NCBI GenBank assembly: GCA_036426205.1
Contig: CM071570.1
Location: 70,121,429-70,185,428 of the forward strand
From: Ascaphus truei
Taxonomy: Eukaryota; Chordata; Amphibia; Anura; Ascaphidae
Reading direction: 5' to 3'
Length of the DNA stretch: 64,000 bases
Position 1 is the first letter of the stretch. Every line of letters begins with the position of its first letter. The notes below the pieces were generated by a model. It ran no database searches and had not been told where the DNA came from. It saw only the letters and a list, made by a program, of their open reading frames with translations. The position numbers and the translations under genes are program-made. Positions 1 to 64,000 of the stretch are shown here, in pieces.

Positions 1-478
1 TAAAATGCCAACTTCGACTGGAAAATAAGACAAAAAATAGACGGACCAAACAATGAAGAGCATAACAGTTGATGAAAGTAAAAAGCGTGAACTGTTTGAA
101 AAAATCGGAAAAATCTATAAAGATGAAGCATGACGTAAAAGAAAACTCTAGAAACCGGAAACAAATTTTACATGGGGAACATCATCATGGTAGATTAATG
201 AATTAGTAAACTCCCCTATGGGTGACAATGTCAAACAGTATTTTGCGAAATTTCCAACGATTTTAAGCAATATTTTGTGTAAAAATACGAGCTTTTTGTT
301 AAGCAACAAATTGTGATACACATTTTTTGAAAGATGTAGTGCGGTCCCGTCATAATCTTTCTATTTGGATTGTGTAGTGAATGATGTTTAATGTAAGACT
401 GGTTAAACCTTTTGTAATCAACTCCTTAATTTATTCATTATATGCAAGTCCTTGCTATAGATATATTTAGGGGCATCC
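1..478. other. A/T-rich intergenic DNA, no gene recognised
   Basis: Short open stretches occur near the left edge, for example a 26-codon frame starting at 54, but none resembles a known family. I see no repeat ends here. Confidence 0.4.
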
Positions 479-889
479 ATGGGTAACCAGCCTTCGCTGA
501 AGTTCATCATAGATGACGAAACACGTACGGCATGGCTAAACTGAGGTGTCACTTCTCGCAAGGACATTACACTGCTGTTTGAGGACAACTGCAGGGCTGT
601 GGAGCAAGAGAAATTTTGGAATCGTTTTCCCCCGGTTGGTGCACTGATCAGAAGCAGGGAACTGAAGGTGCTGTTTCCCGGGGGATCAGCTTCTGTGGGG
701 GCGCTCCTGTCCGGGGGACGCCCATCTCCGGTTGTTTCGAACCACGTGGAGGAACAAAACAGGAGAAGTTACATTGCTGATGATCGGAGGCGGGAGTACC
801 AGTATTGGCTTTATGAGAGCCTATCTCATACCTCTCTTAAAACCGTGGACCTTTTGAGTGGGCATATGACTGTTTTATTGTTCTTTTAA
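479..889 (+). pseudogene. Broken unrecognised ORF with downstream poly(A) signal
   Basis: A single reading frame runs from the ATG at 479 to the TAA at 887-889 and would give about 136 residues, but a TGA at 542-544 interrupts it after 21 codons. The part after the stop is open for about 115 codons and is rich in charged residues, with an RRREYQYWLYE stretch near the end. An AATAAA follows immediately at 890-895. I do not recognise the family. It could be the 3' end of a processed pseudogene, a domesticated or viral-like ORF, or a transposon fragment. No splice signals or neighbours clarify its role, and no function is proposed. Confidence 0.3.
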
Positions 890-895
890 AATAAA

Positions 896-1456
896 TTGTA
901 TAACTTTAATGCACTAGGTGTGGTGCGCCTGTTTCTTTTTCTTTCTTTTTTCATAGGTATCAACAGGGAGTAGTGACCCCACCCCTTTGAAACGCGGGCT
1001 GACCTTTCCTGGATTGCTTTATTTGGAACAGGACTTCTGTGTTTTTTAAGGTTTTTTAAGTTCTAATTCATTGCGCATTTTAATTCAATTATTCTTTCAT
1101 AATACTTTTACATTTTATTAGTTGTCTTTATTGATTTTATTAATTAATAAATATTAGGTTTTTATTGTTCTTGAACTTTTATATATTTTAAATTAACATA
1201 TAAACGTAAAATCCGTTGGATAAAGACTGGTTTTAGTATATTATACCCACTTTTGCCACCCCATTGGATGTTCATTCATAGTTTAGGAGTAACTACTTAA
1301 TCACAGTTTTGTCAAGGTATAATAGAGGCGCTACTTTCGTTTTCGTTCTTTTTGTTGTTGTTTTGATATATTAAGTATATATATATATATATATATTTTA
1401 TATTATATCTAATATATATATATATATATATAATATCTATAATACTATAAAAATCC
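896..1456. other. A/T-rich DNA with (AT)n microsatellite
   Basis: This stretch is A/T-rich. From about 1370 to 1435 it holds two runs of alternating AT that are complementary to each other. No gene is seen. Confidence 0.6.
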
Positions 1457-2063
1457 AAAAAAATAAATAGATGTCGTTCTGTTGGCTACGAACATGCTTT
1501 TATTGTGCGAGCTTTCGAGACCACTGATTCTCTTCTTCTCCGGCTATGTTACAATGAATGAAAGCAACAAAAAGGTATACTTAAAAACAGTGTCTCTTGG
1601 AATGTTTCCTGCTGCTGTTCCCTTCCCCGGCGGTGTGGAGATTTTGTGTTTTTATGGCTTAGAAGTGTCAGAATGTTACTGTGAAAGCAAGTGAAGAAAG
1701 AGTTGTGTATGTGTATCAGTGTGTATAAAAAATGAATGGAGGGCCACAGTAATATACAGTGCTTTACCTTGTGTAAAGCACTGTATATACTGTGGCTCTC
1801 CATTCATTTTTATTCACACTGATACCACTACACACTCTTTCTTCACTTGCTTTACAGGAACTTTTGGACCACCTCTAGCCATAAAACACATCCACACCGT
1901 GGAAAGGAACAGCACAGATAACATTCCAAAGACACTGTTTTTAAGTATACCTTTTGCTTCATTCATTGTAACATCGCCGAAGAAGAGATCAGTGTATCAT
2001 CGAAAGCTCGCCCAGAAATAAAAGCATTTCGTTAGCCACAGAGCGGTTCATCTATTTTATTTT
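1457..2063. repeat. Fold-back (palindromic) element, arms of about 300 bp
   Basis: The left arm (about 1457-1765) and right arm (about 1778-2063) are imperfect reverse complements meeting at a 9-base centre near 1771. The overlapping ORFs on both strands are shadows of this symmetry. Each arm carries a hairpin followed by CGAAAGCTCG (minus strand 1507-1543, plus strand 1976-2010), which resembles a decayed hammerhead core with AGCT as a palindromic helix III. A one-sided tail (about 2064-2097) follows the right arm. No clear target duplication is visible because the flanks are simple AT repeats. Confidence 0.7.
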
Positions 2064-2107
2064 TGATTATTGAAGCTCGGCTAACACGGTACTGATATCA
2101 ATATATA

Positions 2108-2186
2108 TATAGATCTCTCCTCTCTCTCTCTCTCTCTCTTCTCCTCACTCATCTCTCTCTCCTCTCTCTCCCCCCCCCCCCCCCCG
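2108..2186. repeat. CT-rich microsatellite with a C run
   Basis: Imperfect (CT)n is followed by a run of about 14 C. This is a polypyrimidine tract. Confidence 0.9.
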
Positions 2187-2416
2187 CCTCTCCGTGTGGA
2201 GTAACTAGACACAAGAAACCTGATAAGAATAATCATAGGCATGTAAGAAAATATCAAAGTCAACATAATAATGCCTAAGGAATGTGTGTTTCTGGAAGTG
2301 GCTCAAGAATCTGCTTATTTACATAGGGAGTTTAAGAGATCTCAGAAAGTTGTTGCAGCAAGTTGACATGGTGATCATTGCTTAGTCACAAATCTTTAAA
2401 GAAGAGATACTACATA

Positions 2417-2748
2417 CAGGCATACCCCGCATTAACGTACACAATGGGACCGGAGCATGTATGTAAAGCGAAAATGTTCTTAAAGTGAAGCACTGACTTT
2501 TTCCCACTTATCGATGCATGTACTGTACTGCAATCGTCATATACGTGCATAACTGATGTAAATAATGCATGTGTAACAGGTTCTATAGTCTCCCCGCTTG
2601 CGCATAGCTTCGGTACATGTAGGGAGCCGGTTTTGCTGTTCATGACGTGCTGACAGGCGCATGCGTGAGCTGCCGTTTGCCTATTGGGCGATATGTACTT
2701 ACTCGCGAGTGTACTTAAAGTGAGTGTCCTTAAAGCGGGGTATGCCTG
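2417..2748. mobile_element. Tigger-like (TcMar/pogo) MITE, 332 bp
   Basis: The ends are perfect 14-bp inverted repeats, CAGGCATACCCCGC and its complement, and the element is flanked by TA on both sides (2415-2416 and 2749-2750). A TA target duplication and a CAGGCATACC terminus are typical of Tigger/pogo elements. There is no transposase ORF, so it is non-autonomous. The same terminus is found on the larger elements at 51759 and 57561. Confidence 0.8.
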
Positions 2749-2750
2749 TA

Positions 2751-5305
2751 TTACCATTTTTTCTGAAATAGGCTTGAACTTTAAAATTCTCAATCTACGA
2801 ATTCACTTGTTTTTCTTGTGCTTCCTAATCCCATTTAATTGAAATGTACACACATAATTGTCCATACAGCCCTTTTGACCAGCGAAAGGCAATACAAAAT
2901 GTCATTGAAAGTGTGAAGAACACCTTACACACTAAGTTTATATTGACATACAGCGTGTAAGACACCAGTTTATGGAGATAAAGGTCAATTGTGAAAATGT
3001 TAACTTTCAGATGGAATCACAAGTTAGTCTCTTAATAAACACGTATATAAATTCATACATTATTAAATTTATTTTTATATGTACTTACAGCGACAATATA
3101 ATTAAATATAAGCATTATGTTTATAGTCAGGATTGTGAGAAAAATTATTTAGGCAAGGTGTACTCAGAATGTTCTCCGGCCTACTGATTTTGTTAAGCGA
3201 AAATGAGGATTTTCAAGACAATACTTTTAGATAGACAGAGTATTTGTCAAACACTTACTGTATGGAAATGGAGTACAAGAGGCAGAAGCAGTAAGTGAAA
3301 AAGGCTTCAAACCTCACAGTGAAGACAAATGGAACAGTATGGAGATAACCTTGCAAAATATGTTGGCACCATACAAAACATTATATATAATATTTAAAAA
3401 AAATAAGAAGTGCATGCTCCATTGTGTAAAAAGTATAAACAATTTTAATAAAGTGCCATGGGTGAATTCATTTAGTTGTGTGTATGGCTTACAGCAGGAT
3501 TCGGAGGAATAAAACAATGGGAATAGACTGTGGCCTAGGTGTACGTATGGGTTAGACTTGAAAGTGGGCCTATCCTTGGGTGGAGGTTGTAGAAGTTGCA
3601 AATGGAGGGAGATGAAGAGCAGGTGAGGAATGGGTGGGTATTTAAGATGATTGGGGAAAGGGCCTGTGGCCACCCCCAGTATCATAGTCTCTTAGCCTTA
3701 ACATTGTAACCCCTAAAGGTGACATTGCTCACATCCACACCCTGAGGTGTGTGGTGAGGAGGAATCAGTACCTCCACAAACACTCATTTATATAATATAT
3801 GGAGAGATACCGGTGAACAAAACTGAACTCACCTGAGATACCTGCTAAGTATACTCATCTGGAAATGCATAGTATATTTAAATGATTGTGTAACCCCTCT
3901 ATCATTTCCTAGATATCTTAGCGTAGAGATACTAGGAGAGGAGCCTGAGTCTGGCTCCCCTGTGTGTGGTAGATATTGAGTAGTCAGCACTAGGCCTGGC
4001 TTAGGTCAGACAACATCAGGATGACACATATAAATTTGGATAACCATATTGTATGTATATGGAACACAATAATAACATACATGGGCCCTTTCACTAGGAG
4101 GACCTTGAACACAATTATTACACTTGCAGAGGGGGAGATATAAAGTACCTCTCTGCACAATTGTCCTTTGATGTCTCTGGTTTAGTCGTGGTGGCCTTAT
4201 ACTAACTCATGGGCCAATGTTGGTGCTGGCACAGCATTGGAGCTCATATATATGTATGCTGGTGTTATCAGCCTGTTACTTCACAAAGTGTGGGGTGCGA
4301 GTTGCATGATGTAAATGGATAATTTATGGGGGGGGGGGAGGTGATCGCGGAAGAATGTTTCAACATAGGTTACTCACTGCTCCAGGAACCCTTTTCACCG
4401 GAGAATTATTGTCTCAGAAACGTTCCTGTTTCCTCAGGTATGTGCTGCTTCAACAGGCTGTTAAGACTCTGATCCCACGGTGTCTCTCCAGCCAGTCTTC
4501 TCAGGACCTGTACAACTTTTCTGTGTCTATCCAGCTCTGGCTCTCTTCCCCTCCGTCTCCTACTCTATCTCTCCTGATCCCTCCTTCTATGACACCATCC
4601 TCCCTTGGGCCTCGTCCCCAGTGACCGCGACCGCAATGGCGTGCGTTGCACAAACAAAGAGAGGGCCCCCTATGGGGCAGGCCACAGTCCCCGCATGCAC
4701 AAAGCGCGATGGCACAACCACATTTTGAAAAAACAAGAAATGTGTCTTTTGGCACGGCGGCCAAGCAATGGTCACATCATGGCGGCGGTACAGCCAATGA
4801 GGGTAAACCAGCCACATAACTTCATGTGGCCCCCGCCAGGCCTCCCCGGTAATGAGTGATCTGAAGTCCTCAGATCGTTCAGGTGAATGGTACGCGTTCG
4901 CACTCACTGGGGCCGTAGTCTTACATCCAATCACAGAAATCTCTTCCTGGGTTCACAGTCATTGGCCACAGAGCATGTCCATCATAATGCATAATAAGAG
5001 TTTGTAGAAGGGGGATTACAATGGGAATTAGCATATTTCCCAGATATCTCAGGTGTGTTGAGTTTAGTTCACGGGTACAATATCTCTCCATGTATTGTAT
5101 AAAGGAGTGTTTATGGAGGTATAAAAGCCATTGTGTACTTTTAAAAGATAAGATTTTCTCCCTCTCAAGCAAAACGTATACTTCATGGCCTGGATTGGAC
5201 TAACACTCAATGCAAAAAATCAGGATGTTTGCTGCACACCAAAAAAATAATACATTCTGATATAGTTACTGGTGCTCCTAGTCCCAGGGAAGACCTGTGA
5301 ATCAA
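2751..5305. other. No gene recognised; mixed repeat remnants
   Basis: Ordinary A/T-rich DNA runs to about 4320. A G run follows at about 4329-4339, and then a CpG-richer stretch at about 4580-4920 in which several overlapping frames are open on both strands. None of these frames resembles a known protein, and mutual overlap on both strands indicates composition rather than coding. Confidence 0.5.
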
Positions 5306-5460
5306 CCAATGTATCCAATGAAATAGATGGACAAGGGCACTGCAGATTTTCAATCAATAAGAATATTTATTGTGCCATAGAAACACACAACATTTCGGCC
5401 TGCTGGCCTTTCTAAAGTGAAGTGGCATGCCCTTGTCTATCTATTTCATTGTATTGGCGT
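5306..5460 (-). repeat. Short inverted repeat with a hammerhead-like hairpin
   Basis: The sequence around 5310-5340 is repeated in reverse at about 5426-5455. On the minus strand, 5389-5417 reads AAAG, a perfect GGCC-AGCA-GGCC hairpin, then GAAATG. This is the hairpin-GAAA layout of the ribozyme-like motifs elsewhere in the window, but the CUGANGA box is not intact. Confidence 0.5.
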
Positions 5461-5810
5461 AACGCCAACTGTAGGTAAAACATGCTTAAAGCCATATTAT
5501 TGGAAGGTAATGCAAGATTGTGCTAACTTAACGACATTAAACCTATACTAATGAGATAAAGAACAGCAGTTGTTTTTGCGTATAATTAGCTTTGTGGTTA
5601 TGCGTCCACCTCAGGACAAAAAATGTCTGTTAAAGATTTTGGCAACGTCACGTTATGAGCCCTGGCTTAATGGAGCTCTGGATCTTGCTCTAACTACGCC
5701 TCACTCACTGAATGCAGGATACTCTTTTTGGTATTCTTTCAAAAACTCTCTGCCCTACTCTTCTGACATACATTATCACTTATTTACATAGCATAGACGC
5801 AAAAGACCTA

Positions 5811-5941
5811 TTATTGCCACGTCTAGTTTACCTACTATTGCCACGTCTACTTTACCTACTAGTTTACCTACTAAAAGACCTATTATTGCCACGTCTAGTT
5901 TACCACGTCTAGTTTACCTACTAGTTTACCTACTAGTTTAC
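5811..5941. repeat. Minisatellite
   Basis: TTGCCACGTCTAGTTTACC and TACTAGTTTACC modules are repeated and shuffled across about 130 bp. Confidence 0.85.
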
Positions 5942-5944
5942 GCC

Positions 5945-8060
5945 ATGTGTAGCGCACTTTCCCCCAAACCCTGGGAGATGTGTGGCTACGGTGTGTGGGT
6001 GTAGTGCAATACCTGTGGTGCCCAGGAGATCTGAGCCTCCGCCGCTGGGAACCTGGGGTGCACCTGATAGATGCTCGGTAGCGCCTCCACCTGTACGGGA
6101 TTCTACTGTGTGGAATACCCCCGTTACAGGACACATAAGGAATTACACACTGATATAATATAATAATTTTACTATAGGCAACCAGAAGTAACTCACACAA
6201 TATATATATATATATATATATATACAATCCCACCAACCACCAGGCCACGCATGGCCGTACCCACCAGCCCTTTGTCCCCCACCTGGAACACAGTGCCCAA
6301 AGTGCTGAACGGGGCCCTTGGGCACCCAAACACCCTGGCGTCCACAAGGCAATTCCCCACCCAATGTGTGGTACAGCGCTGCCCACTAAAGTGTTTGGTT
6401 GGTGCACGTGATGCGTTGGGTACCTGCCGGGTGATCCCACACCCGGGCGCGCGGTGGAAGATAGGATCCACTGATCCAGCGATGTCAGCGATGCGTCCGC
6501 CTCCACGGTGTAAGGAATCCGCTCCTCGGTTTACTGTTTGCCTTACCTTGCAGACTGGTGCGGTCCTGGAGCACTTCTCCTGATGTTTGCTGCAGCCTGG
6601 ATTCACTCACCAAAGTAATGCTGCCACACGCCCCTTCTGCCATTGGTTCACGGACCTTTAAGTATTGCCTTCCCACAATGCTCCCTGCCGAGCATAGTCC
6701 TTGCTGGATGTCTCTGTGTTCTGCCATAAGCCTTGTCTTGTCTGTCTCCTTGGTTCCTGAGACCGGCTGCTAGTGTCACGCAGCGGTCTGTTCCTGTGCT
6801 GAAGCGGAGTACTCTCCTTGTTGTCTTCAGCTCCCTGGTTCCTGTGACCGGTTGCTAGTCTCATGCAGCGGTCAGTTCCTGTTTCCTGTGCTGAAGCTGA
6901 GTACTCTTCTTGTTACTTCAGCTCCTTGTTTCCTGTGACCGGCTGCTATATTCACGCAGCGGTCTGTTCCTGTCACCTGTGCTGAAGCGGAGGTTTCCCC
7001 TGTGTTTCTTCAGCTTCCTGGTTCCTGGGGCCTGCTGCTCTTTCCCTATTTCAGAGGCCGTGTCCTGGTTCCTGCGCTGAAACGGAGGATTTCCCAGCCC
7101 GCTCAGGACTCTTGCGCTGAAGCACTGGTTTACCAGTGCAGCTAGGCGGTGTGCTACTCTGGTCTGTCTACCACCTCCTGAGACCAGTACCATGGGCCAT
7201 GGTCGCCGCACGCGCAGAAGCCACTCCCGTGCTCCTAAGCTGAAGCGGGGCTCTCCTGACTACCTGTTGCCGAACTCCTGCTTGAACAACGTTTACCCTG
7301 ATGTCTCCAGTCCTGACCCTGGCGTGTCCACCGATGATGCTGTCTTCTCTTATCCTGATCCTGCTACATACGACTACGAACTGCGCAATCCGGATCAGCC
7401 TGCGCGGTCTAAGGTCGGTGATTTTACAACCCCACCTCAGCCACGCGGTCCGACCCAGGTTTGTGGCGAGCACAGCCGTGATACACGGTGGCTGGTATCT
7501 GGTTGGAGGGCCCCACACTCCCACAGTCTCTTATGGAGCAGGTGTCTGGTCCCAAACCACCTGAAGACAGGATGCAGCCGCATCTTGTCTGTATCCCTAT
7601 GTGCTAGTGCTACAGGGGCAGTGCCCCTGTCTATGGGCCTGTCCCTGCAGCAACCACAAGCTACACAGGGGAGTCAGGGCCTAGCTGGAGCCTAATAGGG
7701 GATATCTGGCCTAGTGCAGGTGCCACAGACACCTGCACATAGCTCTTACCCCTTCCATGTCCCAGCTCCTACTGGCATGGTGCAGATGCGCAAATGTATC
7801 AATATGCCCTATTGGCTGTTCACAACCATGTGATCGCAGCCCCTGAGGCTGCAGGGGTTGTAGTCCTTTGCGGAGCCTATTCTATCTAATGACCACTTCG
7901 CGTGCCTATACTGCGCATGTGCGATCGCAACCAAGATGGCGGCGCCCTGCTAGGAGAGCCGCCGGAGCTTCCAATGATCCACTCGCCGCTCCATACCCCC
8001 CACAGTGCCGCCCGCACCTTGCCTGGGTGGGCTCCGTTATGCTTGTAGTATCTTTCTTAC
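5945..8060. mobile_element. LTR-like GC-rich block, boundaries uncertain
   Basis: The left part (TGTGTAGCGCAC at 5945, then a GAGCCTC…GCCTCCACCTGTA segment) resembles the start of the LTR-like element at 27915 and a segment near 11400. The right part (about 7900-8050) resembles that element's end, including the ATGGCG tract. An ORF on the plus strand (7192-7695, 167 codons) lies inside and has no recognisable domain. No LTR pair or target duplication was found. This may be one large element or several nested LTR fragments. Confidence 0.35.
6745..7100. repeat. Tandem repeat of about 90 bp, almost four copies
   Basis: Successive units contain CCTGTGACCGGCTGCTA, CACGCAGCGGTC, GTGCTGAAGCGGAG and TTCAGCTCC in the same order. 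The last unit is diverged. Confidence 0.8.
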
Positions 8061-8443
8061 CGAGTACTGGAGATGGGCACATTTTTGTTTGCGGATTTTG
8101 ATCAGTCAGAGATTGGCCAGTTCTTTTGGTCCGCGTATTTCCACAGATGACTCTCCAAAAGAGCCATACGCAATTTCAGATTTTTTTTTTTCAGAGACAA
8201 AGAACAATCCATTTTCGGACCAATTTTTAACAATCCATTAAACGGAATAAGAATCCAAAGAGAGAGAGAGACATGTCTGTGCTGACAAAGGAGCACACCT
8301 GAGGTACCTGGCTGGGAGATATGCTAATGACTATGCAAAGTATATTTAAATGAGCCCCGTCCCACACTTCCTATAAGGATTTCCATATCAACTATACAGA
8401 GTTGATAATAAGCCAACCTAGTGGCACCAACCTAATGACTGGA

Positions 8444-8530
8444 ATGGTGTCAGACCCAACAGGACTAAAACCCACAACCACTGCTTTTCTAGGCCACAGC
8501 TTTAGCGGTGTGAGCTAAACCAGCTGATGG
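8444..8530 (-). repeat. tRNA-derived SINE fragment
   Basis: Read on the minus strand, this has an A-box-like TTAGCTCACACCGCTAAAG followed about 40 bases later by a B-box-like GGGTTTTAGTCCT and then GTTGGGTCTGACACC. The second copy at 8974 shares these parts. Confidence 0.6.
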
Positions 8531-8973
8531 GTAGTATCACTGTCACATCCTACTTTTGAGCTGCTCAGTGCTCACACATGTATCAAATATATTTATTAGA
8601 GTATCTCAGAGGTATCTCAGGTGTGCTCCATAAGGAACATTAAACTGTCAACCAAGAAGTGGAAGTGGTCAGCTTTTAAAGGAAGCCAGGGGGGGGGGGG
8701 GGAATACTACAGGTATATGCACTAATTTTGGTGCTACAAGAAAGATATGTACAAAAATGGCTATGGTATAAAAGAACAGGGACGAAAAGATTCACTGTGC
8801 CATCTGCAAGACTGCTGGACACATAATGAATTGAAATACTGAGCTTACTGAACACATATTGAACTTTATTTTACAATAAATAAAACTATATAAACTGCAG
8901 GAATTGATTCCACTTGCTTCCCACAGCACACAAAGTCTTATTGGATTGACAAGTCTAAGGCACTAATGGGGTA

Positions 8974-9070
8974 TGGTGTCAGACCCAACAGGATCAGAAG
9001 TTGAACCCACACAATCTCTGTTATTCAGAACAACAGCTCTAGCAGTGTGAGCTTAAAAAGCTGATGGGTT
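8974..9070 (-). repeat. tRNA-derived SINE fragment, second copy
   Basis: On the minus strand it reads AAGCTCACACTGCTAGAGC, then GGGTTCAACTTC, then GTTGGGTCTGACACCAT. It is related to the fragment at 8444 but carries a small insertion after the B box. Confidence 0.6.
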
Positions 9071-9364
9071 GCTGTGCACACTGTATACTAACAACATACC
9101 TTCAAGGGATATCTATTCTGTTGATTGTAATCTTGAAAGCACTTCAAGCACAAATTAATAATATGTACTGAGGGCTTTGAGTTAGTGAGGAAAGTTAACA
9201 TTAAATTTAAGATGAATAGAACATGGGCTACCTGGCTCTACTGGGTTAGAAGAAAATGGATGCCACCTCCGCTGCTCTAGGGATTACACAGTTATAACTG
9301 TGGTTTGACAAACAAGCACTATTATTATTTGTAGATTAATATTTTTGGATGTTATAAAAAAAAT

Positions 9365-9670
9365 TGGGGGGGGGGGGAGATTTGGAGCTGAAATGTGTTC
9401 ATTTCAGCTCCGGGACCCGTGATTCCAGATATACTTACCTCCGTAGTGGGTGCCAGTAGCTCTGTAGTCAGAGAAACTGTGTGCCTAAAATAATGACGAC
9501 ATTTAAATGCCCCACGTCATGCGGGTGAATAGGAAGCTATGACATCATCCGGTGTGGCTTCCTATAGTCCACGTGCTGGGACATTTTAAACTAAAAAGAG
9601 ATACCAGCACCCCCTACCTCGTAGTTGAAATGAACCCTGTTAAGCTCCGGAGAACTCCTGTTCCAAACCT
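9365..9670. repeat. Interspersed repeat (Family G), palindromic ends
   Basis: The ends carry GGAGCTGAAATG and its degenerate complement near 9640-9660. The interior shares a GGAAGCTRTGACATCA-like block, and an ATTTAAATG, with the repeats at about 42395-42660 and 46208-46525. It is preceded by a G run. Confidence 0.55.
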
Positions 9671-11304
9671 ATAATTTAAAAAACAATCAACCGTATTCCT
9701 GCTTTACGATTGGTTATCCTTGTGAGCCATACACATAATAATCAGTGATTGCACCACATTTGCCTTGATACATAGATCTCTGTTTAAAGTCTACGAGATG
9801 GGTTCAATAAATCTGTGTGATATATAAATGCCTCTAGTGTTTTTTGTTTTTACTGTATTTTGTGACTTTGTCATCTGCCGCAACCGAATTGTGTCACATT
9901 GAAGAGTGAAAGCTCTGCACTAAATAGAAAAAAAAAAAAACAGGAATACAATTGCTGAGTTACCAAACACGTTTGGTACCAAGCACGAGATCATATATTA
10001 CTAACAATAAGAATTCATACGTATTTCATTTTTATATAGCTGTTCCATGGATTTACAAGTGCCCATTCTAAAGGATGTTATTGGCACAATGGGAAAGCCC
10101 ATTGACTTGAGTGGGAGTTAAGGCCGAATTGGGTGCTTTAACCCATACCAGTGCTTCATAAATCTGCCCTCTAAGTCTACTTCCTCGAAAAAATGTTTCA
10201 ATCTATTTTTTAGAGCTTCCTGCACTATGTAACAAGTAACCAGTCCTGGGGACATGCTTATACTATGAACAGGTTCAGTTCTTACATTATCTTGTTGTTG
10301 ATAGACAAAGGGAATATCCATTGTGAACACATTTTGCAAAAGCATATTTATTTTAATTTTTAAATTACTTCTGGTTTTCCAGCTAAAAAACTTTACCCCC
10401 ATACCAAAAATTCAGAGACCAAGAAAGCATTTTCTAAAGCTGGAAACAAGCTATAAAGGTTCCATTGAAGGAAAACACTCAAGACGTTTTTTGACCGATT
10501 CATAATATTTAAAATATTTAGTCTTTAGCAAAAAAAGAAAATGGCTGGCATGGAGAACTTGTTGAAAGGTGTTTATTTTTAATTGAATCTAAGAGTCAAA
10601 AATAGTTCACATTTCGCATTGAGGTATAAATAGAAAACTCAAAACAAAAAAATTAATTGACCACCCAGAATTCATAAGGGATAAAATTGTTATATTCCTA
10701 TAACGTTGTAAAAGTATACTTACTGTACATGTGTATATATAAGTGAATACATATATTTATACATTGAGGATAAATATGCAGCAACTGTGAAAACCAGTGA
10801 AAAACATGAAGCTAAAAAGTTTAAGTAATATATTGTGATGGGAAATGAGCCTTAATCCCTTAAAATATAATGTAATATTAATTTAAAAAAAACGGAATAG
10901 AATATATGGATGACTCCAGTTCTTTTAGAGTCTCCTTCGTACTGATGCTGTTCCTTCTAGACCCCCCTGTAGATCTCAAAAATGGCAAATAACTCCAAAG
11001 TCTCACAGGTTACGCTCTACCTTTGACGTTGTTTGCATACATATAGTCCTAGCTACTGTAATTAAGAAAGTAACCCCTTTCTGGGGTTTTGGCTTAAGTT
11101 TCCCTGAAATTGGAAAATTTTTTCCAAAGTTCAACTCGGAGTTTGAATCAAATGACGAATTCTAACCGAAAATCGAATCAAACGTTTGGAATTTTAACCA
11201 GCGAACGTGCCCTTCCTTAATTACAATTAGTTATTTCAAAAGTTTCAATGTTTTTAGCAGCACGGTGCAATGGGGAAACAGTAGTAATGTAAACAGAATA
11301 GCAT

Positions 11305-12212
11305 ATGTAACACCCCTATCACCTTATGTAGTTATACACGATAGGGAGTAATCCAGTTGCTCACCTGGTTGGTATATAGGAGCTCGAGTTTCCGCATATA
11401 GGGAGCTTGGGTGCAGGGTGCAGCGCCTCCACCTGTGAGGATCCCACCACGGATGGGATAACCCCTCACAGGAAATATTATAATCCCTGAATAATCACAC
11501 ACAGATCATAGTGTGAACCTACAGGAACTTTACCCCTATATCATAATCATGAATACAGTACACACAGCATACATGGCATGAACAAGAAGTATCATAACAC
11601 AGAAATCATAACCCCTCAAGCTCCAACACAGAGAATGTTATATATACCCTCCGCTGGAACAAAGCCCAGATGTAGGTGAATGCAATGGCTAACTGCAATA
11701 TCTCGGATAGTGTGTGTGGTAGTGCTAACACCTTGCTGTGCTGGTGCACCATTGGGTACCTTTACTGTATCTTGAGCAACGTTGGTCTGGCTCCTTTGTG
11801 AAGGCAGACGCTTTGTCCCATGGTGCAGGGCCTCCGACAACACTCCCTTCACACCTCAAACCCGGCCATAGCGCACGTGGTTCCTTAAGATGAAAGGAGG
11901 TCTCTGTGTCGATCTCTCTCGCATCAGCATTGCCACCGAAGTCTTACAACAGGAAAGGTCCTTTCCTACTGGCCAACCTATAACACACAAGCTGTAGTGG
12001 ATGGGGCATGTATGGGGCCTTTTGGGGAACAAAGGACAGAAAAGCCCAAAGTTACATTCAATATGACAAAATATATAGTAATTGGTATATAGTTAAATAC
12101 TTCAATAATAATATTCCCATAAACAAGGGCCATTTGGTTAAACCCTTTGACCAAAGTGCTGTAAGCCTGCAAGCCAACGTCAAGACATGACCGATCTTTG
12201 CAGGTCATAACA
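11305..12212. mobile_element. Solo LTR candidate
   Basis: It starts TGTAACACCCC and could end …GGTCATAACA. An internal GCGCCTCCACCTGTGAGG segment matches the LTR-like blocks at 5945 and 27915. No target duplication is seen, so both ends are tentative. Confidence 0.3.
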
Positions 12213-12989
12213 CTAACCTATTGAAAAATATTTTTTAAATCTGTGATGGGCGACTGACTACAGTGAGTCCATCCATACAGCTTAATGAAAGAACCTTCCT
12301 TGCTTTATAAAGTGGAAAGGGGAACACTGTCCTATTCCTAGGAGACCTTACTGGCTCCAAGGGTCAGCCTGCTTGCTTCCTCGCTCAGCAAACACTGATT
12401 GTATCCTGGGTCATAGTTCAGATATGTAGTTCTGCCAGTATGTCTATTCCAATATGGCCACCGCACTCAATAGAAATGCTGGTGAGTTACTTAAGTGCCC
12501 CAAGAGACCAGGAGGTATACCCTACTACACATACACATAAAGAGATAGCACACAAGTGCAGTGGTATCCGGAGCAGCAGCAAGGTAGGCAAAATAATTCA
12601 GTATGACCCAGATCAAAGGTAGAAAGCTTTAATGGTACAAAAAGAGAACAACAGCATCTCCACACTTTTAATTTCCTCACTTTTGGCATTTGGATAAGAC
12701 TCTATGCAAGCAAGTTATCTAGAGCGCAAGATGGCAGCACTTTCACCATTACACATACAAATAAGAGTAAATTAATGCAAACACATATAATTGTTAATTG
12801 GGGCCCTGCTGGTGGCAACTTACAATCTAGCGGTAATAAGGGGTACTTTTAAAACAAAAGGTATAAGTGACTGCTCATTGTGAGACTAAGTTTGACTCAA
12901 GATTTAGTTTGGTGGGTGTGGATGTCAGGGGTAGGGGTCTGATAGGCTTGCTTAAAAAGGTAAACTTTCAATGAGCTTTTACAATTCTG

Positions 12990-13470
12990 GAGCTGGGGAA
13001 GAGTCTGATGGTGAATGGTAGGGAATTCCAGAGTTAGGGTGCAGCATGGGAGAAGTTATGACAAATGAGGAGAAGGGGGATAGAGAGTGAGGGAGGAGAA
13101 GAGCAAGGGGGAGCGTGAGGGAGGAGAAGAGAGAGGGAGGAGGAGAGAGGGTAGGAGAAAGAGGGTGAAGAGAGGGGAGAGAGTGTAAGGGGAAAAAGAG
13201 GGGGCAGAAAATGTAAGGGGGGAAATAGAGAAGGAAAGGGTTATGGGGGAGAGTGTAAGGGGAAAGAGAGAGGGGGAGAGTGTAAGGGGGAAAGAGAGGG
13301 GGAGAGTGTAAGGGGGAAGAGAGAGGGAGGGAGTGTAAGGGGAGACAGAGAGAAAGAGAGGGAGTGTAAGGGGAGACAGAGAGAGGGAGGGAGTGTAAGG
13401 GGGAAGAGGGAGGGTGGAAGTGCAAGGAGGGACAGAGAGAGGGAGATAGAGAGGTTATGGGCACAACAGA
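12990..13470. repeat. Purine-strand minisatellite
   Basis: About 480 bases are almost entirely A and G on the plus strand, built from variants of GAGAGGGGGAGAGTGTAAGG with spacings of about 25-40 bp. The 186-codon minus-strand frame is a low-complexity shadow. Mirror-symmetric polypurine tracts of this kind can adopt triplex (H-DNA) structures. Confidence 0.85.
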
Positions 13471-14188
13471 GCGGGTATTTAGGGGAGTATTTGGAGATGA
13501 GGGCTGAGCTGTAAACAGGGGAGGGGAATCATCATTCATGGCTTTGTATGTCAGAGGTATATTTAATGTAATTCTACAGAATATGGGAAGTAAAAGTAAG
13601 AATTTACATAGTGGAGCAGCAGATGAAAAGTGGTGAGTGAGGTAGATGACTCTGATAACAGCCTTTTGGATGTATTATCCAGGTTGGATAATGGGAATGT
13701 CAACTTGGAGGAGGTTGCAGTAGTCGAAGGATGATACGATGATTGAGTGAATTAATTATAATCTAACTGTGGTAACAGAAAAGGGGATGGAGTGGAAGGG
13801 ACAATTAAAACAAAGCATTAAAAAAGCAGCCTAAAAAAATCAAGAAATAAATTAGTCTTTTTGAAGGAACATTTAAAAAAGAAGCAATAGAAAAATAATA
13901 TTCCTTAAAATAGGACAATGTGCACCTTTTTGTGGAGGCCTTGTGACATTGCTTGTTATGTCAGCAAATACAGTAGCTTGTGACTTAAAAACCAATTTAA
14001 TTGGTTGGCAAGTCACATGGTATGGATACAGTATGACTAAGAAAATAACTATGCTTAACCAGGGCAAATATCACATAAATAAGATACTCTAAAATATTAG
14101 TATATGCTGTATAAAGTAATTAATGTGTGCTATTCAGAACACTAACGATTACTTGGAGCAATGACTTACATTTCAATTTATGCAACAG

Positions 14189-14311
14189 ACATTGATGAAT
14201 GTGCCACAGGAGCCCACAATTGCAGACCAGATCAAGTATGCTCTAATGTAAGGGGAACTTACAATTGCATATGTCCCCGGGGTTATCAACGACGAGGCGA
14301 ACAGTGCATTG
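14189..14311 (+). CDS. efemp1: EFEMP1 (fibulin-3) exon: calcium-binding EGF module 2
   Basis: This 123-bp exon lies between an acceptor (…CAACAG, 14187-14188) and a donor (GTAAGT at 14312). It starts and ends in phase 1, as usual for a cbEGF cassette. It encodes DIDEC and then a module with six cysteines and …[12 protein letters not shown], which matches the second EGF module of EFEMP1 closely. The DIDEC start and the conserved aromatic region form the calcium-binding consensus. EFEMP1 is a secreted extracellular-matrix glycoprotein associated with elastic fibres and basement membranes. The preceding exons are not in view. EFEMP2 is the closest alternative, but later exons (QLAANNY and the C-terminal module) favour EFEMP1. 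Confidence 0.95.
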
Positions 14312-14409
14312 GTAAGTATCCTATCATGTCAGTCTATCATCCTTATTATTTAAGTTAATTTAAAAGTGTGTTTGTATTGAAAAGTACTAATAATACTAAT
14401 ATTAGTCAT

Positions 14410-14750
14410 ATTTACCCATGGAGACTGTGATGGCAGATACAATAGATTTGTTCAAAAAAAGGTTGGACATCTTTTTAGAAAGGAAAGGTATACAGGGATA
14501 TACCAAATAAGTAAAAATGGGAAGGATGTTGATCCAGGGATTAATCCGATTGGCAATTCTTGGAGTCAGGAAGGAATTTATTTTTCCCCTTAATGGTTTT
14601 TTTTGTTTGCCTTCCCCAGGATCAATAAGTAAGTACAGATATAGGATATAGGATAAAGTATCTGTTATCTAAATTTAGCATAGGTTGAACTTGATGGACG
14701 TACAGTACGTCTTTTTTCAACCTTATCTACTATGTAACTATGTAACTATA
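14410..14750 (+). repeat. LINE or SINE 3' end with CTATGTAA tail
   Basis: A GTTGAACTTGATGGACG…TTTTTTCAACC block is followed by TACTATGTAACTATGTAAC. A related piece lies at about 36110-36200. This 3' end with a short tandem tail suggests a non-LTR retroposon, but I cannot name the family with certainty. Confidence 0.55.
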
Positions 14751-15128
14751 CTAAATGTCTTCATATTTGGTAACATTGATGTGAATAAAAACAGAAAATA
14801 AACAGAAATCAAATGACAAATAGTATCTGTTGAATATTATGAGCAGAGTAGACACTACATTGCTAAAAAAAAAATACATAATTGTACATCAGTTTATCAT
14901 TGAATATAAATTAGTCAATTAAATACATAATACATATCACCAGAGAATTACATATTACTTAGATACTTGCCAATGGGAAACAGTTTAGTAAGATTAAATA
15001 CACAGATGCATTCTTTGTTCTGACATGAAAAGGTGACTTCAATATACAGCACTCCTAAGAGGCTGATTGCATACTATTTGCAGGGGTGTTATACTGCACT
15101 CGCCCACTTCTGAGTATATTGAATTACA

Positions 15129-15242
15129 TTAAGTAGCTTAAAATAAAACTGTTCGGGAACCACACATACAGAACACAAACTCTAAAAAAAACAATAAAAA
15201 AAAAAAACGAAGAGGTGTGGGGCTGAAGTGCTAGTATTGCAG

Positions 15243-15319
<77 letters not shown>

Positions 15320-16279
15320 ACTAGATTTGGTGTATCACATAAATAGTGAGGGTACTGCCTATATAGTATATCCTGAACAGACAAAGTGTAGTCTAGATAG
15401 AGACCTGTTTAAACATCTTATAGCCAGTTACGGTGAAACGTACGTAGGGTACGTCTGACGTCACCATCACGTGACGTTAGCTCATCGGAGAGGTGTGGGC
15501 CTGTGTTCCGTCTGAGTGCTTCGTAGACTGCATCCGTGGGCAGCAACAGCACTCAGACCTTTAAGGTATGCCAATCCTGTCATCTATAACCTGTCCTTTT
15601 AGCTACATCTAGCTTTAGTGGGGCACCCAGAGAGATACTTACCAGGGCAGCTCCCTCAGCTCAAGTGCTGCAGTTACTACACCTGCAGCTCTTAGGTGGG
15701 GACTCACATATGCTAATTTGGATTAGCAATCAGCGACCTTTGGTTCCTTGCCCTGTATAGCTGGGTTAGGCTCCTTTGGTTATACTAGCACCTCTATGCC
15801 TGCCGCAGTGATATTGCTCATCTAGGCAGCAATCTGAGTGCTCATCCCCACCCATCATTTGGCTATAAGATGTTTATACAGGTCTCTATCTGGACTATAC
15901 TTTGTCTGTTCAGGATATACTATATAGGCAGTACCGGCACTATTTATGTGATACACCAAATCTAGGAACAGATATATATAATACTGCAATACTAGCACTT
16001 CAGCCCCACACCTCTTCAGTTTTTTTAACTGTTTTTATTAGAGTTTGTGTTCTGTATGTGTGGTTCCCGAACAGTTTTATTTTAAGTTACTTAATAAAAA
16101 TTATGTTTTAATTAGGATGTTCCTTTCGTGCCACACTATAGGGATTATTTTCTGTCTTAGTTTATCGTTACCTTTTCCCTGTGAGCATCACCCCATATAT
16201 ACTGTTTGGTCTTCTTCCCTCTGTGTGTTGAGCAGGATATTCCTGCATTATGTATTAACGCAGCCTCTATCTGTATACA
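15129..16279 (+). mobile_element. Palindromic retroposon-like element with 14-bp target duplication
   Basis: The direct repeat TATATTGAATTACA flanks the element exactly (15115-15128 and 16280-16293). Inside, the left arm (15129-about 15425) and right arm (about 15865-16096) are reverse complements. The left arm is expanded by (TA)n at 15245-15317. A one-sided tail of about 180 bp (16097-16279) follows and contains TTAACGCAGCC near its end. At 15433-15450 a GGTGAAACGTACGTAGG stretch resembles the GAA-palindrome-A part of a hammerhead, but no intact CUGANGA precedes it. Confidence 0.75.
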
Positions 16280-17292
16280 TATATTGAATTACACCCAAAG
16301 TTGCCTGAAAGGCCTGAGAAAAAGGTGTGAGAATAGAATGTACAGTACAAACTTCAGGGCAGATAGCACTAATTAAGGATCACTTATTTCGTTCTCAAGC
16401 TTTTTCATTAAACTGTGATACTGCCAATCAGGACACTATTGAAAAGTAAAGTCCCATTGTAGTGATATAATTCTTTGTGAGGAGATGAGAGTATTATGAG
16501 GTCCCAATCAAACTACACTGCATCTTCTCCCAATAAAGTATACTTCTGCAATGTTACATAAAGTTGTAAGTACTTTTTGGGGGAATCTCCTATTGTTTAT
16601 AATCACAGAAATGCTACATTGAGTTGTGAGTACTTTTGCACACCCCTCTATTTTTTATTTTTACTTTTTCAGTGTGAGCCACACTACTGTGGTTAGGTAC
16701 CCCTTTGTTTAATTTTTTGGGCCCTCCTTTCGCTGTTTATGTGGGGAAGAAAACATGTGGCAAGGATTGACAAATACAGTGAAGAAAAGAATCTACCCAC
16801 ACAACCTTCACAAATGCACTAAACATGTTTCAGTCTCTTAAGTACCTGTATCATACAGCCAGATTTACTAAGAATTTCAAGTGGCTTCATCAGCACTACA
16901 GCCACTGATTTTGTAAACTAAATACAAATAAACCTCTAAACAAGGGCATGTAATAAGTCTTTGTGAGTACTCACAGGTTTGCTAGGTTTTCCTTGTCCTT
17001 GTACAGTTGTTACTGAGGATTCAGTTAGGAAGAAATGTCTTTATTAAAATATTAAAATTATATATATATATATATAAAATATTAAAATATATTAAATAAT
17101 ATGTCTATATTGGCATGTGTCCCACATGTGTGAAACGACACTGGTGACAAGTAGATTAGAAACAAGACATGTATAAGAATAATTACGTTGGATGAAAAAG
17201 CTGTATATAGGCACAAAGAAAGACCATCAAAAGCTACTCAAATGTGCACATTGTAGCAATATTTGTAATATTTTTTTCATGCCATGATCCAG

Positions 17293-17412
17293 ACATTGAT
17301 GAGTGTTCAACAACCTCGTATTGCCATCATCACTGTGTCAACACACTTGGTTCCTATTACTGCCATTGCAATCCTGGGTTTCAGCTAGCTGCCAACAACT
17401 ACAGCTGTGCAG
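17293..17412 (+). CDS. efemp1: EFEMP1 exon: calcium-binding EGF module 3
   Basis: This 120-bp, phase 1-1 exon has acceptor …ATCCAG and donor GTGAGT. It encodes [11 protein letters not shown]…[10 protein letters not shown]…[13 protein letters not shown], with all six cysteines present. The [19 protein letters not shown] run is essentially that of vertebrate EFEMP1 EGF module 3. The calcium-binding DIDEC and a hydroxylatable Asn in the CVN position are intact. The exon is intact, with no frameshift and consensus splice sites. The neighbouring intron is only 1173 bp downstream. Confidence 0.96.
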
Positions 17413-18585
17413 GTGAGTATTTTATAGGCTTTTAATTGAAATTGTATCATTTTTACAACTTCATTACCAAATATATCATTGCTCCAAAATACATTTTTTG
17501 ACACTGAAAAAGTGTTCTAATTTTATGATTGTTGTTTATCTCTTAAGCTAAAACAGCTTCCCAAACTGTTCATTACACTGATAGAAAATGAGTATCCTGA
17601 TTGGGGAAATCTACAATAGATGTCATTTTTGACAATCCCGTCTAACGATTCAGGCTGTTGCAAATAAATTTGTCTTGGTTCTATTTCTCTTCTGCATAAA
17701 ATAAAACCATCAATCACTGTTTGACATACACTAGTCAGCAACATATGGTGCAGTAATGTGTATGTGTTCAAAACCACAGAATAACAAGAACTGCGTTATT
17801 TGAAGATTCCACAGATATATGTTTTTCCAGTTTGTAGCCGTTTGTGTGAATTATACATTGGGAGCCAGCTAAGAAACCTTTAGGCTGACAGAAGTGGTGG
17901 TTATCCGTTATATTTTTGTTTGAAATGAGAAGTTTTATTTACCACATGAACAAATATTTTATTGTGCCCTATTTTAAAATAAATATTTAACATATACTAG
18001 GAATACAGTGTCTACTGTAGTTACAGTCTGATTTGTCATGTCAAGTTAAAACGGATTTACTTTCTGGCTTTTAAAAGGCATTTAAATGGCTGTCTGAAAA
18101 AAAGATGCTACCAATGATATTTGTGATTCCTATTGGGCTCAGCCTTGGCAGACATTTTGTTTCCCATGGAGGGAATGTCATTGGGAAGAATCTGGAGAAC
18201 CAGTCGGTCCCAGAGGTAAAAATAGCACAGTTAAACTGTGGCGAACACCCCCTGTTCCCATCCCCTAAAAAAAATGTGGGGCAAAAAAACCCCAAAACAA
18301 AGCAAATACAAGTAGGGATCTTACTCCCGGTATCCCTTTATAGATCAATCTTACTAAAATTAGGGTCACATAGCTCCCCCAATTGTTTAACGGTTTATTT
18401 GTTTTAAACATCAGGCATACTGCCACAAACTTTTCTGTGGCATTTCACCGCTGCAAATATTGTATTTCACTAGCTCCAAAATAATAATTACTTTCCCAGA
18501 AATGTTAAAGGGCATTTTCGTGGTGCTATAGATTTTTATCACAGAAATATTCAGCGAGGTTTAACACCTTCCATATTTGTTTCAG
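17413..18585 (+). other. efemp1: EFEMP1 intron
   Basis: This 1173-bp intron holds no clear repeat. An open frame of about 100 codons at 18105-18407 is not recognisable and is probably chance. Confidence 0.9.
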
Positions 18586-18705
18586 ATTTAGATGAATGCA
18601 ATACCAGTAGTCCATGTGCACAACAATGCTACAATATGATTGGGTCTTTTCTCTGTCAGTGTAATCCAGGATATGAGCTTAGCAGGGACAGAATTAACTG
18701 TGAAG
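18586..18705 (+). CDS. efemp1: EFEMP1 exon: calcium-binding EGF module 4
   Basis: This 120-bp, phase 1-1 exon has acceptor TTTGTTTCAG and donor GTAAGA. It encodes [27 protein letters not shown] and [13 protein letters not shown], again a six-cysteine cbEGF cassette. CAQQCYN-GSF-CQC-GYELS matches EFEMP1 EGF module 4. There is no methionine upstream in frame, so ORF scans miss it. The intron that follows is the largest in view at about 11 kb. Confidence 0.95.
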
Positions 18706-19556
18706 GTAAGATGCTTTCAAAAAATTCTGAATGCCTAATTATTATTTTCAGCACTATACACTGGAACTGTGTTCTATAAGCTAATTATTATTTTCATTCA
18801 CGTATCACCATACAGTATAAACATGTGATTTCTGATATTCATGGGTTTTAATATATGCATATTTTTTTTTTAAACAAACAACATTACATTTATTACTAGG
18901 ACAATTAAAGCCATTAAAGGATGGTTTTTTTTTCTGTTTTTCTTGCTTTCATTAAGAACATTCAGTATGTGTAAGCTTCTTGGGCTGAGAACCCCTTTCC
19001 TGTTGGCAGTTTGTCTTAACATATACAGTATGTGCTCCTTTATCATACAATAGTATTGCTTTCCCTCTCACATTGTACAGTGCTGCAGAATATTGGTGCC
19101 GGACAAATAAAACATAATCATTGTTCAGTGTTTCTGACATGATGGAGAAAGATTAGCTCCCGATAGCTCTTCAATAGGACTCATTTTTAATGGGTAAAAG
19201 AATATCGCAAACAATAGTAGTGTTGATTTGTCAGGTCTTGGGAACTTTAACAGCTCTTGAGTGACTTTGCCAATTAACTTAATGGTGTAGAAAATTGCTT
19301 TTTTCATGTGCATAAAAAAGCCAATTTGGCAGAATACCATTATTTTGCATGAAGTGTAAATATTTTTACATTTTAAACAATTGCTGCCGAATCATGCTTA
19401 TCAAATGTTGAACTGCAGAGGCGTTTCAGCTTACATAACATCTGTTTAGGGAATAAACAAATGTTGATTTAGAGATAAACAACTTTAATTTTCAGTTTAT
19501 TGATTCCCTTAGATATTAAATGTGACATTTAAAAGCCTTACAGTAATTTTGGTTGG

Positions 19557-20267
19557 TGTGACGGATTGGCCATGTAGGTAGGGTCAGTGAGGAGTCCACA
19601 CAGTAGTTTCTGACCAAAATAAAGGACTTTATGTAACCCGCCTTCCCGACTCTTAAAGAGTTTAGATCAGTTGACTATATAGATGGCTTTGCTCAGTCTC
19701 TCATACCTTGTCAGTGTGATGGATCTGCGCAGGCAGGGCGTAGATATGCAGATGGGGCGCCAGATACATTTATAGTACAAACAAAGAGCATTATTGCTAG
19801 CAAATTCACAGTGTTCCTCACACATTGACATTATTCACAATAGACATACTTCTGGTATCTTCACATTGTTTGTACCATTTATATCTTCCCTAAGTAGCAG
19901 CCACTCTTAATGCTCTAGGGAGGTATTTAAGCTTGTTGCTGTTACTGTCATCTTATGTGACCATATTTTGCGTAGCATCCTTGACTCTCTGTATCAATTG
20001 GGCCACATCTTAGGTTACCCTTTCTATCATCAACTGTGGGATCACTATCCAGTGCAAGGTACTGGGTGCCTGTCTTAAACACTCTGTTTCAGAGAACACT
20101 GCACTCTCAGCATGGCCACTCCAATTAGATCCCAGGGCAACTATTGTGATAACCTCTATAGGACATAGGCTTCCTCTGCAAGAACCTATAAACTTCTGTA
20201 CTTCAATGGCTACGGACGCCAACTAGATAGGACACTTTCCCTAACTACAAAATAACAAACCGTGACA
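19557..20267. mobile_element. Solo LTR candidate with 8-bp inverted ends
   Basis: The ends are TGTGACGG and CCGTGACA, a perfect 8-bp inverted pair with the TG…CA signature of LTRs. An AATAAA lies inside near 19618. The flanking 5 bases (GTTGG and GGACA) do not match, so insertion is not proven. Confidence 0.4.
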
Positions 20268-20427
20268 GGACATTACCACTTTACATGAACATGGGAACAT
20301 ATTTACATTACCAACTCGGAGGCTCCTCCAAATGTCACTCCCAGAAACCTAAGTTCCAGAATCTTCGGGATAACTATATATACCTTGCTGCAGTGGAAGT
20401 GCTGTGTGCTGGGTGATAATGGTGAAA

Positions 20428-21955
20428 TTATTTATTTATTTATTTATTTATAAAATATTTTACCAGGAAGTAATACATTGAGAGTTACCTCTCGTTTTCA
20501 AGTATGTCCTGGGCACAGAGTAAAACAAAATAATACATGGTTACAAATACAGTTACATAAATGAACAAGGTATACATTATATACAAGACATTGCATGCAC
20601 AGTTAAAGAAAATATATATTATGAGCGTATGAAACAGTTACAGACCAGATTAAAGTGTGAGACAGCCTTAGATTTGAAAGAACTTAAGCTGGTGGTGGAT
20701 ATGAGAGTCTCTGGTAGGTTGTTCCAGTTTTGGGGTGCACGGAAGGAGAAGGAGAACGTGTCTGGATACTTGTTAAGCCTTGGGACCATGAACAGTCTTT
20801 TGGGTGGATCTCAGGTGATAAGTGCTGCAAGTGGTGGGGTGAGGAGCTTATTCAGGTAGCTGGGTAGCTTGCCCTTGAAGAATTTAAAGGCAAGACAGGA
20901 AAGGTGAACTTTGCGCCTAGACTCGTGTTGACCAATCTAGCTTTGAGCATTTCTCAGTGATGTGTGTTTTGTAGTTGCATTGGAGAACAAAACGACAAAT
21001 TGAATTGTAGAGGGTGTCAAGTTTGCTAAGGTGGGTTTGAGGTGCCGAGCCATATACTATGTCTCCATAGTCAATAATTGGCATTAGCATCTGCTGTGCG
21101 ATACGCTTTCTGACCAGGAGACTTAGGGAGGATTTGTTCCTGTAAAGTACCAATAGTTTGCATAGGTCTTGGTTGTCAGGGTATCAATGTGCATCCCGAA
21201 TGTTAAGTGGGAGTCAAACCATAAGCCCAGGTATTTAAAACTAGTGACAGGTGTTAGGGTGGTGTTAGCGTTGGTTCTAATCAGGAGCTCAGTCACTGGA
21301 AGCTTTACAAATTTAGTCTTGGTCCCAAATACATTGTTACAGTCTTGTCAGTGTTTAAAAACAGTTTGTTTTGGGAAATCCAGTTTTCGAGTCTCAAAAA
21401 GTCAAACTGGAGTATGTGTTGAAGGTCAGAGAGGCTATGGCTGTGTGCATATAGGATTGTGTCATCTGCATACATGTGTATTGAGGCTTCCTTACAAGCT
21501 GTGGGAAGATCATTAATGAACACTGTGAAGAGTAGGGGCCCCAGAACAGAGCCTTGCGGGACACCACAGGTGATATCCAGGGGGTTGGAGTTAGAGCCTG
21601 AGATGGACACATGTTGGGATCTTCCTGATAGGTAGGACTGAAACCAGTTTAAAGCATGCTTCCCTATTCCAGAGCTCTGGAGTTTGTTAAGCAGGATAGC
21701 ATGATCAACTGTGTCAAAAGCCTTTTCAAAATCTAGGAATACTGCACCAGTGAGTTGTCCCCGTTACATTCCACACTGGATTTCATTGCAAACTTTTAGC
21801 AGGGTAGTTACGGTGGAGTGTTTGGGACGAAAGCCAGATTGGAATTGGCTAGGGAAAATTGTCTTGGTATAGAAATCGCTTAATTGGGAGTGGACACATT
21901 TTCCATGACTTTGGATAGAATTGGGAGAAGTGAGATTGGCCTGTAGTTTGAGACA
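20428..21955 (-). mobile_element. 5'-truncated non-LTR retrotransposon (LINE)
   Basis: On the minus strand this encodes the C-terminal half of a reverse transcriptase. GVPQGSVLGPLLF, FINDLP and the catalytic YADDT occur in the frame at 21305-21610, and a thumb/C-terminal region (IDYGDIVYG, LSKLDTLYNSICRFVL) at 20917-21153. The frame between them is broken, so the copy is dead. The 3' end (20428 side) has a (TAAA)n tail. A 6-bp repeat GTGAAA at 20422-20427 and 21956-21961 is the likely target duplication. The signature fits the CR1/L2/Rex1 group, but I cannot fix the clade. Related copies lie at 27140, 31012 and 36803. Confidence 0.9.
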
Positions 21956-22124
21956 GTGAAAGGTGGGGTTGCAGACCTGCCTAAGACATGCAAATGAGCA
22001 TATAGGAATATTTGCTATATGCTTTGCTGTGTAGGGTTTTTGTCACTTTTTTTACTCACCATAACTTAACTAAGTATGGTAAACCCCATCCTCATTGCTT
22101 CATTGCATAGCCAGTTAACCAACC

Positions 22125-22169
22125 CCACACTGAGGAGACCCATTAAGGTCTAAAGAGTTGTCTGTGGGT
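22125..22169 (+). ncRNA. Hammerhead-ribozyme-like core, decayed (R1 copy)
   Basis: CCCACA is followed by the canonical box CTGAGGA (22131-22137), a 4-bp helix II (GACC, loop CATTAA, GGTC), then TAA where GAA is expected, a degraded helix III, and C (22163) before TGTGGG (22164-22169). TGTGGG is fully complementary to CCCACA, giving a 6-bp helix I. The G12-to-U change and the lost helix III palindrome suggest it no longer cleaves. Confidence 0.65.
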
Positions 22170-22699
22170 GAGTTTTCTGGCTATGCATCTTAACCCTGTC
22201 TGTGCTTAAAGCTGTGACCATGCAGCAAGCTTAAGCCTTTAGGAAACCATGTTAAAAATGGTTTTGAAGCAAAAGGTGACACTGTGTGCCCACTTGCATG
22301 TTATTTCCCAGAATCCCTTGCTGCAGTGGAAGTGCTGTGTGCTGGGTGATAATAGTGAAAGGCGGGGTTGCAGACCTGCCTAAGACATGCAAATGAGCAT
22401 ACAGGAATATTTGCTATATATATCCCCATGGTGACGTTGTCACTTGTCACCATGCATACAGAGGGAGTGAATTCTTTCCTGCTATGTCATTCTTTAACAT
22501 GGGATGGGTGAGGGGTGTTACCTTGCATGAGCCCACACAGTTAACCCCTTAATGCCGTTAACCACTTACATGATATAATAGTCCCTAGGGGGGGGGGGGG
22601 GCTACATTTACTGGGAAAAACAGGATACAACATACTTTCTTCAGCAATGCAAAGATTAGACTTAAAAACAGCATAAATCAGGAACATAAAATGTCCTCA

Positions 22700-23095
22700 T
22701 CTTTCGTGCTGTGGGTGAGTCCCAGGTATTCCCAGGCAGTTCATCTGTGAATCTGCTACCTTGCAGGTAGTACAGCCCTGCTTCCTTAGAAGAATGGTGA
22801 ACTTTGGTTCTGGTACTAGGTGTGAGTCAGAGCTGTTCCCAGGCAATCCTTCTGGGAACGGAATCCCTTCTCTCTTACAAGCTTCTGTAGCTTATTGTTT
22901 TGGTGCTGGATGTGAGTCCCAGCTGTTCCAAAGCAATCCTTCTGGGAACTAAAGCTCTGTTTTCTAGCAAGCTTTTGTAGAACTCATGGTTCTGGCACTG
23001 GATGTGAGTCCCAGCTGTTCCCAGGTAATCCTCTAGGAATTGAAGCCCTGCCTCCAGGCAGGCTTCTGAACCTGCTTCCTTGCGCTAAAACTGGC
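22700..23095. repeat. Tandem repeat, about 90-110 bp, four copies
   Basis: GTGAGTCCCAGCTGTTCC…GCAATCCTTCTGGGAA recurs at spacings of 110, 90 and 92 bases (anchor positions near 22711, 22821, 22911 and 23003). Confidence 0.85.
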
Positions 23096-23291
23096 ATGGA
23101 GGCTGTGACTTTTAAACCAATTTCCAATAAGGAGTTAATTGGAACACCCTAGCAGACCTGAAAGCTAGAGTGTAGTCTGCCTGGGCCTGGATGAGTGAGG
23201 TAATTAACCTCTGCACTCCCTCACACATGAAAATAATTATTTTGCATAATGTTCTGATAGTATTGTAAAATTGTTTTTGCAAGAGTTCTAA

Positions 23292-23472
23292 GGCTGCGCT
23301 TATAGTGACTGCGACAGCGACGTGACGCCAAAACAAATGCATTGCCTTCGTCGCGTGCGCTTATAGTAAGCATGATGTGATGGCGCGACGGAGCGATGGC
23401 TTGGTCGCGATCACTGGAAGTCATCTCAATTTGATTTTTACAGCAACCGTAGCCGGCACTATAAGCGTAGCC
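23292..23472. mobile_element. Harbinger-like MITE, 181 bp
   Basis: Inverted ends GGCTGCGCTTATAGTG and CACTATAAGCGTAGCC (one mismatch) are flanked by TAA on both sides (23289-23291 and 23473-23475). A TWA duplication with GGC ends fits PIF/Harbinger. CpG-rich GCGACG motifs fill the interior. Confidence 0.75.
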
Positions 23473-24496
23473 TAACATCAAAAAACTTATGTATTTTTGC
23501 ATTTTTCTCGTTAACTAATTAATTGTATTTTTTTTGGTGTTCTAAATCAACTTATAATCACTATTGCAAAGACTAATCAGATGTTTATACCAAAAGAAAT
23601 GTGATTTGAAATCAAATAAAAATGTTTCCGGTTTACTATGTTTTCCAGTATGTAGCAAAGGGATTAATGCATTGGGAGCCAGCAAAGAAATTACATACCG
23701 TGCAATTGACATACCACATACACAAAACTGTTATGGTGCATATATTTTAATTTAATAAACGTTGAAACAGATGGCGAGTCCTTTTACCTAGTGTGAAAGA
23801 AAACTATAGTTCTGTATCTGTTCGAGTGTACATTATGGTTAGAGTTTATCATGTTTGTGTAGGTGAGTTGAAAGTCGGTTACCATTGAGAAAACATTGCT
23901 ACCAGGACTGTGCACTTCTGAAGTATTAAGATTAATTTAATTGTATCTGATCAAGGTACTCCCTCCACATTACCTACCACTATAATGACTAGGATTAACT
24001 GCCAAGCCCCAAGTTACAAATGTGTTTGTTTTGTGTTTTTTGTTTTTTTTAAAGATAAAATATACAGCTGTTGTTTAAAAACTCATACATTGCAGCCAGG
24101 AATTACAGAATAATTTTTGCTAAAAATAGCATTTTTCATGCTGCGTTGCACAAAACCAATTACTCGAGTTTTGTCACATTTGTTGACCACCTGACAAATA
24201 AACTTACCTTTCTTTTTTTTAAGTTTTGATGATATATGATATAATAATGAGTAATTAAATACTAGGTAAACACCAATACATCTGTGCGGACACAAGAGTT
24301 TTGAAAGCTAACTACAGTATTTGTTGGCCCAATAAAAAATATCCTTCACCCTCCTTTTTTATTTTACAGTAGACCTTCACAATATATGTGATGTAGGTAG
24401 TATGATAACATACAAAATCACTGCACTAAATTTGATCATAAATGTATTATTGGTGAAAGACAAAAGAAGAAAAATGGGGCATCAGTTTTCCTAAGG

Positions 24497-24688
24497 CAGG
24501 CCTGCACAACTCTAGTCCTCGAGGGCCACAAACAGGCCAGGTTTTCAGGATATCTCTACTTCAGCAAAGCTGGCTCAATTAGTGGCTCAGTATGACTGAG
24601 CCACTAATGAGCCAGCTGTGCTGAAGTAGGAATATCCTGAAAACCTGGCCTGTTTGCGGCCCTCGAGGACTGGAGTTGTGCAGACCTG
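24497..24688. mobile_element. hAT-like MITE, 192 bp, near-perfect palindrome
   Basis: Ends CAGGCCTGCACAACTC and GAGTTGTGCAGACCTG are flanked by an exact 8-bp duplication TCCTAAGG (24489-24496 and 24689-24696), the hAT hallmark. The arms (…GGCCAGGTTTTCAGGATAT…) pair almost along their whole length. A related diverged copy is at 57015-57165. Confidence 0.9.
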
Positions 24689-24694
24689 TCCTAA

Positions 24695-25945
24695 GGCCTC
24701 GTCCATAGTGCAAGATATGGAGCGAGCTACATAGCTCGCGTTACAAACAAACGTGTGTATTCCAAAGCGCATGGCCATAGTGAGCGTGAGCTTGCACGTG
24801 CACGTGAGATACAAGGATACCAAAAGCAGAGGCGACAAACTTGTTTGCTATTGCAGCGAGACAGCCTGGTCATGTGAGCAGCTAACAGCCAATTACAGTT
24901 TAGCACCTGGATACCGTTCAAATTACTTTGTCAGTTGAGTTGTGCTTGCTTGCTGTGAGAATATGGACAACTCAACTATTAAATATTTTATTTCTGAGGT
25001 TTACAAACGTGAACCTTTAATTCATACCATAGAAAAAAAGGAATTACCGGCGCCTAAGAAGTCCATTGAATAAATATCAATCAAATAAAAGTCCAAACCA
25101 TTCAGTGGAGAATCCCAAAAATGTCCTTAAGTGAATAGGCAGTGAAGGGGTGAACAGACGGCTCTCACCATGCAGCAGTGCAATTTATGGAGAAAAGACA
25201 ACAAAACAAATTATGGTGCAGTATGCCAATCAATGTTGACAAAGGGCATTCAGGACTAACAACACAAAACAGACATAACACACAGACAAAACAACACTAG
25301 CAAGGCTAAAAACTTAACACAAAGCTATTTAATAACAACACATAATGCTGAGTATCCGGAGGGTACAGGGAATACCACCAAAGTCCAGAGGGGTAAAAGT
25401 GAAACCCTACTTACAGGACAATGGAAGGAAACAGGCAATACAGATGTAAATCACACTGATGCTCCTTAGTAGTGGTGACCGGAGCTCCTTTCCAAGAGTT
25501 CCCTCGTGTTCAGGGTGGATAACAGAGGTGTCTGTTCACCCCTTCACTGCCTGTTCACTTAAGGACACTTTTTGGGATTCTCCACTGAATGGTTTGGACT
25601 TTTATTTGATTGATATTTATTCAATGGACTTCTTAGGCGCCGGTAATTCCTTTTTTTCTATGTTTTGTTGTCTGACTGTACTGTCAGTATTTGCCAGGCT
25701 GCCCGTTTTTCACTGATATTTGGTTATTTAAGTACACATTTATTTTATTTTTAGCGCTGTTTTACACCGTCTTTTTTGGCCTTTAATTGATAGATTATAT
25801 ATTTCTGATATATTGTCCATTACTTGTATATAATTGTTAAATTATTATTATTATTATTATTATTTTTTGTAGTGCACAATGCTTATTTCAATTAATCACA
25901 TTTTATAACAACATATTTTAACAAGGCATGTTTTTATACATGACA

Positions 25946-25983
<38 letters not shown>

Positions 25984-26282
25984 TTGCAGAATACTTCTGT
26001 AAATTGCATGGCATTGTGCATTTTATTATTTTCTAAAAGTGTGTTCTCATGCATAACATAGTGTATATATATTTCTGCAAACTCCTGTTATTGCATGGAC
26101 TACGCAATTTATTTGCTAAAGGCGTGTTCTCATGCATGACACTTCCTTGACACGCCCTACAACTCATCCACGCGCCCCCCTTCGCTCGGCTTTTTTTCAA
26201 AACCACAGGCCACAAATCGTCCGGAAGAGAAACTTGCCGAGACCAACACTGTAGCGTGCTCACTTTCACTATGGACAAAGCC
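24695..26282. mobile_element. Harbinger-like MITE split by a younger insertion
   Basis: Ends GGCCTCGTCCATAGTG and CACTATGGACAAAGCC lie next to TAA on each side (24692-24694 and 26283-26285). The interior is interrupted by the palindromic element at 25027-25779 and by (TTA)n and (AT)n. A related start (GCTTCGTCCATAGTG, after TAA) occurs at about 27748, whose far end I could not define. Confidence 0.65.
25027..25779 (+). mobile_element. Palindromic retroposon-like element with 13-bp target duplication
   Basis: CCTTTAATTCATA (25014-25026) and CCTTTAATTGATA (25780-25792) flank the element and differ at one base. Arms of about 130 bp (25027-25160 and 25530-25661) are reverse complements. A one-sided tail (25662-25779) contains TTAGCGCTG about 30 bases before its end. 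No ribozyme core is visible. Confidence 0.75.
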
Positions 26283-27139
26283 TAACCAAACACAAAAGGA
26301 GAATGAAGAGTCATCATCATTCCATACTAGATATCAATGAAAAGCAATGAATGTACATATTTATACATATGCACTGAGTGCTCATATGTATGTACTTATA
26401 TAAATGTGTCTAAATGTGTTGATTTAGTGTTTCACTCTCAGTAGGTAAAAAGGCAAAAGTAAAATGGAGAGTTGTTATTGTCTTATTACAGCTTTTTACA
26501 TTTCTTGAATAGCATGATAATGCATAATTTAAAAGAAATTACTAATTTAAATACTTTATTTGCATCTCGGCCATAAAAAAGCATTTGCTGTAATTTTTTC
26601 AGCTGCTTCAGCAACTTCTTAACCCTTTATTGAATAGTGTGGCAAAAAATTCTGAAGCACAGCTTTCACAGTGTATGGAATAGAGCCCTAAACATTGCGG
26701 TACTAACGGTAACGTGTAGATCTCTCAAGCTTTAAGAGGCCCAGATACATTAACCTCATTTAATATTTAACGTGAAGATAATCTAAATAAAAGTAATGTT
26801 AATAGTAACACTCGTCCACTTAAGGGAAAAACATTAACTCAGTTTTACTCATTTAAATGATAGCGTAGCGTTAATTTTTATGGACGTTGATGAAAATGAT
26901 ATGGAAAAGAGGCATATCACCCTAACATCACATCTCCACTAAAATCTGTTAAGGTTAACGCAGGGACTTAACTAACATAATGTTAAGTCATACCTAAACT
27001 TGGCTGACTCACATCCATATACTGAAAATTGGGCTTTTAGTGGAGGGGAAAAGGAAGGTGGGTGTAAGAGAGGGAGATACCTGGGAAATATGCTAATTTG
27101 AATATGACAACTATATTCAAATTATTTCAATTAGCATAT

Positions 27140-27352
27140 TATTTATTTATAAAATATTTTACCAGGAAGTAATACATTGTTACCTCTCGTTTTCAAGTAT
27201 GTCCTGGGCACAGAGTTAAGACCAAATATACATGGTTACAAAATCGTTACATAATGAGCAGGGTATACATTTTATACAAGACATTGCATGCACAGTTAAA
27301 GATAATTGATATTATGGGCGTATGAAACAGTTACAGACCAGATTAAAATGTG
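27140..27352 (-). mobile_element. LINE 3' fragment, same family as 20428
   Basis: TTTATTTATAAAATATTTTACC and the following 200 bases match the 3' end of the LINE at 20428, and stop abruptly at 27352, as expected for strong 5' truncation. Confidence 0.85.
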
Positions 27353-27914
27353 CTCATGGGTATTTGGCCACATGTCGTATAAAGGAGTATTTTGGGTATA
27401 TGAGTCAATGGGTAGTCCACCTTCTTTTTCTTTTAATTAACTGGACATACATAAAACGTGTGAGCTTGTGCGCAAAAGTTCAAAATTACAAAACTAAAAT
27501 CCAGCTTCTTTGTTTTTTTCTATATATTTTACAAATCCAAAACATATACACACCTGCTCTCGCCCACGCCTCCCTGTCTCCTCCTTCCTCCCTCCCTGCT
27601 AATGGTGTGAACCCATCTAATTTTATACCGACCAACCTTAAAACTCACCTCTTAAATGAAGCATTTCAATAGCCTGTCTCCTACCAATCATTGTGGCTAA
27701 GCACTGCCATCTACTGCACATGATCCCTCACCTGCTGTCTCTGCTAAGCTTCGTCCATAGTGCAGGCTATGGCGCGAGCTACATAGCTCGCACTGAAACA
27801 AATAGCGCGTGCACCTGCACTACAGGGAGTGCGGCACTTCGCAATACAAACAAGTTTGTTTTGCAAGCACGATATGTATATACATAGATATATATACGTG
27901 TGTTTATATATATA

Positions 27915-28984
27915 TGTAGCCCTGCTTCCTAGCGAACACAGGCCACTACCATATGCTGTATTACCTGTAGCTCACACGGTCTGAGCCTCTGCCACGAGAG
28001 CCTGGGGTACACCCAATACCTATAACTTGGTGCAGCGCCTCTCCACCTCGACAGCTTCCGCCCGAGGGAAGTGGTCTGCGCATGATTATGTATATAACAC
28101 TACAACACACACAGCAATATTCCTTTACCATTACTTTACTTTGCAGTAACCATATATGTTATAAACCACGGTTCCCTCCCTACAGGACACTATACTCGCG
28201 TCTCGCCGAACCTCACCCTCCTTCTTCTCCCTTCACCGGGTGATCCCACCCACATGTCCAGTTCCCCTTGGGAATAGTTTCTCCCACCTTAAGTGAGTCA
28301 AGAATGTGTATAGTGTGACTGCGCAGCCCACTGTTCCTGAATGAATGATTGGTACCGTTGGTGCACTTTAGAATTACCTGCCGGGCACTCCAGTACACTG
28401 TGCGGCTACAATCTTCACAAGGATCAGCAGGGTGTGAATGACGTCACCCTAGTGTCAGGGCGATCCCACCCAACACCTGCGGCTCGATAGCGGGGTCTAC
28501 GCCCAGACCTCCCGCCAACTTAGAACTGTCCCAGTGGTGATAGTGTGGCATAAAGGAACTGGAACCTAACTATGGCCACTCCCTAAGCTCCCTTGTCTCT
28601 AACGGGACTCGGGCCTAACTGGGCCTGGGTTATGCGGCCTAGGTAGGGGGCGGTCTCCCTCCCCACACCAACGTCCTTCTCCCTCTCCTCTCAACCACTC
28701 TGACCTCACGTGCGCGCAACCACTCCTTCCTTTTCCTCCTGGCCTCGCACCTCATGGTAGAGGTGCATCACGAGACCCGGGGCTGCTGTACCCATCTTGC
28801 TCTACACCTCCTTCGCGGGCTTTTCCTCACCTCGCTCTGTGCATGCGCAACCTCTGCCGCTAGTCTGCGCGTGATGCCAACCCAACATGGCGCCCCCTTA
28901 TGCGGACCCTCCGTTATCGGAGTGTTCCTAACTGCAGCATACCCACCATAACACCAAAAAGGGTGGAAAGAGGGTCCGGCTACA
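27915..28984. mobile_element. Solo LTR-like element, 1070 bp
   Basis: It starts TGTAGCC and ends GGCTACA (perfect 7-bp inverted ends of the TG…CA type), and TATA occurs on both sides within a TA-rich target. The interior is GC-rich and shares segments with the blocks at 5945 and 11305, including GCGCCTCTCCACCT and an ATGGCG tract near the end. No coding domain is present. Confidence 0.6.
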
Positions 28985-29662
28985 TATATATGTAATTAGT
29001 ATGTCTGTGTGTTAATATATGGTGGTTGTGTGTGTTTGTGATTGGTTTGTTTGATCACTGTGATTGTTGGCGTGCGAATCCACGTGATGTGGCCGTCGCC
29101 TGTGAAAAACAAAATCTCAAATCTCTCATGAGACAGAGCTTCGCAGCACGTCGCGGTGCTACCTTTGCGATTGGTATGTGCGCTTTCATTGCATTTTATT
29201 GTTTTGTTTTTAAGCTGGCGGTGTCGCGCCATCGTGTGCGATATCTGGTTTAATCACGACCTAAGTCTGCCAAACCTACCACTTAGATGGTAAACTCTCC
29301 AGGCGCGGATTTCCTGTCCTATTGTCGACATGGCTGCGCAAATTGTTTTATTATAATTCCCTGTACGTATTGTCTTGTAACAGTTATTTCTATATAATAA
29401 AGATATACATACATCATTTTTTTATAAGACCAACATCCTTATAAAAACATCTTTCTAAAGCACAATAAAACCGATTAGGTGTCATATTCATGCAGACCTT
29501 TACATGACTGTATGTACATTATATTGAGGTAAAACATGTACCCATTACCAAATACATAGTGCTAGATCTCGATTAAAGGACAAATTGGAATTACTGTGGT
29601 AAACACTACACTTGATGAGCATGTCTTTTGTTGGTTTTACATGTAAATGTCTGTGTAAACAG

Positions 29663-29778
29663 ATATTGAATTGCAGAGCATCTAGCTATCTGTGCCAATA
29701 CCAATGTGTTAATGACCGGGAGATTTTCCTTGGTATGTCCTGAAGGATATCAACTTGTTGGAACTCGATCGTGTCAAG
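29663..29778 (+). CDS. efemp1: EFEMP1 exon with indels: calcium-binding EGF module 5
   Basis: The exon lies between a good acceptor (TGTAAACAG) and donor (GTTTGT). Read with frame changes it gives D-I, then CRASSYLCQYQCVN, then PGDF and finally CPEGYQLVGTRSCQ, which follow EFEMP1 EGF module 5 in order. The length is 116 bp where 120 is expected: two bases are missing in the DIDEC codons, one near CVN-P, one near F-S, and the expected Cys before V-C reads as Leu. No single frame is open. Because the flanking exons are perfect and the nearby LINE copy shows many small deletions, sequence errors are the likelier explanation, but a true lesion cannot be excluded. Confidence 0.85.
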
Positions 29779-31011
29779 GTTTGTATGATCTCCAATTTTT
29801 TTTTTCTAACGTACAACATGTTAGATCATGATATTCTGAAATATCATTTTAAAATTATTTGGTAACTGTGATTCGTTTTATCAACATTTAACAAAACAAT
29901 AATTTCTGTCAAGTTGCCTTATATTTCACATACAGTATGTAATTCCTCTGTGGTATGTTTTGTAGACACCTATATTTGAGTACTGTTGGCTCATTATGTT
30001 GTTACCGATGTTTACAATGCAATTAAAGACACCATAAATTCAACATAGTATAATCAGACGTAAAAAACAGCCAAACAGCATAGGGCTGGGGTTGTTGACT
30101 CATTCGCCACCAATATTTTTCCTGCTGCCACACTCTTTTATAATTAGCTGATTGACCACACATTCTTTTCTCTGACTCTTCTCAATTTCACTCTGTATCG
30201 TATACAGTATCTCTAGACCACATCAACCAGTTTGTGAATTATTCATAGCCTTAATAACATTTTTTGCACAATTGTTTTTTCTGTTTAAATAATTGGGAAT
30301 ACGTCCCGTAAATGTTTGCAAACTTAATTTCGAAGTGGCAACACTATTCTAGTCTCTCAGGACTATACGGAAAGCAGCACAAATTTGTTTTGAGAATCAA
30401 ATCAATATAATTTCTCTCAAATTTGACTGATTGGAAGAATTTTTCTTTGATATTATTCATTTCATCATGCAACACATTTTTTTTTTTACTGTATCTACTA
30501 TAGATTGTAATTCACGTTTGGTATGTTTCAGCGTTTTTATTATTGAGGAACTGTCCTCCATTAAGATTTGTTTATTAAAAGCTTATGTTTCAATCTTCTA
30601 TACAATGGAAGCAAATGGATTTATATGCCAAGCTCCAACGGGCTTTTGTCATAAAAAAAAAACATGATAACACTGTCACTAAATTTGCATGTGAGCAAAT
30701 AGCATAACTTTGCACGCTTTATATTATATATATATATAGAATTTTTTTTTTATATAATATATATATATAGTGCTTTCCCACATTATATTGCAGTCTCTTT
30801 TGTCCCCAATTCAAGACCGAAACACTGTATAAAGTTTTAACTACAAGGGTTTTTTGTTTACGTGATTAAATCATACAACAGGCCCCGTCCCTAAAGTCCA
30901 AACAAAACATTAAAACCCTATTCCCTTTCGGGAAAGCTACCTAACCGTAGCTTTCGCCCTCACTAGTTGTATGACCATCTAAGCTGGTTCCCACCCCACA
31001 AAACATTATTT

Positions 31012-32385
31012 GTTATAAATATTTACCAGGAAGTAATAATTGGAGTTACCTCTCTTTTCAGTATGTCCTGGGCACAGAGTTAAGACAAATAATACATGGT
31101 TACAATACCAGTTGCATATGAACAGGGTTATCATATATACAAGACATTGTATCACGTTAAAGAAATATTATATGGGCTGTATGCAACAGTTACAGACCAT
31201 TTAAATTGTGAGACAGCCTTAGATTTAAAGAACTTAAACTGGTGTGGATGTGAGAGGCTCTGGTAGGTTGTTCCATTTTTGGGGTGCGTTAAGAGAGGAG
31301 ACGCCGTATCTTTGTTGAGCCTTGGGACCATGAACAGTCTTTTGGAGTCTGATCTCAGTGATAAGTGCTGCAATGTGTAGGTGAGGAGCTTTTCAGATAT
31401 CTGGGTAGCTTGCCCAGAAAATTTGAAAGCAAACAGAAAGGTGAACTTTGCGCCTAGACTCGAGTGTGACCAATCTAGTTCTTTGAGCATTTCTCAGTGA
31501 TGTTGTTGTAGTTGCTTGGAGAACAAAACGACAAATTGAATTGTAGAGGGTGTCAAGTTTGCTAAGGTGGGTTGAGGTGCCGACCATATACATACGTCTC
31601 CATATCATAATTGGCATTAGCATCTGCTGTGTCGATACGCTTTCTGACCAGGAGACTTAGGGAGGATTTTGTTCCTGTAAAGTACCAATATTTGGCATAG
31701 GTCTTGGTTGTCGGGTATCATTGCATCCCTGAATTTTAAGTGGGAGTCAAACCAATGCCCAGGTATTTAAAACTAGTGACGGGTGTTATGTGGTGTTTAG
31801 CAGTTTTTTAATGGGACTCAGTTTCTGGAGCTTTAAAAATTAGTCTTGGTCCCAGATACCATTTTTACAGTCTTGTCAGTGTTTTAAAAACAGTTTGTTT
31901 TGGGAAATCCAATTTTTGAGTCTCAAAAAGTCAAACTGAAGTATGTGTTTGAAGGTCAAAGAGGCTAGGCTGTGTGCATATAGATTGTGTCATCTGCATA
32001 CATGTGAATTGAGGAGCTTCCTTACAGCTGTGGGAAGATCATTAATGAACACTGGAGAAGATAGGCCCCAGAACAAACCTTGCGGACACCACAGGTGATA
32101 TCCAGTGTTTTGGAGTAGCTCCTGGACGGACAAATGTTGGGATCTACCTTGGTTAGGACTGAAACCAGTTTAAAGCATCTTCTCCCTATTCCATAGCTCT
32201 GAGTTGTTAAGCAGGATAGCAGGATCAACTGTATCAAAAGCCTTTGCAAAATCTAGGAATACTGCAGTCGCCAGTGTTGCCCGGTCCATTCACACTGGAT
32301 TCTCTTGCAAACTTTTAGCAGGGTAGTTGACTGGTAGAGTTTTGGGGCAAAGCCAGATTGGAATTGGCTAGGGAAATTTGTGCTG
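31012..32385 (-). mobile_element. LINE copy riddled with small deletions
   Basis: It is collinear with 20428-21880 over about 1.4 kb, including the region encoding GVPQG and YADD, but dozens of one- to three-base deletions break it every few tens of bases. Substitutions are comparatively few, which is unusual for normal decay. Confidence 0.85.
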
Positions 32386-34534
32386 GAATGAGCAACAACG
32401 TATATCGTCTCTGCACCAATAATAAGGGTTTTGTTTATCTTAGTCCTTTTGGAGCAACATCCTGCTTCAGCACGGTCCATTGTCGTCCTCCTTCCAAGGG
32501 GAACTCAGACCCGCCGTTGAGCCAGAGAAACGCCTCTTCACCCATCTTTACAGCTGGGAACACTTCTATCTCCCCTTTCTCTGGGAACAGTCCTCTCTTT
32601 CTCCTCCTTTTCTCCCTCGTTCTCCTCCCTCTTTTCTTTCTCTCTCTTTCTCTCTCTTCTCCCTCTTTGTCTTTCCTCTCCTCTGCTCTCTCCCTCCCCT
32701 TCTCTCTGACATCACCCTCGCAATAATCCGTCCACTCCCCACCCCCATCTCTCCCTCGAAAGCGGACGAGCCGCAGCGGAAGGATGGCAGCGGTAAAAAA
32801 TCGAGCCCGCATATACTCACCGTATAGACAAGCGCAAAGATCAAAAGAGAGGGAGGGGGAACAGCGCACGTAACAGAAGATCTCTCGCAAATGATTCAAG
32901 CGGCCAGCAGAAAGATGAAACTAAATAAAAAAAAACAAAAAAAATACACAAAAGAATACGAAACAAGGCGGCATGAAGAGGGGTGAAGGGGACGTGGGGA
33001 GGGCCTTGCCAACGAGAGGAGCTCCCAAGGCAAGATAGACGGTGGTATGGGAATAGACGACTTGGAGATACAGAGGGGAGTCAAGAAAAAGGCATCAATA
33101 AGTAAAGCAGGGATTGCAGGAAGAAGAATTCAGGCATGGTCGGTGGCCTGGGGGCCAGGGGCTAGGGACAGAAGCAAGTGGGCTCGTGGAGGAGAGAGCG
33201 GCTGGGTAAGCAGCCTGGAGTTAGGCCGACAGCGAATAGGGAGGAATGGATCCTCAAGAGCGCGAATGGCAATTTGGGCTCAGGGCAAAGCAAAAAGGAG
33301 AAGTCTCAGGGATGGGGGAGCAACAGGTGAGCGTAAAGAATAAACGAGTACCATAGAGGGCAGTAGAATAGGGCGGGAATACGGTGGGGTGGACAGGGAA
33401 AAGTGAGGAGGGAGGGACTTCGGACTTTGATGGAGCTGTGATCAACATCGCGGGAACAAGCGGCAAATGCAACCATCTGGGTAAAGACAAAAGACTGTCG
33501 GGGTTGGAATAGGCGGAATGAAGGCGCCCACGGCGTGGGCAGATAGCGGAGAAGATGGTGACGAAGAGGGCCGTGGGTAGAGGAGAAAATAAGTAAGGAA
33601 AATGTAGGGGCTAGGAGACTGGCACCGCGGGAGCATTTGGACTGTGAAAATTGCCCGTGGCGAAAGAAGAACCAGATGAAAACGGGTTTGATGAAAGAGA
33701 AACGAGTCGGGAGAGGCGCGAATGAAGGGGCGATGAGGGGGGGAAGAGAGCGGGAGGAGTATAAGACCACGGCAAAAGGGTGAGTAGAGGTCGATAAAGC
33801 GGAGGGAAGGCGAATGCGGTGCTGGAGAGGAGCGTTAGGACGAGGATCCGCGAATACACGTGGAAGAGCGGGGGCGGGGGAAAGATTTAAGAATTAGAGC
33901 AGCTAGCAAATGATGGAGAGCAGGGGCCAGAAAAAGAGAGCAAGGGATTGAGGCAGGGGGGGTGTAGGTCTCTATGGGGGACGCGGAACGCCAGGTACTG
34001 CTTGGGGAGACTGTGGACCAAACAATGACCGCGTCAGGTGCGAGGGGGCGGTACGGGGAGGGAAACAAACTCGCAGCGCGGGCTAGGACATAAGGGGGGG
34101 TGGGCCAGATTGAATAAGACTGATCCGGCGACAAGAGGGTAGTAGCAGCTAGCGGAATCCGGCTGTCGGACACAGCCGTAGGGCTGTTGACTCTGAGCGG
34201 GAGTGATAGAGGGCGGCTGTGGAGACGGGGGGGGTAGGCTCTCACGCTTCTGCAGAAGCACATATGAGGGACCCACAGGGGAAAAAGCGCAATGCGCTGC
34301 CCTGGTAGGAGAAACAGGGTAGAATACATGGACAATGACATCGAGCCGACAATGCAGGTCCATAGAGAGGAGATTTGGGCTAAGAGAAGAGCGGCAAGCG
34401 GGTCGGTTGGCGTTGTGTGTCTTTCTCTCTCTCTTGGTGCCTCCTCTCTCTTTCCTCCCCCTTCCTCTTCCTCCCTCTTCCTCTCTCTTCCTCTCTCTTC
34501 CTCTCTCTCTCCCTCTCCATTCAGACCGGGCTGA
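32386..34534. other. CT-rich tract, then purine- and CpG-rich stretch, no gene
   Basis: From about 32560 to 32720 the plus strand is CT-rich. From 32760 to about 34400 it is strongly A/G-rich, yet with many CG dinucleotides. CT-rich sequence returns at 34420-34520. Long frames on the minus strand (up to 307 codons at 33835-34758) are Pro/Ser/Leu-rich low complexity without domains, so I do not call them genes. Confidence 0.6.
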
Positions 34535-34950
34535 TTAGCTGCACCTAGGGTGGCTTTTGCATGTGAAATAACCTGTGTACGCTGGAAAGCCCTATAGCTG
34601 CCCTTTCCAGCACGTAGAGTACAGGATGGTATCGCAATATTATAACAGTCCAGAATATACCATGCACTCACATAATGTGTAGATACGGTGTAGTAGGTTG
34701 CAGCCGTCCAGGTGTCACAAGGCATCACAACTGATAGCAATGAACACGGACAAGGCACTGTCCAGATCCAAGGAATTTATTTTTCCTCCACGTAACAGCT
34801 CACACATGAGTCTTTATCAAGCGAGCAACCTGATAAAGCTCTGTTGGGAGCCAACATTGAAAAATACATTTCACTTTGGATCTTTAGTGCCTTTCCTGAT
34901 TATTATTGAGGATCCCTTAGAGATCCATTACTGGCAATAGCACACAAGAG
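34535..34950. repeat. Interspersed repeat with two facing hairpin motifs
   Basis: Minus strand 34788-34821 reads CTTGATAAAG, a CTCA-TGTG-TGAG hairpin, then GTTACGTGG. Plus strand 34829-34859 reads CCTGATAAAG, a GCTC-TGTTGG-GAGC hairpin, then CAACATTG. Both have the layout of the hammerhead-like motifs, but the GAA segment is changed. Confidence 0.5.
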
Positions 34951-35218
34951 ATAATATCCATAACAGTGGTTCTTGGGTTCAAAAACACACCATACTGCCT
35001 GCCTTTTGTGTGTGTTGCCGTTTGGTGTGTGTGTGGTTATAGATAATTATTATATATAATATTACATACACAATCATATATATACTCTATATACATACAC
35101 ATACATACTTACTATATTATATTACAGAAAAAAAAAATGTACTAAAAGAAGAATAACTATGTCATTTGTTGATATATTTCAATATACATTTAATTAGGTC
35201 TGTCTTTTTTATGAACAA

Positions 35219-35341
35219 ACAATTAACAATGAATGTGAAATAACCCATGAATGTGGGAAGCTTACACGTGTTTGGATTATATGTGGATCCGATGTTACCC
35301 AAGAAAACCCCTCCACAGACCAATGGTTCGCATGTCTGAAA
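35219..35341 (+). CDS. efemp1: EFEMP1 exon with indels: calcium-binding EGF module 6
   Basis: Fragments of this exon are readable only with frame changes: NECEITHEC (from about 35227), then TGT-TGG for the conserved CW pair, then RCYPRKP, then a C-terminal part ending GAAA before donor GTAGTG at 35342. These follow EFEMP1 EGF module 6 (…[23 protein letters not shown]…PEN). The exon length of about 123 is close to the 124 expected and ends two bases into the Asn codon completed by the next exon. The acceptor AG is not visible and at least four indels are needed. The codon after the second cysteine reads GGG. By my count it aligns with human Arg345, mutated in Malattia Leventinese, but the local sequence is too poor to interpret it. 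Confidence 0.75.
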
Positions 35342-36802
35342 GTAGTGAGGATGTTATTTCTTAATCGTTTGAATGTGTTTTTTTTTTGAAAGAGGTCTTG
35401 GGACATACTTACTTACGCACTTCAAGCCACTATGGCATCTTACTGCCCATTCATGTTGTCACTTGGTACCCTTGCTTAGCAATGTTTAGTAAATATGACC
35501 AACAAATTCTTTACAATGCGCTGTCTCCTCTAGGACAGAGGTGCAAAGTACATCTCTACTCACAATTCATAATGCAATCTCCATTAATGTAACAGCCAAA
35601 CAGAGGAAAACATTTCAGGTCCCTATGGACCTTTCATGTGTGATTATGGATCTTCAAGGTGCAATGGGACCTTAACCTTGTTCCTCCTCTGTTCTTGGCT
35701 GTCACATTTATGAGAATTGCCTTATGAACTTTGTATAGAGAGTAACTTTGTACCTCTGTCTCTAGAGGTCCTGCATTTTGAAGAATGTGTTTGTCTATTT
35801 GTGTGTTAGCTGCACAAGCAGGATTCTCCTCACCTGAAACTGTTATTCCTGCACTTTGGAACTGTAGTAATAGGACCCCTGCTGATTACATTTAGAGGGA
35901 ATGTTTAATGGGACAAGTTATCTTATTGTCTTCTATTTTGCAACATATTGACGAGTGTTACAAAAAGGGAATATCAGAGTAGAATATAAATACCTTTAGT
36001 TGGTATCAAATTTCCATCGTTTCACACATTTTAGAATTATAGAGAATGCACACTCATAAAAAAACAGATAGCAATATTTGTAACTGCAAAATAAAAGATA
36101 CTATCTTCGTCTAAATTTAGCATAGTTTGAACTTGATGAACATTACTTTTTCATTCAACATCATCTACTATGTAACTTACAGTAACTATGTAACTATGTA
36201 ATATACTTCCCCAACCCCCTAGTTTGGAGTAGAAAAGACCAGTAACATCACAGATAGGTAATTAAGAATGGTGTATTCACCCACAATTCACATTTCTGAT
36301 CCATAGTGAGACCACCTCACAGGATGGTGTTTAAAACCACATACAGGAAATGTGCAGTGGCACATGTGGTTCATGTTATATGGCTTGGCACACTTCACTC
36401 AACTAATCCACTCAAAGAATCTACATAATACTGTTAAGTGTCATTTTAACCAGTAAAAAAGATTTCCTAGGTGCTGGCAAAGCAATAACTGAACACTCAA
36501 ACATACAGCATTCGTGGAAATGCAGTCGGTAGTTAAGTTACTGTACAGTACACCTGTGGTTTTAGGAAAACTATGATATAAACTTTCAATATAGCAAGTT
36601 CAACATGGTACACAAGGGAAGCATGTTCATAGAAAGAGAATTCATAACAAGCTGGAGGGTGGGAGGCTCAGGGAAAGTGGGTTACTACTTCTTTTTGAGA
36701 AGTGCATAAGATTCTCAAATAGCCTCCCAAAGAGCTCATAGAAGGGATACAGCCCAGGAATTCAAACATCCTTGGGGTAAACATATGGTTCTACTAAATA
36801 TC

Positions 36803-36892
36803 TATTTATTTTAAATTATTCTACCAGGAAAAATAATACACCGGTGTTACCTTTCGTTTTCAATTACTGTATGTCCTGGGGGACAAACTAAT
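36803..36892 (-). mobile_element. LINE 3' fragment, 90 bp
   Basis: TATTTATTTTAAATTATTCTACCAGGAA and the TATGTCCTGGG motif match the 3' end of the LINE at 20428. It is severely 5'-truncated. Confidence 0.7.
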
Positions 36893-37190
36893 TAGAAACC
36901 AAGGGTGAAATAGGACATGAAGTCTCACATATATGGAAAATGAGCATGTGTGTTGACCAAGTATTCATATCTGCCATTAACTTCTAGGTTTAAATTATAA
37001 TAAAATTCATATTCTTGTATACAAAAGAAAGCACAGTGTCATTTAAACTAGAATACTAGTATCAATGCATTCGTTAGACCTTTAGGGACTAAAGTTCCCA
37101 AAGAATAGATCCAAAGATTCACGAATGACAGAGTGTCTTAACCGTCACCACCCGTTTTGAGTCAGAAATTTGTTCTAATGCCAGCTATTC

Positions 37191-37484
37191 TCAAGCTCGT
37201 GGGATCCTTAGAATGTACCCCACGCGGCGAAATGTCTGGGACACTGTGATTGTAACACCTTTAATAATAGCTCTATGATGTTCCAGAAATCTAACCACCA
37301 GAGGACTGTTTGTACGTCCAATGTATTGTAGATTCCAGTGCATGACAGTACATACACTACATGTGTAGCTAGACAACTGATCTGACCTCTTGAGATGATG
37401 TACAAATCCATTCATAGAGGATTTAATGGAACTGCAAATAGTTAAATGTTTACACATGTGCATCTGATCTACACAATTTAACAT
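37191..37484 (-). pseudogene. Penelope-like element GIY-YIG endonuclease remnant
   Basis: In two overlapping minus-strand frames the domain reads VVYVLSC and then LQYIGRTNSPLVVRFLEH with RAIIKG. This is the VVY-L-C…YIG-T-PL-VR--EH pattern of the GIY-YIG endonuclease at the C-terminus of Penelope-like retroelements. A cysteine-containing run precedes it, as in that family. A frameshift lies between the VVYVLSC and YIGRT parts, so the copy is dead. No reverse-transcriptase part is readable upstream (37500-37900). Confidence 0.75.
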
Positions 37485-37989
37485 TACCTACAGACAGAGG
37501 AATGATGACTGAACCACCATAGAGCTCTCTCTAAGCTTACTAGGTGCTACTTGTTGTTTAACACTAATGGGCTTTACGAAACCACCTTGTTCCCTGGGAT
37601 GAGACATCATTAAGATAAGGACCACACATAAGTATTTTCCAGTGATTGTTGTAATCTTTGTTTATGACCAGATAGACCATTACATTTAGTAATAAACTTA
37701 ACCCCACTATTGCTAGATTCAGAAGTTTTAACCAATAATACCCATTTTTCCATCTCTCTGCTCTGACGATTAGATAAAGATTTCTTCAAATTTCTGTTCT
37801 ACTGGTCCCTGACTTTGGAATATGACATTTGACGTATCACACGTCAAATCTCTTGCAGCAAACAGAGACATAATTAGAGACATGAGCAGGAAAATTATTA
37901 AAAACCTTGTGGCTGCTTGGCAGTCGCCAGCTGTCAATATCCTGTCGCCCGGGGCGACCGGATTTGTTGAGCACTATAATAATAGTATA

Positions 37990-38029
<40 letters not shown>

Positions 38030-38347
38030 CATATATTTCACTATTAAGGTTATGGTGGGTAAAAAAAAGTGACTAACACCCTCCACAGTAAAGCATAAAG
38101 CAACTGTAAATATTCCTGTATATTCATTTGCATATCTTAGACAGGTCTGCAACCCTGTCTTTCACCATTATCACCCAGCAAACAGCACTTCCACTGCAGC
38201 AAGGGATTCTGGGAAATGACATGCAAATGAGCACACAGTGCCACTTTTTATCTCATGCTCACATTACATGAGCAACCCTTAGCCAATGCATGCTGCTTTA
38301 AACACAGCTTTTAAGCAAGGACTTGGGAGATGCAGTCAGTTAACCCA

Positions 38348-38390
38348 CTCACAGACATGTTTCAACCTTGATGGGTATCATCAGTGTGAG
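38348..38390 (-). ncRNA. Hammerhead ribozyme candidate, near-canonical (R1 unit 1)
   Basis: On the minus strand: CUCACA, then canonical CUGAUGA, helix II ACC-CAUCAA-GGU, then GAA, a palindromic ACAUGU (helix III formed between two molecules or within a dimer), C17, then UGUGAG, which is fully complementary to CUCACA. Predicted cleavage is between 38354 and 38353. The only core deviation is a U·U in place of the usual G-C pair next to the core of helix II. The decayed copy at 22125 keeps that pair (GACC/GGUC), which supports common descent from a functional ribozyme. Confidence 0.75.
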
Positions 38391-38751
38391 GTTGGCTTGC
38401 TGACATTTGCTCAAATGAGATAAGAGTAGGTAATCACCACCACTATTAAGGTTATGGTGGGTAAAAAAAAGTGACTAAAACCCTCCACATTAAAGCATAA
38501 AGCAAATGTAAATATTCCTGTATATTCATTTGCATGTCTTAGACAGGTCTGCAACCCTGTCTTTCACCATTATCACCCAGCAAACAGCACTTCCACTGCA
38601 GCAAGGGATTTTGGGAAATGACATGCAAATGAGCACACAGTGCCACTTTTTATCTCATGCTCACATTACATGAGCAACCCTTAGCCAATGCATGCTGCTT
38701 TAAACACAGCTTTTAAGCAAGGACTTGGGAGATGCAAAGTCAGTTAACCCA

Positions 38752-38794
38752 CTCACAGACATGTTTCAACCTTGATGGGTATCAACAGTGTGAG
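38752..38794 (-). ncRNA. Hammerhead-like core, unit 2, A6 changed
   Basis: It is the same as the unit 1 motif, with complementary CUCACA/UGUGAG and the ACAUGU palindrome, except that the box reads CUGUUGA. Loss of the conserved A6 should abolish cleavage. Confidence 0.65.
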
Positions 38795-38985
38795 ACTGGC
38801 TTGCTGACATTTGCTCAAATGAGATAAGAGTAGGTAAGACATGCAAATGAATATACAGGAATATTTACAGTTGCTTTATGCTTTACTGTGGAGGGTTTTA
38901 GTCACTTTTTTTTACCCACCATAACCTTAATAGTGGTGGTGATTACCTACTCTTATCTCATTTGAGCAAATGTCAGCAAACCAGC

Positions 38986-39028
38986 CTCACATTGATGATA
39001 CCCATCAAGGTTGAAACATGTCTGTGAG
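38986..39028 (+). ncRNA. Hammerhead-like core, inverted unit, C3 changed
   Basis: CTCACA, TTGATGA, helix II, GAA, ACATGT, C (39022), TGTGAG on the plus strand. C3 has become U while G8 is unchanged, which breaks the C3-G8 pair and probably weakens activity. Confidence 0.65.
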
Positions 39029-39556
39029 TGGGTTAACTGACTTTGCATCTCCCAAGTCCTTGCTTAAAAGCTGTGTTTAAAGCAGCATGCATTGGCTAAG
39101 GGTTGCTCATATAATGTGAGCATGAGATAAAAAGTGGCACTGTGTGCTCATTTGCATGTCATTTCCCAGAATCCCTTGCTGCAGTGGAAGTGCTGTTTGC
39201 TGGGTGATAATGGTGAAAGACAGGGTTGCAGACCTGTCTAAGACATGCAAATGAATATTTACAGTTGCTATATATATATTTTTTGTGACAAGAGAAAGCC
39301 ATAAACTGTCTGCATGAAACTTTCACATACAGTGTATTTATTTTTCCTAGGGAATGCAAAATTTCCTTATTTTAGCTATTCTTTTATTTTAATTCAGTAC
39401 TTTTACAAATAATGTATATTTGTAATTACGTGCAAGGAATGAATATGTGTTGTCTGAATGTTTATTGTTTGTTTCTGTCTTTTTCTGTACCATTAAAGAG
39501 CATTGTGTAGAATCCAAATACTCTTAACTAAAACAGATCTTGAGTGTTCTTTAAAT

Positions 39557-39906
39557 CAGCGGTGCGCAATCTGTGGGGCGCGACCCCCAGGGGGGGCGCG
39601 AGACTGCCGATGGGGGGCGCGGGGTTTACAGAGGCCCCGCGCGCTTCCCGAAGGCACTTAAATTAAGTGCCGGGGGAGCTGCAGGGCCTCTGTAAACCAT
39701 ACTTACCCGTGGCTCCGGCGGCTTCCTCCCGGCGTCGCCATGGCAACGCGGCGTCAAAATGACGCTGCGAGGTCATGTGACGTCACGTTGCTATGGCAAC
39801 GTGACGTCATTACGCCGGTGTGAGGGTAAATTGGGGTTGGGGGGGGGCGCGGGAGTGAGGGGACAGCCGGCAGGGGGGCGCAGGGAAAAAAGTTTGCGCC
39901 CCCCTG
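39557..39906. mobile_element. hAT-like MITE, 350 bp, GC-rich
   Basis: Ends CAGCGGTGCGCAA and TTTGCGCCCCCCTG are flanked by an exact 8-bp duplication CTTTAAAT (39549-39556 and 39907-39914). The interior is very GC-rich, with GACGTCA and CCATGGCAACG palindromes. The 39759-40199 open frame runs from this element into the exon and is not a real gene. Confidence 0.9.
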
Positions 39907-39964
39907 CTTTAAATGACATGTCACTATCACTCTATTTCACTGACCAAATGTTGCTCTTTTTCAG

Positions 39965-40160
39965 TCGGTGTGTTTGCCCTGGCACAAATCCTGTCTGTCG
40001 AGACCAGCCATACAGTATTGTCCACAAGTACATGAGTATCCGGTCAAACAGAGCAGTACCTTCTGACATCTTTCAAATCCAGGCCACTATGATCTACTCT
40101 AATACAGTCAATACATTTAGGATTAAATCTGGAAATGAGAATGCAGATTTTTACCTACGG
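39965..40160 (+). CDS. efemp1: EFEMP1 exon: start of fibulin C-terminal module
   Basis: This 196-bp exon has acceptor GCTCTTTTTCAG and donor GTAAGT. Its first base completes a codon begun in the previous exon, and it ends in phase 0. It encodes [19 protein letters not shown], then [20 protein letters not shown] and [17 protein letters not shown]. This is the fibulin-type C-terminal module shared by EFEMP1, EFEMP2 and the fibulins, and the match to EFEMP1 ([26 protein letters not shown]) is very close. The exon is intact. A hAT MITE ends 58 bp upstream, so the polypyrimidine tract and branch site lie within the short remaining gap. Confidence 0.97.
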
Positions 40161-41349
40161 GTAAGTAATTTCTCATTTTTATGTATATTTATTAAGTGAA
40201 TACTTACACAAAGGTTCATCAAGATAGTTATCAAGAAGACGGTTAGGGACTCACTGTAAATATTTGAGATTACTGCCTTTTTTTTAGTCCACAAAGAATT
40301 ATTGATATATTTAATTATTTGTAAAGAACTAAGCAAGAACTAGAACTCCTTGTTACTGGCTGGGTCACTTAGGGGGCAATTCTATATTGTCTGAGCTGTT
40401 TTTGACTGAAAGTTCACTTTGGACTTCAAAGGGGCATTTCGGCAGAAAACAACTCAGACAGCTGCTTCGGACAATAAAGAATAAGGCCCTAATCCCTTTC
40501 TTTTCCCCATATCTGTTCACTTTATATTTATAGATACAGTTCTCCCAAAAATATTCGTATGGAAAAACTTAGAAAACCCCAACACTCTTTGGGAGCATTG
40601 TCACAAGGAAACTCCCATTGACTTCAATGGGAGTTTCCATGTGATAGTGCTCTGATCGGCAGTTTCATGAATAGCGCCCTTAGGCATATAAAACCATCTG
40701 TTTACCTTTTGTCTTTCCATCTCTCTTCAGAAATAATAAAATAATGTTACATTAAATGGATCTGATTCTTTAAATAAGGATTCAAGGAATTATCATTGTA
40801 GAAAGCATGAAAGCTGCTGTTTTTTTATGCATTTATTTATCCCTTTAATGTGTGCATCAATACAATCCACACAGTGATATGTAATTAGCTAAGTTGCTGA
40901 TCGATCTGTTCTCCCGAGATCGATCTGCGAAGATTCAGCTTGAGGGTTCACTAAATGACTTAATCTTTGGTCCTCTTCTGATGTACTGACAAAGTTCTGT
41001 GGGGAAGATCATGTTACCAGGCAGTCACTAGATACAATTGGTGCACTGCTAGAGAGAAGGCAGAGCTCAAAAAGGGGTGTGCCAGAGCCTGTTTCAGAAG
41101 AGGAAGGGGATGGGACTTTGTAAATGGTTGCTATAGAAACAAAAAAGGCTTATTACATTATAATACATTAAAATTTAATTCAGAGTTGTTTTTAAAAATA
41201 AAATGCTACAAGTATTTTCTCATAGTACAGAACTGATTGTTTTTTTAACACAGTTTTTCTAACACAGTAGGAAACTGTTTGGTCTGTACAGTAGCTTGAA
41301 ACATGTCATGCAGTTAAACTGAGTTGGTGAATTGCACATTTAATTTAAC

Positions 41350-41640
41350 AACTCTAACCCAACAACTTTATTTAATATGGCGCTTTTCCCTCAATGGGAA
41401 TCGATTTGCTTCACACGGTTACAAAATAGCAGACAAGCTGTATACAGAATTTTACAGGTACTATCTCCTTGCTTCGACAAACTTACAATCAATGTTTTGG
41501 CGTCCGAGGCACAGGGAGATAATTTTAACCCAGGTAACAAAGGGTTGACACTGGGACTGAAACCAGGCCCCCCTGCTTCATAGTCAGTATCATTGTTTTC
41601 AGAGGCAGTGACCCTATTACTTAGCCACTCCTTCAGTGGC
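41350..41640 (-). repeat. tRNA-derived (CORE/MIR-like) SINE
   Basis: On the minus strand it starts GAGTGGCTAAGTAATAGGGTC, has a B-box-like CCTGGTTTCAGTCCCAG, and later CTCCCTGTGCCTCGG, which resembles the CORE-SINE motif, ending GCGCCATATTAAATAAAG. Confidence 0.6.
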
Positions 41641-41879
41641 TACTTACAGATGTAACCAGACTTGCTGTTCCCATGAACGTGGCAAAAAAGCAAAATACTG
41701 CAGCCCCGGAGTAGGAAAAAATTGCAGATGCACGTGGGGGTCGATACTTCCATATTCGACTTCCCACTGTGGTTATCCCTGCTGTGGGGGGTGCCTGTTG
41801 CATTCACACGGCTTTCCTAGGCAGCAGGAAAAGTTAGTCTGGTTAAATCTGAATCACCACTTTATGCTCAAAAGCAAGA

Positions 41880-42302
41880 AAATAAATCCTTTTTGGTTAG
41901 TGCGCTCTTAATACTTAACCACTTCTTATCTTTCCCTGGGCAGGATAAATTGACAAGCTAATCCTCTCATGGTACCAATAATTAAAACATAACTTTTAAT
42001 TCACTACATGTTAAAAATAATAGTTTAACAAAGAGAACACTGCGCTTAATATTTACAAGTGACAATAAAAATATATTATATATAAAAAGTGATTATCCCG
42101 TTCTTAGTTATTTCCCTGTCTGTTCTAAATGTTCCACAATGTTCTCTTTGTTAAACAATTATTTTTAACATGTCATGATTTAAAATCTATATTTTAATTG
42201 TTAATGCCATGAGAGGATCATTTTGACAATCTATCCTGCCCAGGGAAAGACAATACTGTAAAAGGTTACGTTTTAAGAGCGCACCAACCAAAAGTGGTTG
42301 GT
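41880..42302. repeat. Palindromic MITE-like repeat
   Basis: Arms at about 41880-42045 and 42130-42302 are imperfect reverse complements, for example CTTTCCCTGGGCAGGATA and TATCCTGCCCAGGGAAAG. No target duplication is clear. Confidence 0.7.
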
Positions 42303-42394
42303 GTTTAAGTGGTCTCTCTCCAAATCCTCAGGTAGCACCACCTCAGCATCTTAAAGAGGCGATCCAAGCCATTTTTTACATGTATTTTTCATTG

Positions 42395-42660
42395 TTTTAA
42401 GTACAGCATTGAAGCAGGGGGCCTCCGGAGCTGAACCCCATTAATTTCATCTCGGGGGATTCCCTGATTCTGGAGGAACTTCCCTCCATAGAGAGAGCCG
42501 GTAGCCACTCTGGGGTTCACTATATGCCTGCATTTCAAGGCTGCCTGGCTCTGTGGCCCCATAGGAAGCTGTAATGTCATTAGGTGCGGCTTCATATTGG
42601 CCCATGTGACAAGGAAGCTGAAAACGGCAGAAAGCTGCAGGAGATACCGGAACTCAGAAC
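42395..42660. repeat. Interspersed repeat (Family G)
   Basis: It shares GGAGCTGAA and CCATAGGAAGCTGTAATGTCAT-like blocks with 9365-9670 and GGAGATACCGG with 46208-46525. Confidence 0.5.
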
Positions 42661-43579
42661 TGTATTAAAAAAACTAAAATGGCTTGGCCTGCCTCTAACA
42701 CAAGCTCAGTACAAAAACATAGGTAGAGCAAGGTTTGTGCGCAGTTTTGTTTATTGTAGAGCTGTATTAACCAGCGTGACATGAAATTGGTTAGAATCTG
42801 TGTAACAATAATGTTACAACAGAACTGAAAGCCAAATAAAGGGGTCTGGGGGTTTGATGTATCAACGTAAAGAAAGTGCACATAGAAGTTTGTTTTACTG
42901 CATTACTTCATTACCTGCACAACTTTAAGCACAGACCTTGATACGTTGCTACAAAGAGACGCAAGATGAAAATGACATAATTGACGCATCACCACTGGTG
43001 TATCAAGACATTAGTGAGGCAAAACCGGTGTATTTTCCCGAAATCCTCCTTATCTGAAGTAGATTAAGTCTAAAATTCAGCATCAGATGGAAGAAACTGT
43101 TCTTACATATACCGCAGCTCTGCTCCAGAAAACAGAGTAGTGCATCTAAACACATTTTCTTCATGTTGTTAATGTTGACACAAAGACCCCTAAAGAGTTT
43201 AGGTATGGAAAGTGGTCTGACATTTTCTTTTCAAACACTTGCTCTATTTAAAACATCATTACAGCTTTGCCTCCTCGCCAGTCTGATCTTTGGTACTACA
43301 AAACTCAATTAGAAAAACAATCATCAATTACAATAAATAGTATAGAAATAAGCAATGTCAGACTGCTTTTCTGTGAGCTAACATGATACCACTGTAGCTG
43401 CTAACAGGTTAAGTAGACATCAATGTTTTTTAATGCATAAAAAATATCCTTCCTATGGTAATCCTACAAAAGGGTATCACACATATTAAGTTTACAATAG
43501 AGTATCAGGATATTGTTAAGCATTAATATAAGTGAGAATTCTATTCATAGATTCATTCATATTGTATTCTGTTTTGCAG

Positions 43580-43741
43580 CACACAAGTGGAGTGAGTGCA
43601 ATGCTTGTCCTTATAAAACCATTAACTGGACCAAGAGAATACATCGTAGATCTGGAAATGGTGACTGTCAACAGCTTAATGAACTACCGTACAAGTTCCA
43701 TACTACGGTTAACAATAATTGTTGGGCCTTATCCATTTTAG
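43580..43741 (+). CDS. efemp1: EFEMP1 terminal coding exon
   Basis: Acceptor TTCTGTTTTGCAG. The exon starts in phase 0 and stops at TAG 43739-43741, giving 53 residues. It begins [20 protein letters not shown], continues [11 protein letters not shown], and ends [17 protein letters not shown]. This is the C-terminal end of EFEMP1, whose human form ends IIVGPFSF with the same length. The exon is intact. Confidence 0.97.
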
Positions 43742-45745
43742 CGATTTGCCCAATAACACAACACTGGAATCAGCCAAATAATATAATCTACAATACATCA
43801 CTTTTATTTTATTTATAGATTTTCTTTGTTTGAAACACCCTGAAAATGTAATCTATGCACTTACATGTTTAAGTACAAATGTATCTATAGAACAGTTTTA
43901 CATAAGTGCTGTATCCATACAGTAGTATCAAGCCATTAAAACATTTGTTGTTACCTGGAATTTTAAATAACATTGTTTTATTAGCCAAATATCTAATCAA
44001 TCAAAACAATTGAGCTAATTAGACTTATAGGTTGTATTATGTAAATACTTTACCAGTAGTACTAATGTTATTTCTATCATTGAAATTGTGTCGCTCCTTT
44101 CCTTACTTTACTGAAATCTTATTATAAATATTGAAGAGCAATGGTGAGATGACACATAATGAGAATTGAGGAAGCTATATACCTCCCAAACTGGCCAAAT
44201 ACAATAACATTGACACATTTTGAGTCATCTGAAATGTGCCTGTTAACATCTATGCATCATGGTCTGTTTTTCCATTATGGGAAGTGGGTATATATGGAGT
44301 AGAAAAAGTTAGGAACAAAGTTACCTGACTGTAATTTTTTTTACTATTTTTTACAATCTAATACATTATACTAAAGTGCTAAACCAGTGGAAACATGTCC
44401 AGAGATCTCAGTTGCATGCAGAGTTGTGCAAATGTCATACATTTTACAAAGCACTATTTTCCACGACGTTTCGTGAAAATGGCACTTTTGTCTGCAACAT
44501 TTAGAGAAATGAAATGGTAATGGCAGTATAGAAAGGACCAGGTGACCTTGCATATTGACTTTTAATGTTTTTTAGGCAAAGCTTGCTGATTTTTTTTTTT
44601 TTTTTTTTCAAAAAACTAAATTCTGCCAGGTTTGTGAACTTTGGCGACTTTTTCACATATCTCTAATGATGTTTTTCAAGAACACATTTCAAGAAAATTA
44701 ATAATGTCACTCTCCAAGGCATCAATAATACTAGAGATGTGCAAACTCGTCCACGTTTTTTAAGCTCGAAAATGTTGCGTTAGAGAACTGGGACATATGT
44801 TTTTTAATTCATTTAAATATACTTAGCAAACTTACGACAACATTTACAGTAGCACGTCTCAAAATAATACTCGACAATACACTGAACCCACCAATTCTAC
44901 AATGATTTCTATTGGTAAATTACTATTTTTTATATTTCCATTGTATATAGGAAGTGTACTTGTATTAATACTGTACCAAATGATTTGGACATTTTTAAGA
45001 TTCAATAGTTTAGTTGAAGCTTTGTTTACCATGTGCAAAAATCAGCATTATGAGCAATAGCCAAAGACTTTGTAGCTGATGACCAAAGCATAGCTTTTCT
45101 CTTTATACAAAATCTTTTTTGTCTGTCAGAAAAAAAAATATTTTTGAATATAAAATCAAAAGAAACTTGCATAGATAACCATTACATTAAAAAAAAATTG
45201 GATGCAAAATACATTTCCCATGTAGCATTAAGGCATCAATGCCCATATTTACTAAGCAGCACTATACCATAAAACACATTCCGATACTGGAAGACCCCTT
45301 ACAGCTCAACCAAGTGAATAGAGTATAGCACTACAAAGAACAGCAAGTATGAGCCCAAATAAATACTTATATTGATTACCAAAATATACCATGTAAAGTA
45401 TAAAACTGATATAAGTTCCACATTTCAAAATAAGCTCTGCATAAACAGAGCACATCTTTGTGCTTTTAGATGACATTACCTAGCTAGATAAATGAAATAT
45501 ACTTTTATTTACACATTCATGGGCATGTTATGTTGGTTCATCTCCAATCTTCTCCACAAATTGTTATATTCCTCTAAAATGTACTCAATTTCATGTCTAT
45601 GTTTCTACGTATATTATTTGAGATTTGTATGTTTTAAAGCTAATTCCATAATTTTTTTGTTAATGTCTGGGCGTTGTTAAAACTGTTACGGTTTTTTACT
45701 TTGATGTACAAAGTTTTTCTTAAAATAAATGTTAAACTAACATCT
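43742..45745 (+). other. efemp1: Probable EFEMP1 3' untranslated region
   Basis: A/T-rich, repeat-free sequence follows the stop codon. The first strong AATAAA is at 45724-45729 (TTAAAATAAATG), suggesting polyadenylation near 45745 and a 3' UTR of about 2 kb. An ATTAAA at about 43936 could give a much shorter form. Confidence 0.55.
45724..45729 (+). terminator. efemp1: Candidate EFEMP1 poly(A) signal
   Basis: Canonical AATAAA, about 2 kb after the stop codon. Confidence 0.5.
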
Positions 45746-47447
45746 ACTTACATGGTCATTGTTTTCTATGAAATGCTTTTTTTTATGTCCCCCTTATCAT
45801 ATTTGTAAGTATGTAAAGCATTAGAGCAATAGATACACACTTAAGCATTCCTAATCAGATGACGTGTGTGATAATGTAGTGGAATAATAAAAGTTTTATA
45901 TGTTAAATTCAGGCATTACAATATAAATTATGCCAATCCGTATTACATACTGTTTGCAAGTCTAAAGGGTCAATTCTGTAAGCCTTCACTAAAAAAAAAT
46001 CACAGGGCCGGTTACGCCGCCAGTTTTTTGAGCGTTGCTATCACAGTATTCAGAAAGCCTCGATTACCTGTGAGAGCAAAATTCCCAAAACGGGCGAGTA
46101 GTCGGCGACGTGATGATCGCCTCTCTCAAAAGGGCTCATCCGGCGATTTGTTCCAGCTGTAGAGAGAGCTGCACAGAGTGCCGCCTCTCCCTGCGCATAT
46201 CTCGTCAGTGATCAAAAGATTTTAATATAAATTTGAATACCCCTGTAGCTGAGCAGGGAGTCTCCGGAGCAGAACAGTGTTAATTTGAAGTCCGGGGACT
46301 CCCTGCTCCCTGAGATACAGACCTCGTTATGGGGTGCCTGGGTTCTCCAATGCATTTTATTCCCACGGTCACGTGACGCGAGACATTTAAATGCATAGGA
46401 GATACCGGCATCCCATAATGGGGCCTGTATCTCGGGAAGCAGGGGGTCACTGGACCTGAAATCAATGCTGTTCTGCTCCGGTGACCCCCTGCTCAACTAC
46501 ACTAGTATTAAAATGTATATTAAAACAGCTTCATTACTTTAGCAGCTAGCCGCTAAGGCAATGAAGGGGTTAAACCTAGACTGTTTCTTGGGGTAGATGA
46601 TGGTAGTAGTCCCAGGGTTGGTGCTTAGACCTGGCTGGAAGGTTGCGGGGTGGTGTTAACCCCTTCACTACCATAGCTGTGGGAACTGCTATGGTAATGA
46701 AGGGGTTAACCAGTTCCGCTGCCCCCCGGAAGGCCTAAACATCCATCCTTGGGGCTACTACACCCTTCACCCAATCCCTCTACCCCCAAGAAACAAAAAT
46801 AAACACAACAACCCTACTACCCACCTCCTCTAGCCCCCACGAACGCCCACAACACATATAGTACATTAATGGGCAAAATAACTATTAGCTAGATATGGAT
46901 TAATAGCTCATTTGCCCATTATAAAATAAAACATTAACCAGCCAGCATAAATAAAGTAAATAAAACTTTCTACTTACCCCTGCCATCATGAAGGGCGTCC
47001 TCGTCAGCATACTGCATGTCCTCCGTTGCTAGCAAGAGTACATGAAAAAATACAATCTAATGGCCCCTAACCCCTTAATCACCTTAGCGATTAATGAGAG
47101 AGGGGTTAACCGCTAAGGTAATGAAGGGGTTAACTCCACCCACCACCACCCCTCGCAAAGCCTAAACCCCTATGACGGGCCAAATACCACCTTCACCCAC
47201 CCCTGCTACCCACAATAAACATGGCACTGGTAGTTAACCCCTTCATTGCCTTAGCGGTCAGCCGTTAAGGTAATGAAGTTGCCTGTAAATGCATTTTTAT
47301 TGCATGGGATGCATGCTGGAGGTCTCTGGTTCTGATCTTAATGGGTATCAGCTCCGGAAACTCCCGGCATCAATCCGATGCAGGAAAAATGTATTTTTTT
47401 TTAAAGTCCTCTCTCGCCGCCTTCTCATCAGGATTTCCACAGCCTCA
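45746..47447. other. Intergenic repeats after EFEMP1
   Basis: A CpG-containing repeat lies at about 45965-46200. A palindromic Family G element lies at 46208-46525, with GAGCAGGGAGTCTCCGGAGC near one end and its complement near the other. From 46540 to 47290 a GGTTAACCCCTTCATTACC-like module and its complement recur at least five times with short hairpins (TTAGCGGT…CCGTTAAGG). No gene is present. Confidence 0.65.
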
Positions 47448-47795
47448 GTAGGTAAGAAAAATTAGGGTGCTCAATCCCCAGGTAATTTCATCCAATATAA
47501 AATGCAATATAGCACTATCCCTGGAGACACCAGTGGGAGAGGGTAGGTAAACCATAGACCTCTAAGTAACCAAATGACGTTTGTCAATACTCAACTATAA
47601 CAGTCTAAACCATAAGACCCACTCACGTCATCTCCAGGAGTGATTGCTGGCGTGCCAGCCAAAGGGAATCCAAAGTCCAGATGCAGCAAGTAGAAAAAAC
47701 GAATGGCGCACAGCCAGGGAGCCAGGTGTAAAGCAGAAAAAGTACCTTTATTCAGTGCATGGTTGGAGACAAATTCACCCCTTGGGGGACAAAAG

Positions 47796-47846
47796 CAGGC
47801 ACCTCCTATGCGTTTCGGACCAGCAGGTCCTTTATCAAGGAGTCTG
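47796..47846 (-). ncRNA. Hammerhead-like motif, left arm
   Basis: Minus strand: CTCC, TTGATAA, A, perfect helix II GGACC-TGCT-GGTCC, GAA, ACGCAT, A, GGAG. CTCC pairs with GGAG. One base of the ACGCGT palindrome seen in the other arm is changed. Confidence 0.55.
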
Positions 47847-48407
47847 AGATATGCAGGGATGAGGCGTCTTAAATACCTGGTTGGTATTAGGGTAATTACA
47901 AAAATCTGCGTGAGATCGCGCCACATACCTACTGCGCATGTGCATGACGTCACCCGGGGCGCCGATACACCACCCCTAAGGATTATGGGTACGGACCGCC
48001 CCCTGCTGCAGTCTGCGCATGCCTACATCAGGCATGAAGACAGGGATATCCAAACTGATCTCTGCCTCCACTTCCGCCAATAGTGACGTCACTGCGGATT
48101 TGTGATAGGTTGACATTCATTGGTGGTGTAGCGGTGTACCTCAACCTATCACAAATCCGCAGTGACGTCACTATGGGCGGAAGTGGAGGCAGAGATCAGT
48201 TTGGATATCCCTGTCTTCATGCCTGATGTAGGCATGCGCAGACTGCAGCAGGGGGCGGTCCGTACCCATAATCCTTAGGGGTGGTGTATCGGCGCCCCGG
48301 GTGACGTCATGCGCATGCGCAGTAGGTATGTGGCGCGATCTCACGCAGATTTTTGTAATTACCCTAATAACAACCAGGTATTTAAGACGCCTCATCCCTG
48401 CATATCC

Positions 48408-48458
48408 CAGACTCCTTGATAAAGGACCTGCTGGTCCGAAACGCGTAGGAGGTGCCTG
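48408..48458 (+). ncRNA. Hammerhead-like motif with U3-A8 core pair, right arm
   Basis: CTCC (48412-48415), TTGATAA (48416-48422), an extra A, helix II GGACC-TGCT-GGTCC (48424-48437), GAA, palindromic ACGCGT (48441-48446), A17 at 48447, then GGAG (48448-48451), which pairs with CTCC. CAG (48408) and CTG (48456) extend helix I past an internal loop. Relative to CUGANGA, both C3 and G8 are changed, to U and A, which keeps their base pair. The match is to the fold, not to the strict consensus. Confidence 0.6.
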
Positions 48459-48563
48459 CTTTTGTCCCCCAAGGGGTGAATTTGTCTCCAACCATGCACT
48501 AAATAAAGGTACTTTTTCTGCTTTACACCTGGCTCCCTGGCTGTGCGCCATTCGTTTTTTCTA

Positions 48564-49534
48564 CTTTCCACAGCCTCATGCCAACTTTTCCTAGCGTGAG
48601 GATTTTTGGAGAAACTCTCCATTCTAGAGCCGCGATTAGCCTCAGTAAACTAATCGAGGCCACTAGAATTGCACAAGTTTCAGAACCTGCTGATAAGTGA
48701 CTTCTTGCCGCTCACCCGGCAATCTGTTTTGGACGGCTGAAAAAATGGCCGATTTATGCCTTTGTTGCCCATTTATCGAGGCTTTCAGAAACGCATTAGG
48801 CATTTTGGCCGAAAAGGCCTCGATAAGTTGGTTATCAAGGCCCCTAAATCTGTAACACAAACATAAACCACCCAATAACAATCTGTAGCCAAGACCTCCC
48901 GAGGAAGAAATTTATCAAAGAAACGATGCTGTAGACAATAGTAACAGAGCTAAAATAGAGGCTAAATGCTTTGGGGCTTTTAGTTTACATACTGTATGAC
49001 TTTTATAAATAAATATGCAAATACTGTATTTCTCAGTGAATAAATTGTACATTTACAACATAACGATGGTATGTTCAGTCATTTCATCATTTCACAAGAG
49101 ATGAAAACATTACATTTCAAAATATAAAAGTTTTCTGTCAGCATGTTGTCCTTTCATATAAAAAGAATAACTCAAAATAATATTCAATCATATTGACAAA
49201 TAATCATTTATAGAAAATGTGTAAAAACTGACCAAACCATGAGTAAAAACTGTGTAGTTGCTTTTGGTCTCAAAAACATTTTCCTTTTTTTTTAATCTAC
49301 TAGCTTGGATATATGCCATGTAAATGTTCAGTGTTTCGTGGCTATTCTCATTTTTGCAAGTTTACTTTTTTTTCGAGTTTCTCCTCCAGTGTTGGAAGAT
49401 AGCTGAGTCATCATGTATATATATCTTAAGAGATCGTGTTTCATTTCTATAAACTCTTTCTTTCTTTCATTAGAAGGTCAATCAATTAAAAAGAGCAGTT
49501 ACGGAAATACACCATTTTTACATACAAAATCTAA
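48564..49534. other. Intergenic DNA, no gene
   Basis: 48564-48850 is the continuation of the CpG-containing repeat interrupted by the palindromic element. The remainder is A/T-rich and looks unique. Confidence 0.6.
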
Positions 49535-49550
49535 TATGTCATCAACAAAA

Positions 49551-51007
49551 CAGACAAAATAGGGGGAGCTAGGGATTAAAAAAATATGCAATTAAAATAC
49601 GTGTATATTGTAAACAGCTGAAACCAGACTTATAAAAAATTTCAATAGTGTGAAAGAGGGGCAAAAACTAATAATAGTGATAAACTTACACGGCCTTGTG
49701 TAAGCACAAACAATCAAAGGTATCTTTGGGATAAGTCCTAGCCCCTTCAAAAGGAGGTGTGAGGGGATCACTGATATATATGGATAATATAATACTCACA
49801 CGGCCCAGTGTGAGTAAAGGTGTGGGGTTGGTTTCTGTGGGGTTAGGTTAACCCATCCAGGGTAATTTCAGACAGGACCGGAAAAATTGCTCATAAGCAA
49901 GACTTCAACAGGAAATCTCTCCTCTGTTGCTTGAAGTCAAGCAATTTTCCTCCCCGGTTCAGCAGTAAAGGGGGATAAGTGAGGCACGGTATCAATGTAA
50001 ATAAAACGACATTTATTTAATAAAATTCAAACATCTTGGAGAACTCACATACAATAAAAACCCCTTGGCTTTCCAGCGTAGCCTAGTGTCCAACTCCCGC
50101 CGCAAGATGCTCCGTCTCCGCATCCAGAGTGCACTCATTGTATGAGCCTGAGGAAGCCGTTTACACGGCGAAACGCGTTGCTCTATTCTTCACCTGTTTG
50201 TGTCCCACGGAGGCTTCCGTAGCCAGTTCCTACAGTCGCAACTGCAGCGCGAGCAGTTCGATGCCATCCTCTGCACTCGGACGCGGAGACGGAGCATCTT
50301 GCGGCGGGAGTTGGACACTAGGCTACGCTGGAAAGCCAAGGGGTTTTTATTGTATGTGAGTTCACAAAGATGTTTGGATTTTATTAAATAATGTCGTTTT
50401 ATTTGCATTGATACCGTGCCTCACTTATCCCCTTTACTGCTGAACCGGGAGGAAATTCTTGACTTCAAGCAACAGAGGAGAGATTTCCTGTTGAAGTCTT
50501 GCTTATGAGCAATTTTTCCGGGTCCTGTCTGCATTACCCTGGATGGGTTAACCTAACCCACAGATACCAACCCCACACCTTTACTCACACTGGGCCGTGT
50601 GAGTATTATATTATCCATATATATCAGTGATCCCCTCACACCTCCTTTTGGACGGGCTAGAACTTATCCCAAAGATACCTTTGATTGTCTGTGCTTACAC
50701 AAGGCCGTGTAAGTTTACCACTATTATCAGTTTTCACACTACTGAAAGTTTTTATAACTCTGGTTTCAGCTGTTTACAATATACACGTCTTTTAATTGCA
50801 TATTTTTTTAATCCCTCGCTCCCCCTATTTTGTCTGTTTTCCACGTTTATCAAGGGTTTTGGATTATCCCTATTCTGGGGTTGAAGCAGAAGGGATTAAA
50901 GGGTTGTCTCCAAGTACCTGAAGAGATCACATTTGTTGGCTATATCCTTCTGTTTATATACCACTTCTGATCTGCAACTCAAGGTAAGCGCCTGGTTTTC
51001 TCTCTTT
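49551..51007 (+). mobile_element. Palindromic retroposon-like element with 16-bp target duplication
   Basis: TATGTCATCAACAAAA (49535-49550) and TATGTCATTAACAAAA (51008-51023) flank it, with one mismatch. Arms 49551-about 50135 and about 50273-50842 are reverse complements. A one-sided tail (50843-51007) contains GTAAGCGCCTGG and ends in CTCTCTTTT. A hammerhead core lies in the central loop at 50144-50183. The element was later copied, with its surroundings, into the inverted repeat ending at 55577. Confidence 0.85.
50144..50183 (+). ncRNA. Hammerhead ribozyme candidate, canonical boxes
   Basis: GAGC (50144-50147), canonical CTGAGGA (50148-50154), one extra A, helix II GCCGT-TTAC-ACGGC (50156-50169), GAA (50170-50172), palindromic ACGCGT (50173-50178), U17 (50179), then GCTC (50180-50183), which pairs with GAGC. 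All conserved core bases are present. The extra A beside helix II and the short 4-bp helix I are the doubtful points. The palindromic helix III implies a dimeric fold, as in other minimal animal hammerheads. Confidence 0.7.
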
Positions 51008-52246
51008 TATGTCATTAACAAAAGGCCTTCAATATATCTTGGTTCCAACAAAACTAAAAGGAACTCTGACTGCATCACTATTACTATCTGATTTTAATCT
51101 CATGTCCAGTAGAATACATTGATTATTGAATGCAGCTTTATAGCAGTATTGCTTCCTCTATTTATTTATTTTTTGCATCATCTTACAGTATGTTTCACAC
51201 AAAAGGCACAACTTAATATAAAATGATCAACGTCATCCATCAGGTATGAAAGACAATACAATTGTTTATACATACAGCACATACACCCGCACATACATAC
51301 TGTATACTGTATGTGTATACGCATGACATTGAATGGTGTAAATATATAATTAAGAGAATGTTGCATTGCATATATTGATATTTAATACTTGAGAAGTAAT
51401 GGAAATAGAGCCTGGGAAATCATTATAGAGGATCTACTGAAATACTGTAGTGTCACATCTCTCTCAACCATGGTGCCAAAGGAATTAAACCAAAGCCTTG
51501 ATAAAAGGGTCTGGCTATTTGTACTGCATTAAATCATAAAAGGGGTGATGTATCAGGTGGAAAGTAGGGCAAAATGAAAGACTAAAAACTGCCAAACATT
51601 TAAATAGAGAAATATACTGTGGAAATATTCATACAATTACATAATTGTTTGCATAATAAAACAGATTATTTTATGTACAATGTCACTAAAGAGTTTTTGT
51701 AAATTTTCCAGTTCATAAACTGTCAAAGTGAATACTGTATGTAGTTTATTGGCTTATACAGGCATACCCCGTTTTACGTACACCCGCTTTACGTACACTC
51801 GCAAGTACGTACATTTATTTTTAGTTGCACCATATCCCTGTGTACGTATGCATGCTTTGCGAGTACGGACACCAGGGGGCCGCGTGCGTGCGCACCTCAT
51901 CAACACTGCAACCTCCTTCATTGTGGTCTCAACTGAGTGGGGAGTGCAGGTAAGGGTAAGGGGAACGGGGCCAGATGGCAGGGGAACGGGGAGATCGGGC
52001 GCGCCATCAATCAGCAGCTATAGCAGTGATTCCGCCCGCAATGCAGCTCCTGGCTCTTCTCCCTCCTCCCTCTGCTCTCCTCCCTCCTCCCTCCTCCCCT
52101 CCCTCCTCCTCAGAGCTCGCTCTAGCCTCTGCTGCTGCTGCTGTAGAGAGGAAACTTTGCATGTGAGTTACGGAGGAGGAGATGCTTTCTAATGAATTCT
52201 GTCATTTGTGTGTTGGTGTGTAGTGTGTGGTGTTGCTGAGTGTGTG

Positions 52247-52319
<73 letters not shown>

Positions 52320-53745
52320 GTGTGTGTGGGTGTTTGTGTGTGTGTGTTTGTGGTGTGTTGTGTTGGTGTGTGGTGTGTGTGTGTGGTGGTGTGTGTTTTG
52401 TTCTGGCCATGGTTGGGTGCTCCAATATGCCTTAAATACCCATGGGATCATACTCTTGCATGTTGTAGCACTCACCCAGTTTTATTATTATTTGGTTTAA
52501 ATAAGCCGTGGCCCTTGAACCTCCAACTTTGTCGTGTGTTTATTTATGTGTTTTTTTTGGGGGGGGGTGATTAGAGGGGGTAGCTGTCCTCTGAGATCCG
52601 GGTCATGCGGGAACCTTGCAGGAGTAAAAAATGGTTTTGAAGATCTTATAATCCAAAATATTTAATTATCAGGATTATCCATATTCCAGTTTACATAGGC
52701 ATTTTATGACCGCTCCACTATATAGTAAAATGTAAAGAAATCAAAAATAAGAAATAATAAAGAAAAATACTTAAATAACCCAGTAGAGAAAAATATGCAA
52801 TGGAACAACTATCAATGCAGAATTCAGTCAGTGCAAGTGATCAATGTAATGTCGATAGAAACGTACATATTAATGGTTAAAGAAGAATAGGTCCAAATCT
52901 ATTTTCAGACCATAACATGAGAACACAAATTTAAAAATCCAAAAGACCTGAGTCTATTTCCTTCCTCAGCATGGCTGGACCTGAATCAAGTCCTCCAATT
53001 AACCCTTAGGGGTTAGAATGTAAAAAGGTTTGAAAGGCAAAAAACACTATGGGGTGTGCCTCTAAGCCCCATAAATATGTTTGTGTAATAGGTTCAAGGA
53101 TTGGCACGCCCAGTTATTCGGTTATTGTGTATTGACGTATTGTAGTCCACATGGCAATACTGTAACTGCAAACATCATATACAGAATACCTGATGTAAAT
53201 AAATGCTTTGTAACCAAAAAATAATACACGTAGCTTGTATGTGAATAATTTAATGTTCAGCTGATTTTTCTTATAAGTACTTTGGCAATACAACATGTGA
53301 ATGAATGGAAAACTTATTTTTAAAAAACATGTGTTAGGAAGGAAGAAGGAGAGGTCATTCTTCTACTGTAACATGTATTTTTAAACCTGAAAATGGTAGA
53401 AGGGAGTGGTGCAATTTATTGACTGACTGATATATTTTTTGGGACTTTTGATTGTGGACTTTGGTGAAACACAAAGTACGTCATCCTGTACATGACGTGT
53501 TTTATAAATGCCTGTTGCTTCCTAGGTAGACCGATCATCAGTGCCCCCCGCTAGAACCGGCCAAAACGTCCACCCAGTCCCGCTAGCGAAAGTTATATTT
53601 CGCTTTGCGGTGGCGTCGCGGCTCCCGGGCATTTGATTTGTTCGGGGCTGTCACAGAGGTGACAGCCTGTTTGAAAAATCAAATAATTCCCAAGCTTCCA
53701 AAGTCCGCTTCCGTCCATTGCCGCTGGTCCGCGCTACTATAAGCG

Positions 53746-53794
<49 letters not shown>

Positions 53795-55577
53795 CCACAC
53801 ACACACAACAGCACACACACCACACACACACACCCACACACACACACACAACACCACCACACACACACACCACACCCACACACACCCACTCATACACCCC
53901 CAACTCATACACACCCAACACACACACAAGCACATAATGCATTAAGAATAGCATCTCCTCCTCCCGTAACTCACATCAAAGTTTCCCTCTCATACACGCA
54001 GCAGCATCAGGGCTAAGCAGCTCTGAGAGGAGGGAGGGGAGGGAGGGAGGAGGGAGGAGAGCAGAGGGAGGAGGGAGAAGATCCAGGAGCTGCATGCGGG
54101 CGGAATCACTGCTATGCTGCGATTGATGGCCGCCCGATCTCCCCGTTCCCCTGCCATCTGGCCCCGTTCCCCCTTAACCCCTTACCTGCACTCCCCACTC
54201 ATTTGAGACCACAATGAAGGAGGTTGCAGTGTGATGAGGGCGCACCACGCGGACCCCCTGTGTCCGTACTCGCAAGCATGCATACGTACACAGGGATATG
54301 TGTCAACTAAAAATAAATGTACGTCTTGCGAGTGTACGTAAGGCGGGTGTATAACTAAAACGGGGTATGCCTGTATAAGCCAAATAACACTACAGTATTC
54401 ACTTTGAACTTTATGAACTGTGAAACTTTAAAAAACTCTTTAGTGACATTGTACAATAAAATAATCTGTTTTATTATGCACAATTATGTAATGTATGAAT
54501 ATTTCCACAGTATATTTCTCTATTTAAATGTTTGGCAGTTTTTAGTCTTTCATTTGCCCTACTTTCCACCTGATACATCACCCTTTTATGCTTTAATGCA
54601 GTACAATAGCCAGGCCCTTTTATCAAGGCTTTTGGTTTAATTCCTTTTGGCACCATGGTTGAGAGAGATGTTGACACTACAGTATTTCGTAGGATCCTCT
54701 ATATGATTTCCAGGCTCTATTTCCCTTACTTCTCAAGTATTAAATATCAATATATGCAATGCAACATTCTTTCAATTATCATATTACACCATTCAATGTC
54801 ATGCGTATACACATACGTATACAGTAGTATGTGCGGTGTATGCTGTATGTATAAACAATTGTATTGTCTTTCTACCTGATGGTGACGTTGATCATTTTAT
54901 ATATTAAGTTGTGCCTTTTGTGTGAAACTACGGTAAATGGATGCAAAAAATAAAATAGAGGAAGCATACTGCTATAAAGCTGCATTCAATATCAATGTAT
55001 TCTCTGGACATGATTTAAAATCAGATAGTAATAGTGATGCAGTCAGAGTTCCTTTAGTTTTGTTGAACCAAGATATATTGAAGGCCTTTTGTTAATGACA
55101 TAAAAGAGAGAAAACCAGGGCGCTTACTTGAGTTGCAGACAGAAGTGGTATATAACAGAAGTATGACGCCAACAATGTGATCTCTTCAGTACTTGAGACA
55201 ACCCTTTAATCCTTCTGCTTCAACCCCCAAATAGGGATAATCCAAAACCCTTGATAAACGTGAAAACAGACAAAATAGGGGGAGCGAGGGTTAAAAAAAT
55301 ATGCATTAAAAAGACGTGTATATTGTAACAAGCTGAAACCAGAGTTAATAAAACTTTCAGTAGTAGGTGAAAACTGATAATAGTGGTAAACCTTACCCGC
55401 TTGTGTAAGGCACAGACAATCAAAGGATCTTTGGGATAAGTTCTAGCCCGTCCAAAAGGAGGTGTGAGGGGATCACTGTATTATATGGATACTATAATAC
55501 TCCACGGCCAGTGTGAGTAAGAGTGTGGGGTTGGTATCTGTGGGTTAGGTTAACCCATCCAGGGTAATTCGACAGGA
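50522..55577. repeat. Large inverted repeat, arms of about 1.2 kb
   Basis: 50522-51756 (left arm) is repeated in reverse at 54376-55577 (right arm), with the Tigger-like element 51759-54373 exactly between them. The arms include part of the palindromic element at 49551 and its target site, so the duplication is younger than that insertion. The right arm shows many small indels. Confidence 0.85.
51759..54373. mobile_element. Tigger-like non-autonomous element with very long inverted ends
   Basis: Ends CAGGCATACCCCGTTTTA and complement are flanked by TA (51757-51758 and 54374-54375). The inverted ends are about 600 bp long, GC-rich and contain (TG)n on one side and (CA)n on the other. The middle (about 52400-53740) has no transposase ORF. 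A second copy lies at 57561 and a 332-bp relative at 2417. Confidence 0.8.
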
Positions 55578-55711
55578 CGAGGAGAGATTTCCTGTTGAAG
55601 TCTTGCTTATGAGCAATTTTTCCGGGTCCTGTCTGCAATTACCCTGGATGGGTTAACCTAACCCCACAGATACCAACCCCACACCTTTACTCACACTGGG
55701 CCGTGTGAGTA
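55130..55711 (-). mobile_element. Truncated copy of the palindromic element at 49551
   Basis: It runs in reverse from the right arm of the large inverted repeat and then turns back at about 55577 into forward sequence (GAGGAGAGATTTCCTG…GTGTGAGTATTATATT), so the central part with the ribozyme motif is missing. Confidence 0.7.
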
Positions 55712-56650
55712 TTATATTCCCCCCTGCACCTCTCTCCCCCCTGCACCTCTCACCTCTCTCCCCCCCTGCACCTCTCATCTCTCCCCCCAACCCTTTTCAG
55801 CAGCCCCCCCAACCCCTCATGAATGAACTATTTCCCCCCCCCCCATGTTACCCGAAGGCGGTGGCAGAGGTGGTGGCGGCGGCAACAGAGATGGCGGCAG
55901 GGAGAAGCGCGAGGGATGCGCGCTCTAGCAGCAGACCCCGGAAGTTCCAGGTCGCGCTACACTGCTAGAGCGGGACAGGGGGGGGGGGAGGGAGCGCGCT
56001 GTCACACACTGCTGAGCGCGCTCCTTCCTTCCCTACCAGGGAAGGGGGGGAAGTGGGAGTGGGGGGTGAAGTGTGGGGGGGTTGGAGGGGGTGAAGTGGG
56101 GGTGGGTTTGAGGGAGCCATCACGGGCAGCACAGGGTGTCCCGGGGCCGTATGTTGTGCAGGCCTGCTGTAGTGGATCCCCTCTGACGGTGCTTGTTCCT
56201 CCGCGCAGCTACCACTTAGGTGATCTGCTGGGCCTCCTTGCAAGCGTAGCCAGTCTCCCACCCCTCAGTGTCCGCTTTCTCCAGCGGGACCCCAGAGGGC
56301 CCTGGATTAACTGCTGTCAGTCCTGAGATCTCTCCAACTCGAGCCAGCTCTCCCTGTGCATTTCTGCCCATGTGTGTCCAGATTTCCTTTCTCACTCCCG
56401 CCTCTCATTGACTGAGGTCCTATCTATCACAAGTCACATCCTCCTGCAACGGACGTGGATCCCTGATGCAGCAAAGCAAGCTGGGAGTTTAAGTTTTCTA
56501 TTGCAGCACACACAAGAGAGGAGGTAGTTAGGGGGCAGTTTACTGTATGTCTGTCAACTGCATGCACTTCCATGCCGTGTTACATTTAATTTTTTCAGCA
56601 ACTCTTTTGAAATTAGCTGGATAGATGGTCTGGACTTGGCCCACAGGGCT

Positions 56651-56892
56651 CAAGTTAAAGGCCCTCGGTACAAGTTAAAGGCCCCCGGTACAAGTTAAAG
56701 GCCCTCGGTACAAATTAAAGGCCCCCCGGTACAAGTTAAAGGCCCTCGGTACAAGTTAAAGGCCCCCCGGTACAAGTTAAAGGCCCTTGGTACAAGTTAA
56801 AGGCCCTTGGTACAAGTTGAAGGCCCCCCGGTACAAGTTAAAGGCCCTTGGTACAAGTTAAAGGCCTTCGGTACAAGTAAAAGGCCCTCGGT
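56651..56892. repeat. 20/21-bp minisatellite, 12 copies
   Basis: CAAGTTAAAGGCCCTCGGTA recurs at 56651, 56671, 56691, 56711, 56732, 56752, 56773, 56793, 56813, 56834, 56854 and 56874. The unit is 21 bp when it carries CCCCCCGG. Confidence 0.95.
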
Positions 56893-57014
56893 ATATAGTG
56901 ACATGAGACAGGGCTGTCTTTCACTGGACTTGTTGAGATTAATTTGTGTTGCAGTCCTAGGGAGTCAATTCAGCTTATGTGCTGAAGGGGGAATGGATAA
57001 GAGCCATAATATAT

Positions 57015-57165
57015 TACGGGAGTGGCCAACTCCAATTCTCAACGGCCAGGTTTTCAGGATATCCCTGCTTCAGCACAGGTGGTGATTGAGCCATCTGTGC
57101 TGAAGCAGAGAGATCCTTAAACCTGACCTGTTGGTGGCCCTTGAGGACTTGAGTTTACCACCCCA
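57015..57165. mobile_element. hAT-like MITE, diverged
   Basis: GTGGCCAACTCCAATTCTCAA…GGCCAGGTTTTCAGGATATCC and its reverse complement at the other end match the element at 24497. No 8-bp duplication survives. Confidence 0.7.
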
Positions 57166-57560
57166 TGTCTATAATATAGGCTTACCCTTTTGCTGCATTG
57201 CTTTGTGCTATGTTGCAGGCCTGCCCAGCAGCGAAGGGGTTAATTGTATCCTGACAATGCCTGTTTTGAATCCGTTTTAATGCAAACTTGCGACCTAAAT
57301 CCTGTTGGTTTTTTTTCTCTTGCTTTTCAAGGCGCCAGCCCTGCACGGTGTCCGACGCGTTCCGCTTCTGCTGGGTGCTGTTTGTTCACGCCAAAGGTAT
57401 AGTGGTTTAAAGAACATATCCTAGCAATGAAATGTCTTTGCTATGCATCGTACTACTGCACTTTCCCAATCCCGATCCCATGTCTCCCACAGATGGCTGT
57501 TCACCATCATAAAGCACCAATACTACATCCCCCCCCCCCCCATATATAATGTATAATATA

Positions 57561-60075
57561 CAGGCATACCCCGTTTTACGTACACCCGCTTTACGTACAC
57601 TCGCAAGTACGTACATTTATTTTTAGTTACACCATACCCCTGTGTACGTACGCATGCTTCGCGAGTACCGACACCAGGGGGCGGCGTGCGTGCGCACCGC
57701 ATCAATACTGCAACCTCCTTCATTGTGGTCCCTAACTGAGTGGGAGTGCAGGTAAGGGGTAAGGGGGAACGGGGCCAGATGGCAGGGGGAACGGGGAGAT
57801 CGGGCGCGCCATCAATCAGCAGCTATAGCAGTGATTCCGCCTGCACTGCAGCTCCTGGCTTTTCTCCCTCCTCCCAGCTTGATCTAGCCTGCTGCTGCTG
57901 CTGCTGTAGAACGGAACTTTGCATGTGAGTTACAGGCTACGGGGGAGGAGGAGGTGCTCTTCTACTGCATTCTGTGCTTGTGTGTGTGTCTGTGCCTGTC
58001 TGTGTGTGTGTGTTTCTGTGTCTGTCTGTGTGTGTCTGTCTGAGTGTGTGTGTGTGTGTGTCTGTGTGTGTGTCTGTGTGTGTGTCTGTGTGTGTGTCTG
58101 TCTGAGTGTGTGTGTGTCTGTCTGAGTGTGTGTGTGTCTGTCTGAGTGTGTGTGTCTGTCTGAGTGTGTGTGTCTGTCTGAGTGTGTGTGTCTGTGTGTG
58201 TGTCTGTCTGAGTGTGTGTGTGTCTGAGTGCGTGACTTGAGTGCGTGTGCTACGGAGTGTGTATGCGTGTGCTACGGAGTGTGTGTGCGTGCGTGACTGA
58301 GTGCGTGTGCGACTGAGTGCGTGTGCGTGTGTGACTGAGTGCGTGTGCATGCGTGACTGAGTGAGAGTGCGTGAGAGATTGTGTGACTGAGGGAGTGCGT
58401 GAGAGATTGTGTGACTGAGGAGTTGGCTGAGAGATTTCTGTGACTGAGGGAGTGCGATGAGAGATTGTGTGACTGATGGGTGCGTGAGAGATTGTTGTGA
58501 CTGTGAGGGAGTGCGTGCGTGACTGTGGGAGTGCGTGAAGATTGTGTGACTGAGGGAGTGCGTGCGTTGACTGAGGGAGTGCGTGAGAGATTGGTTGTGG
58601 ACGTGAGGGAGTGCGTGAGAAGGGATTGTGTGACTGAGGGAGTGCGTCGTGACTGAGGGAGTGCGTGCGTGTAAGCCAAGCTGATAAAGGACCTGAGTAA
58701 GGCCGTGCGTATAGTGCCGGCGAGCCGCCTAAAAACAAACACATTGCCGCCGCCGCGTGTGCGCTTTAGTAGCGTCTAGAGCGGCAATGCGACGGAGCGG
58801 ACTTTGGAAGCTGGGAATATTTGATTTTTCAACAGCTGTCACCTCATGTGACAGCCCCTGAACAAATCAAATGCCCGGGAGCCCGCGACGCCACCGCAAA
58901 GCGAAATATAACTTTCGCTAGCGGGGATGGGTGACGTTGCCGGTCGCGGGCACTATATGATCGGCCTAAGGAAGCACAGCATTGTAAAACACTGTCCTGT
59001 ACAGTATTGTACTGTATTGTTTTCACCAAAGTCACAAATCAAAGTCCCAAAAATATATCAGTCAGTCAAATAAATGCACCTCACCTTCATACCCTTTCAG
59101 TAAAAATACTGTACAGTAGAAGATATGCCCTCTCCTTCTTCCTTCCTACATGTTTTTAAAATAATTTTCCATTCATCCATGTTGTATCTGCCAGTACTTA
59201 TAAGAAAAATCAGCTGACATTAAAGATTTTATTTCAATAAAGCCTACTGTATTTATTTTGGTTACAAATGCATTATTTACATCAGTTATTCTTGTATATG
59301 ATGTTTGCAGTACAGTATGCCCTTGTGGACTACAATACGTCAATCACACAATCCGATAACTGTGCGTTGCAATCCTTGAACATATTCACAACATTATTAT
59401 GGGCTTAGAGGCACATAGTGTTTCTTTGCTTTTCAAACCTTTTTACCATTCTAACCCTAAGGGTTTAATATTGGAGGACCTTGATCAGGTCCAGCCATGC
59501 TGCAGGGAAGGAAATAGACTCCAGAGTCTTTTTGGATTTTCAATTTGTGTTCTCAGTATGGTCTGAAAATAGATTTGGACCTAATTCTTCTTTAACCTAA
59601 TATTACGTTATATCTGACCATTCATTGCATCCCTTGCAATGACTGCAATTCTGCATTGATAGTTGTCTCCATTTGCATATTTTTATCTACTTGGGTCTAT
59701 TTAAGTATTTTTCTTTATTTCTATTTTTGATTTCTTTACATTTTACTATATAGTGGAGACGGTCATTACCAAATGCCTATGTAAACTTGAATATGGATAT
59801 CTCCTGTAATTACATATTTTGGATTATAGATCGTTCAAAACCATTTTTTACTCCCTGCACTGTTTCACGCATGACCTCGGATCCTCAGAGGAAGCTCCCC
59901 CTCTAATCACCCCCCCCCCAAAAAAAACACATAAATAAACACACGACAAAGGTCTGGAGGTTCAAGGGCCACGGCTTTATTTACACAAATAATAATAAAC
60001 CTTGGTGAGTGCTACCACTGCCAGCGTGCTCTCCCCCTGGGTAAAGGCCATTGGCACCCCAACCATGGCCCGCAC
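57561..60075 (+). mobile_element. Second Tigger-like element, right end missing
   Basis: It begins CAGGCATACCCCGTTTTACG after TA (57559-57560). The long GC-rich, TG-rich terminal block and the middle segment match 54373 down to about 52400 in reverse order. The right terminal block is absent: homology stops at about 60075. The TG-rich part has expanded (57976-58680). Confidence 0.75.
57976..58680. repeat. (TG)n-derived and 28-bp tandem repeats
   Basis: Degenerate TGTGTCTGTCTGAG runs to about 58340 pass into imperfect units of GTGACTGAGGGAGTGCGTGA of about 28 bp. The long minus-strand His/Thr/Ser frames here are not genes. Confidence 0.9.
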
Positions 60076-60257
60076 ACCCACCAAGCGGGCGCCCGTTGGC
60101 CCAGCTGTTAAGCGATACTGGGCTCAGGGAATCACGCACAAATGAGCCCTGCCCACTCGCTCCCCACCCTGAAGGCTTCAGGGGTTATCCGGGTTATCTG
60201 CACCATAGAGCCCTCGCTGGCAAGGTTACCGTGCACTCACCCCTCCCCAACAGCCGC

Positions 60258-60880
60258 TGTGACTAAGGCAACACCTGCCTTTTAAAATGTCCACCTCAGG
60301 TATGTCAACCTCATAGTCCTTCTTTTATTATTCTGGAGGCCAGGGTCATGTGTAGTATGATTAGCCCAGATAGGTTCAACTCATTCCTTTTACAAGCACA
60401 ACAAGTTCTTTGTCTTTCTTCACTTTATTGAGAAAAGGCATGGATTTACAAAGGCACTTGTGGATGATGGTGTTGGGAGAGAATGTCTCTATGGTGAGTG
60501 CGCTTGATAGTGGGGAAAGGGGGAAAAGGATAAGTCCTTGCCAGTAGAGCAAATTACAGGAGGGTACTCACTCAGCCAGTGTTGAAAGTGGAAAAGGAAG
60601 TGCCAGTGTATTCTGGGTAGCAAGGTAGCCTGGGGACAGACAATCTGTCAGCAAGGCAGAGGGGGAGAAGGCAGACTAGCCTATTCTGATAGAAAAGCTG
60701 AGGTTGCTGTAGCAACTCACTGGCATTATGCAGAGACAGGGATCGCAACACTGTGTCTAACACACAGGCACTGTGAGTGTACAGAGCAAAATACATGCAG
60801 CTGGAATGAGAACGTGACAAGCAAAGGCTGCAAAGGAAAGGGGGGTGGTAAAACAGAAATGTGGTTCTTGTTCCATGACA
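60258..60880 (-). mobile_element. Probable 3' LTR of the BEL/Pao element
   Basis: On the minus strand a polypurine-type AGACGGGGAG is followed by TGTCATGGAACAAG at 60880, the expected LTR start. A CA end is possible at 60258. The second LTR lies outside the window, so the length of 623 bp is tentative. Confidence 0.5.
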
Positions 60881-61049
60881 CTCCCCGTCTGGTATCTGGA
60901 GATACCACTATATAACTTGAATATGTGGTACATATGTGCAATGCAAACAAACATAACATAATAATGCAAAGTCCATGTCCACATAACGAGGCGATACCGG
61001 CTGGTACCAATGGCGTTGAAATCCTTTGGCAAAGTCTTTTAGCAAAAGA

Positions 61050-61766
61050 TGTTGGATGGATGCACCGGTCCAGGTTAGCTGGGTTCACCACAATGTCTCT
61101 CTGTGAAAGTCTCTGGCACTGTTCCTTTTTAAACTTATGGAAGAACAGTCCTTTTGTCTCTGTGGTTTTAGCTACAGAGTGCATCCCCTTGTAGATATGC
61201 CAGCTGTGGCAGCCTGTCACTCTAACACCAAGCGTTTGGCAGAAGGAGATGGCTTTAGGCTCCTTGCGGAAGTGGATCGACACTCCTGGAAGATCAGTTG
61301 TCGAATGTAGTCCAGTAAAGAGGGCGTCGTTCGGGGAGACTCCCTGGAGCTGAGCACTGGGGCTGAACACTACACGGATTTGATCGGGTTCCTGAGGGTG
61401 GTAGACCCCAGATGATTGGAGGTACCAGCATTCTTCACCTTTCTTTATTAGAGGTGCTGGCTTTGCGTGGCTGGTAAGGAATATCTTCTGGATGAAGGCC
61501 ACAAAGTTGTTTTTGGTCTCTGGTTCCCTTTGTAGGTCGCAGAGGTGCGAAGTGAACCTGGAGATGGCATGTTCTCCATTGTTTGGGAGGTGCCTTCTTG
61601 GTGAACGGAATGGTAGCGGGTTTACCCAATTGCCAGGTCCATTTTTGACGAGCTCCTTGACCGTTAACATCAGGAATTCTCTATCTCCCATCAATGGTGT
61701 TTGCTTGTCGTCCTTTCTGGTCTGGAACGCTGTACACCCTAAGTCATTGGTGCATTCCTCTTGCAA
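61050..61766 (-). pseudogene. BEL/Pao reverse-transcriptase N-terminal region, truncated
   Basis: The minus-strand frame contains GEECWYLQSSGVYHPQEPDQ followed by RVVFSPSAQLQGVSPNDALF and FRKEP. This is the conserved entry into the BEL/Pao reverse transcriptase (WYLPHH-VYHP--P-KIRVVFD-SA---GVSLND-L). After about KEPKAIS the expected catalytic core, RNase H and integrase are absent and the frame runs through non-homologous sequence towards the LTR. An internal deletion has therefore removed most of pol. The ORF start at 61766 is only the first Met after a stop. Confidence 0.75.
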
Positions 61767-61985
61767 GAGAACGTCTCCACGTATTTTGGTGATACGCCTT
61801 TGTGTCTCTTTGTTGACTGCCCTCAGGAGGTTGTTCTCTCCCTAGACATGACGAAAAACAGTCTCTTTTGTCCTTGTAAATCCTTTTGGGGAATGTCTCT
61901 GCAACTGTCTCCTCTTACGTGTGTGAAAGAACAGTCTTTTTATCCCTGTGGTTTCACCTGCGGGGTACAATCCTTTGCGGCTATT

Positions 61986-62285
61986 CTAGCTGTGGCAGCT
62001 GGCTGCTGTGTCGCTTGAAGTTCTGTGGAGAGGAATGGCTGTACATCTCAGCTGTGTCATTGCTCTCAGGGGAACTGTCTGATTGTTTCTTTTCCTTTGG
62101 GAGATCTTTTTGTCGGTCACCTTCGGGAGGTTACTTTCTTCCTTCGGTGGAGTCGACTCGTTATCCTTGGTTGTCTTAACCACTAAGCATCCTAGGCGGT
62201 TGCCACATCCCCCTGATGTGAGGATGTTCTTGTCGATCTCAGAGGTATGACCTTGTCTCTTCTCTTCACTTGGCCCTTCTGTCAC
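61986..62285 (-). pseudogene. BEL/Pao region between protease and reverse transcriptase
   Basis: An open minus-strand frame of 99 codons is rich in Glu, Lys and Thr and continues the polyprotein direction between the protease part and the RT part. It has no recognisable domain. A GAACAGTC…CAGCTGTGGCAGC segment (about 61930-62010) is partly duplicated at about 61140-61210. Confidence 0.45.
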
Positions 62286-62307
62286 TTGGAGATGGCCAAG
62301 ACATGGT

Positions 62308-63381
62308 TCAGAGAGGGATGTGATCTTTGTCAGTGCACGCGTTGCCCACTATCACCCATTCTAGGTCAAGTCTTTGGGCGTATGGTGCGTTGTGGGGTCC
62401 GTTATGCTGTTTACAGGCTTTATGTACCCTCAAGATGTCCCTACCGAGCAGCAGCAAGATCTTGGCGCCTTGTTCTACCGGCAGGATGTAGTTGGCTATT
62501 CCTCTGAGGTGCGGGTGATGGCGTGCCACGTCTGGTGTGGGAATCTCGTCCCTGTTTGTGGCCATGTGATTGCACTCGATGAGTGTGGGGAGAGCTATCT
62601 TCACTCTGTTATCCACTGAACATATGACGTAACCGCTTGCTCTTCTCCCTGTTGTCTCAGTTGACCCTGCACAGGTTCTGAGGGTGTAGGGTGAGGCATT
62701 GTCTTGTAAGTTGAATAAGTTGAAGAACTCTGTCTTTGCCAATGATCTGTTGCTTTGGTCGTCGAGGATTGCATACATCCGAATAGCCTTCTCAGGTCGT
62801 CCCTGGGGGTGTACTGCGACAAGGCATATTTTGGAGCAGGACATTTTGTCACTTTCTTTTCCGCAAACCTCGGTGCGCTGAGACGTGATGGATGTTGGCT
62901 CTCCTTCTCCTTGCTCCCCGCCATGCTCCGCTACAGAGATTGGTTGTTGAGTTGGTGTAGTGTCATTGTGCTTGTCACTTTTGCACACTGTACATTTGAT
63001 TTCTTCTTTACAGTCTCTGGCTAGGTGAGTCGTGGAACCGCAGCACCTGAAGCAAACTCTGAATTCTCCGAGTAACCTCTTGCGTTCCTCTAGGGACTTC
63101 ATCCTGAACCCAAAGCACTTGTTAAGTGGGTGTGGCTTCTTGTGTATGGGACATTCCCTGTTTGGGTCCCTTGGTTCCTCATCTCCGGCGACCGACTGAT
63201 CGGGAGTAGTATGGGTCGTGGGAGGCACGTCCGTCCTGTGGACCGAGATGGGTGTTTGAGTATTACCGTATCTCGCCACTGATCTCTCATTCCTCAGGCT
63301 GCTTGCACTGTGTGTGGTTTGCGCACCCAAGATGAAACTGGAATCGTTCCTTGTCCTTGCCGCTTCGCGGATGAAGCTCAA
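62308..63381 (-). pseudogene. BEL/Pao gag-protease fragment
   Basis: An open minus-strand frame of 357 codons. Near residues 75-135 there is a zinc-binding region, CPIHKKPHPLNKCFGF, then VCFRCCGSTTHLARDC, as in the gag end of BEL/Pao elements. Near residue 210 a retropepsin-like ILDDQSNRSL replaces the usual LLDSGS-type site, with TCAGSTETTGRRASGY in the flap area and LLLGRDIL further on, matching the Pao peptidase (DUF1758) pattern. It ends at a stop just after the protease, and the N-terminal gag lies in a separate upstream frame (63625-63906). The copy is old and non-functional. Confidence 0.8.
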
Positions 63382-63624
63382 GAAGAATGAGAATGGGGGG
63401 AAGGCGACTTGCTTCTCCCTTTTTTATTTGGAGCCTTGCGAAATCCATCTTTCTTGGAGGTTGTACGGTAGCTTCTCCAAGATGGGTCTCACTCCACGAG
63501 CTGATGACTGCTGGTCAGTGTGAGGGGCTGTGTTTTCACATGTGGGTGTACTTGAATTGCGAGCCCGTTGTGTTGCATCCGTGTGCGCGCTGGCGTGTGG
63601 ATCACTGTTGCGGCTGTGGCTATC

Positions 63625-63906
63625 CTAGGCAGCATGTACCATTGAAGGAACAGCGTCTTCTCCTCGTGGAGCTAGCAAGTCTTCGGTGTCTGTGGAGTCA
63701 CTCCCTCCGTGTTGAGATGGTGCGCTGGTGTTTACACTGAAGAGGCTCCTTACGTAGTCTTCTGTGCATTGGGCTGGATCCTCTGAGGCTATCCGTCTGT
63801 ACGGTTGCTCCCCACCGTCCTGTTTCGCGGCTGCTTCTAGGACTTCAGCTTGGGCTATGGCGGTGGCTTCCTTCTCTTGATTTAGGGCCTCTGGGTTAAC
63901 GTCCAC
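63625..63906 (-). pseudogene. BEL/Pao gag N-terminal fragment
   Basis: An Ala/Glu/Gln-rich minus-strand frame of 93 codons lies upstream of the zinc-knuckle frame. Beyond it, 63907-64000 is GCAGCGGTGGCAGTG-like and Ala-rich in translation, continuing past the window edge. A stop or frameshift separates it from 62308-63381. Confidence 0.5.
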
Positions 63907-64000
63907 CTCTGTCTTTTTCCATGCAGCGGTGGCAGTGACTGCAGCGGCGGTGGCAGCAGCGGTGGCAGTGGCTGTCTGCTCCTCCTCTTCTATGCGGGCC

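Follow-up and report, generated by a model that had tools for sequence, protein, structure and literature searches.

Decayed copies of a 400-base frog repeat that seems to carry a hammerhead ribozyme and its own snRNA-type promoter

The window analysed here, a stretch of 64,000 nucleotides from Ascaphus truei, contains two insertions that seem to be decayed copies of a 400-base repeat carrying its own snRNA-type promoter and a hammerhead. In our view, with a probability of about 0.72, the repeat belongs among the non-coding elements that are mobilised through RNA, of the kind represented by amphibian satellite 2 and the non-LTR retrozymes, and has an snRNA-type promoter. What is observed in the window is the parts and their spacing, compensatory changes, a pattern of conservation along the unit, and ends located at or near (TA)n; the copies are mostly decayed, and the hammerhead core is complete in unit 1 only. 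The features of the insertions around 22 kb and 38 kb are collected in Table 1.

Table 1. Position, strand and particulars of the repeat copies, their predicted elements and the LINE that interrupts one of them
Feature	Position	Strand	Remarks
38 kb insertion, entire	38040..39268		units 1 and 2 (sense minus), unit 3 (sense plus); right end adjoins (TA)n
22 kb element, 5' piece severed by LINE	20383..20427	+	TATATATA directly before (20375-20382)
22 kb element, main piece	21956..22414	+	TATATATAT directly after (22415-22423)
Later LINE insertion, outside repeat	20428..21955	-	RVT_1 in ORF 21305-21763
Unit 1 hammerhead, complete type I core	38348..38390	-	predicted cleavage between 38354 and 38353; helix I extends to 38404 and 38335
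Unit 2 hammerhead remnant	38752..38794	-	A6 to U (CUGUUGA); cleavage base 38758
Unit 3 (inverted) hammerhead remnant	38986..39028	+	C3 to U (UUGAUGA); cleavage base 39022
22 kb hammerhead remnant	22124..22168	+	G12 to U (GAA to UAA); cleavage base 22162
DSE-like block, unit 1	38198..38228	-	octamer 38228-38221, Staf-like site 38215-38198
DSE-like block, unit 2	38600..38630	-	octamer 38630-38623, Staf/ZNF143-like site 38617-38600
DSE-like block, unit 3	39150..39180	+	octamer 39150-39157, Staf-like site 39163-39180
DSE-like block, 22 kb	22292..22322	+	one-mismatch octamer 22292-22299, Staf-like site 22305-22322
PSE-like site, unit 1	38450..38461	-	107 nt upstream of cleavage base; 4/12 mismatches
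PSE-like site, unit 3	38915..38926	+	107 nt upstream of cleavage base; 4/12 mismatches
PSE-like site, 22 kb	22055..22066	+	107 nt upstream of cleavage base; 2/12 mismatches

Within the window the repeat takes the form of two short insertions and no satellite array, and the 38 kb array is not among the entries of Tandem Repeats Finder. The head-to-tail 400-bp arrangement that had been claimed for it holds for units 1 and 2, which stand in tandem with 404 nt from cleavage site to cleavage site, but not for unit 3, which is inverted, an arrangement that twin-primed insertion would explain. At 22 kb, the LINE has GTGAAA on both flanks (20422-20427 and 21956-21961), and the pieces at 20383-20427 and 21956-22414 can thus be joined into one element; the reverse transcriptase of this LINE, used as a protein query, has thousands of relatives. 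TATATATA stands at both outer ends of the 22 kb element, as a target-site duplication might, but (TA)n is a common sequence; TATATATA also adjoins the 38 kb cluster on its right side, and on its left side 13 bases separate the cluster from a (TA)n run. Furthermore, the right ends of both insertions finish alike, with GAATATTT..GC before TATA, and no inverted terminal repeats were seen by eye at the ends of the elements. Both elements exceed one unit in length, as would be expected of copying from a circle or from a tandem transcript. Metazoan non-LTR retrozymes are recognised as short non-coding tandem repeats of about 150-450 bp with low GC and a type I hammerhead, and the present repeat agrees with this description, with a 404-nt period over two direct units and a GC content of 43% in the surrounding 2 kb. 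A pattern scan of viral contigs gave 0 matches; in the scan of genome contigs, an exact 20-mer in a Treponema bin was set aside as due to chance, the similarity to the repeat spanning 21 bases only.

The hammerhead that the original prediction had placed on the minus strand at 38348-38390 has all of its claimed parts. Read from 38390 to 38348, the motif is CTCACA / CTGATGA / TACC-CATCAA-GGTT / GAA / ACATGT / C / TGTGAG, with a 6-bp helix I, a 3-bp helix II based on the U-U that had also been pointed out, and a loopless ACAUGU palindrome as helix III. The exact form, with zero core mismatches and six of six pairs in helix I, occurs at one site in the window and in none of 40 first-order Markov shuffles of it. 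When the descriptor, consisting of the core and helices, tolerated one core mismatch, it returned four sites in the window, including the three 38 kb copies; the shuffles gave 1.0 site on average and at most 3. The 22 kb copy escapes this whole-window scan. The three further copies that had been claimed are likewise present, each with a fully complementary helix I and each with a different core base lost (A6, C3, G12), so that the complete type I core with an open-ended helix I is confined to one of four copies. In the 22 kb copy, helix II has 4 bp, a G-C pair replaces the U-U and the helix III palindrome is gone.

The covariance models of Rfam, proposed as a check on the original prediction, gave a mixed outcome. 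Zero entries were obtained for the whole window at gathering scores, and the hammerhead was absent from relaxed scans of 1.4 kb and of the whole window. In focused scans of single copies with laxer filters, which covered unit 1, unit 3 and the 22 kb copy, hammerheads below gathering were found in two of the three: the 22 kb copy matched RF00163 Hammerhead_1 with 25.7 bits (gathering 34; E 9.1e-5) and unit 1 matched RF02275 HH9 over 38335-38400 with 19.7 bits (gathering 52; E 0.0041); unit 3 by itself gave no hammerhead. Since the E values rescaled to 64 kb become about 0.06 for the Hammerhead_1 match and about 3.7 for the HH9 match, Rfam is insufficient by itself to settle the identity of the motif. 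The relaxed scan also returned microRNA-family matches over 38762-39018; this stretch is the palindrome that unit 2 makes with the inverted unit 3, and the microRNA reading was dropped.

In our judgement, the identity of the motif is settled instead by the extension of helix I. Beyond helix I, folding of the 38 kb units gives first an internal loop and then 4 bp of helix; a small loop follows, and after it comes a distal helix with 5 bp in unit 1 and 10 bp with a bulge in units 2 and 3 (in unit 2, 38814-38804 pairing with 38743-38734). The 22 kb copy, at about 75-78% piecewise identity to the 38 kb repeat, has the identical helix I layout in other letters, its distal helix being formed by 22104-22114 and 22177-22187. 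Over 24 stem pairs, the 38 kb and 22 kb lineages differ by four two-sided changes, all paired at 22 kb, one of them being the U-U to G-C replacement at the base of helix II, and by a single one-sided change, with pairing lost; the compensatory changes lie in helices I and II. In this stem list, the distal stem is that of unit 2 minus the bulged U; the middle helix follows unit 3, and a G-U is present at that place in units 1 and 2. With nine changes placed randomly, four or more such pairs arose in 1 of 200,000 trials, a value that is optimistic, since the stems were drawn up after inspection of both lineages, and that refers to a comparison of two lineages, not four. Thus, in view of an extended, looped helix I with compensatory changes between two lineages, the motif is, as judged from its sequence, a genuine hammerhead of a known kind.

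Local folding gave z values of -1.6 for unit 1 (12 of 200 shuffles folding equally well), -2.9 for unit 2, -2.7 for unit 3 and -5.2 at 22 kb. When the complementary strand was folded for unit 1 and the 22 kb copy, it did equally well (z -1.9 and -5.4), and fold stability is therefore not strand-specific. The monomer RNA, folded as 403 nt of the sense strand with the first U of the 404-nt monomer left out, is strongly self-paired (z -5.9; 0 of 100 shuffles equally good). Unit 1 RNA could take up the hammerhead fold, but this is not the predicted minimum: computed without helix III, the hammerhead fold lies above the minimum by 5.1 kcal/mol in unit 1, 4.3 in unit 2 and 5.8 in the 22 kb copy. For the palindrome of helix III, a duplex energy of about -4.6 kcal/mol was computed, in line with a dimer form, within which the intact core of unit 1 might act on the site of another copy. 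A wider claim had also been made for the repeat, namely that it is a self-cleaving satellite or retrozyme or descends from one. This is the reading with the best support, drawn from the sub-threshold Rfam matches, the compensatory changes in helices I and II and the z value of the monomer.

All four copies contain, in the sense of the hammerhead, an octamer (three exact, one with a single mismatch), followed after 5 bp by an 18-bp Staf/ZNF143-like site. Exact octamers number 14 in the window, and 9 of them lie within the repeats. Staf-like sites with at most one mismatch to the consensus taken from PMC5006282 number four in the 64 kb, all inside repeat copies, against an expectation of 0.37 per window from 30 shuffles. 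Upstream of the hammerhead, a PSE-like site starts exactly 107 nt from the cleavage base in the three copies that retain such a site there, and the linker between the two is about half identical despite this constant spacing. A T7-T8 run, which would stop Pol III, lies just 5' of the PSE-like site in both lineages (22047-22053, plus strand; 38463-38470, minus strand). Scored against the U6/7SK consensus quoted in PMC7949045, the PSE-like sites carry the mismatches given in Table 1, and two-mismatch matches occur by chance about 27 times per shuffled window; the 22 kb site includes TCACCATAA, identical to the nine letters with which the human H1 PSE opens in the same paper. As a sequence match, the PSE-like site is thus weak by itself, yet its position is constant. 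The next PSE-like site is found 156 bp from the Staf-like site and 169 bp from the octamer; in the chicken 7SK promoter, OCT-1 is reported at -222 and the PSE at -67 (PMC2235858). Past the PSE-like site, inspection by eye of the stretches from 22 kb and unit 1 revealed no TATA-like box and, by the rule given in PMC7949045, Pol II is favoured and the Pol III reading was set aside. The snRNA promoter of newt satellite II is described as being read by Pol II (PMC2220036).

Conservation along the unit was expressed as identities per 30-column window in a comparison of unit 3 with the 22 kb copy. Identical columns number 26-29 of 30 in the DSE-like block, 20-27 in the region that runs from the second octamer as far as the PSE-like site and 14-17 in the linker; the hammerhead windows have 20-23, the adjacent 3' stretch 22, and the body further on falls to as few as 13. 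On these identities, the promoter-like block is the best-preserved part, and the hammerhead is better preserved than the linker and no better than its 3' neighbour.

It is possible to put these elements together in the following scheme. The octamer and the Staf-like site would act as a DSE, with the PSE-like site about 156-169 bp downstream, both bound by their factors, and transcription would start very roughly 40-55 nt 5' of the cleavage base, at a point within or close to the 5' strand of helix I; where copies stand head to tail, each PSE would be served by the DSE of the monomer before it. The tandem transcript would fold into hammerheads of type I. In these, helix I would be long and interrupted by internal loops, and helix III would be a palindrome with no loop; such hammerheads would probably function poorly alone and better in pairs. 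Cleavage would free monomers of about 404 nt, a host ligase could close them into circles, and a borrowed reverse transcriptase could insert the circles at TA-rich sites.

Other readings of the same elements have to be considered. The hammerhead ancestry might be true and the promoter reading false, the octamers and the Staf-like site being no more than conserved arms of a rod-like RNA, with transcription supplied by read-through from neighbouring promoters, as proposed for retrozymes generally. This would be consistent with the two inverted octamers, which pair together in the predicted monomer RNA, with the weakness of the PSE-like match, especially at 38 kb, and with the description of retrozymes as apparently devoid of promoters in PMC7761336; it leaves unaccounted for a Staf-like site that lies 5 bp off the octamer in four of four copies and is absent elsewhere in the window, the constant 107-nt spacing and the precedent of newt satellite II (PMC2220036), and we regard it as somewhat unlikely. 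A further reading, which we judge to be unlikely, sees ordinary repeat DNA amplified and recombined at the DNA level, in which the hammerhead is a dead relic with no part in the spread. Although three of the four cores are broken, the layout is both tandem and inverted, and (TA)n flanks are prone to recombination, spread at the DNA level would not lead one to expect promoter-like blocks that outlive the linkers, helices altered in step, and a shared stop at the right ends of both insertions.

Many Penelope-like elements carry minimal type I hammerheads in their pseudo-LTRs, and the units could be the pseudo-LTRs of a decayed element of this type. Elements of this group with hammerheads occur in animals, including the axolotl (PMC7229834), and units 1 and 2 stand head to tail with unit 3 inverted; on the other hand, no reverse transcriptase is found between the units, the sole one nearby belonging to the later LINE (RVT_1; three ORFs examined with Pfam), and the long, looped helix I is the canonical form rather than the minimal one, which makes this origin very unlikely. 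That the likeness to a hammerhead arose by chance in an unrelated repeat is scarcely credible in view of the HH9 and Hammerhead_1 matches, the absence of the exact form from the 40 shuffles and the compensatory changes, taken in combination, even though the Rfam gathering scores are not reached and alternative folds are more stable.

On the preferred reading, that of an RNA-mobilised element with an snRNA-type promoter, the copies would be decayed relatives, in an anuran, of newt satellite 2 and of the axolotl non-LTR retrozymes. Newt satellite 2 was reportedly treated by Epstein and Gall in 1987, and its snRNA promoter by Coats in 1994. Satellite 2 of newts and salamanders, as described in PMC7229834 and PMC6155905, resembles the present repeat in being a repeat of a few hundred bp with a type I hammerhead, a looped helix I and a weak helix III; it also has snRNA-type promoter elements within the repeat (PMC2220036), which here are predicted. 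On a comparison made by description only, satellite 2 measures about 330 bp and forms an array, whereas the repeat here measures about 404 bp and forms two short insertions; moreover, its hosts are newts and salamanders, and ours is a frog. As far as these sequence features go, the looped, extended helix I and the promoter-like block, neither of which figures in the original prediction, link the repeat to newt satellite 2 more closely than the core does.

The axolotl non-LTR retrozymes Rtz_331 and Rtz_353, with HHR_Amex1 and HHR_Amex2 (PMC7229834), share with it a tandem non-coding repeat, low GC and a self-paired monomer RNA. In particular, HHR_Amex2, located in a 350-bp tandem repeat, has, like unit 1, a basal U-U in helix II, and its monomer repeat is reported to have been cut to 22% within one hour, with better cleavage as a dimer (PMC7229834). 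Its helix III, compared by description, has two base pairs and a tetraloop, in contrast to the loopless 6-nt palindrome found here, and for our repeat circles and cleavage are predicted features. In Xenopus tropicalis, repeat-associated hammerheads similar to the amniote C10 and RECK hammerheads have been reported (PMC3088659), so that frog hammerhead repeats as such are already known; these, too, are interspersed frog repeats, and the best Rfam match of unit 1 is to HH9, a family whose gathering score lies well above that of the match. Hammerhead-bearing Penelope-like elements are comparable in having type I hammerheads within animal retroelements and differ from the present repeat, in which no Penelope coding region was seen and helix I is long and looped, not minimal. 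Among the matches listed from the open-licence literature (titles and abstract openings), there was no earlier description of an snRNA promoter in a hammerhead repeat from a frog.

We tentatively entertain, as a conjecture with somewhat less than even odds, that frogs and salamanders have in common an old class of circular-RNA retroelements that bring along an snRNA-type promoter for Pol II, placed in register with the hammerhead. If so, the enhancer of each monomer would drive the next one and the promoter would travel along with the ribozyme, in conflict with the published view of animal retrozymes as seemingly promoterless. Ascaphus has a basal position among frogs and, if the preferred reading is right, a satellite-2-like ribozyme repeat with a promoter would be present near one of the earliest-branching frog lineages, suggesting that the satellite 2 design predates the frog-salamander split. 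In any case, the reading supplies a concrete, testable hypothesis for the transcription of such repeats.

Elsewhere in the window, other elements were noticed. At 48000-48254 there is a near-perfect inverted repeat with arms of at least 114 nt, 99% complementary, and a 27 nt spacer, which resembles a foldback element. The minus strand at 60726-63423 carries broken ORFs of what we take to be a BEL-type LTR retrotransposon; Pfam assigned no family to the ORF at 62308-63423 (minus), for which, among the best 120 of 289 matches, an Ascaphus truei protein showed the highest identity, 80% across 41% of the ORF, and full-query matches were 41-51% identical. A 15-bp tandem unit, CCCGCTTTACGTACA, is found both at 51768-51802 and at 57570-57604, about 5.8 kb apart, perhaps as parts of a duplicated segment, and at 56651-56893 a 20-bp unit, CAAGTTAAAGGCCCTCGGTA, is repeated twelve times in tandem.
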